DNA of 44,673 bases, taken from the NCBI GenBank assembly GCA_019358945.1, contig JAHHIE010000054.1:1-44673 (forward strand). The letters are read 5' to 3'. Numbering within the stretch: the stretch's first letter is position 1; each line of letters begins with the position of its first letter. The DNA comes from Stenomitos rutilans HA7619-LM2 (lineage in GTDB: Bacteria; Cyanobacteriota; Cyanobacteriia; Leptolyngbyales; Leptolyngbyaceae). Positions 1 through 44,673 of this stretch are shown piece by piece. A model generated the notes under the pieces. That model worked only from the letters and a program-made list of their open reading frames with translations. It did not search any database and was not told the origin of the DNA. The position numbers and the translations under genes are program-made.

Positions 1-183
1 AACGACCCCAAACAAAACCCGATTGAAGATATTTGGTTACAGGCAAAGCGGTGCATTCGAGCGTACTACCACCTGTGTCAATCATTCAATACCGTTAAGT
101 TCCTGTTTGAGTTTGTGACTCACCGCCAAACCTTTGACTTTCCAAAGCTTTTTTCCTATGCTTGTTTCTCACAACTCATTTAG
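1..183 (+). CDS. IS630-family transposase, C-terminal fragment (5' part outside window)
   Basis: Sixty codons are open from the first base to TAG at 181-183. The reading starts DPKQNPIEDIWLQAK after one Asn. The NPIEDIW segment is the classic last block of IS630-type DDE transposases, where the Glu is the third acidic catalytic residue. About 50 residues follow, ending FSQLI, which is the usual distance to the C terminus. The enzyme catalyses cut-and-paste transposition into TA sites. Only the catalytic tail is visible, so whether the complete gene is intact cannot be judged. Confidence 0.85.
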   Translation, partial: NDPKQNPIEDIWLQAKRCIRAYYHLCQSFNTVKFLFEFVTHRQTFDFPKLFSYACFSQLI

Positions 184-191
184 GATCGCTA
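167..191. repeat. Terminal inverted repeat of the IS630 element
   Basis: The outer end reads TAGCGATCC on the minus strand, and the block ends inward with TTGTGAGA. The same outer and inner blocks occur at both ends of the 89-bp element at 30665-30753: 20 to 21 of 25 positions match by eye. This identifies the region as the IS terminus and links the two elements. Confidence 0.75.
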
Positions 192-428
192 TATTTGAAA
201 ACGTGGATATCTAGACTCTTCTTTTTTTAAGCTAATCTTAAAAGCTAAATCAACAAGATTTCTTAACCCCTCTTCCGAAAGCCTTAAAAAAGGTGAAATT
301 GCATTCACCTTTTGAATTGCTGTAGCAAACTCCTTTGGGCCACAAGTTTGATTGGAACTGAATTCAGAAGCAATTTCATCTCGTACTTGTAGTAATTTGA
401 CTGTCAACTTAAGGGCTTCATCAAACAC
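189..428 (-). CDS. Small hypothetical protein, probably truncated by the IS630 insertion
   Basis: A 79-aa reading frame starts at GTG (428), with an AGAGG-like ribosome binding site about 9 bases upstream. I recognise no family. The product is charged and largely helical in appearance (for example LRNLVDLAFKISLKKEESRY). Its stop codon TAG (complement of 189-191) consists entirely of the last three bases of the IS630 terminal repeat, and the final Ile codon is flanking DNA. The native frame therefore very likely ran further left and was cut by the insertion. The original C terminus is not in the window. Whether the shortened protein is made is unknown. Confidence 0.45.
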   Translation of the reverse strand: MFDEALKLTVKLLQVRDEIASEFSSNQTCGPKEFATAIQKVNAISPFLRLSEEGLRNLVDLAFKISLKKEESRYPRFQI

Positions 429-735
429 GATAATACGCCTCTAGACTCTAAAAATAGATCTTATGTGCGAGGGGATTTGTCCTAAGACATCAGTATGTAG
501 CAATTTTAATTGAAAGTATCTGAAGTATCAGGTTAGCAAGATTTCTATCATATCTAGTGTATGAGCTCAACCTAATCGTCAACCTCTTTTAGGTTGAGTT
601 GAGGCGAAAAATTAAACACTTTCCAAATAGTGCATTCACCCCTATAGCTTGTTCTAAAAGAATTCAAGCGACAGGAAATTGCCTACTGCTTCAACTTCTT
701 AAAACAACAAACTGAGACCTATGCGGCTAACAGAC
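429..735. other. Intergenic region with a hairpin (566-598)
   Basis: No gene is supported here. The only structure I see is an inverted repeat with arms CTCAACCTAA (566-575) and TTAGGTTGAG (589-598), 10 of 10 paired. It lies downstream of the minus-strand TPR gene. It has no T-run on the minus strand, so it is at best a weak terminator or an mRNA 3'-end structure. Confidence 0.4.
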
Positions 736-748
736 CTATGCGGCTAAC
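715..748. repeat. 17-bp perfect tandem duplication at the 3' end of the TPR gene
   Basis: AGACCTATGCGGCTAAC occurs twice head to tail (715-731 and 732-748). The second copy contains the stop codon and last codons (QLAA, stop) of the minus-strand gene, and the first copy lies just beyond. It looks like a recent slippage duplication that leaves the protein unchanged. Confidence 0.9.
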
Positions 749-1836
749 TGTTTCGTGCCTCTTAAAAAGATGAGACTGCTATAGAGATGGAAGGCGGAAT
801 CCCAATAGCTATCGGTTTGGCGTGAGAGGTGAATGTGAGACTTGAGGCGGAGCAAGGGCAGGGTAAAATCGGCGGCGGTTTCGGCGAAGGGGGTGAACTG
901 CGACCACGTTTCAGCATGAGACGTTTGACGATCGAGCAATGCCATTAACTGATTCCAGTTGGTGCGAATGGTGTTGCGATCGTGGGGGTCGATCGACGCT
1001 TGGTTTGCAACAGCAACGCCTTGATTAAAGTTGTAGCTACTGTCATGCAAACGGAGAATGCAGCGTCGTCCCGGCAGGTGTAGATCGCAAAAGTGGGCGT
1101 AGTCCTGGGTTTCTTCCTTGCGTTCCAGGCGGTTACGGTAGCCCAGATCTAATACCCGCTCAAAAATAGGCAACATGCCTTCCACTCGTTGCGCTATTTC
1201 TGACCAATCAAAGCTGAGAAAGCCCGTCTGGTCATGCATATTCTGACAAACCACGGTTGCTTTTGGAGCGGCTGACTGAAACGATTTAACGCGAAAAAGC
1301 TGAATGGCCTGGATTTCCGGTTGCGATGCCCAGACATTTGGCACGCCAGCCTGCCGCAATTCCTGACTCAACACTTGCAGTTCACCCGCCAAGCCCGCTC
1401 GATATAACCGCCATCCTCGATTGGGAATAAGCAGTCGTGTTGTATAAGCGTCCAACTTCATCACCCGCGCAAAATTTTGGACGATGGTCGCGCGATCGTC
1501 TCCCGATACGGCCTCCAACGCCAAAAAACCAGGTGCATTATTGTTTGGTTCAGCGCTTGCCTGAGCGATCGCCCGCTGCCGTAGTTCTCGCTGCGTTGCC
1601 TCAACCCGCTGAATGCTCTGACGTACCTGAGTCACCAGCTTTGGATTCGGCGTATCGCGCAGCAGTTGACGATAGATGTCTGTCGCCGCCTCCAGTTTGC
1701 CCGAAACTTCCTGCAAACGCCCGGCGTAAAACTGTGCCCAGGGATTTTGCGGCGACTGTGCTAAAAATTCTGATACTAGTTGAGCAGCCGATCGGTAGTC
1801 TTGACGGTCAAAAGCAGCGGTAATTTCGTCCAGCAT
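736..1836 (-). CDS. TPR-repeat protein of unknown function
   Basis: A 366-aa protein. Residues 1 to about 65 form tetratricopeptide-like helical pairs (DYRSAAQLVSEFLAQSPQ, then FYAGRLQEVSGKLEAA), followed by a basic, Gln-rich linker near residues 70-100. The rest, about 260 residues, shows no motif I can name. No signal peptide or membrane segment is seen, so it is probably cytoplasmic. The start is ATG at 1836; no strong ribosome binding site is visible. It lies downstream of rsmE on the same strand with a 122-base spacer, so co-transcription is possible but not shown. TPRs suggest a protein-binding role; nothing more specific can be said. Confidence 0.75.
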   Translation of the reverse strand: MLDEITAAFDRQDYRSAAQLVSEFLAQSPQNPWAQFYAGRLQEVSGKLEAATDIYRQLLRDTPNPKLVTQVRQSIQRVEATQRELRQRAIAQASAEPNNNAPGFLALEAVSGDDRATIVQNFARVMKLDAYTTRLLIPNRGWRLYRAGLAGELQVLSQELRQAGVPNVWASQPEIQAIQLFRVKSFQSAAPKATVVCQNMHDQTGFLSFDWSEIAQRVEGMLPIFERVLDLGYRNRLERKEETQDYAHFCDLHLPGRRCILRLHDSSYNFNQGVAVANQASIDPHDRNTIRTNWNQLMALLDRQTSHAETWSQFTPFAETAADFTLPLLRLKSHIHLSRQTDSYWDSAFHLYSSLIFLRGTKQLAA

Positions 1837-1958
1837 AGGGAGGGCAGAGATGAGAGGTTTTGAGTGATGAGTTTTGCACTAGTTGTCAGTTATCAGCCAT
1901 CAGCAGTCAGCTATCAGCTTTCTTCTAAAAACTAACAACCAACAACTTCTTTAGCCTT
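1837..1958. repeat. Spacer with short dispersed repeat
   Basis: This short spacer contains the motif family tcagttatcagccatcagc / agtcagctatcagc. Related strings recur at 19970-20091 and 21199-21225. Such repeats are common in spacers of filamentous cyanobacteria. No promoter could be assigned. Confidence 0.4.
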
Positions 1959-2741
1959 TTACCTTTTACCTATACCCACTCCCATCTCATACACCGCTGC
2001 AATGAGTGACAGAGCTACTAACGGAGCTGTCACAGCGCGGAGAACACGGGAGCCGAGAGAGACGGGTTGGTAGCTTGCGGCAATCGCCTGTTCAACTTCA
2101 GCATCCGTCCAACCGCCTTCGGGGCCGATCGCAATAGTAATTGAGGTCAGGGATGGGGTAGCACCTGCTAACGAAAGACAGTCAGACTGAAGACATTCTA
2201 ATAAATGGGGAGCCTTTCCTCGTGCAGCGCAAAGATACTTTTTGACCCGTGTTGCGGACTGTTGTTCTGGTTGAAGATGTTCAACAAAGGGAACTGGCGT
2301 GGCGATACGCGGAACGCACAGGCGTTCGGATTGTTCGGCCGCTTCGTTGGCGATGCGCTGCCAGCGTTCTAACTTTTGAGGACTGGGATGCAGCAGCGTG
2401 CGATCGCTCAACACAGGCAAGATTTGCTCAACGCCTAACTCGGTTGCCTGACGCACGACTTCATCAAAGCCATTCCCTTTTGGAAGTGCCGCCACCAGGG
2501 TGACACGGATAGGCAGTTCGGTAGAGTGAGCGATCGACTCTAAAATCTCTGCCTGTGGCTCTAGTGTATGGATCGCGCTCAGCGACGCTAACCAGGCGTG
2601 TCCATCTCCATCCATTGCGATAAAGCGATCGCCAGTGCCCAAGCGCAGCACTCGTTGCAAATAGTGCAGTTGTGGAGGGGTTAGACGAATATGCCCGTTT
2701 TGCATTTGTTCAGGGCTAACAACCAATCGCTGTAAAGGCAC
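1959..2741 (-). CDS. rsmE: 16S rRNA (uracil-1498-N3)-methyltransferase RsmE
   Basis: A 260-aa SPOUT-class methyltransferase that makes m3U1498 in 16S rRNA using S-adenosylmethionine. The N-terminal PUA-like part carries the typical HYLQRVLRLGTGD segment (residues about 26-38). The SPOUT core shows VALPKGNGFDEVVRQATELG near residue 105 and the family signature IGPEGGWTDAE followed by SLGSRVLRAVTAPLVALSLI, which forms the SAM-binding trefoil knot. Length matches the family. The start codon is GTG at 2741. One small deviation: the usual ILR-x-ETA motif reads VLRAVTA here. Function is well supported. Confidence 0.95.
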   Translation of the reverse strand: MPLQRLVVSPEQMQNGHIRLTPPQLHYLQRVLRLGTGDRFIAMDGDGHAWLASLSAIHTLEPQAEILESIAHSTELPIRVTLVAALPKGNGFDEVVRQATELGVEQILPVLSDRTLLHPSPQKLERWQRIANEAAEQSERLCVPRIATPVPFVEHLQPEQQSATRVKKYLCAARGKAPHLLECLQSDCLSLAGATPSLTSITIAIGPEGGWTDAEVEQAIAASYQPVSLGSRVLRAVTAPLVALSLIAAVYEMGVGIGKR

Positions 2742-3119
2742 AAGTATTTCCCAGACTAACGAGCGATGAGGTCTATGATTCTCCGCGATCTATCGTTCCT
2801 AGGCAAAGAGCAATGGAGACGCTCAGAGTAACAACGGGTCAGAATCCGTAGCTTTAGAATAACAGCCTCTATGTCACGAGGTGCTGAGACACAGTCTTCT
2901 CAAAAACAGGAGAGATTAATAAAATTCTGTACGGTAGAAAAATGAATTCATTCCGGGGTCGTATGCTCGACAAACCCTCTCTTGCCGTAAAGCGAGGGGT
3001 TTGTGTGCATTCTGAGCCACACGCAGCGATACCGAGAATGGGTGATTATCCAATTTTCTTTCTGGAATGCTGATCGGTGGCGCTGTTGATGTCACTAACC
3101 CCCGCAGAGGCATTAAATC
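2742..3119. other. Intergenic region with a hairpin (2970-3004)
   Basis: Divergent spacer between rsmE (minus) and the fibro-slime gene (plus), so promoters for both should lie here. None is clear enough to place. An imperfect inverted repeat, CAAACCCTCTC (2971-2981) against CGAGGGGTTTG (2993-3003), forms a hairpin in the leader of the plus-strand gene about 115 bases before its start. It could be a leader structure or a terminator; it is followed by TTTGTG only, not a long T-run. Confidence 0.4.
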
Positions 3120-4823
3120 ATGGCTGATACGATTACATTGACTGGAATCATTCGAGATTTTTCGTCTGTAAAAAGCAACTTGCCTGCAAGTCATCCAGAT
3201 TTTGAGACCGATACATTCGACGAGCATAATGTTGAGAAAGGCATCGTTGGCCCACTGCTTGGTGCTGATAATAAACCCGTCTATGTCGGCGGCAGTGGTG
3301 CAATCAAATCAACTCATGGTAAGGCTGCATTTGACAAGTGGTATGCCAATAATCATCCCGCTAACGCTCAAAAGCCTTTTTCAATCACGCTGAGCAAAGT
3401 TAGCTCAAACCCCGACGTTTTTCGCTACGACAATCAGGCATTCTTCCCGATCGACAATGAGCTGTTAGGCAACGAGGGTAACGCTCATAACTTTCATTTC
3501 ACCTATGAAGTGAGCACTCAATTTACTTACCAGGGTGGAGAAGTCTTTACCTTTATCGGTGATGACGACTTGTGGGTTTTTATTGATGGCAAACTGGTGA
3601 TTGATTTAGGTGGCATTCACACTCAACAGTCAGCATCCGTGAAGTTAGACACCTTGGGCCTCACGGTTAGTAAAAACTACAGCCTGCGTTTGTTCTTTGC
3701 AGAACGCCACACCACGGAGTCTCATTTCCGCATTGATACATCCATTCTGCTCACCCAGCCCGTTGCTACGATCGTCGCGTTAGACCCCAATGTCAATGAG
3801 CTTGGCCCGGATACTGGCAAATTTACGATCAGTCTAGATAAAGCGGCGCTCACCGATGTAACTGTGAACTATACCGTGGCTGGCACCGCAACCGAAGGAG
3901 CCGATTATCAGCCGATCCCTCGCAGTGTGCTGTTTCCCAAAGGTCAGACTAGCATCAAACTCCCGGTGACGCCGATCGCTGATCAACTGGTCGAAGGGCC
4001 TGAAACGGTGATTGCAACTCTCACTAATGGCAATGGCTATCAGGTTGGCGCACCCAGCAGTGCCACGGTCACGATTTTGGATAACCCACCCCCGGTTGCC
4101 TCGATCGTCGCGACTGACCCCAACGCCAATGAGCTAGGGCTTGATCCAGGTCAATTTACCATCACGCTGGATAAAGCTGCGCTTGTGGATCTGATCATTG
4201 GCTATACCGTTTCAGGTACCGCAACGGAAGGTGCCGATTATCAACCGATCCCTCGCAGTGTCTCCATTCCAAAAGGGCAAGTCAGTGCGGTGATTCCAGT
4301 GAAGCCGATCGCGGATCAGATTCAGGAAAGCGATGAAACTGTGATCGCTACTCTACAGCCCGGTAACGGCTATCGCTTGAGTCCGACGATTACGGCGACT
4401 GTGGTGATCAAAGATAATCCTCCCATTCCTCCAGCTATTCCGATCGTGACGATTATGGCGACTGATAACGCGGCGAAAAAGCCTAAACCCGCAGAAGCCG
4501 TTTCTGACAAAGGCGAGTTCCTGATTAGCTTGAACCAGGCGGCTCCTACCAATATGGTGATCAACTTTAGCGTGAGTGGTTCTGCGCTGGAAGGCTCAGA
4601 TTGCCTAACGATGCCTCGTAGCGCCCCGATTGCAGCCGGTCAGACTCAAGTAAGATTTCCGGTTGTGCCGATGACTTACTCACCGCTGCGAGCTGGGGCA
4701 GGCGTGAGAGGGGTAACCAATGTCATCGTAACGCTGCAACCGAGCACTGGCTGCCAGCTAGGGGCCAAAATTAGCGATACGGTCGTGATCAACGTGCCTG
4801 TAGACATTGCGGTTGGCCCTTAA
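3120..4823 (+). CDS. Fibro-slime domain protein with three Calx-beta repeats
   Basis: A 567-aa protein. Residues about 4-210 match the fibro-slime type domain, a PA14-like beta fold, with the tell-tale [19 protein letters not shown] and [16 protein letters not shown] segments. Three Calx-beta-like units follow at about 215-322, 326-434 and 440-560. Each starts with an (I/T)VA-DPN-NELG or related block and contains [16 protein letters not shown] in the first two. Units 1 and 2 are near copies; unit 3 has diverged ([10 protein letters not shown]) and has two Cys (SDCLTM, STGCQL). Such domains bind sugars or Ca2+ and occur in surface and matrix proteins. There is no N-terminal signal peptide (start MADTITLTG), so export would need a leaderless route. 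The start ATG at 3120 is the only reasonable one. Confidence 0.85.
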
Positions 4824-4829
4824 GTCAGA

Positions 4830-4872
4830 ACAACGCTTTTTAGCTCTGCATATCAGGGCTAAAAGGCGTTGT
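4830..4872 (+). terminator. Hairpin after the fibro-slime gene, probable terminator
   Basis: Long inverted repeat: ACAACGCTTTTTAGCT on the left and AGGGCTAAAAGGCGTTGT on the right, around a short loop. It starts seven bases after the stop codon. The following T-rich stretch is interrupted, so termination strength is uncertain. Confidence 0.6.
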
Positions 4873-4990
4873 ATCAGTTCTGAGTTTTAAGTTTTGAGTT
4901 TTGAGTGACCGAACCTGACTAGGGCAAAAGGCGTTATACCAATTCTCAGATTTGAGTTTTGAATAGCGCTGTGCACCGACAAGCTAGAGA
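4862..4990. repeat. Partial duplications of the 3' side of the hairpin
   Basis: AAAAGGCGTT followed by GTATCAGTTCTGAG and TTTTGAGTTTTGAG (4861-4906) is repeated in diverged form as AAAAGGCGTTATACCAATTC with TTTGAGTTTTGA (4925-4963). A further GAGTTTTGAGTGAC copy occurs at 4988. The spacer therefore grew by small duplications before the porin promoter region. Confidence 0.6.
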
Positions 4991-5148
4991 GTTTTGAGTG
5001 ACAGCCCCTAGCACCGCTGGTTGGAGTGCCGCATCTGTCGCTCAATCAAAGGGAAGCGGTATTACGTCTACTGCTATCCGGCAGGGCTGTTGAATTAATG
5101 TCGCTGAAATAATATAGGATGCAAATTTAACGAGGTGAGGTGTAAGAG

Positions 5149-7098
5149 ATGGCATTTACTGTTCTAAGACATTCTTCGAGACATTCATGGGTCGCAACAT
5201 CGGGATTGTTGGGCGTGCTTTTAGCCAGCGCACAGGTAGGGGCCGCCGTTTCGCAGCCCAGCGCTAAAGATTTGCAGCTACCTGCCCCGCAACACAGCAA
5301 GCTCACGATCGCTGAACAACCGCTCGTTTCAGTGCAGAGCCTTGCAGGTCAGAGTGCTACAAGCCAGAGTGTTACAAGCCAAAGCGTGATCGCAATCATT
5401 CCTGACATCAATGTTGCATCCAGGCCACTAAATGGCAAACTGCTGATTGCAAATAAACAGAATGGCTATACAGAACCATCTGAGCCATCGCAAAAACCTG
5501 CCAAACCGATCGCCCAACCCGCTAAACCAGTCTCTGATCCAATCAGCCCTGAATACACGGCTCCAATGGGGCCGATCACCTCGGTTTCACAACTTTCGGA
5601 TGTCAGACCGACCGATTGGGCCTTCCAGGCACTGCAATCGTTGGTTGAACGCTATGGCTGCATTGTAGGCTACCCCGATCGTACGTATCGAGGTAACCGG
5701 GCACTCACCCGCTACGAGTTTGCTGCCGGACTCAATGCCTGCATGAATCGCATTGATGAACTGATTACAGCGGGCACGGCTGATCTGGTGAAGAAAGAAG
5801 ATTTGCTCGTCGTACAGAAGTTGCAAGAAGAGTTTGCGGCTGAACTGGCGACATTACGTGGTCGCGTTGATGCGCTAGAGGCACGCACCGCCACGCTTGA
5901 AAAGCAGCAGTTTTCGACCACTACCAAGCTGGTTGGCGAAGCCATCTTTGCCATCAGCGACTTGTTCGGTAGCCAGGTCGATCGCTTAAACAACACGGTT
6001 TTTCAGGATCGGGTGCGCCTTGGGCTACAAACTAGCTTCACAGGCAAAGATGTCTTAAATACGCGGCTGGCGGCTGGCAACGTCAATCAGTTCTTTGTGA
6101 TTGCTAATCCCTATTCACCGTTTGTCTTAAACAGCAGCGGTCAGCCATTGGGTTCGGCTGAAGGCACACCCGCTTATCGCATCAATGGGCAAACGGGTAA
6201 CAGCATTGTCCTCGATCGCCTGGATTACACTTTTCCTGTCAGTGATCGGTTGAAGGTCTACATCGCCGCTGCGGGGGGTAAGAGCCAATACTACGTTGCC
6301 AGTACTGTCAATCCGTTTTTTGAGAACTTTGACGGTGGCAACGGGTCTATCTCAGCCTTTAGTCAAGAAAGCCCCATCTATCGCATTGGAGGTGGTGCGG
6401 GTGCTGGCTTTAATCTAGCGCTGGATACAAAACGGGTCTTCACGCTGTCGGCTGGCTATTTAGCTAACAATGCCAATATTCCTGGCGGTAGCAACGGACT
6501 CTTTAATGGAGATTTTGCGGCACTTGGTCAAATCACCATTTCGCCGGGCGATCGCTTTCAGGTTGGCCTAACCTATGTTCGCGGTTATCACACCAGCGGT
6601 AACTCCATTTTTGGGTTAGGGTTGGGCAACAACAGCTTCTTCACAGGTACGTTGCCAGCAAATGCCATTCACACGGCCTTTGGGCAAGCCGCGACCACAA
6701 ACTCCTACGGAGCACAAGCATCGTTTAAGCTCAGCCCCAAAGTAGTCATCAACGGCTTTGGTGGTTATACCGACTTACAGCTTGTGGGTGGCGGAAACGG
6801 TCAGATCTGGTATTACGGGTTGGGGTTAGCCTTCCCTGATCTGTTCAAGAAGGGAAATCTCGGCGGTATTTTTGTGGGTGTGGAGCCGTATCTGGGTGGT
6901 GCTAATATTGCGGGCTTGAATCTGAGAGGGTTGGGTCTGCAAAATGCAACATCCCTTCACGTCGAAGGGTTTTACAGATACCAGCTTACAGACAATATCT
7001 CAATCACCCCAGGCGTAGTTTGGATTACGGCACCCGATCAGAACAATAGCAACGACGATTATGTGCTTCTGACCTTGCGTACTACGTTCTCGTTCTAG
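5149..7098 (+). CDS. SLH-domain OprB-type porin (cyanobacterial iron-uptake porin family)
   Basis: A 649-aa outer-membrane protein. Residues 1 to about 33 are a signal peptide (hydrophobic core LLGVLLASAQVGA). A Pro/Gln-rich linker follows. An SLH domain lies at about 145-205 (SQLSDVRPTDWAFQALQSL, then the YPDRTYRGNRALTRYEFAAG core) and anchors the protein to the cell wall. A coiled coil (about 215-255, LRGRVDALEARTATLEKQQ) precedes an OprB-like beta-barrel that ends LLTLRTTFSF with a C-terminal Phe, as expected for barrel insertion. The architecture is standard for the major cyanobacterial porins, for which inorganic ion and iron uptake has been reported. The start ATG follows GAGGTGAGGTG at good spacing. 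A strong terminator follows. The exact substrate cannot be told. Confidence 0.92.
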   Translation: MAFTVLRHSSRHSWVATSGLLGVLLASAQVGAAVSQPSAKDLQLPAPQHSKLTIAEQPLVSVQSLAGQSATSQSVTSQSVIAIIPDINVASRPLNGKLLIANKQNGYTEPSEPSQKPAKPIAQPAKPVSDPISPEYTAPMGPITSVSQLSDVRPTDWAFQALQSLVERYGCIVGYPDRTYRGNRALTRYEFAAGLNACMNRIDELITAGTADLVKKEDLLVVQKLQEEFAAELATLRGRVDALEARTATLEKQQFSTTTKLVGEAIFAISDLFGSQVDRLNNTVFQDRVRLGLQTSFTGKDVLNTRLAAGNVNQFFVIANPYSPFVLNSSGQPLGSAEGTPAYRINGQTGNSIVLDRLDYTFPVSDRLKVYIAAAGGKSQYYVASTVNPFFENFDGGNGSISAFSQESPIYRIGGGAGAGFNLALDTKRVFTLSAGYLANNANIPGGSNGLFNGDFAALGQITISPGDRFQVGLTYVRGYHTSGNSIFGLGLGNNSFFTGTLPANAIHTAFGQAATTNSYGAQASFKLSPKVVINGFGGYTDLQLVGGGNGQIWYYGLGLAFPDLFKKGNLGGIFVGVEPYLGGANIAGLNLRGLGLQNATSLHVEGFYRYQLTDNISITPGVVWITAPDQNNSNDDYVLLTLRTTFSF

Positions 7099-7172
7099 CC
7101 AAGCTGCGCTAGTCACTCGCACTCTGAAGCTTACGCGGCGGTAATGCAACGGCACGCTTAAACAGCATACAT

Positions 7173-7207
7173 AAGCCTCCTTCCTCTTCATGGTGGGAGG
7201 CTTTTTA
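7173..7207 (+). terminator. Rho-independent terminator of the porin gene
   Basis: AAGCCTCC (7173-7180) pairs with GGGAGGCTT (7195-7203) around a 14-base loop and is followed by TTTT. It is 75 bases downstream of the porin stop codon. Confidence 0.85.
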
Positions 7208-7288
7208 CTTGATGACCTGTGCTGTCGTGTGAATTCACTAGCGTCTGCCCCTTTGTGACATCGATCGAAGAGGTGGACATACTTCCGT

Positions 7289-7344
7289 AGGGGCAAGACA
7301 ATACCTTGCCCCTAACCAACGATCATCTGTAGCGATCGTTGGTT
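7289..7344. repeat. Two adjacent perfect hairpins in the porin-CDF spacer
   Basis: The first stem is AGGGGCAAG / CTTGCCCCT (9 of 9) with a 7-base loop. It is directly followed by AACCAACGATC / GATCGTTGGTT (11 of 11) with a 9-base loop. The double hairpin resembles a dispersed REP-like unit. No flanking duplication is visible. Function unknown. Confidence 0.7.
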
Positions 7345-7450
7345 AAATCGGTATAACACCGTGATTGTGTTAGTGGCTTACGGCTTGTTAAATCCTTCAG
7401 CATTGTGAATTAAAATACGAGCAGTAACAGCGCCGTTCTTTAGTGCCTGC

Positions 7451-7486
7451 TTTCTGGCTCTTGCTTTCTGGCTCTTGCTCTCTGGC
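7451..7486. repeat. 14-bp tandem repeat upstream of the CDF gene
   Basis: TTTCTGGCTCTTGC is repeated exactly (7451-7464, 7465-7478) with a third partial, diverged copy TCTCTGGC. It sits 60 to 95 bases before the CDF start and may alter promoter spacing. The remainder of the spacer 7208-7545 shows no gene. Confidence 0.8.
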
Positions 7487-7545
7487 AGTGGTACCCCGGC
7501 GCGATCGACCTACCCTCACCATCAGCACGCCCACCCTTCGCCACT

Positions 7546-8493
7546 ATGACACACCATCACGCCCACCATGACCACGACCACGGGCACAGTCATGCTGGAC
7601 ATCACCACACTCCAGCAAACTATAGTCGAGCGTTTGCGATCGGGCTGGCGTTAAACGTGGGCTTTGTCGGTGTTGAAGTGGTTTTTGGCTATTTGGCAAA
7701 TTCGGTTGCACTCCTGGCGGATGCAGGGCACAACTTAAGTGATGTCTTAGGGTTGGTATTGGCGTGGGGGGCGAGTGTGCTGGCGCAGCGGCAACCCTCT
7801 AGCCGTTACACCTATGGTTGGCGACGATCGTCTATTTTGGCGGCATTCTTAAACGCTGTTTTTCTCCTGGTGGTTACCGGAGGGCTAGCCTGGGAATCGA
7901 TTCAACGCTTTAGCAGACCCGACGAGGTGCAGGGCGGCCTGATTATCGTTGTGGCGGCGATCGGCATTGCCATCAATACAGCGACGGCGTTGATGTTTGT
8001 GTCTGGGCGCAAACAGGATTTAAACATCCGAGCCGCGTTTTCGCACATGGCGGCAGATGCTCTGGTATCGGCAGGCGTTGTGCTTGCAGGTATTGGCATT
8101 TTGACCACGCGTTGGGTCTGGCTTGATCCAGCCTTTAGTTTGGTCATCAGCGCGTTGATTATCGGCGGCACCTGGCAGTTGCTGAAAGATTCCTTTAATC
8201 TGGCGATCGATGCTGTGCCAGATGCGATCGACGAACGTGCTGTGAAAGCTTACCTGGCAGAGCGTCCTGGTGTTGAGCAGGTGCACGATTTGCATATCTG
8301 GGGCATGAGCACGACAGAAACTGCACTTACGGCACATCTCGTCATCCCAGAGGGGCATCCTGGCGATGCTTTCCTCGTTCACCTGTGCGAATCGTTGCAA
8401 GCCCAATTTGGCATTGCCCATGCCACGATTCAAATCGAGCTGGGCAGCGCAAACTGTACCTGCACTCTAACGCCAACCACAGCCCATCCTTAG
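7546..8493 (+). CDS. Cation diffusion facilitator (CzcD/ZitB-type metal exporter)
   Basis: A 315-aa inner-membrane transporter that exports divalent metal (typically Zn2+, also Co2+ or Cd2+) in exchange for protons. The N terminus is extremely His-rich (15 of the first 23 residues are His or Asp). Six membrane segments follow between about residues 28 and 220. The transport site motifs are HNLSD with its preceding ADAG (TM2) and HMAAD (TM5), giving the paired HxxxD arrangement of Zn-type CDFs. The C-terminal cytoplasmic domain contains VHDLHIWGMSTTETAL. A Cys pair (NCTC) near the C terminus may also bind metal. Metal specificity cannot be proved from sequence. A small membrane-protein gene follows 18 bases downstream. 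Confidence 0.93.
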   Translation: MTHHHAHHDHDHGHSHAGHHHTPANYSRAFAIGLALNVGFVGVEVVFGYLANSVALLADAGHNLSDVLGLVLAWGASVLAQRQPSSRYTYGWRRSSILAAFLNAVFLLVVTGGLAWESIQRFSRPDEVQGGLIIVVAAIGIAINTATALMFVSGRKQDLNIRAAFSHMAADALVSAGVVLAGIGILTTRWVWLDPAFSLVISALIIGGTWQLLKDSFNLAIDAVPDAIDERAVKAYLAERPGVEQVHDLHIWGMSTTETALTAHLVIPEGHPGDAFLVHLCESLQAQFGIAHATIQIELGSANCTCTLTPTTAHP

Positions 8494-8511
8494 CAAGAAG
8501 AGTCGGTGCCT

Positions 8512-8667
8512 ATGACGTGGCTTGTCCTGACGTTGGTTATGCTTCTCAGCCTAGCGTTAATCGGGTTGTTAGAGCTACCATTCTCCATACTCCATACTAT
8601 TAGTGTGCCGGGCTGGTTACCGCTGCTGGGAGCGATCGCACTTTTGTCGTGGTGCCTGGATGATTAA
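8512..8667 (+). CDS. Small 51-aa hydrophobic membrane protein
   Basis: An ATG-started frame 18 bases after the CDF stop codon, ending with TAA. The product starts MTWLVLTLVMLLSLALIGLL and ends LLSWCLDD. It has two hydrophobic stretches (about residues 3-20 and 35-48) separated by a short polar turn with Pro residues, so it would be a two-helix membrane protein. No family is recognised. Position and orientation suggest co-transcription with the transporter. A possible weak ribosome binding site (AGAAGAG) lies about 13 bases upstream. The alternative is a chance hydrophobic frame; the tight placement favours a gene. Confidence 0.5.
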   Translation: MTWLVLTLVMLLSLALIGLLELPFSILHTISVPGWLPLLGAIALLSWCLDD

Positions 8668-8815
8668 CGTCCTTGCTTGATGACGCTAGGTAGAAGCACC
8701 GCTTAAAATTGACGGTCGGCAAAAGTGCGATCGTCAGGCAATTCGTTTGAGTCAGCAGTGAATGTAAGAATAGATCAGGGCAAACTCATACAATGTGCAG
8801 GTTGACGATCATCCC

Positions 8816-8833
8816 CTGCTGCTTAAGCAGCAG
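8816..8833. promoter_or_regulatory. 18-bp perfect palindrome upstream of the hybrid kinase
   Basis: CTGCTGCTTAAGCAGCAG is fully self-complementary and lies 118 bases before the kinase start. A perfect palindrome of this length without a loop suggests an operator for a dimeric regulator, though it could also be chance. The rest of 8668-8951 shows no gene. Confidence 0.35.
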
Positions 8834-8951
8834 CACTTTGCTCCTAACGACCAGATAGGCGAGTCTATGGTTTCAGAATCGTTTATTCGCTTTGACGCTT
8901 TGTGCATAGATGGGTCAGAAATGAGCATTCCAGCCGACCAAGGGTTAAACC

Positions 8952-11900
8952 ATGAAGCCAGCGCAATCGGATAAGGACGCAAAAAGGTTAGAGGCTTTGT
9001 ACCAGTATCAAGTGCTGGGTACGGCACCTGAGGAAGCATTCGACGATTTGACCCAGTTGGCTGCTCAGATTTGCGGCACGCCAATGGCCTTAATGACATT
9101 AGTTGCAGGTGATCACCAATGGTTTAAGTCAAGCGTCGGGCTGGTCATTGAGGAAGCGGGTCTGCACGTCGGCTTCTGCCCACTTTGCGTCGATCGGCAG
9201 GATGTTCTGGTCATTGCCGATACAACCGCCGATGACCAATTTGCAGCCAATGTGGTCGTTACCGATGCCCCCTACGTGCGCTTCTACGTTGCGGCTCCTT
9301 TGATTACACCCGCTGGCTATGTGATCGGCACCATCTGCGTGATGGATCAGGTGCCGCGTGAGCCACAGCCACAGCAAATTGAAGCCCTGCGGCGGCTGAG
9401 TCGCCAGGTGGTAAGCCAGCTAGAGCTGCGGCTCAATCTCGGTGTGCTGACCATTGCAATGGCTGAACGGCAGCGGGTAGAAATTGCCTTGCAGTATAGC
9501 GAAGAACGCTTTCGGAGCGCGTTTCACTGCACCGCGATCGGGATGACGATCGTTGCGCTGGATGGGCGTTTTCTTCAAATCAATCAAGCTGTGTGTGGCA
9601 TTTTTGGCTATGACGAGGCAGAAATGCTGACGAAAACCTTTCAAGAGTTGACCCATCCCGATGATCTGGCGGCGAACTTGCAGTTTTATCAGCAGGCACG
9701 AGTCGGTACGATCGGCTCCTACCAGTTAGAGAAACGCTATATCCATCAATTAGGACACGTCGTCTGGGTGTTGCTGACCGTTTCGTTATTACGAGACGCG
9801 GAGGGCGAACCGCTGTATTTCGTCTCACAGCTTCAAGACATTACGCAGCGCAAGCTCACCGAACGGGCGTTGCGGCAAAGCGAAGGGCATTTTCGTGATC
9901 TGGTGCAGCATCTTCAGGCAGGCGTTGTGCTGCAAGGGCCACAGGCCGAAATCTTGATGGTCAACCCTGCCGCTCTGTCTATGCTGGGCCTGGACGAAGC
10001 CCAGCTATTGGGCATGACATCCTATGACCCTCACTGGCGGGTCATCCATGAAGATGGGTCACCCTTTCCAGGTGAGCAGCATCCCGTGTCGCAGGCGATC
10101 GCTACTCGCCAACTGGTGCATAACGTTGTCATGGGCGTTTACCGCCCAAAGTATGAAAACTGGATCTGGCTACTGGTCAACGCCGATCCGCACTTTAACC
10201 CCGACGGCAGCATTCAGCACATCCTTTGCACCTTTAGCGACATTAGCGATCGCAAACACATCGAAGAAACCCTACGTAAGACTGAGGCCCGCAATCAAGC
10301 ACTGTTAAACGCAATCCCTGATTTAATGCTGCGGGTTGATCGCGAAGGTGCTTATTTGGATGTCAAATTTGCGAAAGAATTTGATACTCTCTTACCGCCT
10401 GCGGATATCATTGGCAAGCGTGAAGCAGACGTACTGCCACCAGACGTTGCCTGTAAACGCCAGCATTGTCTCGCTGAAGCCCTACGCACGGGCGAACTGC
10501 AATTCTGTGAGTATCAGCTTGCGCTCAATGATGGTATCCACTACGAAGAGGCCCGCGTTGCGGTAAGCGGCGAAGATGAAGCTGTGATTATCGTGCGGGA
10601 TGTAACTCAGCGCAAATTAGTCGAGCAAGAGCTAGAAAGCCAGAATCACCGGGCCTACCTGCTAACTGCGATTACCCTACGCATTCGTCAATCGCTTAAT
10701 CTGGATGATATTGTCAGCACAACGGTAGCTGAAGTGCGCCAGTTTCTGCACGCCGATCGCGTCCTCATCTACCGCTTTGAACCCGATTGGTCAGGCACCA
10801 TTGTAGTAGAGTCTGTCGATGGACAATGGACGCCTGCCCTGGGAACCGCCATTCAGGATTCTTGCCTGATGGAGGGCGGCTGGCAAAAATACTATCGGGG
10901 CAGAACGCAGGCGATCGACGACATCGAACAGGCCAATCTCACGGACTGCCACCGTGCTCTATTGGCTCAATTTCAAGTGAGAGCAAACCTGGTCGTCCCG
11001 ATCATTCAAGGGAGGGGTGTCGCCGAAAAAGCACAGCTTTGGGGCTTGCTTATTGCTCATCAATGTACGGCACCGAGACAGTGGCGTTCCTTTGAAATCG
11101 ATTTTCTGACTCAACTGGCCGATCAAGTCAGCATTGCCCTAGCACAAGCACATCTACTAGTGCGCGCAACGCAACAGCGAGAGCAACTAGCAGAACGCAA
11201 CCTGGCGCTAGAGCAAGCCCGTCGAGAAGCCGAACAAGCGTCTCAGATGAAGAGTATCTTTTTGGCAACCGTCAGTCACGAAATTCGCACACCGATGAAT
11301 GGCGTGCTTGGCATGACTGAACTGTTGAAAGACACGAATCTGGATTTGGAACAGCGGGATTTTGTCGAAACCATTCAGACCAGCGGCGAAACCTTGCTGA
11401 ATTTGATTAATCAAATTCTAGATTTCTCCAAGCTAGAAGCGGGTGAAGTCGAGCTAGAAGTGCTCGATTTTGATCTCAATCTTTGCATTGAAGAAGTGGC
11501 AGACCTTCTGGCACCTGCCGCCCATGCCAAAAAGATCGAACTGGCTACCCTCGTCTACCGTAACCTGCCGACCCATCTGCGCGGAGATGTCCATCGACTA
11601 CGCCAAATTTTGACCAATTTGGTAGGCAATGCGATCAAGTTTACCAGCCGTGGCGAAGTTGTGGTACAAGCAGCGCTGCTTGCAGAAACAGCCACCACTG
11701 CCACCATTATGTTTTCGGTCACGGATACCGGCATTGGCATTCCTGCTGCTGGGCTAGACCGTCTGTTTAAGCCGTTTTCCCAAGTCGATGCGTCTACAAC
11801 CCGGCGGTATGGTGGCACAGGCTTAGGGCTAGCCATTTCACGGCAATTAGTTGAGCTGATGGGGGGTGAGATTGGTGCCGAAAGCACCGTTGGGCAAGGT

Positions 11901-13415
11901 TCGCGATTTTGGGCCACGTTAATCTTCGATCGTGCTTCCAATTTGCCTGCAACACCTAATCAGCCCGCGACGCCGCTGCCCAATCAACTCAGGCTGCTCG
12001 TGGTAGACGACAACGCCACCAATCGCAAAATTGTACGTTATCAAGTATCCTCCTGGGGGATGCAGATTGATGAAGCTGAAAATGGCAGAGTGGCACTTCA
12101 GGCTTTGCGGCATCGCGCTCAAGCAGGCGTTCCCTACGATTTAGCCATCTTAGATATGCAGATGCCGGAGATAGACGGCGAGATGTTGGGTGGTCAGATT
12201 AAAGCAGATCCGCTGTTGGCAAACACCAAACTAATCATGATGACCTCTCTCAACTATCGGGGCAGCAGTAAGCAGGCAGTAGCCTTGGGCTTTGCGGCCT
12301 ACCTGGTGAAACCAGTCAAGCAGTCGCGCTTAATGGATTGCATCATGGATACTCTGATGGACGATCCACGCTTCCGCTCCTTTACTCAGGGATTGTCTGA
12401 AGGCACACCATCGCCTCTGGCGATCGAAGCACCCTCTCTGAAATCAAGCGCGGGACATACCGCAGGGGCACCGACCACGATCGCACCTTTATCACTGTCA
12501 CCGCCTTTAAAACTTCTACTAGTGGAAGATAATATCGTGAATCAACGTGTGACGTTGAGCCAACTCAAAGTTTTGGGCTATACCGCTGATGTAGCCTCTA
12601 ATGGTGAAGCCGCCTTACAAATGATGCGCCAGACCCCCTATGACCTGGTTTTAATGGATTGCCAGATGCCTGGTCTTGATGGCTACACCACAACCCGCGA
12701 AGTACGACGATCGCATCCCCAACCGCAGCCTGTGATTATTGCGCTGACCGCTAACGCGATGAAAGAAGACCGTGAAAACTGTCTTGCAACTGGCATGAAT
12801 GACTATCTCAGCAAGCCGTTGCGTAAAGATGTGCTAGCAGCCAAATTGTCCCAATGGAGCCGGGTACTACTTGAGCAAAGGAGCAATCCATTGACCATGA
12901 ACAACCACATACCCCACTCGCTTACCACAGAGAAATTCTCTACCTCAGCCACGATCGCCTCAGAGCATTCTACCTTGACGACTGAGATGTGCCCCAGCCC
13001 AAATAGCCAGCAGACCGGAGACATTTTCCCCACAATGGTTGAATCGCCAAACACCAACATCGACTCCTGCACTAGTCGGTTTAATGAATTGATCGATTGG
13101 GAGCATCTGCATCAACTGTCAGATGGCAGTGAAGAGTTTGAGCTGGAATTATTACAGGTGTTTGTGGAAGATACTGGAACTCATTTGGGCACGCTTGAAA
13201 CAGCGATCGCTCAACGCCATTTCTATAACCTTGAGCAAGCAGCCCATCATGTAAAAGGAGCTAGTGCCAATGTGGGCTTGACTGCAATGGCTACAACCGC
13301 CGGACATCTTGAACAGCAAGCACGTCAGCAGCAGCTTCATAACGCAGAGGCACAGTTAGCTCAATTACAGCAAGTCCTGAATGACGTCCGGCTCTTTTTA
13401 GCGACAAAAAGGTAG
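8952..13415 (+). CDS. Hybrid sensor histidine kinase: GAF-PAS-PAS-PAS-GAF-HisKA-HATPase-REC-REC-Hpt
   Basis: A 1487-aa soluble kinase with no membrane segment. Domains by position: GAF (about 10-160, with FCPLCVDRQ and [13 protein letters not shown]), PAS (about 183-300), PAS (309-430), PAS (443-555), GAF (580-735, phytochrome-like sequence [14 protein letters not shown]) and a coiled-coil linker. HisKA follows with phospho-accepting His776 ([10 protein letters not shown]). The ATPase domain has N box [17 protein letters not shown] and [10 protein letters not shown] (about 878-990). REC1 has Asp1068 ([10 protein letters not shown]), REC2 has Asp1236 ([10 protein letters not shown]) and Hpt has His1432 ([11 protein letters not shown]). 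All relay residues are present, so a full His-Asp-His phosphorelay is encoded in one chain. The second GAF has no clear bilin-binding Cys in the expected place, so light sensing is not supported. The signal is unknown. The RsbW-like and PP2C genes downstream may be outputs. Confidence 0.93.
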
Positions 13416-13477
13416 GTTTGAGCGACGACAGGTAACTTCACCAGGTGCAAAAAGGCTATGAAAGAGGCATTGATCCG

Positions 13478-14017
13478 CTACCGTTTGCGCTTCCATGCAG
13501 GTAGCTCATCACCAGTGCTGTAGTGCTTGACAATCAACAAACAATTTCGATTCCCTGTTCGTGTATAAGTCAAGCCATCAGTTAGCTTTTGCATTAACTG
13601 AAGCCCACGCCCCCCTTCAGCATCACAATCAAACGAGGATGATAACTGCTCAAGCTGATGGGCCAAATTAAACGGAGCTCCGCAATCCCAAAGCCGAATT
13701 TCGATTCGTCCCGCAAAGATCATGACTTCGATATCAATTAAAAGCTCAACCGGAAGACCATTGTGGGCATGGCGGACTGCATTGGTAAACCCCTCTGCTA
13801 ACACAAGCTGACACTGCTGCCAGTCGCGATCGGGAAGGGGTGGTCCATTAAACTGGTCAAACCATAAGAGAACGTCAGCGAGTGCGTTCAGGTCTGTTTT
13901 GACTTGTAGAAAAGCTCTTTGAACTGCTGGCAAGGGTAAAGAATCCTCAATAGCGCTTAGGTCGGGCTTTAGCAAACACGTCACCGAGCGCCAAGAATGG
14001 GTTAGCGTCGTTTTCAT
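13478..14017 (-). CDS. RsbW-like ATP-binding regulator (HATPase_c_2, anti-sigma type)
   Basis: A 179-aa protein of the GHKL fold used by serine kinases/anti-sigma factors. Visible boxes are EGFTNAVRHAHN (N box), LWDCGAPFN (G1) and EGGRGLQLMQKLTDG (G2). In such systems the protein binds or phosphorylates an STAS-domain partner, and a PP2C phosphatase reverses this. I chose ATG at 14017 because the upstream extension to TTG at 14080 (21 residues) has no ribosome binding site. The start remains uncertain. It is convergent with the kinase gene and divergent from the receiver-phosphatase gene. No STAS antagonist or sigma factor is in the window, so the partner is unknown. Confidence 0.85.
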   Translation of the reverse strand: MKTTLTHSWRSVTCLLKPDLSAIEDSLPLPAVQRAFLQVKTDLNALADVLLWFDQFNGPPLPDRDWQQCQLVLAEGFTNAVRHAHNGLPVELLIDIEVMIFAGRIEIRLWDCGAPFNLAHQLEQLSSSFDCDAEGGRGLQLMQKLTDGLTYTRTGNRNCLLIVKHYSTGDELPAWKRKR

Positions 14018-14105
14018 TGCAGCAAAACACAGCTTTGCTAGCCCTATTTTAATGGTTTTGCTGCCTGCATTCTGGCTCAAACTGCCCTAATCAATGGTTC
14101 CCTTA

Positions 14106-14246
14106 GAGGATGTCTTAAAAGGTATGAATGCCTACCCGAACCGCCCCCCTGCTCCCCAAATTTGAGGGGTTCTGAGGTGGAAGTCCCCCAGAATTGGGGG
14201 ATTGAGGGGGCGAAGGCAGCGTCTCTGACACTTCTCAGACATCCTC
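14106..14246. mobile_element. 141-bp MITE-like element with TTA target duplication
   Basis: The ends are inverted repeats: GAGGATGTCTTAAAAG on the left and, on the other strand from the right, GAGGATGTCTGAGAAG (14 of 16 match). The flanks are TTA at 14103-14105 and TTA at 14247-14249, a 3-bp direct duplication. No coding capacity is present. The interior contains two further hairpins (CCCCAAATTTGAGGGG; TCCCCCA / TGGGGGA). Ends starting GAG with a 3-bp TNA duplication fit known features of the IS5/IS1031 group, so this may be mobilised by such a transposase; that part is inference. Confidence 0.65.
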
Positions 14247-14273
14247 TTAAAGCTTCAATGACGTCTCAACTCT

Positions 14274-15455
14274 ATGCCGCACGTTTTAATTATTGATGAT
14301 GACCCAACGATTCAGCTCATTTTAAAGAAAATATTGGCTGATCAGGGCTATGACGTAAGTGTGGCAAGCAATGGCTTAGAAGGCATTAAACAGGCACAAG
14401 CGCTTCGCCCCGCCCTCATTATTTGTGATTGGCTAATGCCACTAATGGACGGCTTGACTGTGTGCCGCAACCTTAAAACCGATCCCGATTTGTCTACTAC
14501 CTTCTTTATCTTGCTTACCTCTCGTGACGCGATCGAAGACCGGGTCTACGGCTTAGATAATGGTGCTGATGATCTCCTCACAAAGCCCTTTGAACTGAAC
14601 GAATTGAAAGCACGCGTGCGGGCAGGGTTACGGCTCCATCAGGCTAGCCAGGATTTAACCGCTCAGAAACGCCTGTTGGAGTCAGAATTTAGCGAAGCGG
14701 CAGAGTATGTGCGATCGCTCTTGCCTAAACCGTTAAGCGGCAGTGTGACGATCGATGCCCGCTTTATACCCTCTCAACATCTGGGCGGTGACTGTTTTGA
14801 CTATTACTGGCTTGATCCCGACTATTTGGTCATTTATTTATTAGATGTTTCAGGGCACGGTTTAGGGGCCGCATTGCCGTCAATTTCTATCTTGAATATG
14901 TTGCGATCGCAATCCATGTATGGCGTCAATTTCTATCAGCCAAGCCACGTCTTAGCAGCGCTCAATGAAGCGTTTCAAATGGACAACCAAAACGATAAAT
15001 ATTTTACGATCTGGTACGGCGTTTATAATCGCGCAAAACGGCAGTTGGTCTATTCAAGCGCAGGGCATCCACCCGCGATCTTACTGCATGAGCACAGCCA
15101 TCAAGGCATACAAGTGACGCAATTAAAAACAACGGGCATGCCCATTGGTATGTTGCCGGATACCCGCTTTACCGATCAACGCTGCGACATTGATTCATCG
15201 AGCATCTTGTATGTTTTTAGCGATGGCATCTATGAAATCTTTCAAGACGGAAATGATTTGTGGGGGTTTGATGCCTTTGTCACGCTATTAGTGAATGAGC
15301 AGGAGGCTATTGCCGATGCTGGGTTGGACCACATTTTAAACCACGTCAAGACGCTCAACACAAAAGCATCCCTGGATGATGACTTATCTCTACTGCGTAT
15401 TCGCTTCAATCCTGATGGTTGCCCTGATGTTCATGCTCAAGCCAACTCTGCCTGA
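14274..15455 (+). CDS. Receiver-SpoIIE/PP2C phosphatase (RsbU-like response regulator)
   Basis: A 393-aa protein. The receiver domain is residues 1-122, with acidic pocket IIDDDPT, phospho-accepting Asp52 (ICDWLMPLMDG), the switch Thr/Ser in LLTSRD and Lys in LTKPFE. A helical linker follows, then a SpoIIE-type PP2C domain (about 155-385) with metal ligands in GGDCFDYYWL, LLDVSGHGLGAALPS, FSDGIYE and DDDLSLLRI. It should remove phosphate from Ser/Thr of an STAS-type antagonist when its receiver is phosphorylated. The hybrid kinase encoded nearby is a plausible phosphodonor. The last 19 bases overlap the end of the convergent nuclease gene. Start ATG at 14274; ribosome binding site weak. Confidence 0.92.
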   Translation: MPHVLIIDDDPTIQLILKKILADQGYDVSVASNGLEGIKQAQALRPALIICDWLMPLMDGLTVCRNLKTDPDLSTTFFILLTSRDAIEDRVYGLDNGADDLLTKPFELNELKARVRAGLRLHQASQDLTAQKRLLESEFSEAAEYVRSLLPKPLSGSVTIDARFIPSQHLGGDCFDYYWLDPDYLVIYLLDVSGHGLGAALPSISILNMLRSQSMYGVNFYQPSHVLAALNEAFQMDNQNDKYFTIWYGVYNRAKRQLVYSSAGHPPAILLHEHSHQGIQVTQLKTTGMPIGMLPDTRFTDQRCDIDSSSILYVFSDGIYEIFQDGNDLWGFDAFVTLLVNEQEAIADAGLDHILNHVKTLNTKASLDDDLSLLRIRFNPDGCPDVHAQANSA

Positions 15456-16900
15456 TACGCATCTTGGAGGAAATTAACCAGCCAGTCTTTCGCGTGATAG
15501 GTGGCGCGACAGTCATCTTCGTTATAGGTGACGATGGCATCAAGGTAGGTGCGATCGCCCGTTGAAAGCCATTGAGCATACCAGTAAATGGATTGGGCAC
15601 CGTTAGCGCTGGGGTCACGCCAGTCAAAGCCTAACCAACGAGCGATCGGTTTGAGCGCATAGCTTTCGACGGGCAGTGTCACCATACGCGTAACCCGCTC
15701 GTGCAAATCGACGAAGCGGGTTAGAAGGGGTTGTACGCGATGGGCTGGTGTGCTGTAGAGTTTGGCGAGTCGCTCAACCGTTTGGACTTCAAAGGGACAG
15801 AAGTGAAAGATGGGAGCGGTAGGATACTGCCAAACCAGGTCGAGAAATTGGTGCCAGACGAGGACTTCATCTTCGGGTCGTTCGGCGAGCAGTGGGTAGA
15901 ATGTCTCGGTTTGAGAGGAGCGATCGACCACCAGCACGCCATGTAGATAGACCAGATTCAGCGCGGGTTCGGCTTCAATGTCGAAGTAGAGTTCTACTGG
16001 CGCAGTGGGCACTTCTTCTAACAGGCTTGTGTTCGTCTGGCTCTCAATGAAGAGCGCTCGATTGTGCAATGTCGATCGCGCCTGACGCACTAGCTTATAG
16101 GCCGTCTCGGCTCCAAAACCTGGCAGAGGGGCTAGTTGCGCGACGTTCGTTTCGGCCACAGCTTTTACAGTGGTCAGGTTAAGCGCCTGTAGCTGCTGAT
16201 AGCGAGTGGGGGTCACACCTGGTAAGAGTGAAAGGTGTTGCTCGCTTTTGGCGATCGCATAACAATGCCCAAACCAATGGCACAAACTACAGCGATTGCG
16301 AGCGATAAAGACTTCTGGCGAGTCGGGTTGAGATAGCACCTGAATGCATTCATCCAAAATCGCCTGCATTCGAGGTAGCATCTCCCACAGATCAACCGCA
16401 TAGGCTCCGCGTTCACGCAGCAGCAACCACGCTGTTTCTGACCAGGCACCCTGTACCTCTGCCAGCACCAGCATGTGGAAGGCTGTGATAATTTGATACT
16501 CCAACTTAGGGCGCTTGCCTAGCTTGATTTCTGTTGGCTCATACAGCCAATCCCCAAACACAGACTCGCCCGATCGCTTCACCAGCAGATCCGGATTGCT
16601 GACCAGCGTGACCCCATTAGGGCCTTCTGCCATCAGCACACCCTGATAAATGCGTTCTACGCCTTGTCGCATTAACCCTAAGGTGGCTTGTGCTCCAGCA
16701 TCCCAATCTCTTGAAGCGTAACGAGGTTGGTGAATGGCTTGCTCTGCTAAGAGCGATCGCTGGTTGCTCTGGCTATCTTGCATCAGCTTTAGCAAATAGT
16801 CACTGGGCGGATCTCGCTGGCTAAGATCGCCATGTAGATCTAAGAACGCCCGTCGGCTACAGCGCTGATAGTTTAGTAGCAGTTCAGCATTCAGTAACAT
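15437..16900 (-). CDS. TM0106-family RecB-like nuclease with C-terminal RNase H-like domain
   Basis: A 487-aa protein. The N-terminal half is a RecB/Cas4-like nuclease: Cys14 (YQRCSRRAF), a PD-(D/E)xK-like core with SNPDLLVKR and YEPTEIKLGKR, and a Cys trio in RNRCSLCHWFGHC (about residue 203-215). With Cys14 this suggests a four-Cys Fe-S cluster as in AddB/Cas4-like enzymes. A helix-hairpin-helix segment follows (LPGFGAETAYKLV). The C-terminal part (about 300-480) is an RNase H/DnaQ-like exonuclease fold with YFDIEAEP, HFCPFEVQTVERL and YNEDDCRATYHA. The substrate is unknown; a DNA repair or RNA-guided process is only guessed for this family. It overlaps the phosphatase tail by 19 bases. No CRISPR genes are nearby. 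Confidence 0.88.
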   Translation of the reverse strand: MLLNAELLLNYQRCSRRAFLDLHGDLSQRDPPSDYLLKLMQDSQSNQRSLLAEQAIHQPRYASRDWDAGAQATLGLMRQGVERIYQGVLMAEGPNGVTLVSNPDLLVKRSGESVFGDWLYEPTEIKLGKRPKLEYQIITAFHMLVLAEVQGAWSETAWLLLRERGAYAVDLWEMLPRMQAILDECIQVLSQPDSPEVFIARNRCSLCHWFGHCYAIAKSEQHLSLLPGVTPTRYQQLQALNLTTVKAVAETNVAQLAPLPGFGAETAYKLVRQARSTLHNRALFIESQTNTSLLEEVPTAPVELYFDIEAEPALNLVYLHGVLVVDRSSQTETFYPLLAERPEDEVLVWHQFLDLVWQYPTAPIFHFCPFEVQTVERLAKLYSTPAHRVQPLLTRFVDLHERVTRMVTLPVESYALKPIARWLGFDWRDPSANGAQSIYWYAQWLSTGDRTYLDAIVTYNEDDCRATYHAKDWLVNFLQDAYQAELA

Positions 16901-17176
16901 GCTTTCAAGCTAGCAGGGTTTGCTCAAAATGGTAGGGGCCAACGATGAATCATAAAAGCGCCATGCGATCGCAGAACAATGGCAACCTGGAATAAAGAAG
17001 CAATGGTTTCAGCATCGATCGCTCTCATCCTTGATCGCTCTATGTTAAAGGCTGGCTCGCTGTCTGTGTTTAATTAATAACAACTAACAACTTTCACGCT
17101 TACTCCTTGCGTGTCGCAATGGACTCCAAACACACCTGCTAGAATGCTAACGCTTTGTCTCTACCAGTACGTTACC
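16901..17176. other. Divergent spacer, promoters expected
   Basis: Lies between the nuclease (minus) and C-DES (plus). It contains a HIP1-like GCGATCGC and the AT-rich segment TTTAATTAATAACAACTAAC. No promoter or structure is clear enough to place. Confidence 0.3.
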
Positions 17177-18394
17177 ATGACAGGCATTTCTGCTTCCCAC
17201 GTTTTTCAGGCTCAAGCTTCTCTGACTGAAGATTCTCTGGTCAGTTATCGCGCGCAGTTTCCTGGTTTGGCGAACAAAGCGTACTTTAACTACGGTGGAC
17301 AGGGGCCAATGCCACAAAGCGCGCTAGATGCGATTCAACAGTCCTATGCCCAGATTCAGCAGTTAGGCCCCTTCTCAGGTCAAAGCTATGACTGGGTAGT
17401 GGAAGAGGCCGCACAAACGAGAACCACGATCGCCACTGAGCTTGGCACCACCGCCCCAACCATTACATTAACTGAGAACGTTTCCGCAGGCTGCAACATC
17501 GCCCTGTGGGGTATCGACTGGCGATCGGGTGATCACCTGCTGCTGTCTGACTGCGAACATCACAGCGTCCTTGCCTCAGTGCAGGAGTTACAGCGACGTT
17601 TTGGGATTGACGTTTCAACCTGTCCACTGCAAGCAACCTTAAATGAAGGCGATCCGGTGGCAGCGTTAACTCAATGCTTACAACCAAAGACCCGTCTGGT
17701 TGTCCTTAGCCACATTCTCTGGAACACAGGCCAATTGTTGCCCTTAAAGGATATGGTGACTGCTTGCCATAGCTACCCCAGCCAGCAGCCGATTCGGGTC
17801 TTAGTGGATGCGGCTCAGTCAGTCGGCATGCTCCCTCTTAACCTGGATGAGCTACAGGCAGATTTCTACGCCTTTACAGGGCATAAGTGGTGGTGCGGTC
17901 CCGAAGGATTGGGGGGGCTGTACGTTCGCCCAGAAGCACTAGACGAGTTGCACCCAACCTTTGCAGGTTGGCGGAGCATCACCACCGATCGCAGCGGTCA
18001 TCCTACAGGATGGAAAGCAGACGGGCAGCGCTATGAGATGGCAACCTCCGCCTACCCGCTTTATGCTGGATTGAGAACTGCGATCGCGGTACAACAGCAA
18101 TGGGGCACCGCACAAGAGCGCTATCAACGGCTCCAAGCCCTCAGCCAGCGACTTTGGCAACAGTTAACCGAGTTACCTGAGGTGATCTGTCTGCGATCGT
18201 CCCCACCAGAAACAGGGCTAGTCTCGTTTCAGCTACAGAGCAAGTCTCATCGGTCACTGGTGAATTACTTGGAAGAAAACGGCTTCATGATTCGCGTCAT
18301 CCTCGACCCGGATTGCGTTCGCGCTTGTCTGCATTACCTCACGTTAGAGTCAGAGGTTGATCAATTAGTGGAAGCTATGCGGCAGTTTGGGTAG
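17177..18394 (+). CDS. L-cysteine/cystine C-S lyase (C-DES), class V aminotransferase fold
   Basis: A 405-aa PLP enzyme. It resembles the Synechocystis C-DES protein, which cleaves cystine to pyruvate, ammonia and cysteine persulfide and can supply sulfur for Fe-S cluster assembly. Matching blocks are YFNYGGQGPMPQ at the N terminus, IALWGIDWRSGD, LSDCEHHSV, LVDAAQSVGMLPLNL, PLP lysine Lys237 in FTGHKWWCGPEGLGGLYV, and GWRSIT with EMATSAYPLYAGL near the active site. I chose ATG at 17177; the GTG at 17111 would add 22 residues unlike the family. True cysteine desulfurases carry a mobile catalytic Cys loop that I do not see here, which supports the lyase call. Confidence 0.88.
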   Translation: MTGISASHVFQAQASLTEDSLVSYRAQFPGLANKAYFNYGGQGPMPQSALDAIQQSYAQIQQLGPFSGQSYDWVVEEAAQTRTTIATELGTTAPTITLTENVSAGCNIALWGIDWRSGDHLLLSDCEHHSVLASVQELQRRFGIDVSTCPLQATLNEGDPVAALTQCLQPKTRLVVLSHILWNTGQLLPLKDMVTACHSYPSQQPIRVLVDAAQSVGMLPLNLDELQADFYAFTGHKWWCGPEGLGGLYVRPEALDELHPTFAGWRSITTDRSGHPTGWKADGQRYEMATSAYPLYAGLRTAIAVQQQWGTAQERYQRLQALSQRLWQQLTELPEVICLRSSPPETGLVSFQLQSKSHRSLVNYLEENGFMIRVILDPDCVRACLHYLTLESEVDQLVEAMRQFG

Positions 18395-18538
18395 AGGTGG
18401 CAGAGGGCAGAAGGCGGAGGGGGTAGGGGAAGCGGGGGAAGCAGAGGAAGCGGGGGAAGCAGTTAGGAGACAGAAGGAAGGAGTCAGAAATAATTCAACA
18501 CTCCTCACTCAGCACCCCATACCCCACACCCCATACCC
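18395..18538. repeat. Purine-rich spacer with four 9-bp tandem repeats
   Basis: GGGGAAGCG and close variants are repeated four times at 18426-18461. The rest of the spacer is also GA-rich (plus strand) and then pyrimidine-rich towards 18540. It lies between convergent genes. No terminator stem is obvious. Confidence 0.7.
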
Positions 18539-19789
18539 TCAACTCGGCTCGGTTGGTACCTGCCGTTGGCTTTGGCGGCGGCTGAGTGAGACGTAGGTAC
18601 TCCAATTCAGCACTTTGCGACGCATTCTGGCTTTCATGGCTTTGGCGGCTAGCGTGTAGCCACCATCGGCACCATCGATAAAGTGCACCTGTGGCCCGTT
18701 GTATTCTCCAAAGACAAGGCAGGTCATCAAAGCACGATCGGTGACATGGGTACCATACACCAAATGACCAGCTTTGTACTGCGCTTCCAAATAGTTCACA
18801 AGCTGTTCTCGCTGCACTTTAGAGCCAGACATCACCATGCGTAACATATCGTCGAATTTTCGATAGTCAGTTGCTTCTGACAGGATTTTTTTATAGATGC
18901 CCCAATCCATTGTGCCAATTTTGAGCTTGAATTTCATAAAAACTAGCCCTAAAAAATTTGCCAATTTTATCTTCCATAGATACAAGCATTGATCGAGCCA
19001 TTTGCGCGACTTAGCACGTAGCTTTGTTTCTTTAATAAGATGCTTCGTTTTAAACGTAAGATTGATATTTTTATCATTAATTGGATGGTAATTCAAATCA
19101 TCACCATAGATCGTTTCGATCTGATCAATGACATTTTTGTAGGTCGTGCCCGCACGCTGAAGATGGTGCCCTGTTTCCAAAATGATCAAACTGAGAATTT
19201 CTTCGTGTTGACTGGGAATATCTTGCCATCGACACTCCAGGCCAGAAAGATCAACGCCTGAGAAGCCTTCTGTCGGATGTAAGCAATAGGGATTATCTGC
19301 ATTTGGCGCTTTGACTAGCTCGGTGGCGTAGGTGAGACCTCCACCTGTAAAAAAAGCTTGGTAATAGTTTTCTGAGACTCTTAACTTAGTGGCTTTAGTG
19401 GCATAACCAGCAGCCGTCACAATCGATACAGGTACAATACCAACTCGTAATTCTAAAGCGAATTCCGAATAGGCAAGTTGCTGAATGGCAAGCAACACTT
19501 TTTTGGCATTGACATAAAGAATGGGCGGAATGGCGATCGACGCTCCATCGCCTCCAAAAACATACGGAATATCGATCTTTTGCGCAACATTTAAAACGGC
19601 AATAATGGAGCAAGCACCAAGCAAATTTACATCTTTGTAACGACCTTGCTCGATCGCTTTCGTGGATTCAACAATGTCTGTGATGAGGAGATACCAATCG
19701 TTTGGCAGGGGGACGAAGTTATCTGGGTTGGTGATGTCAGAAAACTGTTTAATTGGCGCTAAATTTGAGTAAAAAGCTTCCGTGAACAT
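18539..19789 (-). CDS. DUF3095 protein with nucleotide-cyclase-like motifs
   Basis: A 416-aa protein of the DUF3095 family. The N-terminal half resembles the class III nucleotidyl cyclase fold: LLITDIVESTKAIEQGRY with a candidate metal ligand Asp38, then YVFGGDGASIAIPP, which looks like the second metal-binding strand. A second family block is GGGLTYATELVKAP. The C-terminal half (KWLDQCLYLWKIKL, YRKFDDMLRMVMSGS) is helical and followed by a conserved FIDGADGGYTLAA stretch. No catalytic activity has been assigned to my knowledge, so cyclase activity is only an inference from motif likeness. Cytoplasmic. Start ATG at 19789. Confidence 0.85.
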   Translation of the reverse strand: MFTEAFYSNLAPIKQFSDITNPDNFVPLPNDWYLLITDIVESTKAIEQGRYKDVNLLGACSIIAVLNVAQKIDIPYVFGGDGASIAIPPILYVNAKKVLLAIQQLAYSEFALELRVGIVPVSIVTAAGYATKATKLRVSENYYQAFFTGGGLTYATELVKAPNADNPYCLHPTEGFSGVDLSGLECRWQDIPSQHEEILSLIILETGHHLQRAGTTYKNVIDQIETIYGDDLNYHPINDKNINLTFKTKHLIKETKLRAKSRKWLDQCLYLWKIKLANFLGLVFMKFKLKIGTMDWGIYKKILSEATDYRKFDDMLRMVMSGSKVQREQLVNYLEAQYKAGHLVYGTHVTDRALMTCLVFGEYNGPQVHFIDGADGGYTLAAKAMKARMRRKVLNWSTYVSLSRRQSQRQVPTEPS

Positions 19790-20126
19790 ACGTCATTCTG
19801 TCGCATTAGCAGCTTTAGCGTGAAACGGATTATCACTGTGTAGAGACCCTACGTTCGTGGACAGTATTTTTTCTTACACAATATAGGCTGATTATGGCTT
19901 AGAAGAAGCACGGATCGATACCGCGTTCCTACCTGGATTGGCAAGTGAAATCGCTGAATTGCCGCAAGCAGCCGTCAGCCTAGAATTTAGAGCTGAAAGC
20001 TGATAAGTCATTCGTGAAAAGGAAACTGTGTTGGACCTAACCAGTCATCAGCGGTCAGCCTGGAATTTAAAGCTGACTGCTGAAAGCTGGGCCAGAATCA
20101 TTTTTACAAAAAAAAAGGATTGCTAC
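19790..20126. repeat. Divergent spacer with a duplicated repeat unit
   Basis: CAGCCTAGAATTTAGAGCTG followed by AAAGCTGATAAGTCAT (from 19976) recurs as CAGCCTGGAATTTAAAGCTG followed by ACTGCTGAAAGCTG (from 20056). This is a diverged direct duplication of a dispersed cyanobacterial repeat. The ribosome binding site AAGGA for the downstream gene lies at 20115-20119. Promoters for both flanking genes should be here but cannot be placed. Confidence 0.55.
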
Positions 20127-21212
20127 ATGCCCCAACCCATTCTCTACATCGCTATCACCAATCATGGCTTCGGACATGCCACTCGTGCTGCGTCTGTAGC
20201 TGCCGAAATCCAGCGGTTATGCCCTGAAATCTTAATTATTTTGGTGACAACAGCACCCCGTTGGTTACTGGAGGCATACATTTCAACCGATTTTATTCAC
20301 CGTCCACGAGCCTTTGATGTGGGCATTTTGCAGGCGGATAGCGTCACGATGGATTTGCCTGCAACGCTGGAACGGCTGAAACAGCTCAGGGCGCAGCAAA
20401 ACAGCTTGATTGCCTCTGAGGTGAACTTCATTAAGCAAAATCGGGTGGGGCTGATTCTGGCAGACATTCCGCCGCTGGCAGCCTTGCTAGGAAAGACGGC
20501 CCAGGTGCCGTGCTGGATGATGAGCAACTTTGGGTGGGATTTTATTTACCGTCCTTGGGGCGGCGAATTTGTAGACGTGGCGGATTGGATTGCGGACTGC
20601 TTTAGCAAGTGCGATCGCCTCTTTCGCCTACCCCTGCATGAACCGATGAGCGCCTTTCCCACGATCACGGATGTCGGGCTGACGGGTGGAACGCCCCGCT
20701 ACAGCGTTGCCCAACTGCGAGAGACCTTTGGGGTGAAGGCTGAAGTCGATCACACTGTGCTGATGACCTTTGGCGGTTTAGGCTTGGCGCAGATTCCCTA
20801 CCAAAACTTGCAGCAGTTTGTGGATTGGCAGTTTTTGACGTTCGATCGCACTGCACCTGACCTGCCCAATCTGATCAAAATTGCTGACAATCACTATCGC
20901 CCCGTCGACCTCATGCCCGTCTGCGGTCGCTTGCTCTCAAAGCCTGGTTACAGCACCTTTTCGGAAGCCTGCCGCTTGGGTACGCCGATCGTCTCCATCA
21001 CCCGCGATGATTTTGCCGAAGCCGCCATTTTGCTCGATGGCATTCAGGATTACGTGCCATCGCAAATCCTCACGCCTACCGAGTTTTTTGACGGCAATTG
21101 GGAGTTTTTGCAGCAGCCGTTAAAGCCCACGCGATCGCAGCCTGTGATCACAGACGGCAATCAAGCTATCGCTCAAGCCGTGATTAATTACTTGATGAAA
21201 GCTGATAGCTGA
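20127..21212 (+). CDS. GT-B fold glycosyltransferase-like protein
   Basis: A 361-aa protein with a GT-B type N terminus, YIAITNHGFGHATRAASVAA, whose Gly-rich HGFGHATR loop is like that in MurG-type glycosyltransferases and the N-terminal part of sugar kinases such as arabinokinase. The C-terminal half contains TFGGLG, a RPVDLMPVCGRLLSKPGYST motif and SEACRLGTPIVSI, the usual nucleotide-sugar binding region of this fold. Start ATG at 20127 is chosen because of AAGGA at 8-12 bases upstream; the frame opens 33 codons earlier in repeat DNA. No signal peptide or membrane segment. Donor and acceptor sugars are unknown. The gene ends 15 bases from the convergent ABC-ATPase. Confidence 0.8.
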   Translation: MPQPILYIAITNHGFGHATRAASVAAEIQRLCPEILIILVTTAPRWLLEAYISTDFIHRPRAFDVGILQADSVTMDLPATLERLKQLRAQQNSLIASEVNFIKQNRVGLILADIPPLAALLGKTAQVPCWMMSNFGWDFIYRPWGGEFVDVADWIADCFSKCDRLFRLPLHEPMSAFPTITDVGLTGGTPRYSVAQLRETFGVKAEVDHTVLMTFGGLGLAQIPYQNLQQFVDWQFLTFDRTAPDLPNLIKIADNHYRPVDLMPVCGRLLSKPGYSTFSEACRLGTPIVSITRDDFAEAAILLDGIQDYVPSQILTPTEFFDGNWEFLQQPLKPTRSQPVITDGNQAIAQAVINYLMKADS

Positions 21213-21227
21213 TGGCTAATAACTGAT

Positions 21228-22916
21228 TCAACCTCGAATTGCTCGCCACCGATTGATCGCTGCTGCCAACTCAAAGCGGCGAAAGTGAGCGAAATCACCG
21301 TTAGGAAACCCGGTGAGGTCATCGAAGCCACCTGCGACGATATCTGCCATTGCGTAATCGAGAACTTCGGTGAGAGGACGGTTGCCGCCGAGGTAGTGCT
21401 GTTGGAGGTAAAGCAGTGTGGCAGCGATCGCGCGTAGCTGCCCCGTTTCGGCAATTTGCTCAACCGCTGAGAGGTCAATTTCATCGTGACCGAGAACAAT
21501 GGTGTCTAAATCGCGGACTTTGCGTTTGGGGGGACGATCGTTGTTTGTAGAAGACTGAACAGAGAGAAAACGTGGTGTCAGTGTTCCAAACTGGGTGCCG
21601 CCTTCAGGAGCGCGATCGGTCGTGTACTGCTGCGCGATCGCCTGTGCCTGTGCGGTCATTTCCTGCGGTTGAAAGTCTTGCATGGCAATGACCGTATCCG
21701 CCACATCAAAGTAGTCACCGCTGCCACCCATCACCAGAATGGTTGAGACGCCATATTCGGTGTACAGTTGGCGCACTTTGTCAATAAACGGTGTGATGGG
21801 TTCGCGGTCTTTCGCAATCAGTGCCTGCATCCGGCGATCGCGGATCATAAAATTTGTCGCTGCCGTATCTTCATCAATCAGCAGTAGCTTGGTGCCTGCT
21901 TCTAGAGCTTCGATAATGCTGGCGGCTTGAGATGTGCTGCCACTCGCATTTTGGGTAGAAAACGGCGTGGTCGATCGTCCCAGTGGCAAATGGTTGATAA
22001 ATGGCGATAGATTGACTCCCGCCACACTGCGTCCATCTTCTGCCCGGACTTTGACCGCAGCAGACTCGGTCAACACAAACTCGCGTCCATCATCAGGAAT
22101 ATGAGTGTAAACGCCTAGCTCGATCGCCCGCAGTAGCGTCGATTTTCCGTGATAGCCACCCCCCACAATCAGCGTCACGCCTGCAGGAATGCCCATGCCC
22201 GTAATCACCCCTCGATTGGGGCAGGTGAACTCAACTCGCAGAGAGGCGGGTGATTGGAACGGAATGCCATCAAGCAACGGGCGATCGTCCACACCACTCC
22301 GACGAGGCAAAATAGCACCATCGGCAACAAACGCAACCAGGCTCTGATCCACCAACTGTTGCTGTAGCCAAGCCGCATCTTCTGCAACTTCGACATGACG
22401 TTGAATGGCACCAGCATTCAGGGCACGATACAGCACCCGATCGATCAATTGGGGTAAATCATCACACAATAGCTCCGCTGCCTGAAGCCCTGCCACCCGT
22501 CGCCCAAAAGCAGGCAATCCCACCACAAACCGAATTTCTAACCACGCATCATCAATAAAGGCTGCGGTACGTTCGAGAATCGTCTGCTTGGGTTGAGCAA
22601 TTGCAATTAGCCCACTGCTACCGTTCCCCCGATGTTGACGCATGGATTGAGCCGCCTGATCAAACTGACGAGTAATGTAATCCCGCAGCGCAATGGCTCG
22701 ACTGGGGTTGCGGTATAGATCCTTGGAAAAGCTCGCGATCGTCTGCGGTATCCTCACTCGGCACTGACTCGGTGACGCAAACGGATCACCCTGGATGCGA
22801 TCGAGCAGCAGCGTGAAGTCCGCAAACTCGTAGCTTCCCCTAAGGTCTTTGTACGCCTTGTAGTTTTGCTGGTCGAGCCGATGCAAAAGCAGGTGCAGAG
22901 AAGCTTGGGTTGACAT
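21228..22916 (-). CDS. ABC-class ATPase domain protein (predicted ATPase)
   Basis: A 562-aa soluble ATPase of the ABC_ATPase family that occurs as a single long protein without a membrane partner. Walker A is VGGGYHGKSTLL, the signature-like segment is NASGSTSQAASIIEAL, Walker B is LLLIDEDTAATNFM, and the H-loop-like part is STILVMGGSGDYFDVAD. The N-terminal region (LLHRLDQQNYKAYKDLRGSY) and the 130-residue C-terminal helical domain are also typical of the family. I chose ATG at 22916 because translation upstream of it is low-complexity Pro/Cys/Ser from the G-rich spacer. Function is not established; no partner gene is seen next to it. Confidence 0.88.
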   Translation of the reverse strand: MSTQASLHLLLHRLDQQNYKAYKDLRGSYEFADFTLLLDRIQGDPFASPSQCRVRIPQTIASFSKDLYRNPSRAIALRDYITRQFDQAAQSMRQHRGNGSSGLIAIAQPKQTILERTAAFIDDAWLEIRFVVGLPAFGRRVAGLQAAELLCDDLPQLIDRVLYRALNAGAIQRHVEVAEDAAWLQQQLVDQSLVAFVADGAILPRRSGVDDRPLLDGIPFQSPASLRVEFTCPNRGVITGMGIPAGVTLIVGGGYHGKSTLLRAIELGVYTHIPDDGREFVLTESAAVKVRAEDGRSVAGVNLSPFINHLPLGRSTTPFSTQNASGSTSQAASIIEALEAGTKLLLIDEDTAATNFMIRDRRMQALIAKDREPITPFIDKVRQLYTEYGVSTILVMGGSGDYFDVADTVIAMQDFQPQEMTAQAQAIAQQYTTDRAPEGGTQFGTLTPRFLSVQSSTNNDRPPKRKVRDLDTIVLGHDEIDLSAVEQIAETGQLRAIAATLLYLQQHYLGGNRPLTEVLDYAMADIVAGGFDDLTGFPNGDFAHFRRFELAAAINRWRAIRG

Positions 22917-22984
22917 GGGGGGGAGGGGGGAGCAGGAGGAGCGGCGGGGGCAGAGGGAGCACAGAGAGCGAGGGGAGCAGGGGG

Positions 22985-23245
22985 GAATTTGAGGTGGAAG
23001 GAGCAAAGTTTGAACTCGGAGTGTCGAGCTTGGAGGTCAGAGTATCGAGTTTAGAACTTGGAGTGCTGAACTCAGAGGTTAGATTGTCAAGCTAAGAGGT
23101 CGAAGTGTCGAGTCTAGAACTCGAAGCATTGGGCTTGGAACTCGGAGTGTCGAGCTTAAAGGTTGGAGTGTCGAGCTTGGAACTCGGAGTGTCGAGCTTG
23201 GAACTTAAGGGATGGAAGTTTGAGCTTGAAAGGTTGGGCTTAGCG
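22985..23245. repeat. Heptamer-periodic repeat array, orientation A
   Basis: About 37 consecutive degenerate 7-mers, each roughly A-R-N-T-N-N-G on the plus strand, such as AGCTTGG, AACTCGG, AGTGTCG, AGGTCAG and AGGTTGG. Some are organised in a 21-bp higher order (AACTCGG AGTGTCG AGCTTGG repeated). The phase is kept for about 250 bases. Long frames in it translate to seven-residue repeats such as SSLELGV, but these are a by-product of the period. The region 22917-22984 before it is G/A-rich. It resembles the short tandemly repeated heptamers (STRR) known from filamentous cyanobacteria. Confidence 0.85.
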
Positions 23246-23362
23246 TGTTGCCTTTCCCTCCTGCCCTCTGCCGTCTGCCTCCTAACCACCTGTGCTGGAG
23301 TAGCGTGTAAAGATAGTAGCTAGGCGCTGAACGATCGCGCTGAGTTTTGAGCAGGGTTGAGT

Positions 23363-23602
23363 ATGACGACAGAAGTGATTAAGCTGGATCAATTTTTGAA
23401 GGCGGTTGGCATTGTATCGACGGGTGGACAGGCGAAACTGCTGATCCAGTCAGGAGAGGTAAAAGTCAATGGGACAGTAGAAACGCGTCGGGGACGCAAA
23501 CTCGTTCTGGGCGATCGTGTCTCTACGATGGGCGAAACCCTTAATGTCGAACCCTCAACCCTTCAAGCACACAATACCAATGAGCCAAACCCCTGGGCAT
23601 GA
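23363..23602 (+). CDS. S4-domain RNA-binding protein
   Basis: A 79-aa protein of the small S4 type (YaaA/RqcP-like). The S4 fold covers residues 5-65: LDQFLKAVGIVSTGGQAKLL, IQSGEVKVNG, RRGRKLVLGD. It is expected to bind structured RNA, probably rRNA or tRNA. The start is ATG at 23363 with AGGG eight bases upstream; TTG at 23357 is also open. The C-terminal 15 residues (HNTNEPNPWA) are not conserved in the fold. It sits between two inverted repeat arrays and is convergent with purS, so no operon partner is visible. Confidence 0.85.
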   Translation: MTTEVIKLDQFLKAVGIVSTGGQAKLLIQSGEVKVNGTVETRRGRKLVLGDRVSTMGETLNVEPSTLQAHNTNEPNPWA

Positions 23603-23639
23603 ACCTTCCCCCGACTCCCGATTCCCGATTCCCGATTCC

Positions 23640-23915
23640 CTACTCCCTCACACTGGTGGGCATCTCCTGCAAATCAAACCGATAATTCTCAATGACCGGG
23701 TTTGCCAGCAGTTGATCGCAAATGCGATCGATTTGTTCGCGGGCGACTGCTTCGCTTGCCGCCTCTAAAGTCAATTCAACGTACTTGCCAATGCGGATTT
23801 GAGCCACATTCTCATACCCCATGTGTTTCAGCCCAGACTGTACGGCTGTCCCGGCAGGATCAAGAACCGACGGGCGCAAAGTAACATAGATTTGAGCATG
23901 ATACGTTTGAGTCAC
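23640..23915 (-). CDS. purS: Phosphoribosylformylglycinamidine synthase subunit PurS
   Basis: A 91-aa protein. PurS is the small structural subunit of the three-part FGAR amidotransferase (PurL-PurQ-PurS) in purine synthesis. Typical features are the opening YHAQIYVTLRPSVLDPAGTA, VQSGLKHMGY, VRIGKY-like IRIGKYVELTLEA and CDQLLANPVIENYRF. Length is normal. purQ and purL are not in the window, so purS stands alone here. Start ATG at 23915; no competing start. The 37-base gap to the convergent S4 gene holds a CCCGATTC triplicate (about 23616-23638). Confidence 0.93.
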   Translation of the reverse strand: MTQTYHAQIYVTLRPSVLDPAGTAVQSGLKHMGYENVAQIRIGKYVELTLEAASEAVAREQIDRICDQLLANPVIENYRFDLQEMPTSVRE

Positions 23916-24087
23916 CGTTGTTTCCTGCTAGTGCGTTTACCGTTATTGATGCTACCGCTTTATGGAAGGCAGAGGGCAGGAGGCAGAGGCAGAGGGAGAA
24001 AGTTAAAGGATAAGGGATGAGGGATGAGGGATGAGGGATGAAGATGTGAGGTATGGGAGCAAAGCTTTCAGGTCCAGGCAGGACAGA

Positions 24088-24339
24088 CCGAGTTCCAACC
24101 TCGACCCTCCGACCTCCAAGCTCAACCTTCCAAGTTCCAAGCTCGACCTTTCGACCTTCAAGCCTAATTCTCCGAGTTCCAACCTCGACCCTCCGACCTC
24201 CAAGCTCGACCTTTCGACCTCCAAGCTCAATCGCTCGCGTTCAGAACTCAACCTTCCGTGGTCCAAGCTCGACCTTCCAACCTTAAAACACGATCTTCCA
24301 ACCTCAAAGCTCGATACTCCAACCTCAAAACTCAACGCT
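24088..24339. repeat. Heptamer-periodic repeat array, orientation B (inverted copy type)
   Basis: About 36 consecutive 7-mers in strict phase, such as CCGAGTT, CCAACCT, CGACCCT, CCGACCT, CCAAGCT and CGACCTT. Their reverse complements (AGCTTGG, AACTCGG, AGGTTGG) are the units of the array at 22985-23245, so the two arrays are inverted relative to each other and about 840 bases apart. It lies immediately upstream of the Zur-like gene, and the open frame that runs through it should not be taken as an N-terminal extension of that gene. The flank 23916-24087 has TGAGGGA direct repeats (24014-24040). Confidence 0.85.
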
Positions 24340-24404
24340 TCCTCCGCCTCCCCTGCCCCCTCTGCCGTCCTATTTCCTCCTCTCTCTCACTCCTCACCTT
24401 CTCC

Positions 24405-24812
24405 ATGAAAGCCAGTCGTACTCGCAGTCAGGAACGGATCATCAGCCTTCTTAAACATCTCGATCGCGCGATTTCGGCGCAGGATTTGTTTGTGGAGCTG
24501 CGGAACTGTGATCAGGCGATGGGGTTGGCGACGGTGTATCGGGCGTTGGAGGCGCTGAAGCTGGAGGGGGTGGTGCAGGCGCGGACGATGGCAAGCGGTG
24601 AGTCGCTTTACAGCCTGGTGCAGGAAGATCGGCATCATTTAACGTGCTTGCAGTGCGGCGGATCGATTCCGATCGATACATGCCCAGTGCATGAGCTAGA
24701 AGCGCAGTTAAACCAGTCTTATCAGTTCAAAATTTACTACCACATGTTGGAATTCTTTGGGCTTTGCACAGAATGCCAGGCGGCTGATGCCACAGGTGAG
24801 TCTGTAAATTAG
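24405..24812 (+). CDS. zur: Fur-family regulator, Zur/FurB-like
   Basis: A 135-aa metal-responsive repressor. The N terminus resembles cyanobacterial FurB/Zur (RTRSQERIISLLKHL), followed by the winged-helix segment GLATVYRALEALKLEGVV that reads DNA. The dimerisation domain has HHLTCLQCGGSIPIDTCPVH and the closing FFGLCTEC, so both structural Cys pairs for zinc are present. In cyanobacteria Zur controls zinc homeostasis genes. A CDF metal exporter is in the window 16 kb away; no link is shown. Start ATG at 24405; the longer frame upstream is repeat DNA. Zur versus PerR/FurA was judged by overall likeness only. Confidence 0.82.
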   Translation: MKASRTRSQERIISLLKHLDRAISAQDLFVELRNCDQAMGLATVYRALEALKLEGVVQARTMASGESLYSLVQEDRHHLTCLQCGGSIPIDTCPVHELEAQLNQSYQFKIYYHMLEFFGLCTECQAADATGESVN

Positions 24813-24869
24813 CGGAATACATTGCATTTCTGACTCAACAGCGGAGCAGCTTCAATTAAGTATTCGGGA

Positions 24870-24930
24870 GCCAGGAGTCAAAAGCCAGGAGTCAAAAGTC
24901 AGTTGCTCAAACCACTGCTGACTCCTGTAT
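24870..24930. repeat. 14-bp tandem repeat and hairpin after the Zur-like gene
   Basis: GCCAGGAGTCAAAA is repeated exactly (24870-24883, 24884-24897). CAGGAGTC can pair with GACTCCTG at about 24919-24926, forming a large stem-loop. It is a dispersed-repeat type structure and may also end transcription from the upstream gene; there is no T-run. Confidence 0.55.
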
Positions 24931-24991
24931 TCTGGCTTCTGGATTCTTCTCGCTTTGCCGTTATACTTCACTCGCATGGAAAACGCCATCA

Positions 24992-26320
24992 ATGACTACA
25001 CCCGCGATCGCTTCAGTTCAACCACTCCTCCATCAGGTAGCCTCACTTCTCGTTTATCGATCGTTACTTGATGACCCCATTGGGCAGGCGTTTTTGACCT
25101 TGCTGCAAGCCATTCGCCATGCCGAACGCAACACGGCTGCCGAAAATACCGAATGTTTGCTGGCGTATGGTGCTTGGTTTAGCGCGTTGGCGGAGGGTCA
25201 GCAAAGTTGGCAAGATCATCTACTCACCCAACTGTTGCACGCGGATAATCCGTTTACCCAGCAGGCACAGCACAGAGCGTTGAATGAACTGCCTCCGGCT
25301 CTGGTGGCAGCGGCTCGCCATGATCTTCAGGTGGTGCAACAACTGTATGCCTATGATAGTGAACAGTTGAGCCGAGCAGTTAAAGTGGCAGCGCATCTGA
25401 TGGTGGCTCCGGTGATCTGGCAGTGTGAAGCAACCGCAAGTTTGGAGTGGCTGCGATCGACTGTGCAATCTGCATCCAACTGGGGCGATGCCTTAGAGCC
25501 ACTTGCCGCCCACTATCACAAGCAGGGTGTGGGGCTGTTTGCTCAATACAAGGCGTTTCGCTGGCAGGCAGGAACATTGGTGGGCCTTGCCTATCCCGAT
25601 CGCGTGCAGGTCACGGATTTGGTGGGCTATGAGACTCAAAAAGAGGCACTGCTGAAGAATACGACGTTTTTGCTCAAGGGCTATCCGGCGCTGCATGTGC
25701 TGCTTTACGGCAGTCGGGGTTCGGGTAAATCGTCACTGGTGAAGGGGTTGCTGCATCGCTACGGAGAGGATGGTCTTCGCCTGATTGAGGTCGCCAAAGC
25801 AGACCTGACGGATCTGCCTGCGATCGTCGAGCGACTCCGAAACCTACCGCAGAAGTTCATCATTTTTGTCGATGACCTGTCGTTTGAGGAAGATGAGGAT
25901 GCGTACAAAGCTCTTAAAGTAGTGCTGGAGGGAAATCTAACGGCACGATCGCAAAACGTGGTGGTTTATGCCACTTCCAATCGACGACACCTGATTCGCG
26001 AGTTTTTTGGCGATCGTCCCCGTCCCAGTGATGGCGATGAAGTTCACGCTTGGGATACGGTGCAGGAAAAGCTTTCGTTTAGCGATCGTTTTGGCTTAAC
26101 CCTCACCTTTGAACCCGCTGACCAGAAGACGTATTTGCAGATCATTCACCACCTCGCCCAGCAAGCAGGGATTGCTCTGGAGCCACAAGCGCTAGAAGCT
26201 CAAGCCTTGCAATGGGCAACGCGACACAACGGGCGATCGGGCCGCAGCGCACGACAGTTTATCGATTTCCTCACCGCTGACTTAGCGGGAGTAGGGAATG
26301 GGGAAGAAGGTAAAGAATAA
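24992..26320 (+). CDS. DUF815-family AAA+ type ATPase
   Basis: A 442-aa soluble protein. The N-terminal half is helical, family-typical (LLVYRSLLDDPIGQAFLTLL). The ATPase part from about residue 205 has GYETQKEALLKNT, Walker A LLYGSRGSGKSSLVKGLL, Walker B KFIIFVDDLSFEEDE, and the DUF815 signature ATSNRRHLIREFF with SDRFGLTLTFEP. The sensor/arginine region ends GRSGRSARQFIDFLT. These ATPases are widespread but have no fixed role. The start ATG at 24992 is the first good one. No partner gene lies in an operon with it. A short spacer of 132 bases follows with no structure I can name. Confidence 0.9.
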   Translation: MTTPAIASVQPLLHQVASLLVYRSLLDDPIGQAFLTLLQAIRHAERNTAAENTECLLAYGAWFSALAEGQQSWQDHLLTQLLHADNPFTQQAQHRALNELPPALVAAARHDLQVVQQLYAYDSEQLSRAVKVAAHLMVAPVIWQCEATASLEWLRSTVQSASNWGDALEPLAAHYHKQGVGLFAQYKAFRWQAGTLVGLAYPDRVQVTDLVGYETQKEALLKNTTFLLKGYPALHVLLYGSRGSGKSSLVKGLLHRYGEDGLRLIEVAKADLTDLPAIVERLRNLPQKFIIFVDDLSFEEDEDAYKALKVVLEGNLTARSQNVVVYATSNRRHLIREFFGDRPRPSDGDEVHAWDTVQEKLSFSDRFGLTLTFEPADQKTYLQIIHHLAQQAGIALEPQALEAQALQWATRHNGRSGRSARQFIDFLTADLAGVGNGEEGKE

Positions 26321-26452
26321 GGATATCGCTAACCTCAACTTTTGTCTACTGACTTCTTTAAAAAACTAACAACATTCCCAACCATCCGCAGCAGATGATC
26401 TCGAATACTTGCAGATAACTTTGCAGCAATTGGGGGGATGTGATTGCTAACC

Positions 26453-27004
26453 TTACAGAATTGTTAGCGCAATATCTGTATCACAGAACTTGATAGGAAC
26501 TCCACTTTTGTTGGTAATAAAGCCGTCCAGTTTAAGTACATCTTCATCTACAGAAATTAAAACTTCTGCATCAAAGCTAATTGCACTTGCAACATGAAGT
26601 GCATCAGCAGCCCGTATATCCCTAACGTATAACTCCATATTACTTAACTGCTCTTCTACTGTTGTAGAGGTTAAATCAAGAACATTAATGCTAAAAAAAC
26701 GCACTGCTGTAATAGTTTGCGGAACAATAGAACGTGCAGCAAGAACTCGAATTGTACTTGCATTCACCATACCTGTAGCAACTGATGTGAGTTGTTTAAA
26801 CAAAGCTTCTTCAACTTCGTAGTAAGTTAAACTTGATGTTGCTACTGTGTGCAAAGAAGCTACTTTTTTAAGAACGTTTTCTGCATCTTCAAATAGCTTG
26901 TGAGGAGCACGTCCCCGACGATCTGTAGACCGCAAGCTTGAACCAGCAATTGCTTGTGCGCTAAGGTAATCTATGAAAACCCCTGTGTCAATGCAAACCT
27001 TCAC
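26453..27004 (-). CDS. PIN-domain protein, VapC-like (183 aa)
   Basis: A PIN-fold predicted ribonuclease. Visible acidic positions are Asp6 in VCIDTGVFIDYL, Glu in SLTYYEVEEALF, Asp in RDIRAADALHVASA and Asp residues in LISVDEDVLKLDG, matching the four-acid PIN site. It is longer than an average VapC (about 130-145 aa) because of an insert around residues 18-40 rich in Arg and Ser. Start codon is GTG at 27004. The second PIN gene lies only 13 bases upstream on the same strand, so they form a pair. Codons are more AT-rich than in the neighbouring housekeeping genes, which may mean transfer. No antitoxin gene is apparent. Confidence 0.8.
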   Translation of the reverse strand: MKVCIDTGVFIDYLSAQAIAGSSLRSTDRRGRAPHKLFEDAENVLKKVASLHTVATSSLTYYEVEEALFKQLTSVATGMVNASTIRVLAARSIVPQTITAVRFFSINVLDLTSTTVEEQLSNMELYVRDIRAADALHVASAISFDAEVLISVDEDVLKLDGFITNKSGVPIKFCDTDIALTIL

Positions 27005-27017
27005 ACCTGCTCGACCT

Positions 27018-27464
27018 TTAAACTTTGCTTGTAAGTTGAGATATTAGCTGTTCAGGTGTCACGACTTCAGGCTTGCCAGTTGACAGAGAATTAAGGGTTT
27101 TTTTCAGTGCCTTGTCGTAAGTTACAAGATAATCACAATTCGATGCACTGCTTAAAATCAAAACATCGTTGGAGTGGGCTATTCGATTACGAAGGTTTGC
27201 CGCCTGCTTAAGATACTCCTCAGCCTTTTCGAGGTTTAAGGGTAAAAGCCTTACCTCTTGTTGAATCTCATCAAGCATTTCAGGGTGTTTGCGAGTTTCA
27301 GCGAGGAAGAAAAGCTCCTGCAGAACTACAGGGTTTATGGCGAGATGAACCTTCTCAATTATTTCGTGGGAGAACAAATGCGAACTGGGTGGCTCACCAC
27401 GCAAGTAAGAAGCCACAACATTCGTATCCAGAAAGACAAGAGGTTTGCCGTCAGGTTCTTGCAC
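27018..27464 (-). CDS. PIN-domain protein, VapC-like (148 aa)
   Basis: A PIN-fold predicted ribonuclease of standard size. Key residues: Asp13 in VFLDTNVVASYLRG, Glu in INPVVLQELFFLAE, Asp in AHSNDVLILSSA and Asp in DYLVTYDKALKKT. Start codon is GTG at 27464, since a TAG closes the frame 11 codons upstream and no ATG intervenes. It precedes the other PIN gene by 13 bases and is likely co-transcribed. VapC-type toxins usually have an antitoxin directly upstream; here only a short unconvincing frame (TTG at 27571) overlaps the start. Function as toxin or as housekeeping nuclease is open. Confidence 0.82.
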   Translation of the reverse strand: MQEPDGKPLVFLDTNVVASYLRGEPPSSHLFSHEIIEKVHLAINPVVLQELFFLAETRKHPEMLDEIQQEVRLLPLNLEKAEEYLKQAANLRNRIAHSNDVLILSSASNCDYLVTYDKALKKTLNSLSTGKPEVVTPEQLISQLTSKV

Positions 27465-27604
27465 TTTAGCGCCTCTTGGTAAGCTAGCTCTTCTCTAATT
27501 CTAAGCAAGGTAGCAAAATTTGGTGGCTCTGATACGCTTCTCCTAGAGTCAGTTAAAGAGCTCTCTCGCAAGATTTTTGAGGACTGACAACTTATTAACC
27601 AGTT

Positions 27605-28396
27605 CTAAATCACCCATTTGGCAAGAGTGTAGAGCAAAGGCGCAATGAGTAAAGCAGGTAAGAAAGATGCGACTTTGACTTTGGCGATGTCGAGTAAATT
27701 TAAGCCGATGCCTAAAATCATCAAGCCGCCAACGCCGGAGGTGATGAGGACGTGGGGATTGGTGGTGGGGTTTGCCAGGATTTGAGGGAGTAGCCCTGCG
27801 AGGAGTGACAGTCCGCCTTGATAGAGAAGAATCATGAGGCTGGAGAAGCCGACCCCGATGCCGTAGCTGCTGGTGAGGGCGATCGCGGCTAGTCCATCCA
27901 TTGTGGCTTTAATGCTCAAAACCGTGTTGTCTCCAGCAATGCCGTTATTGAGACTGCCAATAATTGCCATTGGCCCGATACAAAACAGTAAACTGGCGGC
28001 GACAAACCCTTCGGTGAAGCTGCCTTCGCCCTGAAAGCGTGCTTTGAGCCATTCGCCTAACGTGTAGAGACGTTCTTCCAGTTGCAGGCTTTCTCCTAGC
28101 AACCCGCCAACGACGATCGCTAGCAGCGCCAGGATGATGCCATCCACTCGTCCAGCCTGGGCTTTGAGCAGGCTACTCGCCATCGTTACGCCAAGAAATA
28201 GCGTCACCAGCCCAACTCCCTGGGTAATTACTCGCTGCATTCCAGAGGGTAAGCTTTTTCGCAGGAGCAAGCCGCAGAGCGTACCAAACAAAATTGTGGC
28301 GACGTTGATCCAGGTACCGCTGGTTTTTGTCCACAGGTCAAGGGGCAAGATCGGGGTAGAAGCCGTTTTCAGTAAGACGAGCATCAGTACAGTCAC
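27605..28396 (-). CDS. DUF554 membrane protein (YqgA-like)
   Basis: A 263-aa integral membrane protein of the DUF554 family with about seven hydrophobic segments. Family blocks are GTWINVATILFGTLCGLLL, VDGIILALLAIVVGGLLGE, LLFCIGPMAIIGSLNNGI and SIKATMDGLAAIALTSSYG. Transport of a small solute has been suggested for this family, but no substrate is established. The start is uncertain: GTG at 28396 or ATG at 28384; neither has a good ribosome binding site. It follows ftsH on the same strand with a hairpin in between. Confidence 0.87.
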   Translation of the reverse strand: MTVLMLVLLKTASTPILPLDLWTKTSGTWINVATILFGTLCGLLLRKSLPSGMQRVITQGVGLVTLFLGVTMASSLLKAQAGRVDGIILALLAIVVGGLLGESLQLEERLYTLGEWLKARFQGEGSFTEGFVAASLLFCIGPMAIIGSLNNGIAGDNTVLSIKATMDGLAAIALTSSYGIGVGFSSLMILLYQGGLSLLAGLLPQILANPTTNPHVLITSGVGGLMILGIGLNLLDIAKVKVASFLPALLIAPLLYTLAKWVI

Positions 28397-28460
28397 TAGC
28401 GGAGGATCATCGCTTACCCTAACGCACTTTTACCCACGGCCTGAAGCCCCGACTATAGTA

Positions 28461-28495
28461 AACGTCCCTCGTCTAAGGCGTAGACAAGGGACGTT
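28461..28495 (-). terminator. Strong hairpin between ftsH and DUF554 gene
   Basis: AACGTCCCTCGTCTA (28461-28475) pairs with TAGACAAGGGACGTT (28481-28495), one mismatch, with a 5-base loop. It lies 26 bases after the ftsH stop codon and probably ends or protects its transcript. No good T-run follows in either direction. Confidence 0.55.
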
Positions 28496-28520
28496 GATAC
28501 TGACAGACGTAGTGTCGTCC

Positions 28521-30383
28521 TTAAGCGATCGGTTGAACCTGACCGAGTAGACTGTGGAGCTTTTCACCCTCAATCACTTCGGTTTCTAGCAGTTGGGTCG
28601 CGATCATCTCCAGCAAGTCCTGGTTGAGCTTAATGACGTTCAACGCGTGTTGGTGGGCGGTTTCTACAATGTCTTTCACCTCACGATCGATCGCTTGTGC
28701 CGTTTCTTCGCTCATTACTCGGCGAGGATTGGGCGCACCATCGGCAAGAAACTGCGCTTGTTGCCCCTGTTGATAGGCCAGTGGCCCCAAGATTTTGCTC
28801 ATACCGTAGGTTGTGACCATGCGTTCTGCCAGGTCAGTGGCTCGTTGCAGATCGTTCGAGGCTCCAGTGGTAATGCTGCCAAAGATCACTTCCTCGGCAG
28901 ACCGTCCACCCAGCAGCGTTGCAATCTGTCCCCGTAGTTCTGCTTCGTCCATGAGAAACCGATCTTCGGTGGGGAGTTGTAGCGTATAGCCCAGAGCAGC
29001 CATACCACGCGGTACGATCGAGATTTTCTCGACCTTCCCGTTTCCAGTCGTCAGAGCGCCGACCAGCGCATGACCCACCTCGTGATAGGCGACGATCTTC
29101 TTCTCTTTATCGTTGAGGACTCGGCTTTTCTTCTCCAGCCCAGCCACCACCCGTTCGATCGCTTCGGCAAAGTCTTCCTGCGCGACCGTCTCCCGCTTGT
29201 TACGAGCTGCTAACAGTGCCGCTTCATTCACCAGGTTTGCCAAATCTGCGCCTGCAAAACCCGGAGTGCGAGTGGCGATCGCTTTCAGATCCACATCGTC
29301 ACCCAGCTTCACTTTTTGGGCATGGATTTTGAGAATCAGTTCACGTCCGGCTAGATCTGGACGATCGACCAGCACTTGACGGTCAAACCGACCGGGACGC
29401 AGTAGCGCCGGATCTAAAACCTCAGGGCGATTAGTGGCTGCCAGCACAATCACGGTTGCCTCACCAGCGGCAAAGCCATCCATTTCGGCCAGCAACTGGT
29501 TCAGCGTCTGCTCGCGCTCATCATTGCCACCGTAGAAGCCACCGCTATTTCGCGACTTGCCGATCGCATCCAACTCATCAATGAACACGATACAGGGAGC
29601 TTGCTTCTTCGCCTGCTCAAACAAATCGCGCACCCGCGAAGAGCCAACCCCCACAAACAGCTCCACAAACTCCGAGCCAGAAATGCTAAAGAATGGTACG
29701 CCTGCTTCTCCTGCCACAGCCTTTGCCAGCAGCGTTTTACCCGTTCCTGGTGGCCCCACTAGCAGGACTCCCTTAGGAATACGCGCCCCAATTTGGGTGT
29801 AACGCCCTGGAGCCTTGAGGAAATCGACAATCTCGACCAGTTCAGCCTTGGCTTCTTCGACCCCAGCGACATCTGCAAAGGTGACTTTTCCCGGTTCGCC
29901 TTCGACATAGACTTTAGCTTTGCTCTTCCCAATAGAAAGTACGCCCTGCGGCCCGCCAGCACCACCACCGCGTCGAATAAAGAACTGCCAGATCGCTACA
30001 AAGATCAGAGGCGGAATCACCCAACTTAACAGGCTACCAATCCAACCATTCTTGGGTGGCGGGGCAGCCGCAAATTCAACGCCCTTTTCTTCCAATAATT
30101 TGGGCAACTCCAAATCGAAAATCGGTGTGGTGGTGAAGACCTGACCAGGCTTATCATCGGCTGTTTTCAACTGAAAGCGAATCTGGCTTTGTCCCACCTG
30201 TGCGCGTGCAACTTCACCTTCTTGTACTTGATGAATAAACAAGCTATAGGGCACTCCAGGAGTTTGAGGCCCCAGAAAAAGGGGCAACGCGAAATTGACA
30301 ATCAGAGATAGCCCAATGAGGGCCAGAAAAATATTACTAATGAAGCGAGGACGAGGTGTATTTGGTTGTTCTTTAATGGGCAT
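28521..30383 (-). CDS. ftsH: ATP-dependent zinc metalloprotease FtsH
   Basis: A 620-aa membrane AAA+ protease. Two membrane segments ([18 protein letters not shown] and the [18 protein letters not shown] region near residue 120) flank the small lumenal/periplasmic domain. The AAA part has Walker A GPPGTGKT, Walker [13 protein letters not shown] and the second region of homology [20 protein letters not shown]. The zinc site is HEVGH in [13 protein letters not shown] with a later Asp in ASNDLQRAT. Cyanobacteria have several FtsH proteins that degrade damaged photosystem II D1 and misassembled membrane proteins; which paralogue this is cannot be fixed by eye. Start ATG at 30383 (MPIKEQPN); a TTG three codons earlier is also open. 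Confidence 0.95.
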
Positions 30384-30664
30384 AACGATCAATCGTCTCT
30401 AAAGTGTGAAGCACGGTTACATCGAAACAAAATGATATTTTCAGTGAGTTGCTTTTCGACTAGCGGATGCACCATACGATGTCATCCAAAGCGGTGTCAT
30501 CGATGCAACACGGCTAGCTTTACGAAGGCTTAATGGTTATCCTAATCGTCACTCGATCGCCGTTTCAAGCCAATCGTTGTACGGATAACCAGCACGTTTG
30601 AGCTTATAACCGTCCGTCAAAAAGTACGGTAGAAAGACAGAACGTATGGATAGTAACCTTCATA
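30384..30664. other. Divergent spacer upstream of ftsH
   Basis: Should contain the ftsH promoter. AT-rich patches occur but no element is clear. The inner part reaches the MITE at 30665. No gene seen. Confidence 0.3.
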
Positions 30665-30753
30665 TAGCAGTCCTAAATCATTTGTGAGATTGAGAGGCTT
30701 TGTGAGAAAGGATTCCACTGGAATCCTTTCTCACAATCCAAATAGGATCGCTA
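30665..30753. mobile_element. 89-bp MITE related to the IS630 element at the left edge
   Basis: It is bounded by TA at 30663-30664 and TA at 30754-30755. The ends, read inward, are TAGCAGTCCTAAATCAT plus TTGTGAGA on the left and TAGCGATCCTATTTGGA plus TTGTGAGA on the right. Both share the outer TAGC..TCCTA block and the inner TTGTGAGA block with the IS630 terminus at 167-191. Inside is a perfect 18-bp inverted repeat (arms 30700-30717 and 30719-30736, TTGTGAGAAAGGATTCCA). There is no coding capacity. It is best read as a non-autonomous derivative moved by the IS630 transposase. Confidence 0.85.
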
Positions 30754-30889
30754 TAGATGTGTTCAACATCCGCTTAAAGCTTGAGGCTTCCAGTACCCCA
30801 GTTAGTAGCCTGGAAGCGCCTACACGCTGGAGCAATGTACCTCAACCATCAGACGACTGCTCATTAAGCGGTAGGATGAAACATGCAAA

Positions 30890-32284
30890 ATGAGGAACTT
30901 CGCTGCTGCTATGCCCAACGCGTATGTCATTGGTCTTGGAAAATCAGGAATAGCGGCAGCTCGATTACTCAAACGCGAAGGGTGGCACGTCACGGTTAGT
31001 GATTCGGGGTGTTCTGATAGTTTGCGGCAGCAGCAACAGCAACTTGCCGTCGAAGGTATTCCGGTTCACCTAAGCGAACCCCTTAAGCCTCAGTCTGTTG
31101 AAACGTTAGCCGGATCTGTACAGCGCTTAGTGGTTAGCCCTGGCGTTCCGTGGGATCTGGCAGGTTTAGTGCGTGCCAGAGAACTGGACATTGAAACGAT
31201 CGGCGAAACTGAACTCGCGTGGCAATACCTGAAGGACTGCCCCTGGGTTGGCATTACAGGCACCAATGGCAAAACGACCACAACTGCCCTCATTGCGGCG
31301 ATTTTTCAAGCGGCGGGATTCTACGCACCAGCCTTTGGCAACATTGGCTACGCCGCTTGTGAAGTCGCGCTAGAAGACAAGAAACCAGATTGGGCGATCG
31401 CCGAACTCAGCAGTTACCAGATCGAATCCTCTCCCTCGATCGCGCCTGCGATTGGTGTTTGGACAACCTTTACGCCCGATCACTTGAGTCGCCACAAAAC
31501 ACTAGAACGCTATGGCGCAATCAAATCCCACTTACTGCACCAATCGCATCACCAAGTCTTCAACGGCGATGACCCGTATTTGCGAAACTTAGGGAAACAC
31601 ATTGCTTATCCTGTGAAGAAAACGGCCTGCTGGACAAGCGTTAGCGACAAAGCAGAGTTGATCGGCCACGCGCCTCAAAGTGTTTATATCGAGGATGCCT
31701 GGGTGCGTACATCGACCGAGTTGATTCTGCCTGTGAGCCTGCTGCGGATGCCTGGAAGTCACAATCGGCAAAACCTGTTGATGGCAGTCGCTGCCGCAAA
31801 ACTGGCAGGCATTGATAAACACGCGATCGCCCACGCGATCGCCACCTTCCCCGGCGTACCCCATCGGCTGGAACACATCCGTACCTGGCAGGGCATCGAC
31901 TTCATCAACGACAGCAAAGCCACTAACTACGATGCGGCTGAAGTCGGGTTGTCTGCGGTGAAACACCCTGCCATTCTCATTGCGGGTGGCGAAGCAAAGC
32001 AAGGTGATGATACCGCCTGGATTGCTGCGATTCAAGCGAAAGCCGCTGCTGTTCTTCTGATCGGCAACGCCGCCCCCGTCTTTGCTCAACGCCTACAGCA
32101 GGTGGGTTACATCAACGTTGAAATTGTAGAGACAATGGAACGGGCCGTCCCGCGATCGACAATCCTTGCCAAACAATACCAAACCCCTGTCGTACTCCTC
32201 TCCCCAGCCTGCGCCAGCTTCGACCAATACCAAAACTTTGAACAACGCGGCGATCGCTTTCGCGAACTTTGTCAGGAGTTGTAG
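30890..32284 (+). CDS. murD: UDP-N-acetylmuramoylalanine--D-glutamate ligase MurD
   Basis: A 464-aa cytoplasmic enzyme of peptidoglycan synthesis that adds D-Glu to UDP-MurNAc-L-Ala with ATP. The N-terminal Rossmann part has [17 protein letters not shown]. The ATP-binding loop is [15 protein letters not shown]. The central domain shows [21 protein letters not shown] and [16 protein letters not shown], and the C-terminal domain has PHRLEHI and [14 protein letters not shown]. Length and order are normal. The start is either ATG at 30890 or ATG at 30911 ([10 protein letters not shown]); a GAGGA at 30892-30896 would suit the second only at long spacing. The MITE lies 137 bases upstream. Confidence 0.95.
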
Positions 32285-32531
32285 AAGGTAGAGGGCAAAA
32301 GAAGGCAGAAGGCAAAAGCCAAGAATCAGGAGTCAGAGGTTTGGAGCCAGAAAGTAGAAGACAAGAAGCAAGGGCATAAAAAGCAACGTTAGGGGTCGAA
32401 GCGGATTAAAGTATTCTCTACCCTTAGAGAAGTCAAACCTACGGGAACACTACGCTAACAAAATTCCCTAGCAGCGCTACTCAAAACTTCTCCGCTCCCC
32501 CTGCTTCCCTTGCCTTCCCTCCCCACTCCCC
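32285..32531. repeat. Spacer of dispersed short repeats
   Basis: AGAAGGCAGAAGGCAAAAG and CAGGAGTCAGAGG-type units in the first 80 bases, and a pyrimidine-rich CTTCCCTTGCCTTCCCTCCCC block near 32505-32528. Convergent genes flank it. Nothing else is seen. Confidence 0.4.
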
Positions 32532-33632
32532 TTATTTTCTCGCCGCTTCTGGCAAAATCAACATTGCATCCCCAAAAGAATAGAACCGGTACTGTTCAGC
32601 GATCGCCACCTGATACAGATCCAACAACCGCTGTCGCCCAGTCAATGCGCTGACCAACATCAGTAGGCTGGATTTCGGCAAATGAAAATTGGTCAGCAAG
32701 CCATCCACAATGTGCCACTGATAGCCCGGATAGATAAACAGGTCAGATTTGCCGCGAAAGGGTTGAAGGGTGCCGCTTTGTGCTGCCGTTTCGAGCGATC
32801 GCACCACCGTTGTACCCACTGCAATGATCCGTCCGCCTTTGGCTTTTGCTTGCTGAATTTTTGCGACGGTTTCGGGTGGCACTTCAATCCATTCAGCGTG
32901 CATGGTGTGATCCGTAATGGTCTCTGCCTCCACAGGACGAAAGGTACCAACCCCGACGTGAAGAGTGACGAATGTCTGCTCAATGCCCTTTGCTTCCAGA
33001 CGTTGCAACAACTCAGGCGTAAAGTGCAACCCGGCTGTAGGAGCCGCAACCGCGCCAAGGCGATCGGCATACACCGTTTGATATTGATCCGGGTGCGCTT
33101 CGGATTGAGTGATGTAAGGCGGCAGCGGCATTTGCCCTAATTGATTGATCCACCCGTCTAACGTCGTTCCTGCTGGCACATTGAACTGTAAGATCCGCCC
33201 ACCTGTAGCGGGATCGATCGCCATCACAGTAGCACTTAACACTTCAGCCTCCTGGAAGTCTTTCGCTTCTCCAAACACGAGCTGAGCGCCCGGTTTTAGA
33301 CGCTTCCCAGGTTTGACCAATGCCAACCAGCAGCGCGTAGTAGCATCCGCTTGAGCCGTAACCGTTTGAGGTTCTAGCAACAGTACTTCCACAGGTGGAC
33401 CGCCCGTTTTATAACCGTAAAGGCGGGCTGGAATGACGCGAGTATTATTGAGAATCAGCAAATCGCCTGGTTGCAACAGGTCTGGTAAGTTGCGGACGAT
33501 CGCGTGACTATGCTGCTCCTGATTTTTAACCACCAGCAACCGAGCATGATCACGAGGAACACTGGGCGTTTGAGCAATCAGGGTTTTAGGCAGGGTGTAG
33601 TCATATGCAGCAAGCAAGCGATCGGACAGCAT
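32532..33632 (-). CDS. queA: tRNA preQ1(34) S-adenosylmethionine ribosyltransferase-isomerase QueA
   Basis: A 366-aa enzyme that transfers and rearranges the ribosyl part of SAM onto preQ1 in the tRNA wobble position, giving epoxyqueuosine. The order of conserved blocks is complete: [101 protein letters not shown] and [10 protein letters not shown]. Start ATG at 33632. No other queuosine gene is in the window. Confidence 0.96.
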
Positions 33633-33949
33633 AGGAGAGTAGAGGGTAGAAGGCAGAAAGTAGAAGGCAAAAGAAGTTGTTGATTGTTAGAAGCAATCGG
33701 GACAGTTGAGCGTTGAACGCTGACGGCTGACCGCTGATGGCTCAAAATGCAAGGTAGAAGGCAAAAGGCAGGAAGCAAAAGGCAGAAGCTAACCACTAAC
33801 AGTTGCAAACTCATTCCTTATCCTTTATCCCTCATCCTTTCCAAGTTGGGTGGAACCCCTCTCCTGTTCGGGGGTTTCTCCCCTGGTATTTACTGATACG
33901 GTTAGTGGACTATAGAAATGTAGGTGTTTGACTGAGCTGGAAGAAACTG
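33633..33949. other. Spacer with dispersed repeats and a hairpin
   Basis: AGAAGGCAGAAAGTAGAAGGC and GCAAAAGGCAGGAAGCAAAA (33640-33790) are dispersed repeats. A hairpin AACCCC / GGGGTT lies at 33854-33876. The ribosome binding site GGAAG for the next gene is at 33939-33943. No gene is seen. Confidence 0.45.
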
Positions 33950-34339
33950 ATGGACTACCTGTATCATCTTTCAAACGCAACCCTCACATTACGGGTTGTT
34001 GAGTATTTGCATTCCTCCAGTCGCTTTCCGGTGCGCTTCATGACCGTCATCCACCAGATTGATGGCTGGATCATTAAAGTTAAGATGAATCGGTGCCTGG
34101 ACCCATATGAGCACGGAAACTTGCGAGCCTTCATGAACGAATTGGGTATTCCTTGTGATCCAGGTATCCGCGTACAGATGGCTCTTTGGGGGCTAGAGAC
34201 AGGGCAATCGCCTGTTGATGTGATGCATCGTTATCAAGTTGCGGTAGTTTCGCATGGTACGCCCGATCGCGAGGAAATTGAAGAGTTTCGGAAGCAGTTC
34301 GTGCAAGGGTTAGGCTACTGCCCAGAAACATTGGCCTAG
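33950..34339 (+). CDS. Hypothetical protein (129 aa)
   Basis: Starts MDYLYHLSNATLTLRVVEYL after a good GGAAG site 7 bases upstream. No family is recognised. The sequence looks globular and mixed alpha/beta, with a basic middle (IIKVKMNRCLDPYEHGN) and a charged helix near the end (DREEIEEFRKQFVQG). Two Cys residues lie mid-protein and one in GYCPETLA. No signal peptide or membrane segment. It ends 17 bases from the convergent YraN gene. Codon use agrees with its neighbours, which supports a true gene. Confidence 0.7.
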   Translation: MDYLYHLSNATLTLRVVEYLHSSSRFPVRFMTVIHQIDGWIIKVKMNRCLDPYEHGNLRAFMNELGIPCDPGIRVQMALWGLETGQSPVDVMHRYQVAVVSHGTPDREEIEEFRKQFVQGLGYCPETLA

Positions 34340-34355
34340 AGAATGGAGTTGAGAC

Positions 34356-34865
34356 TCAGTCCAGTGTAAAGGCTGCAGCGATATAGTCCTGAAGAATAAG
34401 GTGATAACCTGCTTCCACAACCGCTCGTTTTGGGTCAAATGGTGTTGTAGGGTCTTGGGGCGATCGCGCTTGTTTTCGATTAGATTGCCTACAGCACACC
34501 AGCGCAACATCAAATTGGCAGGGTAGTTCCGCCCAGGCAGGATGGGCTGCTAAGAATAGCTGTGCTGTTTTCCACAGTTTTGCTCGTTTGCGAGCGGTAA
34601 TGGCTAGCGCGCCATCATAATCCCAATTGCCTTGACTGCGAGTTTTGACTTCGACAAACGACAACGTGATGGGTTGGGTCGGCTGTTGTAGTGAGGGTTG
34701 TCCGACAACAAGATCTAGCTCTCCCCAGCGGCAATGCCATTGTTGCTGAAGAATTAACCAGCCACGATCTCTGAGCCATTGAGCCACCAATGCTTCTCCC
34801 AGTGCGCCAGTGTGCGAGGCTTCATTTGTTTTGCGCTCAGAGCGTTGCTTGGGCATTTGTGGCAT
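34356..34865 (-). CDS. yraN: YraN-family endonuclease-like protein (UPF0102)
   Basis: A 169-aa protein with the YraN nuclease-like fold. Conserved blocks are GALGEALVAQWLRDRGW, HCRWGELDLVV and LSFVEVKTRSQG, which contain the GExD and (E)VK motif of a restriction endonuclease-like core. Some family members process DNA with partners such as ComM, but no activity is fixed. The N-terminal about 18 residues are polar and unlike the core. Start ATG at 34865. The divergent spacer to 35113 shows no other gene. Confidence 0.88.
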   Translation of the reverse strand: MPQMPKQRSERKTNEASHTGALGEALVAQWLRDRGWLILQQQWHCRWGELDLVVGQPSLQQPTQPITLSFVEVKTRSQGNWDYDGALAITARKRAKLWKTAQLFLAAHPAWAELPCQFDVALVCCRQSNRKQARSPQDPTTPFDPKRAVVEAGYHLILQDYIAAAFTLD

Positions 34866-35113
34866 AAGTCATGATATCGCTTTCCTTAGCATTGACCGCT
34901 TTGTCGTTAAAAGCGACGTTCTCCTCGCAAAACAGATCTGCTAGTCGCCTCACTGTTTCAGTTTGCTGCTGTGAAGCCAGAAGCGTAACGGATTCGGGTA
35001 GGATCGAGAACGTAGGGATCGTCTTCGCTCAGCAAGCTGAGTCGCGTGGTGCGTCTGAGGTTTGTGAGCAGCGAACAGCGCGATCGATGTAGGGTTCGGT
35101 ATTAGCATCGACA

Positions 35114-35692
35114 ATGAGCAGTAGACGCATTGGTAAAACAGTTAGCCAGCAGCAAACAGATTGGCTGGGGAATGTTCTGTCAGTCATGCGGAGCCAGCGA
35201 TGGCACTACAAAGGGGCGATCGTGCGCTTCCTTTTCGGCAGTGCTTTGATCATCAGCATGTGGGTTCTGAGTCCCCTGCCTGTGCTTGCAGACGATTACA
35301 ACCGCGATTTTTTGGTTGGGGCTGATTTCTCGAGCAAAGATTTGACCGATTCCAGCTTTACCAAGGCCAATCTGCGAGGCAGCAATTTTAGTCACAGCGA
35401 TCTGCACGGTGTAAGCTTTTTTGGGGCCAATCTGGAAGGCGCAAATTTTGAAGGTGCTGACCTACGCAATGCGACTTTGGATGCGGCTCGGTTCACGGAT
35501 GCCAAGCTGACCAACGCCAATCTTGAAGGGGCCTTTGCCTTTAATGCCAAATTTGGAGGCGCGATCGTTGATGGTGCTGATTTCACAGATGTAGACGTGC
35601 GGCTCGATGCTCAAGTGCAGCTGTGTAAGCAGGCAAAAGGCGTAAATCCAGCAACAGGGCGCAAAACACGTCAAACGTTAGGCTGTGATTAG
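35114..35692 (+). CDS. Pentapeptide-repeat protein, predicted thylakoid lumen type
   Basis: A 192-aa protein. A membrane-spanning signal segment (RFLFGSALIISMWVLSPLPV) ends in VLADD, a likely signal peptidase site near residue 60. Then A(D/N)LxG(A/S)xF-type pentapeptide repeats run from about 70 to 160 (GADFSSKDLTDSSFTKANLR and so on), forming a right-handed beta helix. The C-terminal tail with Cys (VQLCKQAKGVNP, TLGCD) is characteristic of the lumenal pentapeptide proteins of plants and cyanobacteria; a disulfide between the two Cys is possible. The start could be ATG at 35114 or the internal Met25. Role unknown. Confidence 0.87.
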   Translation: MSSRRIGKTVSQQQTDWLGNVLSVMRSQRWHYKGAIVRFLFGSALIISMWVLSPLPVLADDYNRDFLVGADFSSKDLTDSSFTKANLRGSNFSHSDLHGVSFFGANLEGANFEGADLRNATLDAARFTDAKLTNANLEGAFAFNAKFGGAIVDGADFTDVDVRLDAQVQLCKQAKGVNPATGRKTRQTLGCD

Positions 35693-35755
35693 GTTGAGAC
35701 ATCGAAGTGAGCGTGAGGCTAAAACTCTCTAGCTCAAACTGATGGTTGAAATGTG

Positions 35756-37678
35756 CTAACTGAGTACAGGCGCTTGCACGAGATCTTCAAAGGTGGTTTG
35801 GCGTTCGCGATCGAGGTCTCGTATCCGCTGTTCTTCCGCACAGATTTTTTTATAGTAAAACTGCCCTAGCTCAGGTGCAGCAGCGCAATCGGTCTTTTCC
35901 CATAGCGAAAGAAAGTGGCGGCGACGTTTTTCGCACATCACTTTTTCCATTGAAGCAACGGCTGAGCGGATGACGAGAGTTGATCGCAGCACGTCAATGT
36001 CCCCGGTTTCGTCAAGCTGAAAGAAGGTATAAATTTTGCGCATGTCGCTGGGAAAGTCGGTGCAACGATCTTGCAGCAGCGTCATCAAATCCAGCAATGG
36101 ATTAGCTTCGACATCGAACCCATCTTCTTTTAGTGCCAAGATTTGTCGCCACAAAAAGCGATGGTGGGACAGGCTAAATTCTAGATCGCGGGCTTCTAAT
36201 GCTTCAACGATCGCCTGCCGATGCAGCGGTTTATGGAGGTAAAGACGCAGTAGCTGCCCTTCCGATTCTTCCAGCAGATCACGTTCGCTGCTGGTCTGCC
36301 ACTTTTGCGATCGCCCATGCCACCGTTCGCCCCGCACTTGCAGCCGCAAATTATCTTCTAGCTGCCGCATGAGGCGACTGTTGCCTTGACTCAACAGTTC
36401 GGCACATTTTTGGATGTAATGGGTACGGAGCATGGAGTTAGGCAGGTTGCCGAGCAGTTTGACGATCGCTTGCACGCTTTGCTGAAACTGATCCGCCTGG
36501 TGGAGGTCGTGACCTGCGATCGCCTGCTGAATCTGCCAGTCAAGCCAGAGAGGAGAATTATCCAACAACTGCTGATAGTCTGCTGGCGTATTCGATTGGA
36601 GAAACTCATCGGGATCTTTGCCAGTGGGAATATTGAGGATGCGCAGTTGAACTTCGCCCTGATAAGCCAGCGCAGCCACTTCGCCAATCGCCCGTTCCGC
36701 TGCTTGAGTGCCTGCGCGATCGGCATCAAAGTTAAACACGATGCGTTTGGATTCGGTGTAGCGTAAAAGTTGTCGCACTTGAGCGAGGCTGAGAGCCGTT
36801 CCCATCGACGCCACGACGTTAGAAATGCCTGCACTGTGAAGCGCAATCACATCGAAGTAGCCTTCTACAACGACGGCTTGGTCCTGCTTGGCAATCGCGG
36901 CCCGTGCCTTGTCCAGTGCAAACAGAATATTACCTTTGTCAAAGAGTTCAGTTTCAGGTGAGTTAAGGTACTTAGGCTGCTCGTCACCTAGCGATCGACC
37001 GCCAAAGCCCACGACTCGCCCCTGAAGATCGTGAATGGGAATCATAAGGCGATCGCGGAAGCGATCATAGTAGCTTCCGGTTGCCCCTTTGCGTGGCACA
37101 ATCAGCCCTGCCCGTTCCACCAGTTCGACGGGATAGTGCTTTTGCTCAACCAGATAACCGAAGAGCGTTTCCCATCCGGCAGGCGCATAGCCCAATTGAA
37201 ACTGTTGCATGGTCAGCGCGCTGAGCTTTCGTTGTGTCGTTAAATAATCTAGTGCCGCTTTTCCCTGCGGTTGATTTAACGCATGTTCAAAGAAGCGGGC
37301 TGTCAGCGCCAAAATTTCGTGGAGTTGCTCTCGCACAGAAAGCTGACGCTGAAGTTCTTGACGTTGTTCTGGCTCCAGGGTTTGCACCGAGACCTGATAG
37401 CGCTTTGCCAGATCCAGCACCACTTCGCTGAACGATCGCTTCCCCAACTCCATCAGGAACTTAATCGCATTGCCACCCGCACCACAGCTAAAGCAGTAGT
37501 AAAACTGTTTGCCAGGGCTGACCGTAAAGCTGGGCGATTTGTCGTCGTGGAAGGGACACAAGCCCGTAAAGTCTTTCCCCAGTTTGCGCAGCACCACATG
37601 CTCAGACACCACATCCACAATATCGGCACGTTGGCGCACCTGTTCGATCGTATCGGGGTGGAGGCGTGGAATATCCAT
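35756..37678 (-). CDS. dnaG: DNA primase DnaG
   Basis: A 640-aa primase that makes RNA primers at the replication fork. The N-terminal zinc finger reads LCPFHDDKSPSF with YYCFSCGAGG (CHC2-type). The catalytic core has the RNA polymerase-like block YDRFRDRLMIPIHDLQGRV. TOPRIM has VVEGYFDVIALHSAG and FNFDADRAGTQAAERA. The C-terminal helicase-interaction part follows from about residue 420. I use ATG at 37678 (MDIPRLHPDT), where family homology begins; the longer frame from 37798 adds 40 unconserved residues. Confidence 0.95.
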   Translation of the reverse strand: MDIPRLHPDTIEQVRQRADIVDVVSEHVVLRKLGKDFTGLCPFHDDKSPSFTVSPGKQFYYCFSCGAGGNAIKFLMELGKRSFSEVVLDLAKRYQVSVQTLEPEQRQELQRQLSVREQLHEILALTARFFEHALNQPQGKAALDYLTTQRKLSALTMQQFQLGYAPAGWETLFGYLVEQKHYPVELVERAGLIVPRKGATGSYYDRFRDRLMIPIHDLQGRVVGFGGRSLGDEQPKYLNSPETELFDKGNILFALDKARAAIAKQDQAVVVEGYFDVIALHSAGISNVVASMGTALSLAQVRQLLRYTESKRIVFNFDADRAGTQAAERAIGEVAALAYQGEVQLRILNIPTGKDPDEFLQSNTPADYQQLLDNSPLWLDWQIQQAIAGHDLHQADQFQQSVQAIVKLLGNLPNSMLRTHYIQKCAELLSQGNSRLMRQLEDNLRLQVRGERWHGRSQKWQTSSERDLLEESEGQLLRLYLHKPLHRQAIVEALEARDLEFSLSHHRFLWRQILALKEDGFDVEANPLLDLMTLLQDRCTDFPSDMRKIYTFFQLDETGDIDVLRSTLVIRSAVASMEKVMCEKRRRHFLSLWEKTDCAAAPELGQFYYKKICAEEQRIRDLDRERQTTFEDLVQAPVLS

Positions 37679-37760
37679 AAAGGGGGAAGTAAGGAGTGGG
37701 AAAATGAGGTTCACATATTGTCGCAAATTTGGTTGAATGTGGGCTAAGCGGCTGGGTTTC

Positions 37761-37940
37761 TTAATGGTTTGACTCAAGGTAAGGCGCGATCGCGGCACAT
37801 GTATTTTTTAGAACTTCGCCTCTGGTGCTCCAGCAGACCCACAGCTTGGCAAACGGGACGCCAAACGGCCCAATAACCTGCTTCAGGATCGGTTTCAAGA
37901 ACAACACGCCATCCCGTGCTTTTTCCTCTCCATCAATCAT
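37761..37940 (-). CDS. Possible small hypothetical protein upstream of dnaG
   Basis: A frame of 59 residues starting ATG at 37940 (MIDGEEKARDGVLFLKPILK) and ending 83 bases before dnaG. Composition looks protein-like, with a charged start and hydrophobic middle. No family is recognised and no strong ribosome binding site is seen. It may be a real short gene, a remnant of a longer one, or chance. Confidence 0.3.
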   Translation of the reverse strand: MIDGEEKARDGVLFLKPILKQVIGPFGVPFAKLWVCWSTRGEVLKNTCAAIAPYLESNH

Positions 37941-38915
37941 GCGCACCAAAATACTCGACGATATCTTAGCTTCTCAACATCAAAAGCTCTGGCCCTAGTT
38001 CTCTAATCAGTGATGGCAGACATCCTTGCCTGGTCAAAAGCGCATGCGTTGAGAGCGGACGTTGACAGAATCCCACTGCCTTAGCAGGGATCGTCTTGTT
38101 TGTGTTCGTGAGTCGCTATGTTTCACCGCAATGCGCTGGACTCGGAGAGCGTGCCTTCGGCAGATCCACGCGCTATCACCATTCTAGCAATCACCCTTTA
38201 GAAGACCAGAGCCATCGTATCTGCGGAGGTGCTCTAAATGTCCTTTACAAAGGCTTTATAGGGTGGAGTACTCACGTAAATCCCCGGAGTCTCTTGCAAG
38301 CAAGCGTTAGACAAATGCAAATGTCGCTACTGCGGCAGATCTAAGACCTATTGCAGAGCAGACACTATACCTATGTATGGCAGTCTTTAGATCAGTGCTT
38401 CTTGAGCTGACGGTAAATTTTGAGTAAAAAGGCGAAGGATTGCCACAGGTCAAGCCAGCAGTTAGGATAGGCTACGACTGGTAAGTTCTTCAACTTTCTC
38501 TGGAACAAAGTTGGACGTCTTGCTTCAAATCACCAGGTAGTCGCTCCATCTCAAGAATCATAAGACGTTTAACGCTTTAAAGGAGATAGCTGTAGTGGCA
38601 GCCATCTTTTTGAATCCTTGATTCCATTGATGCTACTAGCGGCAAGTCCATCTCCATAAAAGAACTGAGGAGCTATCAGTGGTGGTAATACTCGTAATTC
38701 GATTTAGATTTCAAGTGATGAGCCAATGGTTATCTTAGAAAAGCTTTTTACCAGGTTTAAAAATTTTTTCAGATGACGCTATTGCAGCGGCCAAGGTCTT
38801 GAAAGAGTTATGCAGTAGAGAGATCACATCTGAAATTGTATCGTTGCAGAGGCCGTTAAAGTCTTTACATCCACATTGCATTAAAGTTAACCCTTGTAGG
38901 CAGGAAAGTCCTCGA
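37941..38915. other. Gene-poor region upstream of the polysaccharide cluster
   Basis: About 970 bases with no frame I can support. It contains GAGCGTGCCTTCGGCAGATC (from 38149), a repeat-like motif common in cyanobacterial spacers. A stem GATAGCTG / CAGCCATC followed by TTTTT (38585-38611, one mismatch) looks like a terminator. Its last part should hold the promoter for the oxygenase gene; AGGAAAG at 38902-38908 is that gene's ribosome binding site. It may be decayed coding sequence, but no domain is visible in any frame. Confidence 0.45.
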
Positions 38916-39758
38916 ATGAATGCTACGAATGTAACCCTTCCGATGTTTCGTCTTGATGTAGATTACCTGAAGTCTCTAGCAATCAAGCACCGTGAGGAAT
39001 ACGCTACAGCCAAGCCGTTCCCCCATATTGTTATTGATAACTTCTTGCCAGAATCCATTCTGGAGGAAGTCCTAAAAGAATTTCCTAATCCAAAGCAAAT
39101 TGATTGGCAAACATTTCAGACTCCAGCCGAGAAGAAACTTGCCTCAAAGCATGAGCAGCAAATGGGTGACGCAACTCGGTTGCTACTGTATAGCCTTAAT
39201 TCCTCTACTTTCATTACTTTCCTAGAAATTCTTACAGGTATTGATGGCCTCTTGCCAGATCCTCACTTTGAGGGAGGCGGACTTCATCAAATTGAGCGCG
39301 GTGGCTTTTTGAAAATGCATGTAGATTTCAATCGGCATAAGAAGCTACGCCTTGATCGGCGATTAAATTTCTTGCTTTATCTGAATCAAGATTGGAAGGA
39401 GGAATACGGAGGACACCTTGAGCTATGGGATCAAAATATGACTCAATGCGAGAAGAAAATTCTTCCAATTTTCAATCGCTGTGTGGTTTTTAGTACAACT
39501 GATTTTTCCTATCATGGTCATCCTGAACCGCTGACCTGCCCTGAGAGTAGGACGAGAAAGTCTCTTGCACTCTACTACTACAGCAATGGTCGCCCTGCTG
39601 AAGAGACATTAGGAACTCCACACACAACCATCTTTCAAACCCGTCCTCAGGATAATTTTCAATTATCTGAACCTTCAGACACAACAGCTAAAAGCATCAT
39701 CAAGCAATTATTGCCTCCAATTTTGGTTGATACTTACAGGGCGCTGAGAAGCAAGTAA
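38916..39758 (+). CDS. 2-oxoglutarate/Fe(II)-dependent oxygenase (prolyl 4-hydroxylase-like)
   Basis: A 280-aa protein with a double-stranded beta-helix oxygenase core. The facial triad is His135-x-Asp137 (LKMHVDFNRH) and a distal His200 (DFSYHGHPEP), and the oxoglutarate-binding basic residue is in SRTRKSLALYYYS. The N-terminal FPHIVIDNFLPESILEEVL block is typical of the group found in polysaccharide clusters. It would hydroxylate a protein or sugar; the substrate is unknown. I chose ATG at 38916 because of AGGA about 10 bases upstream; the frame opens 39 codons earlier in non-conserved sequence. It leads the polysaccharide genes on the same strand. Confidence 0.9.
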   Translation: MNATNVTLPMFRLDVDYLKSLAIKHREEYATAKPFPHIVIDNFLPESILEEVLKEFPNPKQIDWQTFQTPAEKKLASKHEQQMGDATRLLLYSLNSSTFITFLEILTGIDGLLPDPHFEGGGLHQIERGGFLKMHVDFNRHKKLRLDRRLNFLLYLNQDWKEEYGGHLELWDQNMTQCEKKILPIFNRCVVFSTTDFSYHGHPEPLTCPESRTRKSLALYYYSNGRPAEETLGTPHTTIFQTRPQDNFQLSEPSDTTAKSIIKQLLPPILVDTYRALRSK

Positions 39759-39905
39759 TCATTTTCAGCTTCTTGTGGCAGAGGCTCAAAACCAAAACCC
39801 TATTAAGCTAATGAGGAGACATAGCAGCATCTTATTTGTAGTTGATAGGGAGTGTGGTTTTGTCTTCACCCTGTTCTGGTGTATTGACTTGTATGAAGGT
39901 GAGCT

Positions 39906-41243
39906 ATGAATACTCTCGTAATGTATGCTTGGTTTCCAATCGTTATTTACTTGTTCATACGCTTTCCGCCTCAGCGCGCAGTTGTCATTAGCTTTGTGAC
40001 AGCCTGGTTGTTTTTGCCGCTCGCAACGTTTAAATTGCCCGGTATTCCAGTGGAATACAACAAAATGTCGGCGACATGTTTAGGTATTCTACTTGCAACA
40101 TGTCTTTATAATGTTGAGCGGTTCAAAACGTTCAGATTTAGTTGGTTTGATCTGCCTATAGCTGTTTGGTGCCTCTGTCCTTTTGCTTCGTCAGTGACTA
40201 ATGGGCTTGGTGCTTATGATGGAGTTTCAAGTACGATCGCTCAAACAATGGGTTGGGGAGTTCCTTACTTCTTAGGGCGAATCTACTTGAACAGCTTTTC
40301 TGGCTTACGACAGCTAGGAATCGGAATTTTTTGGGGTGGATTGATTTATGCCCCCCTGTGTATTCTTGAGACTGCAACCCATATCAATTTACATGGCCTC
40401 CTCTACCGCTTTACTGCTGGAGCATCAGATCTCCGCTATGGAGGGTACAGACCATCAGTCTTTTTGCAGAATGGTTTAGCCTTAGGTGTTTGGATGATGT
40501 TCGCGGCTTTAATGGGCATCATCCTATGGAGAACCAAGACCATTAGGCAAGTTCGGAATATTCCGATCGGTTGGGTTATTGCTTTTTTAATAACAGCATT
40601 TATTTTGGTCAAGGCGACTGGCGCTTACTTTTTGCTGCTTATGGCACTCATTATTGTCATTGCAGCACAGTTGTATGGTACTGGTCTTCTACTCTGGATT
40701 CTGATCGGGGCAATGTTTATTTACCTGTACCTAGGTGTTGTGGGAGATTTTCCTGGGCAGGAAATTATTGATTTTCTAGCTAACTTCATCGATCCTGATC
40801 GCCTTCAGTCTCTAGGCTTCCGCTTCATGAACGAGGAAGTTCTTTCAGCTAAAGCACGTCAACAAATCTTGTTTGGGTGGGGAGGATACGGTAGAAATCA
40901 GCTTTATAAAGAAGGCGGGTATGTAATTACAATCACAGACAGCCTCTGGATCATTGCATTTGGTGTAAATGGCCTAGTCGGATTAATCAGCGTTTTTACA
41001 GCATTGCTTCTACCTGTCTTAGGCTTCTGGTTTGTCTACCCACCCACGTCTTGGTCACATCCTAATATTGTGATCACGGCAGCGATCGCGGTTGGTTTAG
41101 CTATGTATACTTTGGACTGCACGTTGAATGCGTTTCCAAACTCAGTTTTCACACTTGCTAGCGGTGGTCTTACTGGAGTAATTCTCAATCGGCAGCTACA
41201 GGGGTTTCCAGCTAGACAACCTATTCTTAGACAAACGAGGTGA
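39906..41243 (+). CDS. O-antigen polymerase/ligase-like membrane protein
   Basis: A 445-aa integral membrane protein with about ten hydrophobic segments, for example MYAWFPIVIYLFIRF, FLITAFILVKATGAYFLLLM and LLLWILIGAMFIYLYLGVV. A large extracytoplasmic loop (about residues 285-330, IDPDRLQSLGFRFMNEEVLS) is in the place expected for Wzy/WaaL-type proteins. These join or polymerise polysaccharide repeat units at the outer face of the inner membrane. It could act for exopolysaccharide or O-antigen. Base composition is more AT-rich than the housekeeping genes, as often seen in such clusters. Start ATG at 39906 directly after GAAGGTGAGCT. Confidence 0.85.
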   Translation: MNTLVMYAWFPIVIYLFIRFPPQRAVVISFVTAWLFLPLATFKLPGIPVEYNKMSATCLGILLATCLYNVERFKTFRFSWFDLPIAVWCLCPFASSVTNGLGAYDGVSSTIAQTMGWGVPYFLGRIYLNSFSGLRQLGIGIFWGGLIYAPLCILETATHINLHGLLYRFTAGASDLRYGGYRPSVFLQNGLALGVWMMFAALMGIILWRTKTIRQVRNIPIGWVIAFLITAFILVKATGAYFLLLMALIIVIAAQLYGTGLLLWILIGAMFIYLYLGVVGDFPGQEIIDFLANFIDPDRLQSLGFRFMNEEVLSAKARQQILFGWGGYGRNQLYKEGGYVITITDSLWIIAFGVNGLVGLISVFTALLLPVLGFWFVYPPTSWSHPNIVITAAIAVGLAMYTLDCTLNAFPNSVFTLASGGLTGVILNRQLQGFPARQPILRQTR

Positions 41244-41322
41244 TAAGTAATAGGTGGAAATTCGCGTGAATATACGTCGATGTGTGGGTTAAGAAGCTAA
41301 CTCAAGAAGCTCAGTAATAGGG

Positions 41323-41351
41323 TTCTCTTATATACAAAGAGAATGTTTTTT
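41323..41351 (+). terminator. Probable intrinsic terminator after the polymerase-like gene
   Basis: TTCTCTT (41323-41329) pairs with AAGAGAA (41337-41343) and is followed by TGTTTTTT. The stem is AT-rich, so it may be leaky and allow reading into the GT2 gene 39 bases later. Confidence 0.5.
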
Positions 41352-41389
41352 GAAAACTTACAACGTTTGTTTAAACTAAGGGTTGTTCT

Positions 41390-42382
41390 ATGTCGAATAC
41401 GGTCAAGCTAGATCAAGCAACAACTCTACTGGTTGTAGTACTGAACTACAAAACAGCGGATTTAACGATCGATTGCTTGAACTCTTTATCAGATGAGATA
41501 AAGACGATCCCTGGTAGCTACGTGGTGGTGACTGACAACGCATCGGGTGATGGTTCGGTCGAGAAAATTGCGTCAGCGATTGACAAAAATCGATGGCATC
41601 ACTGGGTTGAACTAATGCCATTAGACCGCAATGGTGGTTTCGCCTTCGGCAATAACGCCGCGATTCGTCCAGTTCTGGCAGCAACGCATCCATGCCCCTA
41701 CGTATTATTGCTGAATCCTGATACGATTATCCGCCCAGGCGCAATCAAAACACTGCTGGCTTTTATGGATAAGCAGCCGGAAGTTGGCATTGCAGGCAGT
41801 CGTCTGGAAGATTTAGACCAGACGGCGCAGCAATCAGCCTTTCGGTTTCCGAACGTAGTGGGTGAATTAGATTTTGGCTTGCGCCTGGGTATAGCGTCTA
41901 AGTTGCTTTCGCGATGGGCGATCGTCCCCGAAATTTTGGATCACTCGCACCAAGCAGACTGGGTTGCTGGTGCGAGTATGATCATTCGTCGCGAAGTGTT
42001 TGAATCGATCGGATTACTTGATGAACATTACTTTATGTATTTTGAAGAAGTTGACTTCTGCTTGAGAGCACAACGTGCAGGCTGGTCTTGCTGGTATGTG
42101 CCTCAAAGTCATGTCGTTCATTTTGTTGGTCAAAGTTCTGGCGTGACCGATTCTAAGCGCCCACCGAAGCGGTTACCGACTTATTGGTTTGATTCTAGAC
42201 GGCGGTACTTTTTAAAGAATCATGGCTGGTTATATGCCGCTTTAGCTGATGCAGCCTGGCTTACAGGTTTTACGTTATGGCGATGGCGGCGGGTCGTTCA
42301 ACGCAAGCCCGACACCGATCCCCCCCAAATTTGGAGCGATTTTCTGATGAACAGCGTGTTTATCAGGGGAGGCCAGATTTGA
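41390..42382 (+). CDS. Glycosyltransferase family 2 (rhamnosyltransferase-like)
   Basis: A 330-aa GT-A fold enzyme. Motifs: VVVLNYKTADLTIDCLNSL at the N terminus, VVTDNASGDGS (nucleotide-binding Asp), RNGGFAFGNNAAIRP, the DxD-like LLNPDTIIRPGA, ADWVAGASMIIRREVFE and YFMYFEEVDFCLRAQRAGW. These are typical of GT2 enzymes that add rhamnose or related sugars to lipid-linked intermediates. Its C-terminal segment has a probable membrane-associated helix (WLYAALADAAWLTGF). The last four bases overlap the next gene's TTG start. Confidence 0.93.
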   Translation: MSNTVKLDQATTLLVVVLNYKTADLTIDCLNSLSDEIKTIPGSYVVVTDNASGDGSVEKIASAIDKNRWHHWVELMPLDRNGGFAFGNNAAIRPVLAATHPCPYVLLLNPDTIIRPGAIKTLLAFMDKQPEVGIAGSRLEDLDQTAQQSAFRFPNVVGELDFGLRLGIASKLLSRWAIVPEILDHSHQADWVAGASMIIRREVFESIGLLDEHYFMYFEEVDFCLRAQRAGWSCWYVPQSHVVHFVGQSSGVTDSKRPPKRLPTYWFDSRRRYFLKNHGWLYAALADAAWLTGFTLWRWRRVVQRKPDTDPPQIWSDFLMNSVFIRGGQI

Positions 42383-42906
42383 GCACTAGCGAGACTGAAC
42401 CACTAGGTCTGTGGCAACAAATTAAAGAAGACTGGGAAGCGCATGGACGAGACTGGACAAAACCAGGCTTTCGCGCTGTGGCCGTGCATCGCTTTGGAGT
42501 CTGGCGTATGACCCTTGAGCCAAAACTGTTGCGAGCACCGTTTAGCCTACTATATCGATCGCTTTATCGTAAAATTCGCAACGGCTATGGCATTGAGTTG
42601 CCTTATACGGTGGAGTTGGGCCGCCGAGTGATCATCGAACATCAAGGGGGAATTGTCATTCACGGGTATTGCCATATTGGCGATGACAGCATCATTCGGC
42701 AGGGCGTTACTCTGGGGCTACGCTACCTTGATCGCTTGTTTGAGGCTCCAAAGCTGGGAAAACGAGTAAACGTCGGGGCGGGTGCCGTGATTCTGGGTAA
42801 TGTCACTGTTGGTGATGATGCCAATGTTGGAGCCAATGCTGTAGTTCTAATAGATGTGCCACCCGGTGCAACAGCCGTTGGTATACCTGCCAAAATCATC
42901 AAGTAA
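42379..42906 (+). CDS. Hexapeptide-repeat acyltransferase (serine acetyltransferase-like)
   Basis: A 175-aa left-handed beta-helix acyltransferase. The N-terminal helical part (LWQQIKEDWEAHGRDW) and the block GYGIELPYTVELGRRVIIEH are like serine acetyltransferases. Repeats follow: VIHGYCHIGDDSIIRQGVTLG, then VNVGAGAVILGNVTVGDDAN and VPPGATAVGIPAKIIK. The His residues in IIEHQGGIVIHG are likely catalytic. I chose TTG at 42379: it overlaps the GT2 stop codon in TTGA and follows AGGGGAGG at good spacing. The frame opens earlier, inside the GT2 gene, without a good start. In this cluster it probably acetylates a sugar, though a true serine acetyltransferase cannot be excluded. Confidence 0.88.
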   Translation: MSTSETEPLGLWQQIKEDWEAHGRDWTKPGFRAVAVHRFGVWRMTLEPKLLRAPFSLLYRSLYRKIRNGYGIELPYTVELGRRVIIEHQGGIVIHGYCHIGDDSIIRQGVTLGLRYLDRLFEAPKLGKRVNVGAGAVILGNVTVGDDANVGANAVVLIDVPPGATAVGIPAKIIK

Positions 42907-42917
42907 GGCAAGAGATT

Positions 42918-44072
42918 TTAAGACGCGATCGGAGTCTGGAGTTCGAGCATCAACTGTTGTTCTAACACGGCAACGACTGCTAGTTCTTCGGGTTTCAAGG
43001 CGAAGCTGTTTTTAGCCACGATTGCAGCATGCTCTTGCATTATTTGATGTAACGATTCATCCATATACGCCTCTAAAATGGCTGGATGGACATAGTATTT
43101 GCGGCACGTTGCAGGGCGATTTCTAAGATAAAAAGCAACTGTTTTGATGGCCTGGACAATGTTTTTCTTCGCAGCCGTTTCGGAGGTAAAGGTGCCAATA
43201 TCGGTAAGTTCTGACGCGGCTAATACCGTGCCTGCCCATGTACGGAAGTCTTTAGCCGTAAAATCTTGCTCAGTAATCGTTCTCAAATAACTGTTAACGG
43301 TACCTGAGTCGATCGTCTGATACTGTCCCATTTCATCTCGATATTGAAATAGCTCCTGTCCAGGAATGTCCTGACATCGCTTAACAATTTTAGCTAAGCG
43401 TTTATCGTTCAGCTCAATATCGTGTTCAACACCGCTTTTACCTCGAAATTGAAATTGAATTTTAGAGCCTGCAATATCAACATGTTCATCCCGGAGGGTC
43501 GTCAGACCATAGGATTGGTTAGAACGAGCATATTCTTCATTGCCAACACGAATACGAGTTAGTTCCATCAGGCGGACGATCGCGGCCAACACTTTTTCTT
43601 TTGGCAACCCTGGTAATGCAAGATCGTGCTCCAACCGTTGCCGAATTTGGGGTAGCGATTGGCTAAACACAAGCAGACGTGTGAATTTACTTTGGTCACG
43701 AATAGTTCGCCATAGCGGATGATAGCGATATTGCTTACGGCCCTTTGCGTCTCGTCCGGTTGCTTGTAAGTGCCCATTGCTAAAGGGACAAATCCACACG
43801 TCTTTATAGGCTGGTGGAATCGCTAATGCATTAATGCGGCGGATTTCGTCTGGATCACGAATGCGATCGCCATTAGGATTAAAATAGGCAAAACTTTTCT
43901 TCCCAGAACGCTTACGCTGAATGCCGGGAATGTTGTCGGTTACGTAGTGCAAGCCGATTTCCTCTGCTGATTTGATCGGATCAGAGGCTGTCACCGCTTG
44001 CAGGTGTTTCTGTAGCGATCGTGCTTGACGTGATCGCGGTTGAGGTGTCCGTTTCTGAACTTTATGCTGCAT
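42918..44072 (-). CDS. DNA topoisomerase IB (poxvirus/bacterial type)
   Basis: A 384-aa type IB topoisomerase that relaxes supercoils by a 3'-phosphotyrosyl link. Family blocks are HYVTDNIPGIQRKRSGK-like N-terminal sequence, IPPAYKDVWICPFSNGHLQA, LTRIRVGNEEYARSNQSYGL, FRGKSGVEHDI and FTAKDFRTWAGTVLA. The active-site Tyr is the second Tyr in CRKYYVHPAI. The N-terminal 20 residues are basic and disordered. It is convergent with the acyltransferase gene (11-base gap). Bacterial TopIB is scattered in its distribution and often seen as transferred; here codon use is not clearly different. Confidence 0.94.
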   Translation of the reverse strand: MQHKVQKRTPQPRSRQARSLQKHLQAVTASDPIKSAEEIGLHYVTDNIPGIQRKRSGKKSFAYFNPNGDRIRDPDEIRRINALAIPPAYKDVWICPFSNGHLQATGRDAKGRKQYRYHPLWRTIRDQSKFTRLLVFSQSLPQIRQRLEHDLALPGLPKEKVLAAIVRLMELTRIRVGNEEYARSNQSYGLTTLRDEHVDIAGSKIQFQFRGKSGVEHDIELNDKRLAKIVKRCQDIPGQELFQYRDEMGQYQTIDSGTVNSYLRTITEQDFTAKDFRTWAGTVLAASELTDIGTFTSETAAKKNIVQAIKTVAFYLRNRPATCRKYYVHPAILEAYMDESLHQIMQEHAAIVAKNSFALKPEELAVVAVLEQQLMLELQTPIAS

Positions 44073-44255
44073 TGACTATTAGAAGTAGAAAATTATTCAC
44101 CCCTTTCTTTTAGCGAAGTTCAACCGAGTTGGAATCTGCACAGCAGTATAGTTTTTCACGCAAGTTCAGATCATTGCCTAAACCCAGGCAATGAAGCTGA
44201 TGTCGGTGCAGTGAGAGCTTTTGTCTCCAGGTGAAATTTAGTTTGGCACGCCTGG

Positions 44256-44549
44256 GTTGGTAGTGCGTCAAAGAATGGTGGGTCGAGTAAAGTAGGGAGA
44301 CCGCTACTTTTACGTACAAATTATGGAATGTCTGCTCTGCGGTCATCCTAGCACCCACAAGCATGGAAAAGCTCCGAATGGGAGCCAACGCTATTTTTGC
44401 CCCCATTGCAAGCAAACGTTCAACGAGCGCTTTGACACGATGTACTATCATCGCCAAATTACTCCCGAACAGATTCGGCAAGTGTTACAAGCGCATAGCG
44501 AAGGCAGTAGTCTCAGAGGAATTAGCCGCACCAGTGGACTTGCCTACAA
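44256..44549 (+). mobile_element. Left part of an IS1-like element, truncated at its right side
   Basis: The region upstream of the transposase frame (GGTAGTGCGTCAAAGAATGG from 44259) could be the left terminal repeat, although its partner is missing. Homology to the transposase ends around 44549, where a different element starts. The left boundary is therefore approximate. Confidence 0.45.
44323..44549 (+). pseudogene. IS1-family transposase, N-terminal part, interrupted
   Basis: The frame starts ATG and encodes an InsA-like zinc ribbon, MECLLCGHPSTHKHGK with RYFCPHCKQTFNERF (Cys pairs CxxC and CxxC), followed by a helix-turn-helix segment ITPEQIRQVLQAHSEGSSLR. After TSGLAYN the sequence changes to RLPA and stop (frame ends 44565), so the DNA-binding part is left and the catalytic part is missing. 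A second insertion at about 44550 explains the loss. The catalytic half may lie beyond the right window edge. Confidence 0.75.
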
Positions 44550-44673
44550 TAGACTTCCTGCATGAATCATGCGGGGTGTGCCAGTTCGTAGTTCAGCAAC
44601 CCAGCGATTAGATTTAAGCGTAAGCCAAACCGCTTTCTACGGTTGCGATAACGCCCTGAGAAAAGGCGAAAAA
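44550..44673 (-). mobile_element. End of an IS5/IS4-like insertion sequence (continues to the right)
   Basis: The element's edge appears to start with AGACTTCCTGCATG at 44551-44564, immediately after the last IS1-like codon. The element's transposase reads from the right, so this is its 3' end. The exact terminal base and target duplication cannot be set from one side. Confidence 0.6.
44567..44673 (-). CDS. IS5/IS4-family transposase, C-terminal fragment
   Basis: On the minus strand a frame from the window edge ends with TGA (44567-44569). The last residues include RYRNRRKRFGLRLNLIAG and LLNYELAHPA. This Arg-rich end followed by a short hydrophobic helix is a hallmark of the C terminus of a common cyanobacterial IS5/IS4-type transposase. 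Only about 35 residues are visible; the catalytic residues are outside the window. Confidence 0.65.
   Translation of the reverse strand, partial: FRLFSGRYRNRRKRFGLRLNLIAGLLNYELAHPA

Follow-up and report, generated by a model that had tools for sequence, protein, structure and literature searches.

Two opposed heptamer arrays beside purS of Stenomitos rutilans as probable members of a dispersed 21-bp minisatellite family

Two arrays of degenerate heptamers, which flank the genes for an S4-domain protein and PurS in opposite orientation, are probably independent members of a dispersed minisatellite family, the 21-bp unit of which consists of three related heptamers. The arrays lie in contig JAHHIE010000054.1 of Stenomitos rutilans HA7619-LM2 (assembly GCA_019358945.1), and the whole analyzed stretch of 44,673 bp is herein referred to as the window. 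Stenomitos is filamentous. The genus was assigned through genome G001, the MenC locus of which shows no difference from that of Stenomitos frigidus ULC18 over 3597 bp. Both arrays are located between divergent genes: array 1 between the genes for an ABC-class ATPase (-) and the S4-domain protein (+), and array 2 between purS (-) and the gene for a Fur-family regulator (fur, +). The features of this region are as follows:

21228..22916, - strand: ABC-class ATPase gene, start facing array 1 (Pfam ABC_ATPase, 1.6e-126)
22917..22987, + strand: purine-rich flank of array 1 with short G/A-rich repeats (from sequence)
22988..23250, + strand: array 1, 263 bp (heptamer HMM), GAGCTTG strand on +
23244..23285, + strand: pyrimidine-rich flank of array 1 with heptamers of the CCTGCCCTCTGCC type (from sequence)
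23363..23602, + strand: S4-domain protein gene (Pfam S4_2, 1.1e-25)
23610..23647, + strand: short run of CCCGATT heptamers, a different heptamer family, between the S4 gene and purS (Tandem Repeats Finder)
23640..23915, - strand: purS (Pfam PurS, 1.9e-32)
23966..24046, + strand: purine-rich repeats left of array 2, of the GGCAGAG type followed by five GGATGAG copies (Tandem Repeats Finder, sequence)
24031..24408, + strand: open frame of 125 aa across array 2, its stop overlapping the fur start as ATGA (ORF list)
24073..24341, - strand: array 2 (heptamer HMM and 21-state HMM), GAGCTTG strand on -
24342..24400, + strand: pyrimidine-rich flank of array 2 (from sequence)
24405..24812, + strand: fur, start facing array 2 (Pfam FUR, 3.2e-21)

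Elsewhere in the window, a gene of the topoisomerase IB family was found at 42918-44072 (Pfam Topoisom_I, Top1B_N_bact), as well as two adjoining genes for PIN-domain proteins at 26453-27004 and 27018-27464, possibly toxins of the toxin-antitoxin type.

The initial annotation had reported two phased heptamer arrays of opposite orientation around the S4 gene and purS, and both were recovered there by two models. The heptamer HMM placed them at 22988-23250 (+, 263 bp) and 24088-24341 (-, 254 bp), with no phase break in either; the 21-state HMM placed them at 22988-23243 and 24073-24341. In each array 36 in-phase heptamers were counted, and the gap between the arrays is about 830-840 bp. No arrays were found by the heptamer HMM in three mononucleotide-shuffled windows, and no matches of 40 bits or more by the 21-state HMM in 296 kb of shuffled loci.

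The description of these arrays as heptamer repeats of the STRR kind with a 21-base higher order was borne out as well. Tandem Repeats Finder gave periods of 21, 42, and 63 at both arrays. The identity of heptamers at lag 3 is 0.62 in array 1 and 0.68 in array 2, compared with 0.44-0.50 at lags that are not multiples of 3. For 33 arrays from three genomes, the corresponding values are 0.668 and 0.446-0.456, and the 21-bp order was found in all 33 arrays first tested. Since heptamer identity peaks at lag 3, 21 bp is considered the real unit. Its consensus contains three distinct heptamers in the fixed order A-B-C, approximately GAACTCG-GAGTGTC-GAGCTTG. This unit is partly self-complementary, and therefore the model also matches the opposite strand of each array, although far more weakly (61 and 58 bits, compared with 195 and 218 bits on the main strand). 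For the same reason, the strand is called with less confidence in some weaker arrays.

Searching with array 1 at the DNA level revealed further arrays in both orientations in the same genome (G000, own genome); of 39 genomes, 9 were matched, including the own genome. For the family search, a sequence model of four units was used. At E ≤ 1e-3, at least 100 matches were found in the own genome and grouped by eye into at least 29 places, which is a lower bound because 150 of 1463 first-look candidates were scored. Checked by the 21-state HMM, two of the 29 places were without an array and four scored just 38-49 bits; at least 23 arrays of the own genome (15 and 8 in two locus sets) reached 70 bits. 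The initial annotation had named hundreds of similar arrays in random orientation as an outcome that would refute its reading. The candidates scored gave tens of arrays, in both orientations, and no hundreds. Stricter filters and a threshold of E ≤ 1e-9 left matches in 17 of the 42 genomes of the order, among them all seven genomes of the genus Stenomitos included in the search. Array length ranges from about 171 to 565 bp, and some arrays are common to the same site in different species, with differing lengths.

Most of the arrays (55/64) are located outside long reading frames, and nine lie inside, overlapping open frames of more than 300 aa. In the window, short repeats border both arrays, rich in purines on the left and in pyrimidines on the right. 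Across the 55 arrays outside long frames, the mean purine fractions of the 60-bp flanks, read on the GAGCTTG strand, are 0.627 and 0.397 (Wilcoxon p ~2e-7). An open frame resembling a membrane protein (locus L329, G000:C34, 2739-4676) has a short in-frame insert composed of a purine-rich part, a short weak array (49 bits), and a pyrimidine-rich part.

Arrays inside reading frames were found in several genes. In genomes G002, G006, and G010, an in-frame array forms the linker of a double glycosyltransferase-9 protein (double heptosyltransferase). The same arrangement is present in the own genome:

L327 (G000:C83, own genome), 2900-5854: double glycosyltransferase-9 gene with an in-frame array as linker

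Here the linker stretch has 771 bp, of which 537 bp match the model, and is open in a single sense frame. In G003, the array stands at the end of the first frame, with one stop inside the linker. In G004 and G009, the two glycosyltransferases are encoded separately and no array is present, and G018 has a short linker. MenC contains in-frame arrays in G002 and G003, which belong to the nine, and in G010 such arrays were found in a histidine kinase, a STAND-WD40 protein, and an oxoprolinase A-B fusion. According to Pfam, the MenC array lies between two MenC domains and the oxoprolinase array between the A and B parts; the other two arrays of G010 lie within or beside HATPase_c and nSTAND1, each of which is matched in two stretches.

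In MenC of the own genome and of G001, a short loop is present instead of the array. The insert at that loop keeps the same frame in G002 (~378 bp), G003 (~390 bp), and G006 (~516 bp), and MenC of G005 has a long frame (409 aa) with a model match. In the AlphaFold2 model of G002 MenC, the stretch after residue 107 and as far as 223, which spans the insert, has pLDDT below 50 and no secondary structure; this model is based on a shallow alignment (7 sequences), and its mean pLDDT is just 57. In a set of nine in-frame arrays, chosen for their open frame and counted with the G003 linker and the MenC arrays of G005 and G006 left out, no stop occurs among the 1085 codons of the used frame, and the other five frames have 36-66 stops each. 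One frame is used in MenC and another in the remaining in-frame members; thus the DNA, not one peptide, recurs.

As a class, the arrays are not protein genes, because stops in all six frames of 33 arrays correspond to a null that shuffles bases within columns, with the exception of one antisense frame (z -3.0). This stop test led to rejection of the arrays as coding in general; the in-frame members are retained. By composition, one frame is nearly free of stops (21 of 3355 codons, about 0.6%).

Heptamer periodicity was also found in the surrounding DNA. When the family was masked, peaks at lags 7, 14, and 21 persisted in the intergenic DNA of 29 loci. Of 231 intergenic segments, 32 contain a period-7 stretch of 56 bp, compared with 3 for the next period (9); within genes, the count is 6 of 248. 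For the MenC loop, 80 named loci were kept from 150, mostly Nostocales; a simple motif rule parsed 71 of these, with at least one error, and 10 of the 71 were flagged by the period-7 criterion. Heptamer arrays thus occur at this loop outside Stenomitos too. In L228, L233, L250, and other Nostocales loci, the MenC loop has in-frame heptamer arrays of different sequence.

The register of the unit is largely kept. Under a model that permits jumps of any size, 64 arrays (19,652 bp, 67 loci) contain 11 register breaks, of sizes 1, 2, 15, 16, and 20 and none of 7 or 14. The same arrays differ from their own consensus at 4757 positions (24%), shared variants entering this count repeatedly. Ten of the 11 breaks lie near an array edge (within about 36 bp). 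Recovery was complete for planted 1-bp indels (192 of 192 trials), and a planted mid-array deletion was detected by the array-calling model in 39 of 40. Since the 64 arrays were called by a unit-based model, arrays out of register may be missed.

Orthologous arrays were also compared. The L096/L117 arrays differ by two gaps, each of exactly 21 bp, and the inner gaps of seven orthologous pairs are 21+21, 1, 2, none, 48, 11, and none. Cheap-gap alignment of ten locus pairs placed 42 gaps inside arrays; most of these span 1-2 bases, but four span 7 and one spans 14. The gap/mismatch ratio is 0.065 in arrays, compared with 0.012 in genes and 0.176 in the remaining intergenic DNA. In our judgement, most of the pairwise gaps are alignment noise in diverged repeats. 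Identity of orthologous arrays is 0.63-0.72 inside, compared with 0.53-0.75 in the flanks. Being about equal, these values indicate that the arrays drift about like their surroundings and lend no support to an excess of turnover. We judge the register lock to be real and less absolute than the count of 11 breaks suggests.

Most likely, the family is a register-keeping minisatellite that is tolerated in spacers, loops, and linkers and that adds a new variant to the heptamer repeats of cyanobacteria. Its arrays would grow, shrink, and be homogenized for the most part as 21-bp units slip in register or are exchanged unequally; occasionally, sequence would also be exchanged from one array to another, as the blocks in common of up to 34 bp suggest. 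The sequence may drift while the register holds. The register could be kept since out-of-register copies no longer align, or selection may remove such copies; both fit the data. The occupied sites would be those tolerating added DNA, namely spacers beside gene starts, protein loops, and interdomain linkers. The inverted arrangement in the window needs no joint function, because the two arrays face the starts of different outer genes, array 1 that of the ABC ATPase gene and array 2 that of fur. Cyanobacterial heptamer repeats have long been known, and we know of no accepted explanation of the period of 7 or of the origin of the arrays. The 21-bp family, with its register largely kept while about one quarter of the bases differ from the array consensus, and with members both in spacers and in frame in enzymes such as MenC, provides a system in which species comparison can measure how such arrays are born, spread, and are tolerated.

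A bolder version of this proposal, which we regard as a tentative possibility, is that the family is a selfish minisatellite acting at the DNA level. With a unit of seven codons and a frame with about 0.6% stops, it would do almost no harm to the reading frames that it enters; it could colonize spacers as well as the loops and linkers of conserved enzymes, perhaps seed an inverted copy nearby, and keep its register during drift.

A regulatory role is rather improbable. The arrays would then be cis-regulatory or 5′-leader elements of the ABC ATPase gene and fur, for example, spaced sites of a nucleoid or RNA-binding protein. A unit of 21 bp corresponds to two helical turns. The array edges are 72 bp from the ATPase start codon and 64 bp upstream of the fur start codon, and register breaks are rare despite drift, all of which is consistent with such elements. 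Yet species that agree in gene order may differ in whether they have an array at a given locus, the same spacer of relatives holds other heptamers, and the in-frame copies within proteins are unable to serve upstream of those genes. A rule by which the CAAGCTC strand is the sense strand of the neighboring gene would favor this role, and was reduced to a weak tendency: the gene left of the GAGCTTG strand points away in 30 of 45 cases (p=0.036), and tandem sites are divided 21 vs. 11 (p=0.11). Folding is equally divided. Two strands are more stably folded than their shuffles (z -3.3 and -4.3), but the other two are so little or not at all (z -1.8 and -0.8), and the well-folding strand is a different repeat strand in array 1 and array 2. 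With better-than-shuffle folding on just two of four strands and no Rfam family above the gathering score in the window, structured RNA was rejected.

The initial annotation had further proposed that the two arrays are a matched pair, able to form a long stem or to invert the segment between them, and this proposal was not supported. Words shared as reverse complements do exist, and the arrays align with 72% identity over 183 bp. The longest exact match is just 16 bp, however, so that the pair is not specially matched: it ranks 26th of 105 pairs among 15 of the at least 23 strong arrays of the own genome, the best pair having an exact match of 34 bp. In predicted duplexes with array 1, six of 13 other arrays are at least as strong as array 2, with lengths differing and one of the six ahead by just 0.1 kcal/mol; a dedicated stem between the two arrays was therefore rejected.

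Inversion of the S4-purS segment by homologous recombination between the arrays is accordingly quite unlikely, in spite of their opposite orientation at a distance of ~840 bp, and an inversion switch was rejected as the main reading. S4-gene regions were compared in nine relatives, in six of which S4, purS, and fur adjoin (G001, G002, G003, G004, G006, and G018). In all six, the order and orientation of the three genes are the same as in the window, and in none are both arrays present. In G002, the only array is one of 567 bp between purS and fur, oriented like array 2; G006 has a weak 72-bp match before S4, with GAGTTTT-like units; and neither array was found around S4-purS-fur in G001, G003, G004, and G018. 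The array-1 spacer has no exact counterpart in G001, G002, and G003, because no ABC ATPase gene was found next to S4 in these genomes. The purS-fur spacer is filled by other heptamers, read by eye as GGTCAGC in G001, AAAGGCA in G003, and GTTGTTA in G006. No recombinase was found among the 25 of 32 window proteins scanned.

In favor of the inversion reading, further close pairs of strong arrays are likewise + and then -:

L105 (G000:C46, own genome), 91-344 (+) and 4778-5064 (-): inverted pair, 4.4 kb apart
L321 (G000:C53, own genome), 4288-4541 (+) and 6575-6798 (-): close pair
L163 (G001:C73), 3644-3867 (+) and 8728-9015 (-): close pair

The L105 arrays have a 34-bp exact block in common, which makes exchange more plausible there than between the two arrays of the window; in six relatives the L105 region is scattered, and its orientation is unreadable. 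In L174 of G010, strong arrays within 6 kb have the orientation -,-. Close array pairs seem commoner than chance: three at a distance of 5 kb or less were seen in the own genome, compared with ~0.35 expected (a rough value for 23 arrays in 7.28 Mb), an excess spotted after the fact in a non-random sample of loci.

Least probable of all, and very unlikely, is that the arrays are small protein genes or leader peptides with a 7-residue repeat, such as the 125-aa frame overlapping fur by ATGA: the 21-bp unit does equal seven codons, open frames cross array 2 (stop-free in two of six frames), and certain family members are in frame within larger proteins, but array 1 has stops in all six frames, and over the 33 arrays stop avoidance does not exceed column composition save in the antisense frame named above. 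The 125-aa frame, the translation of which is only predicted, may be due to chance.

The preferred reading, a dispersed minisatellite with a 21-bp unit, can be compared with several known systems. Rickettsia palindromic elements and PARCELs are in-frame repeated DNA in protein genes, with palindromic or longer coding units. The 21-bp family resembles them as repeated DNA in frame inside protein genes; it differs in being a tandem minisatellite, mostly outside long frames. STRR inside the RNase P RNA gene is reportedly the topic of one study, to judge by its title.

STRR heptamers of filamentous cyanobacteria go back to Mazel 1990 (as cited in PMC2670836 and PMC4692102) and are described in PMC2670836 as having unknown function. 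Heptamer repeats have been reviewed together with the idea of polymerase slippage (PMC4692102), and heptamers upstream of genes have been reported (PMC4679880). A survey of Leptolyngbya-like genomes defined simple repeats as having units of 1-6 bp (PMC8619395). In the literature covered, which includes few subscription journals, no paper on in-frame or 21-bp repeats in cyanobacteria was found. Like STRR, the arrays are tandem degenerate 7-bp repeats, dispersed and largely intergenic in a filamentous cyanobacterium: the 7-bp tandem period is present as a sub-period of 21, and copies occur at the 29 or more places found at E ≤ 1e-3. Unlike STRR, as far as these are described in the sources above, they have a 21-bp unit of three fixed heptamers, and some members are in frame inside enzymes. 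The steps of gain and loss point both ways: none of the 11 register jumps is of 7 or 14, the L096/L117 gaps are of 21, and 7-bp (four) and 14-bp (one) steps come from the cheap-gap alignment.

The G-rich heptamers GGGAATC and GGGGA(C/T)T of Xanthomonas and Nostoc, as presented in PMC4692102, are also intergenic and variable in length between relatives, with the site often kept. Those arrays are near-perfect, whereas the arrays found here are degenerate and their 21-mer consensus contains no GGG, that is, no run of at least three G per unit as in G-quadruplex heptamers. Finally, heptanucleotide repeats are known from the P6b stem of the Nostoc tRNA-Leu intron (PMC3488679). As described there, they share with the 21-bp family a variable copy number and tolerance inside a functional gene; the P6b heptamers belong to one RNA hairpin, whereas the arrays of the 21-bp family lengthen spacers or proteins.
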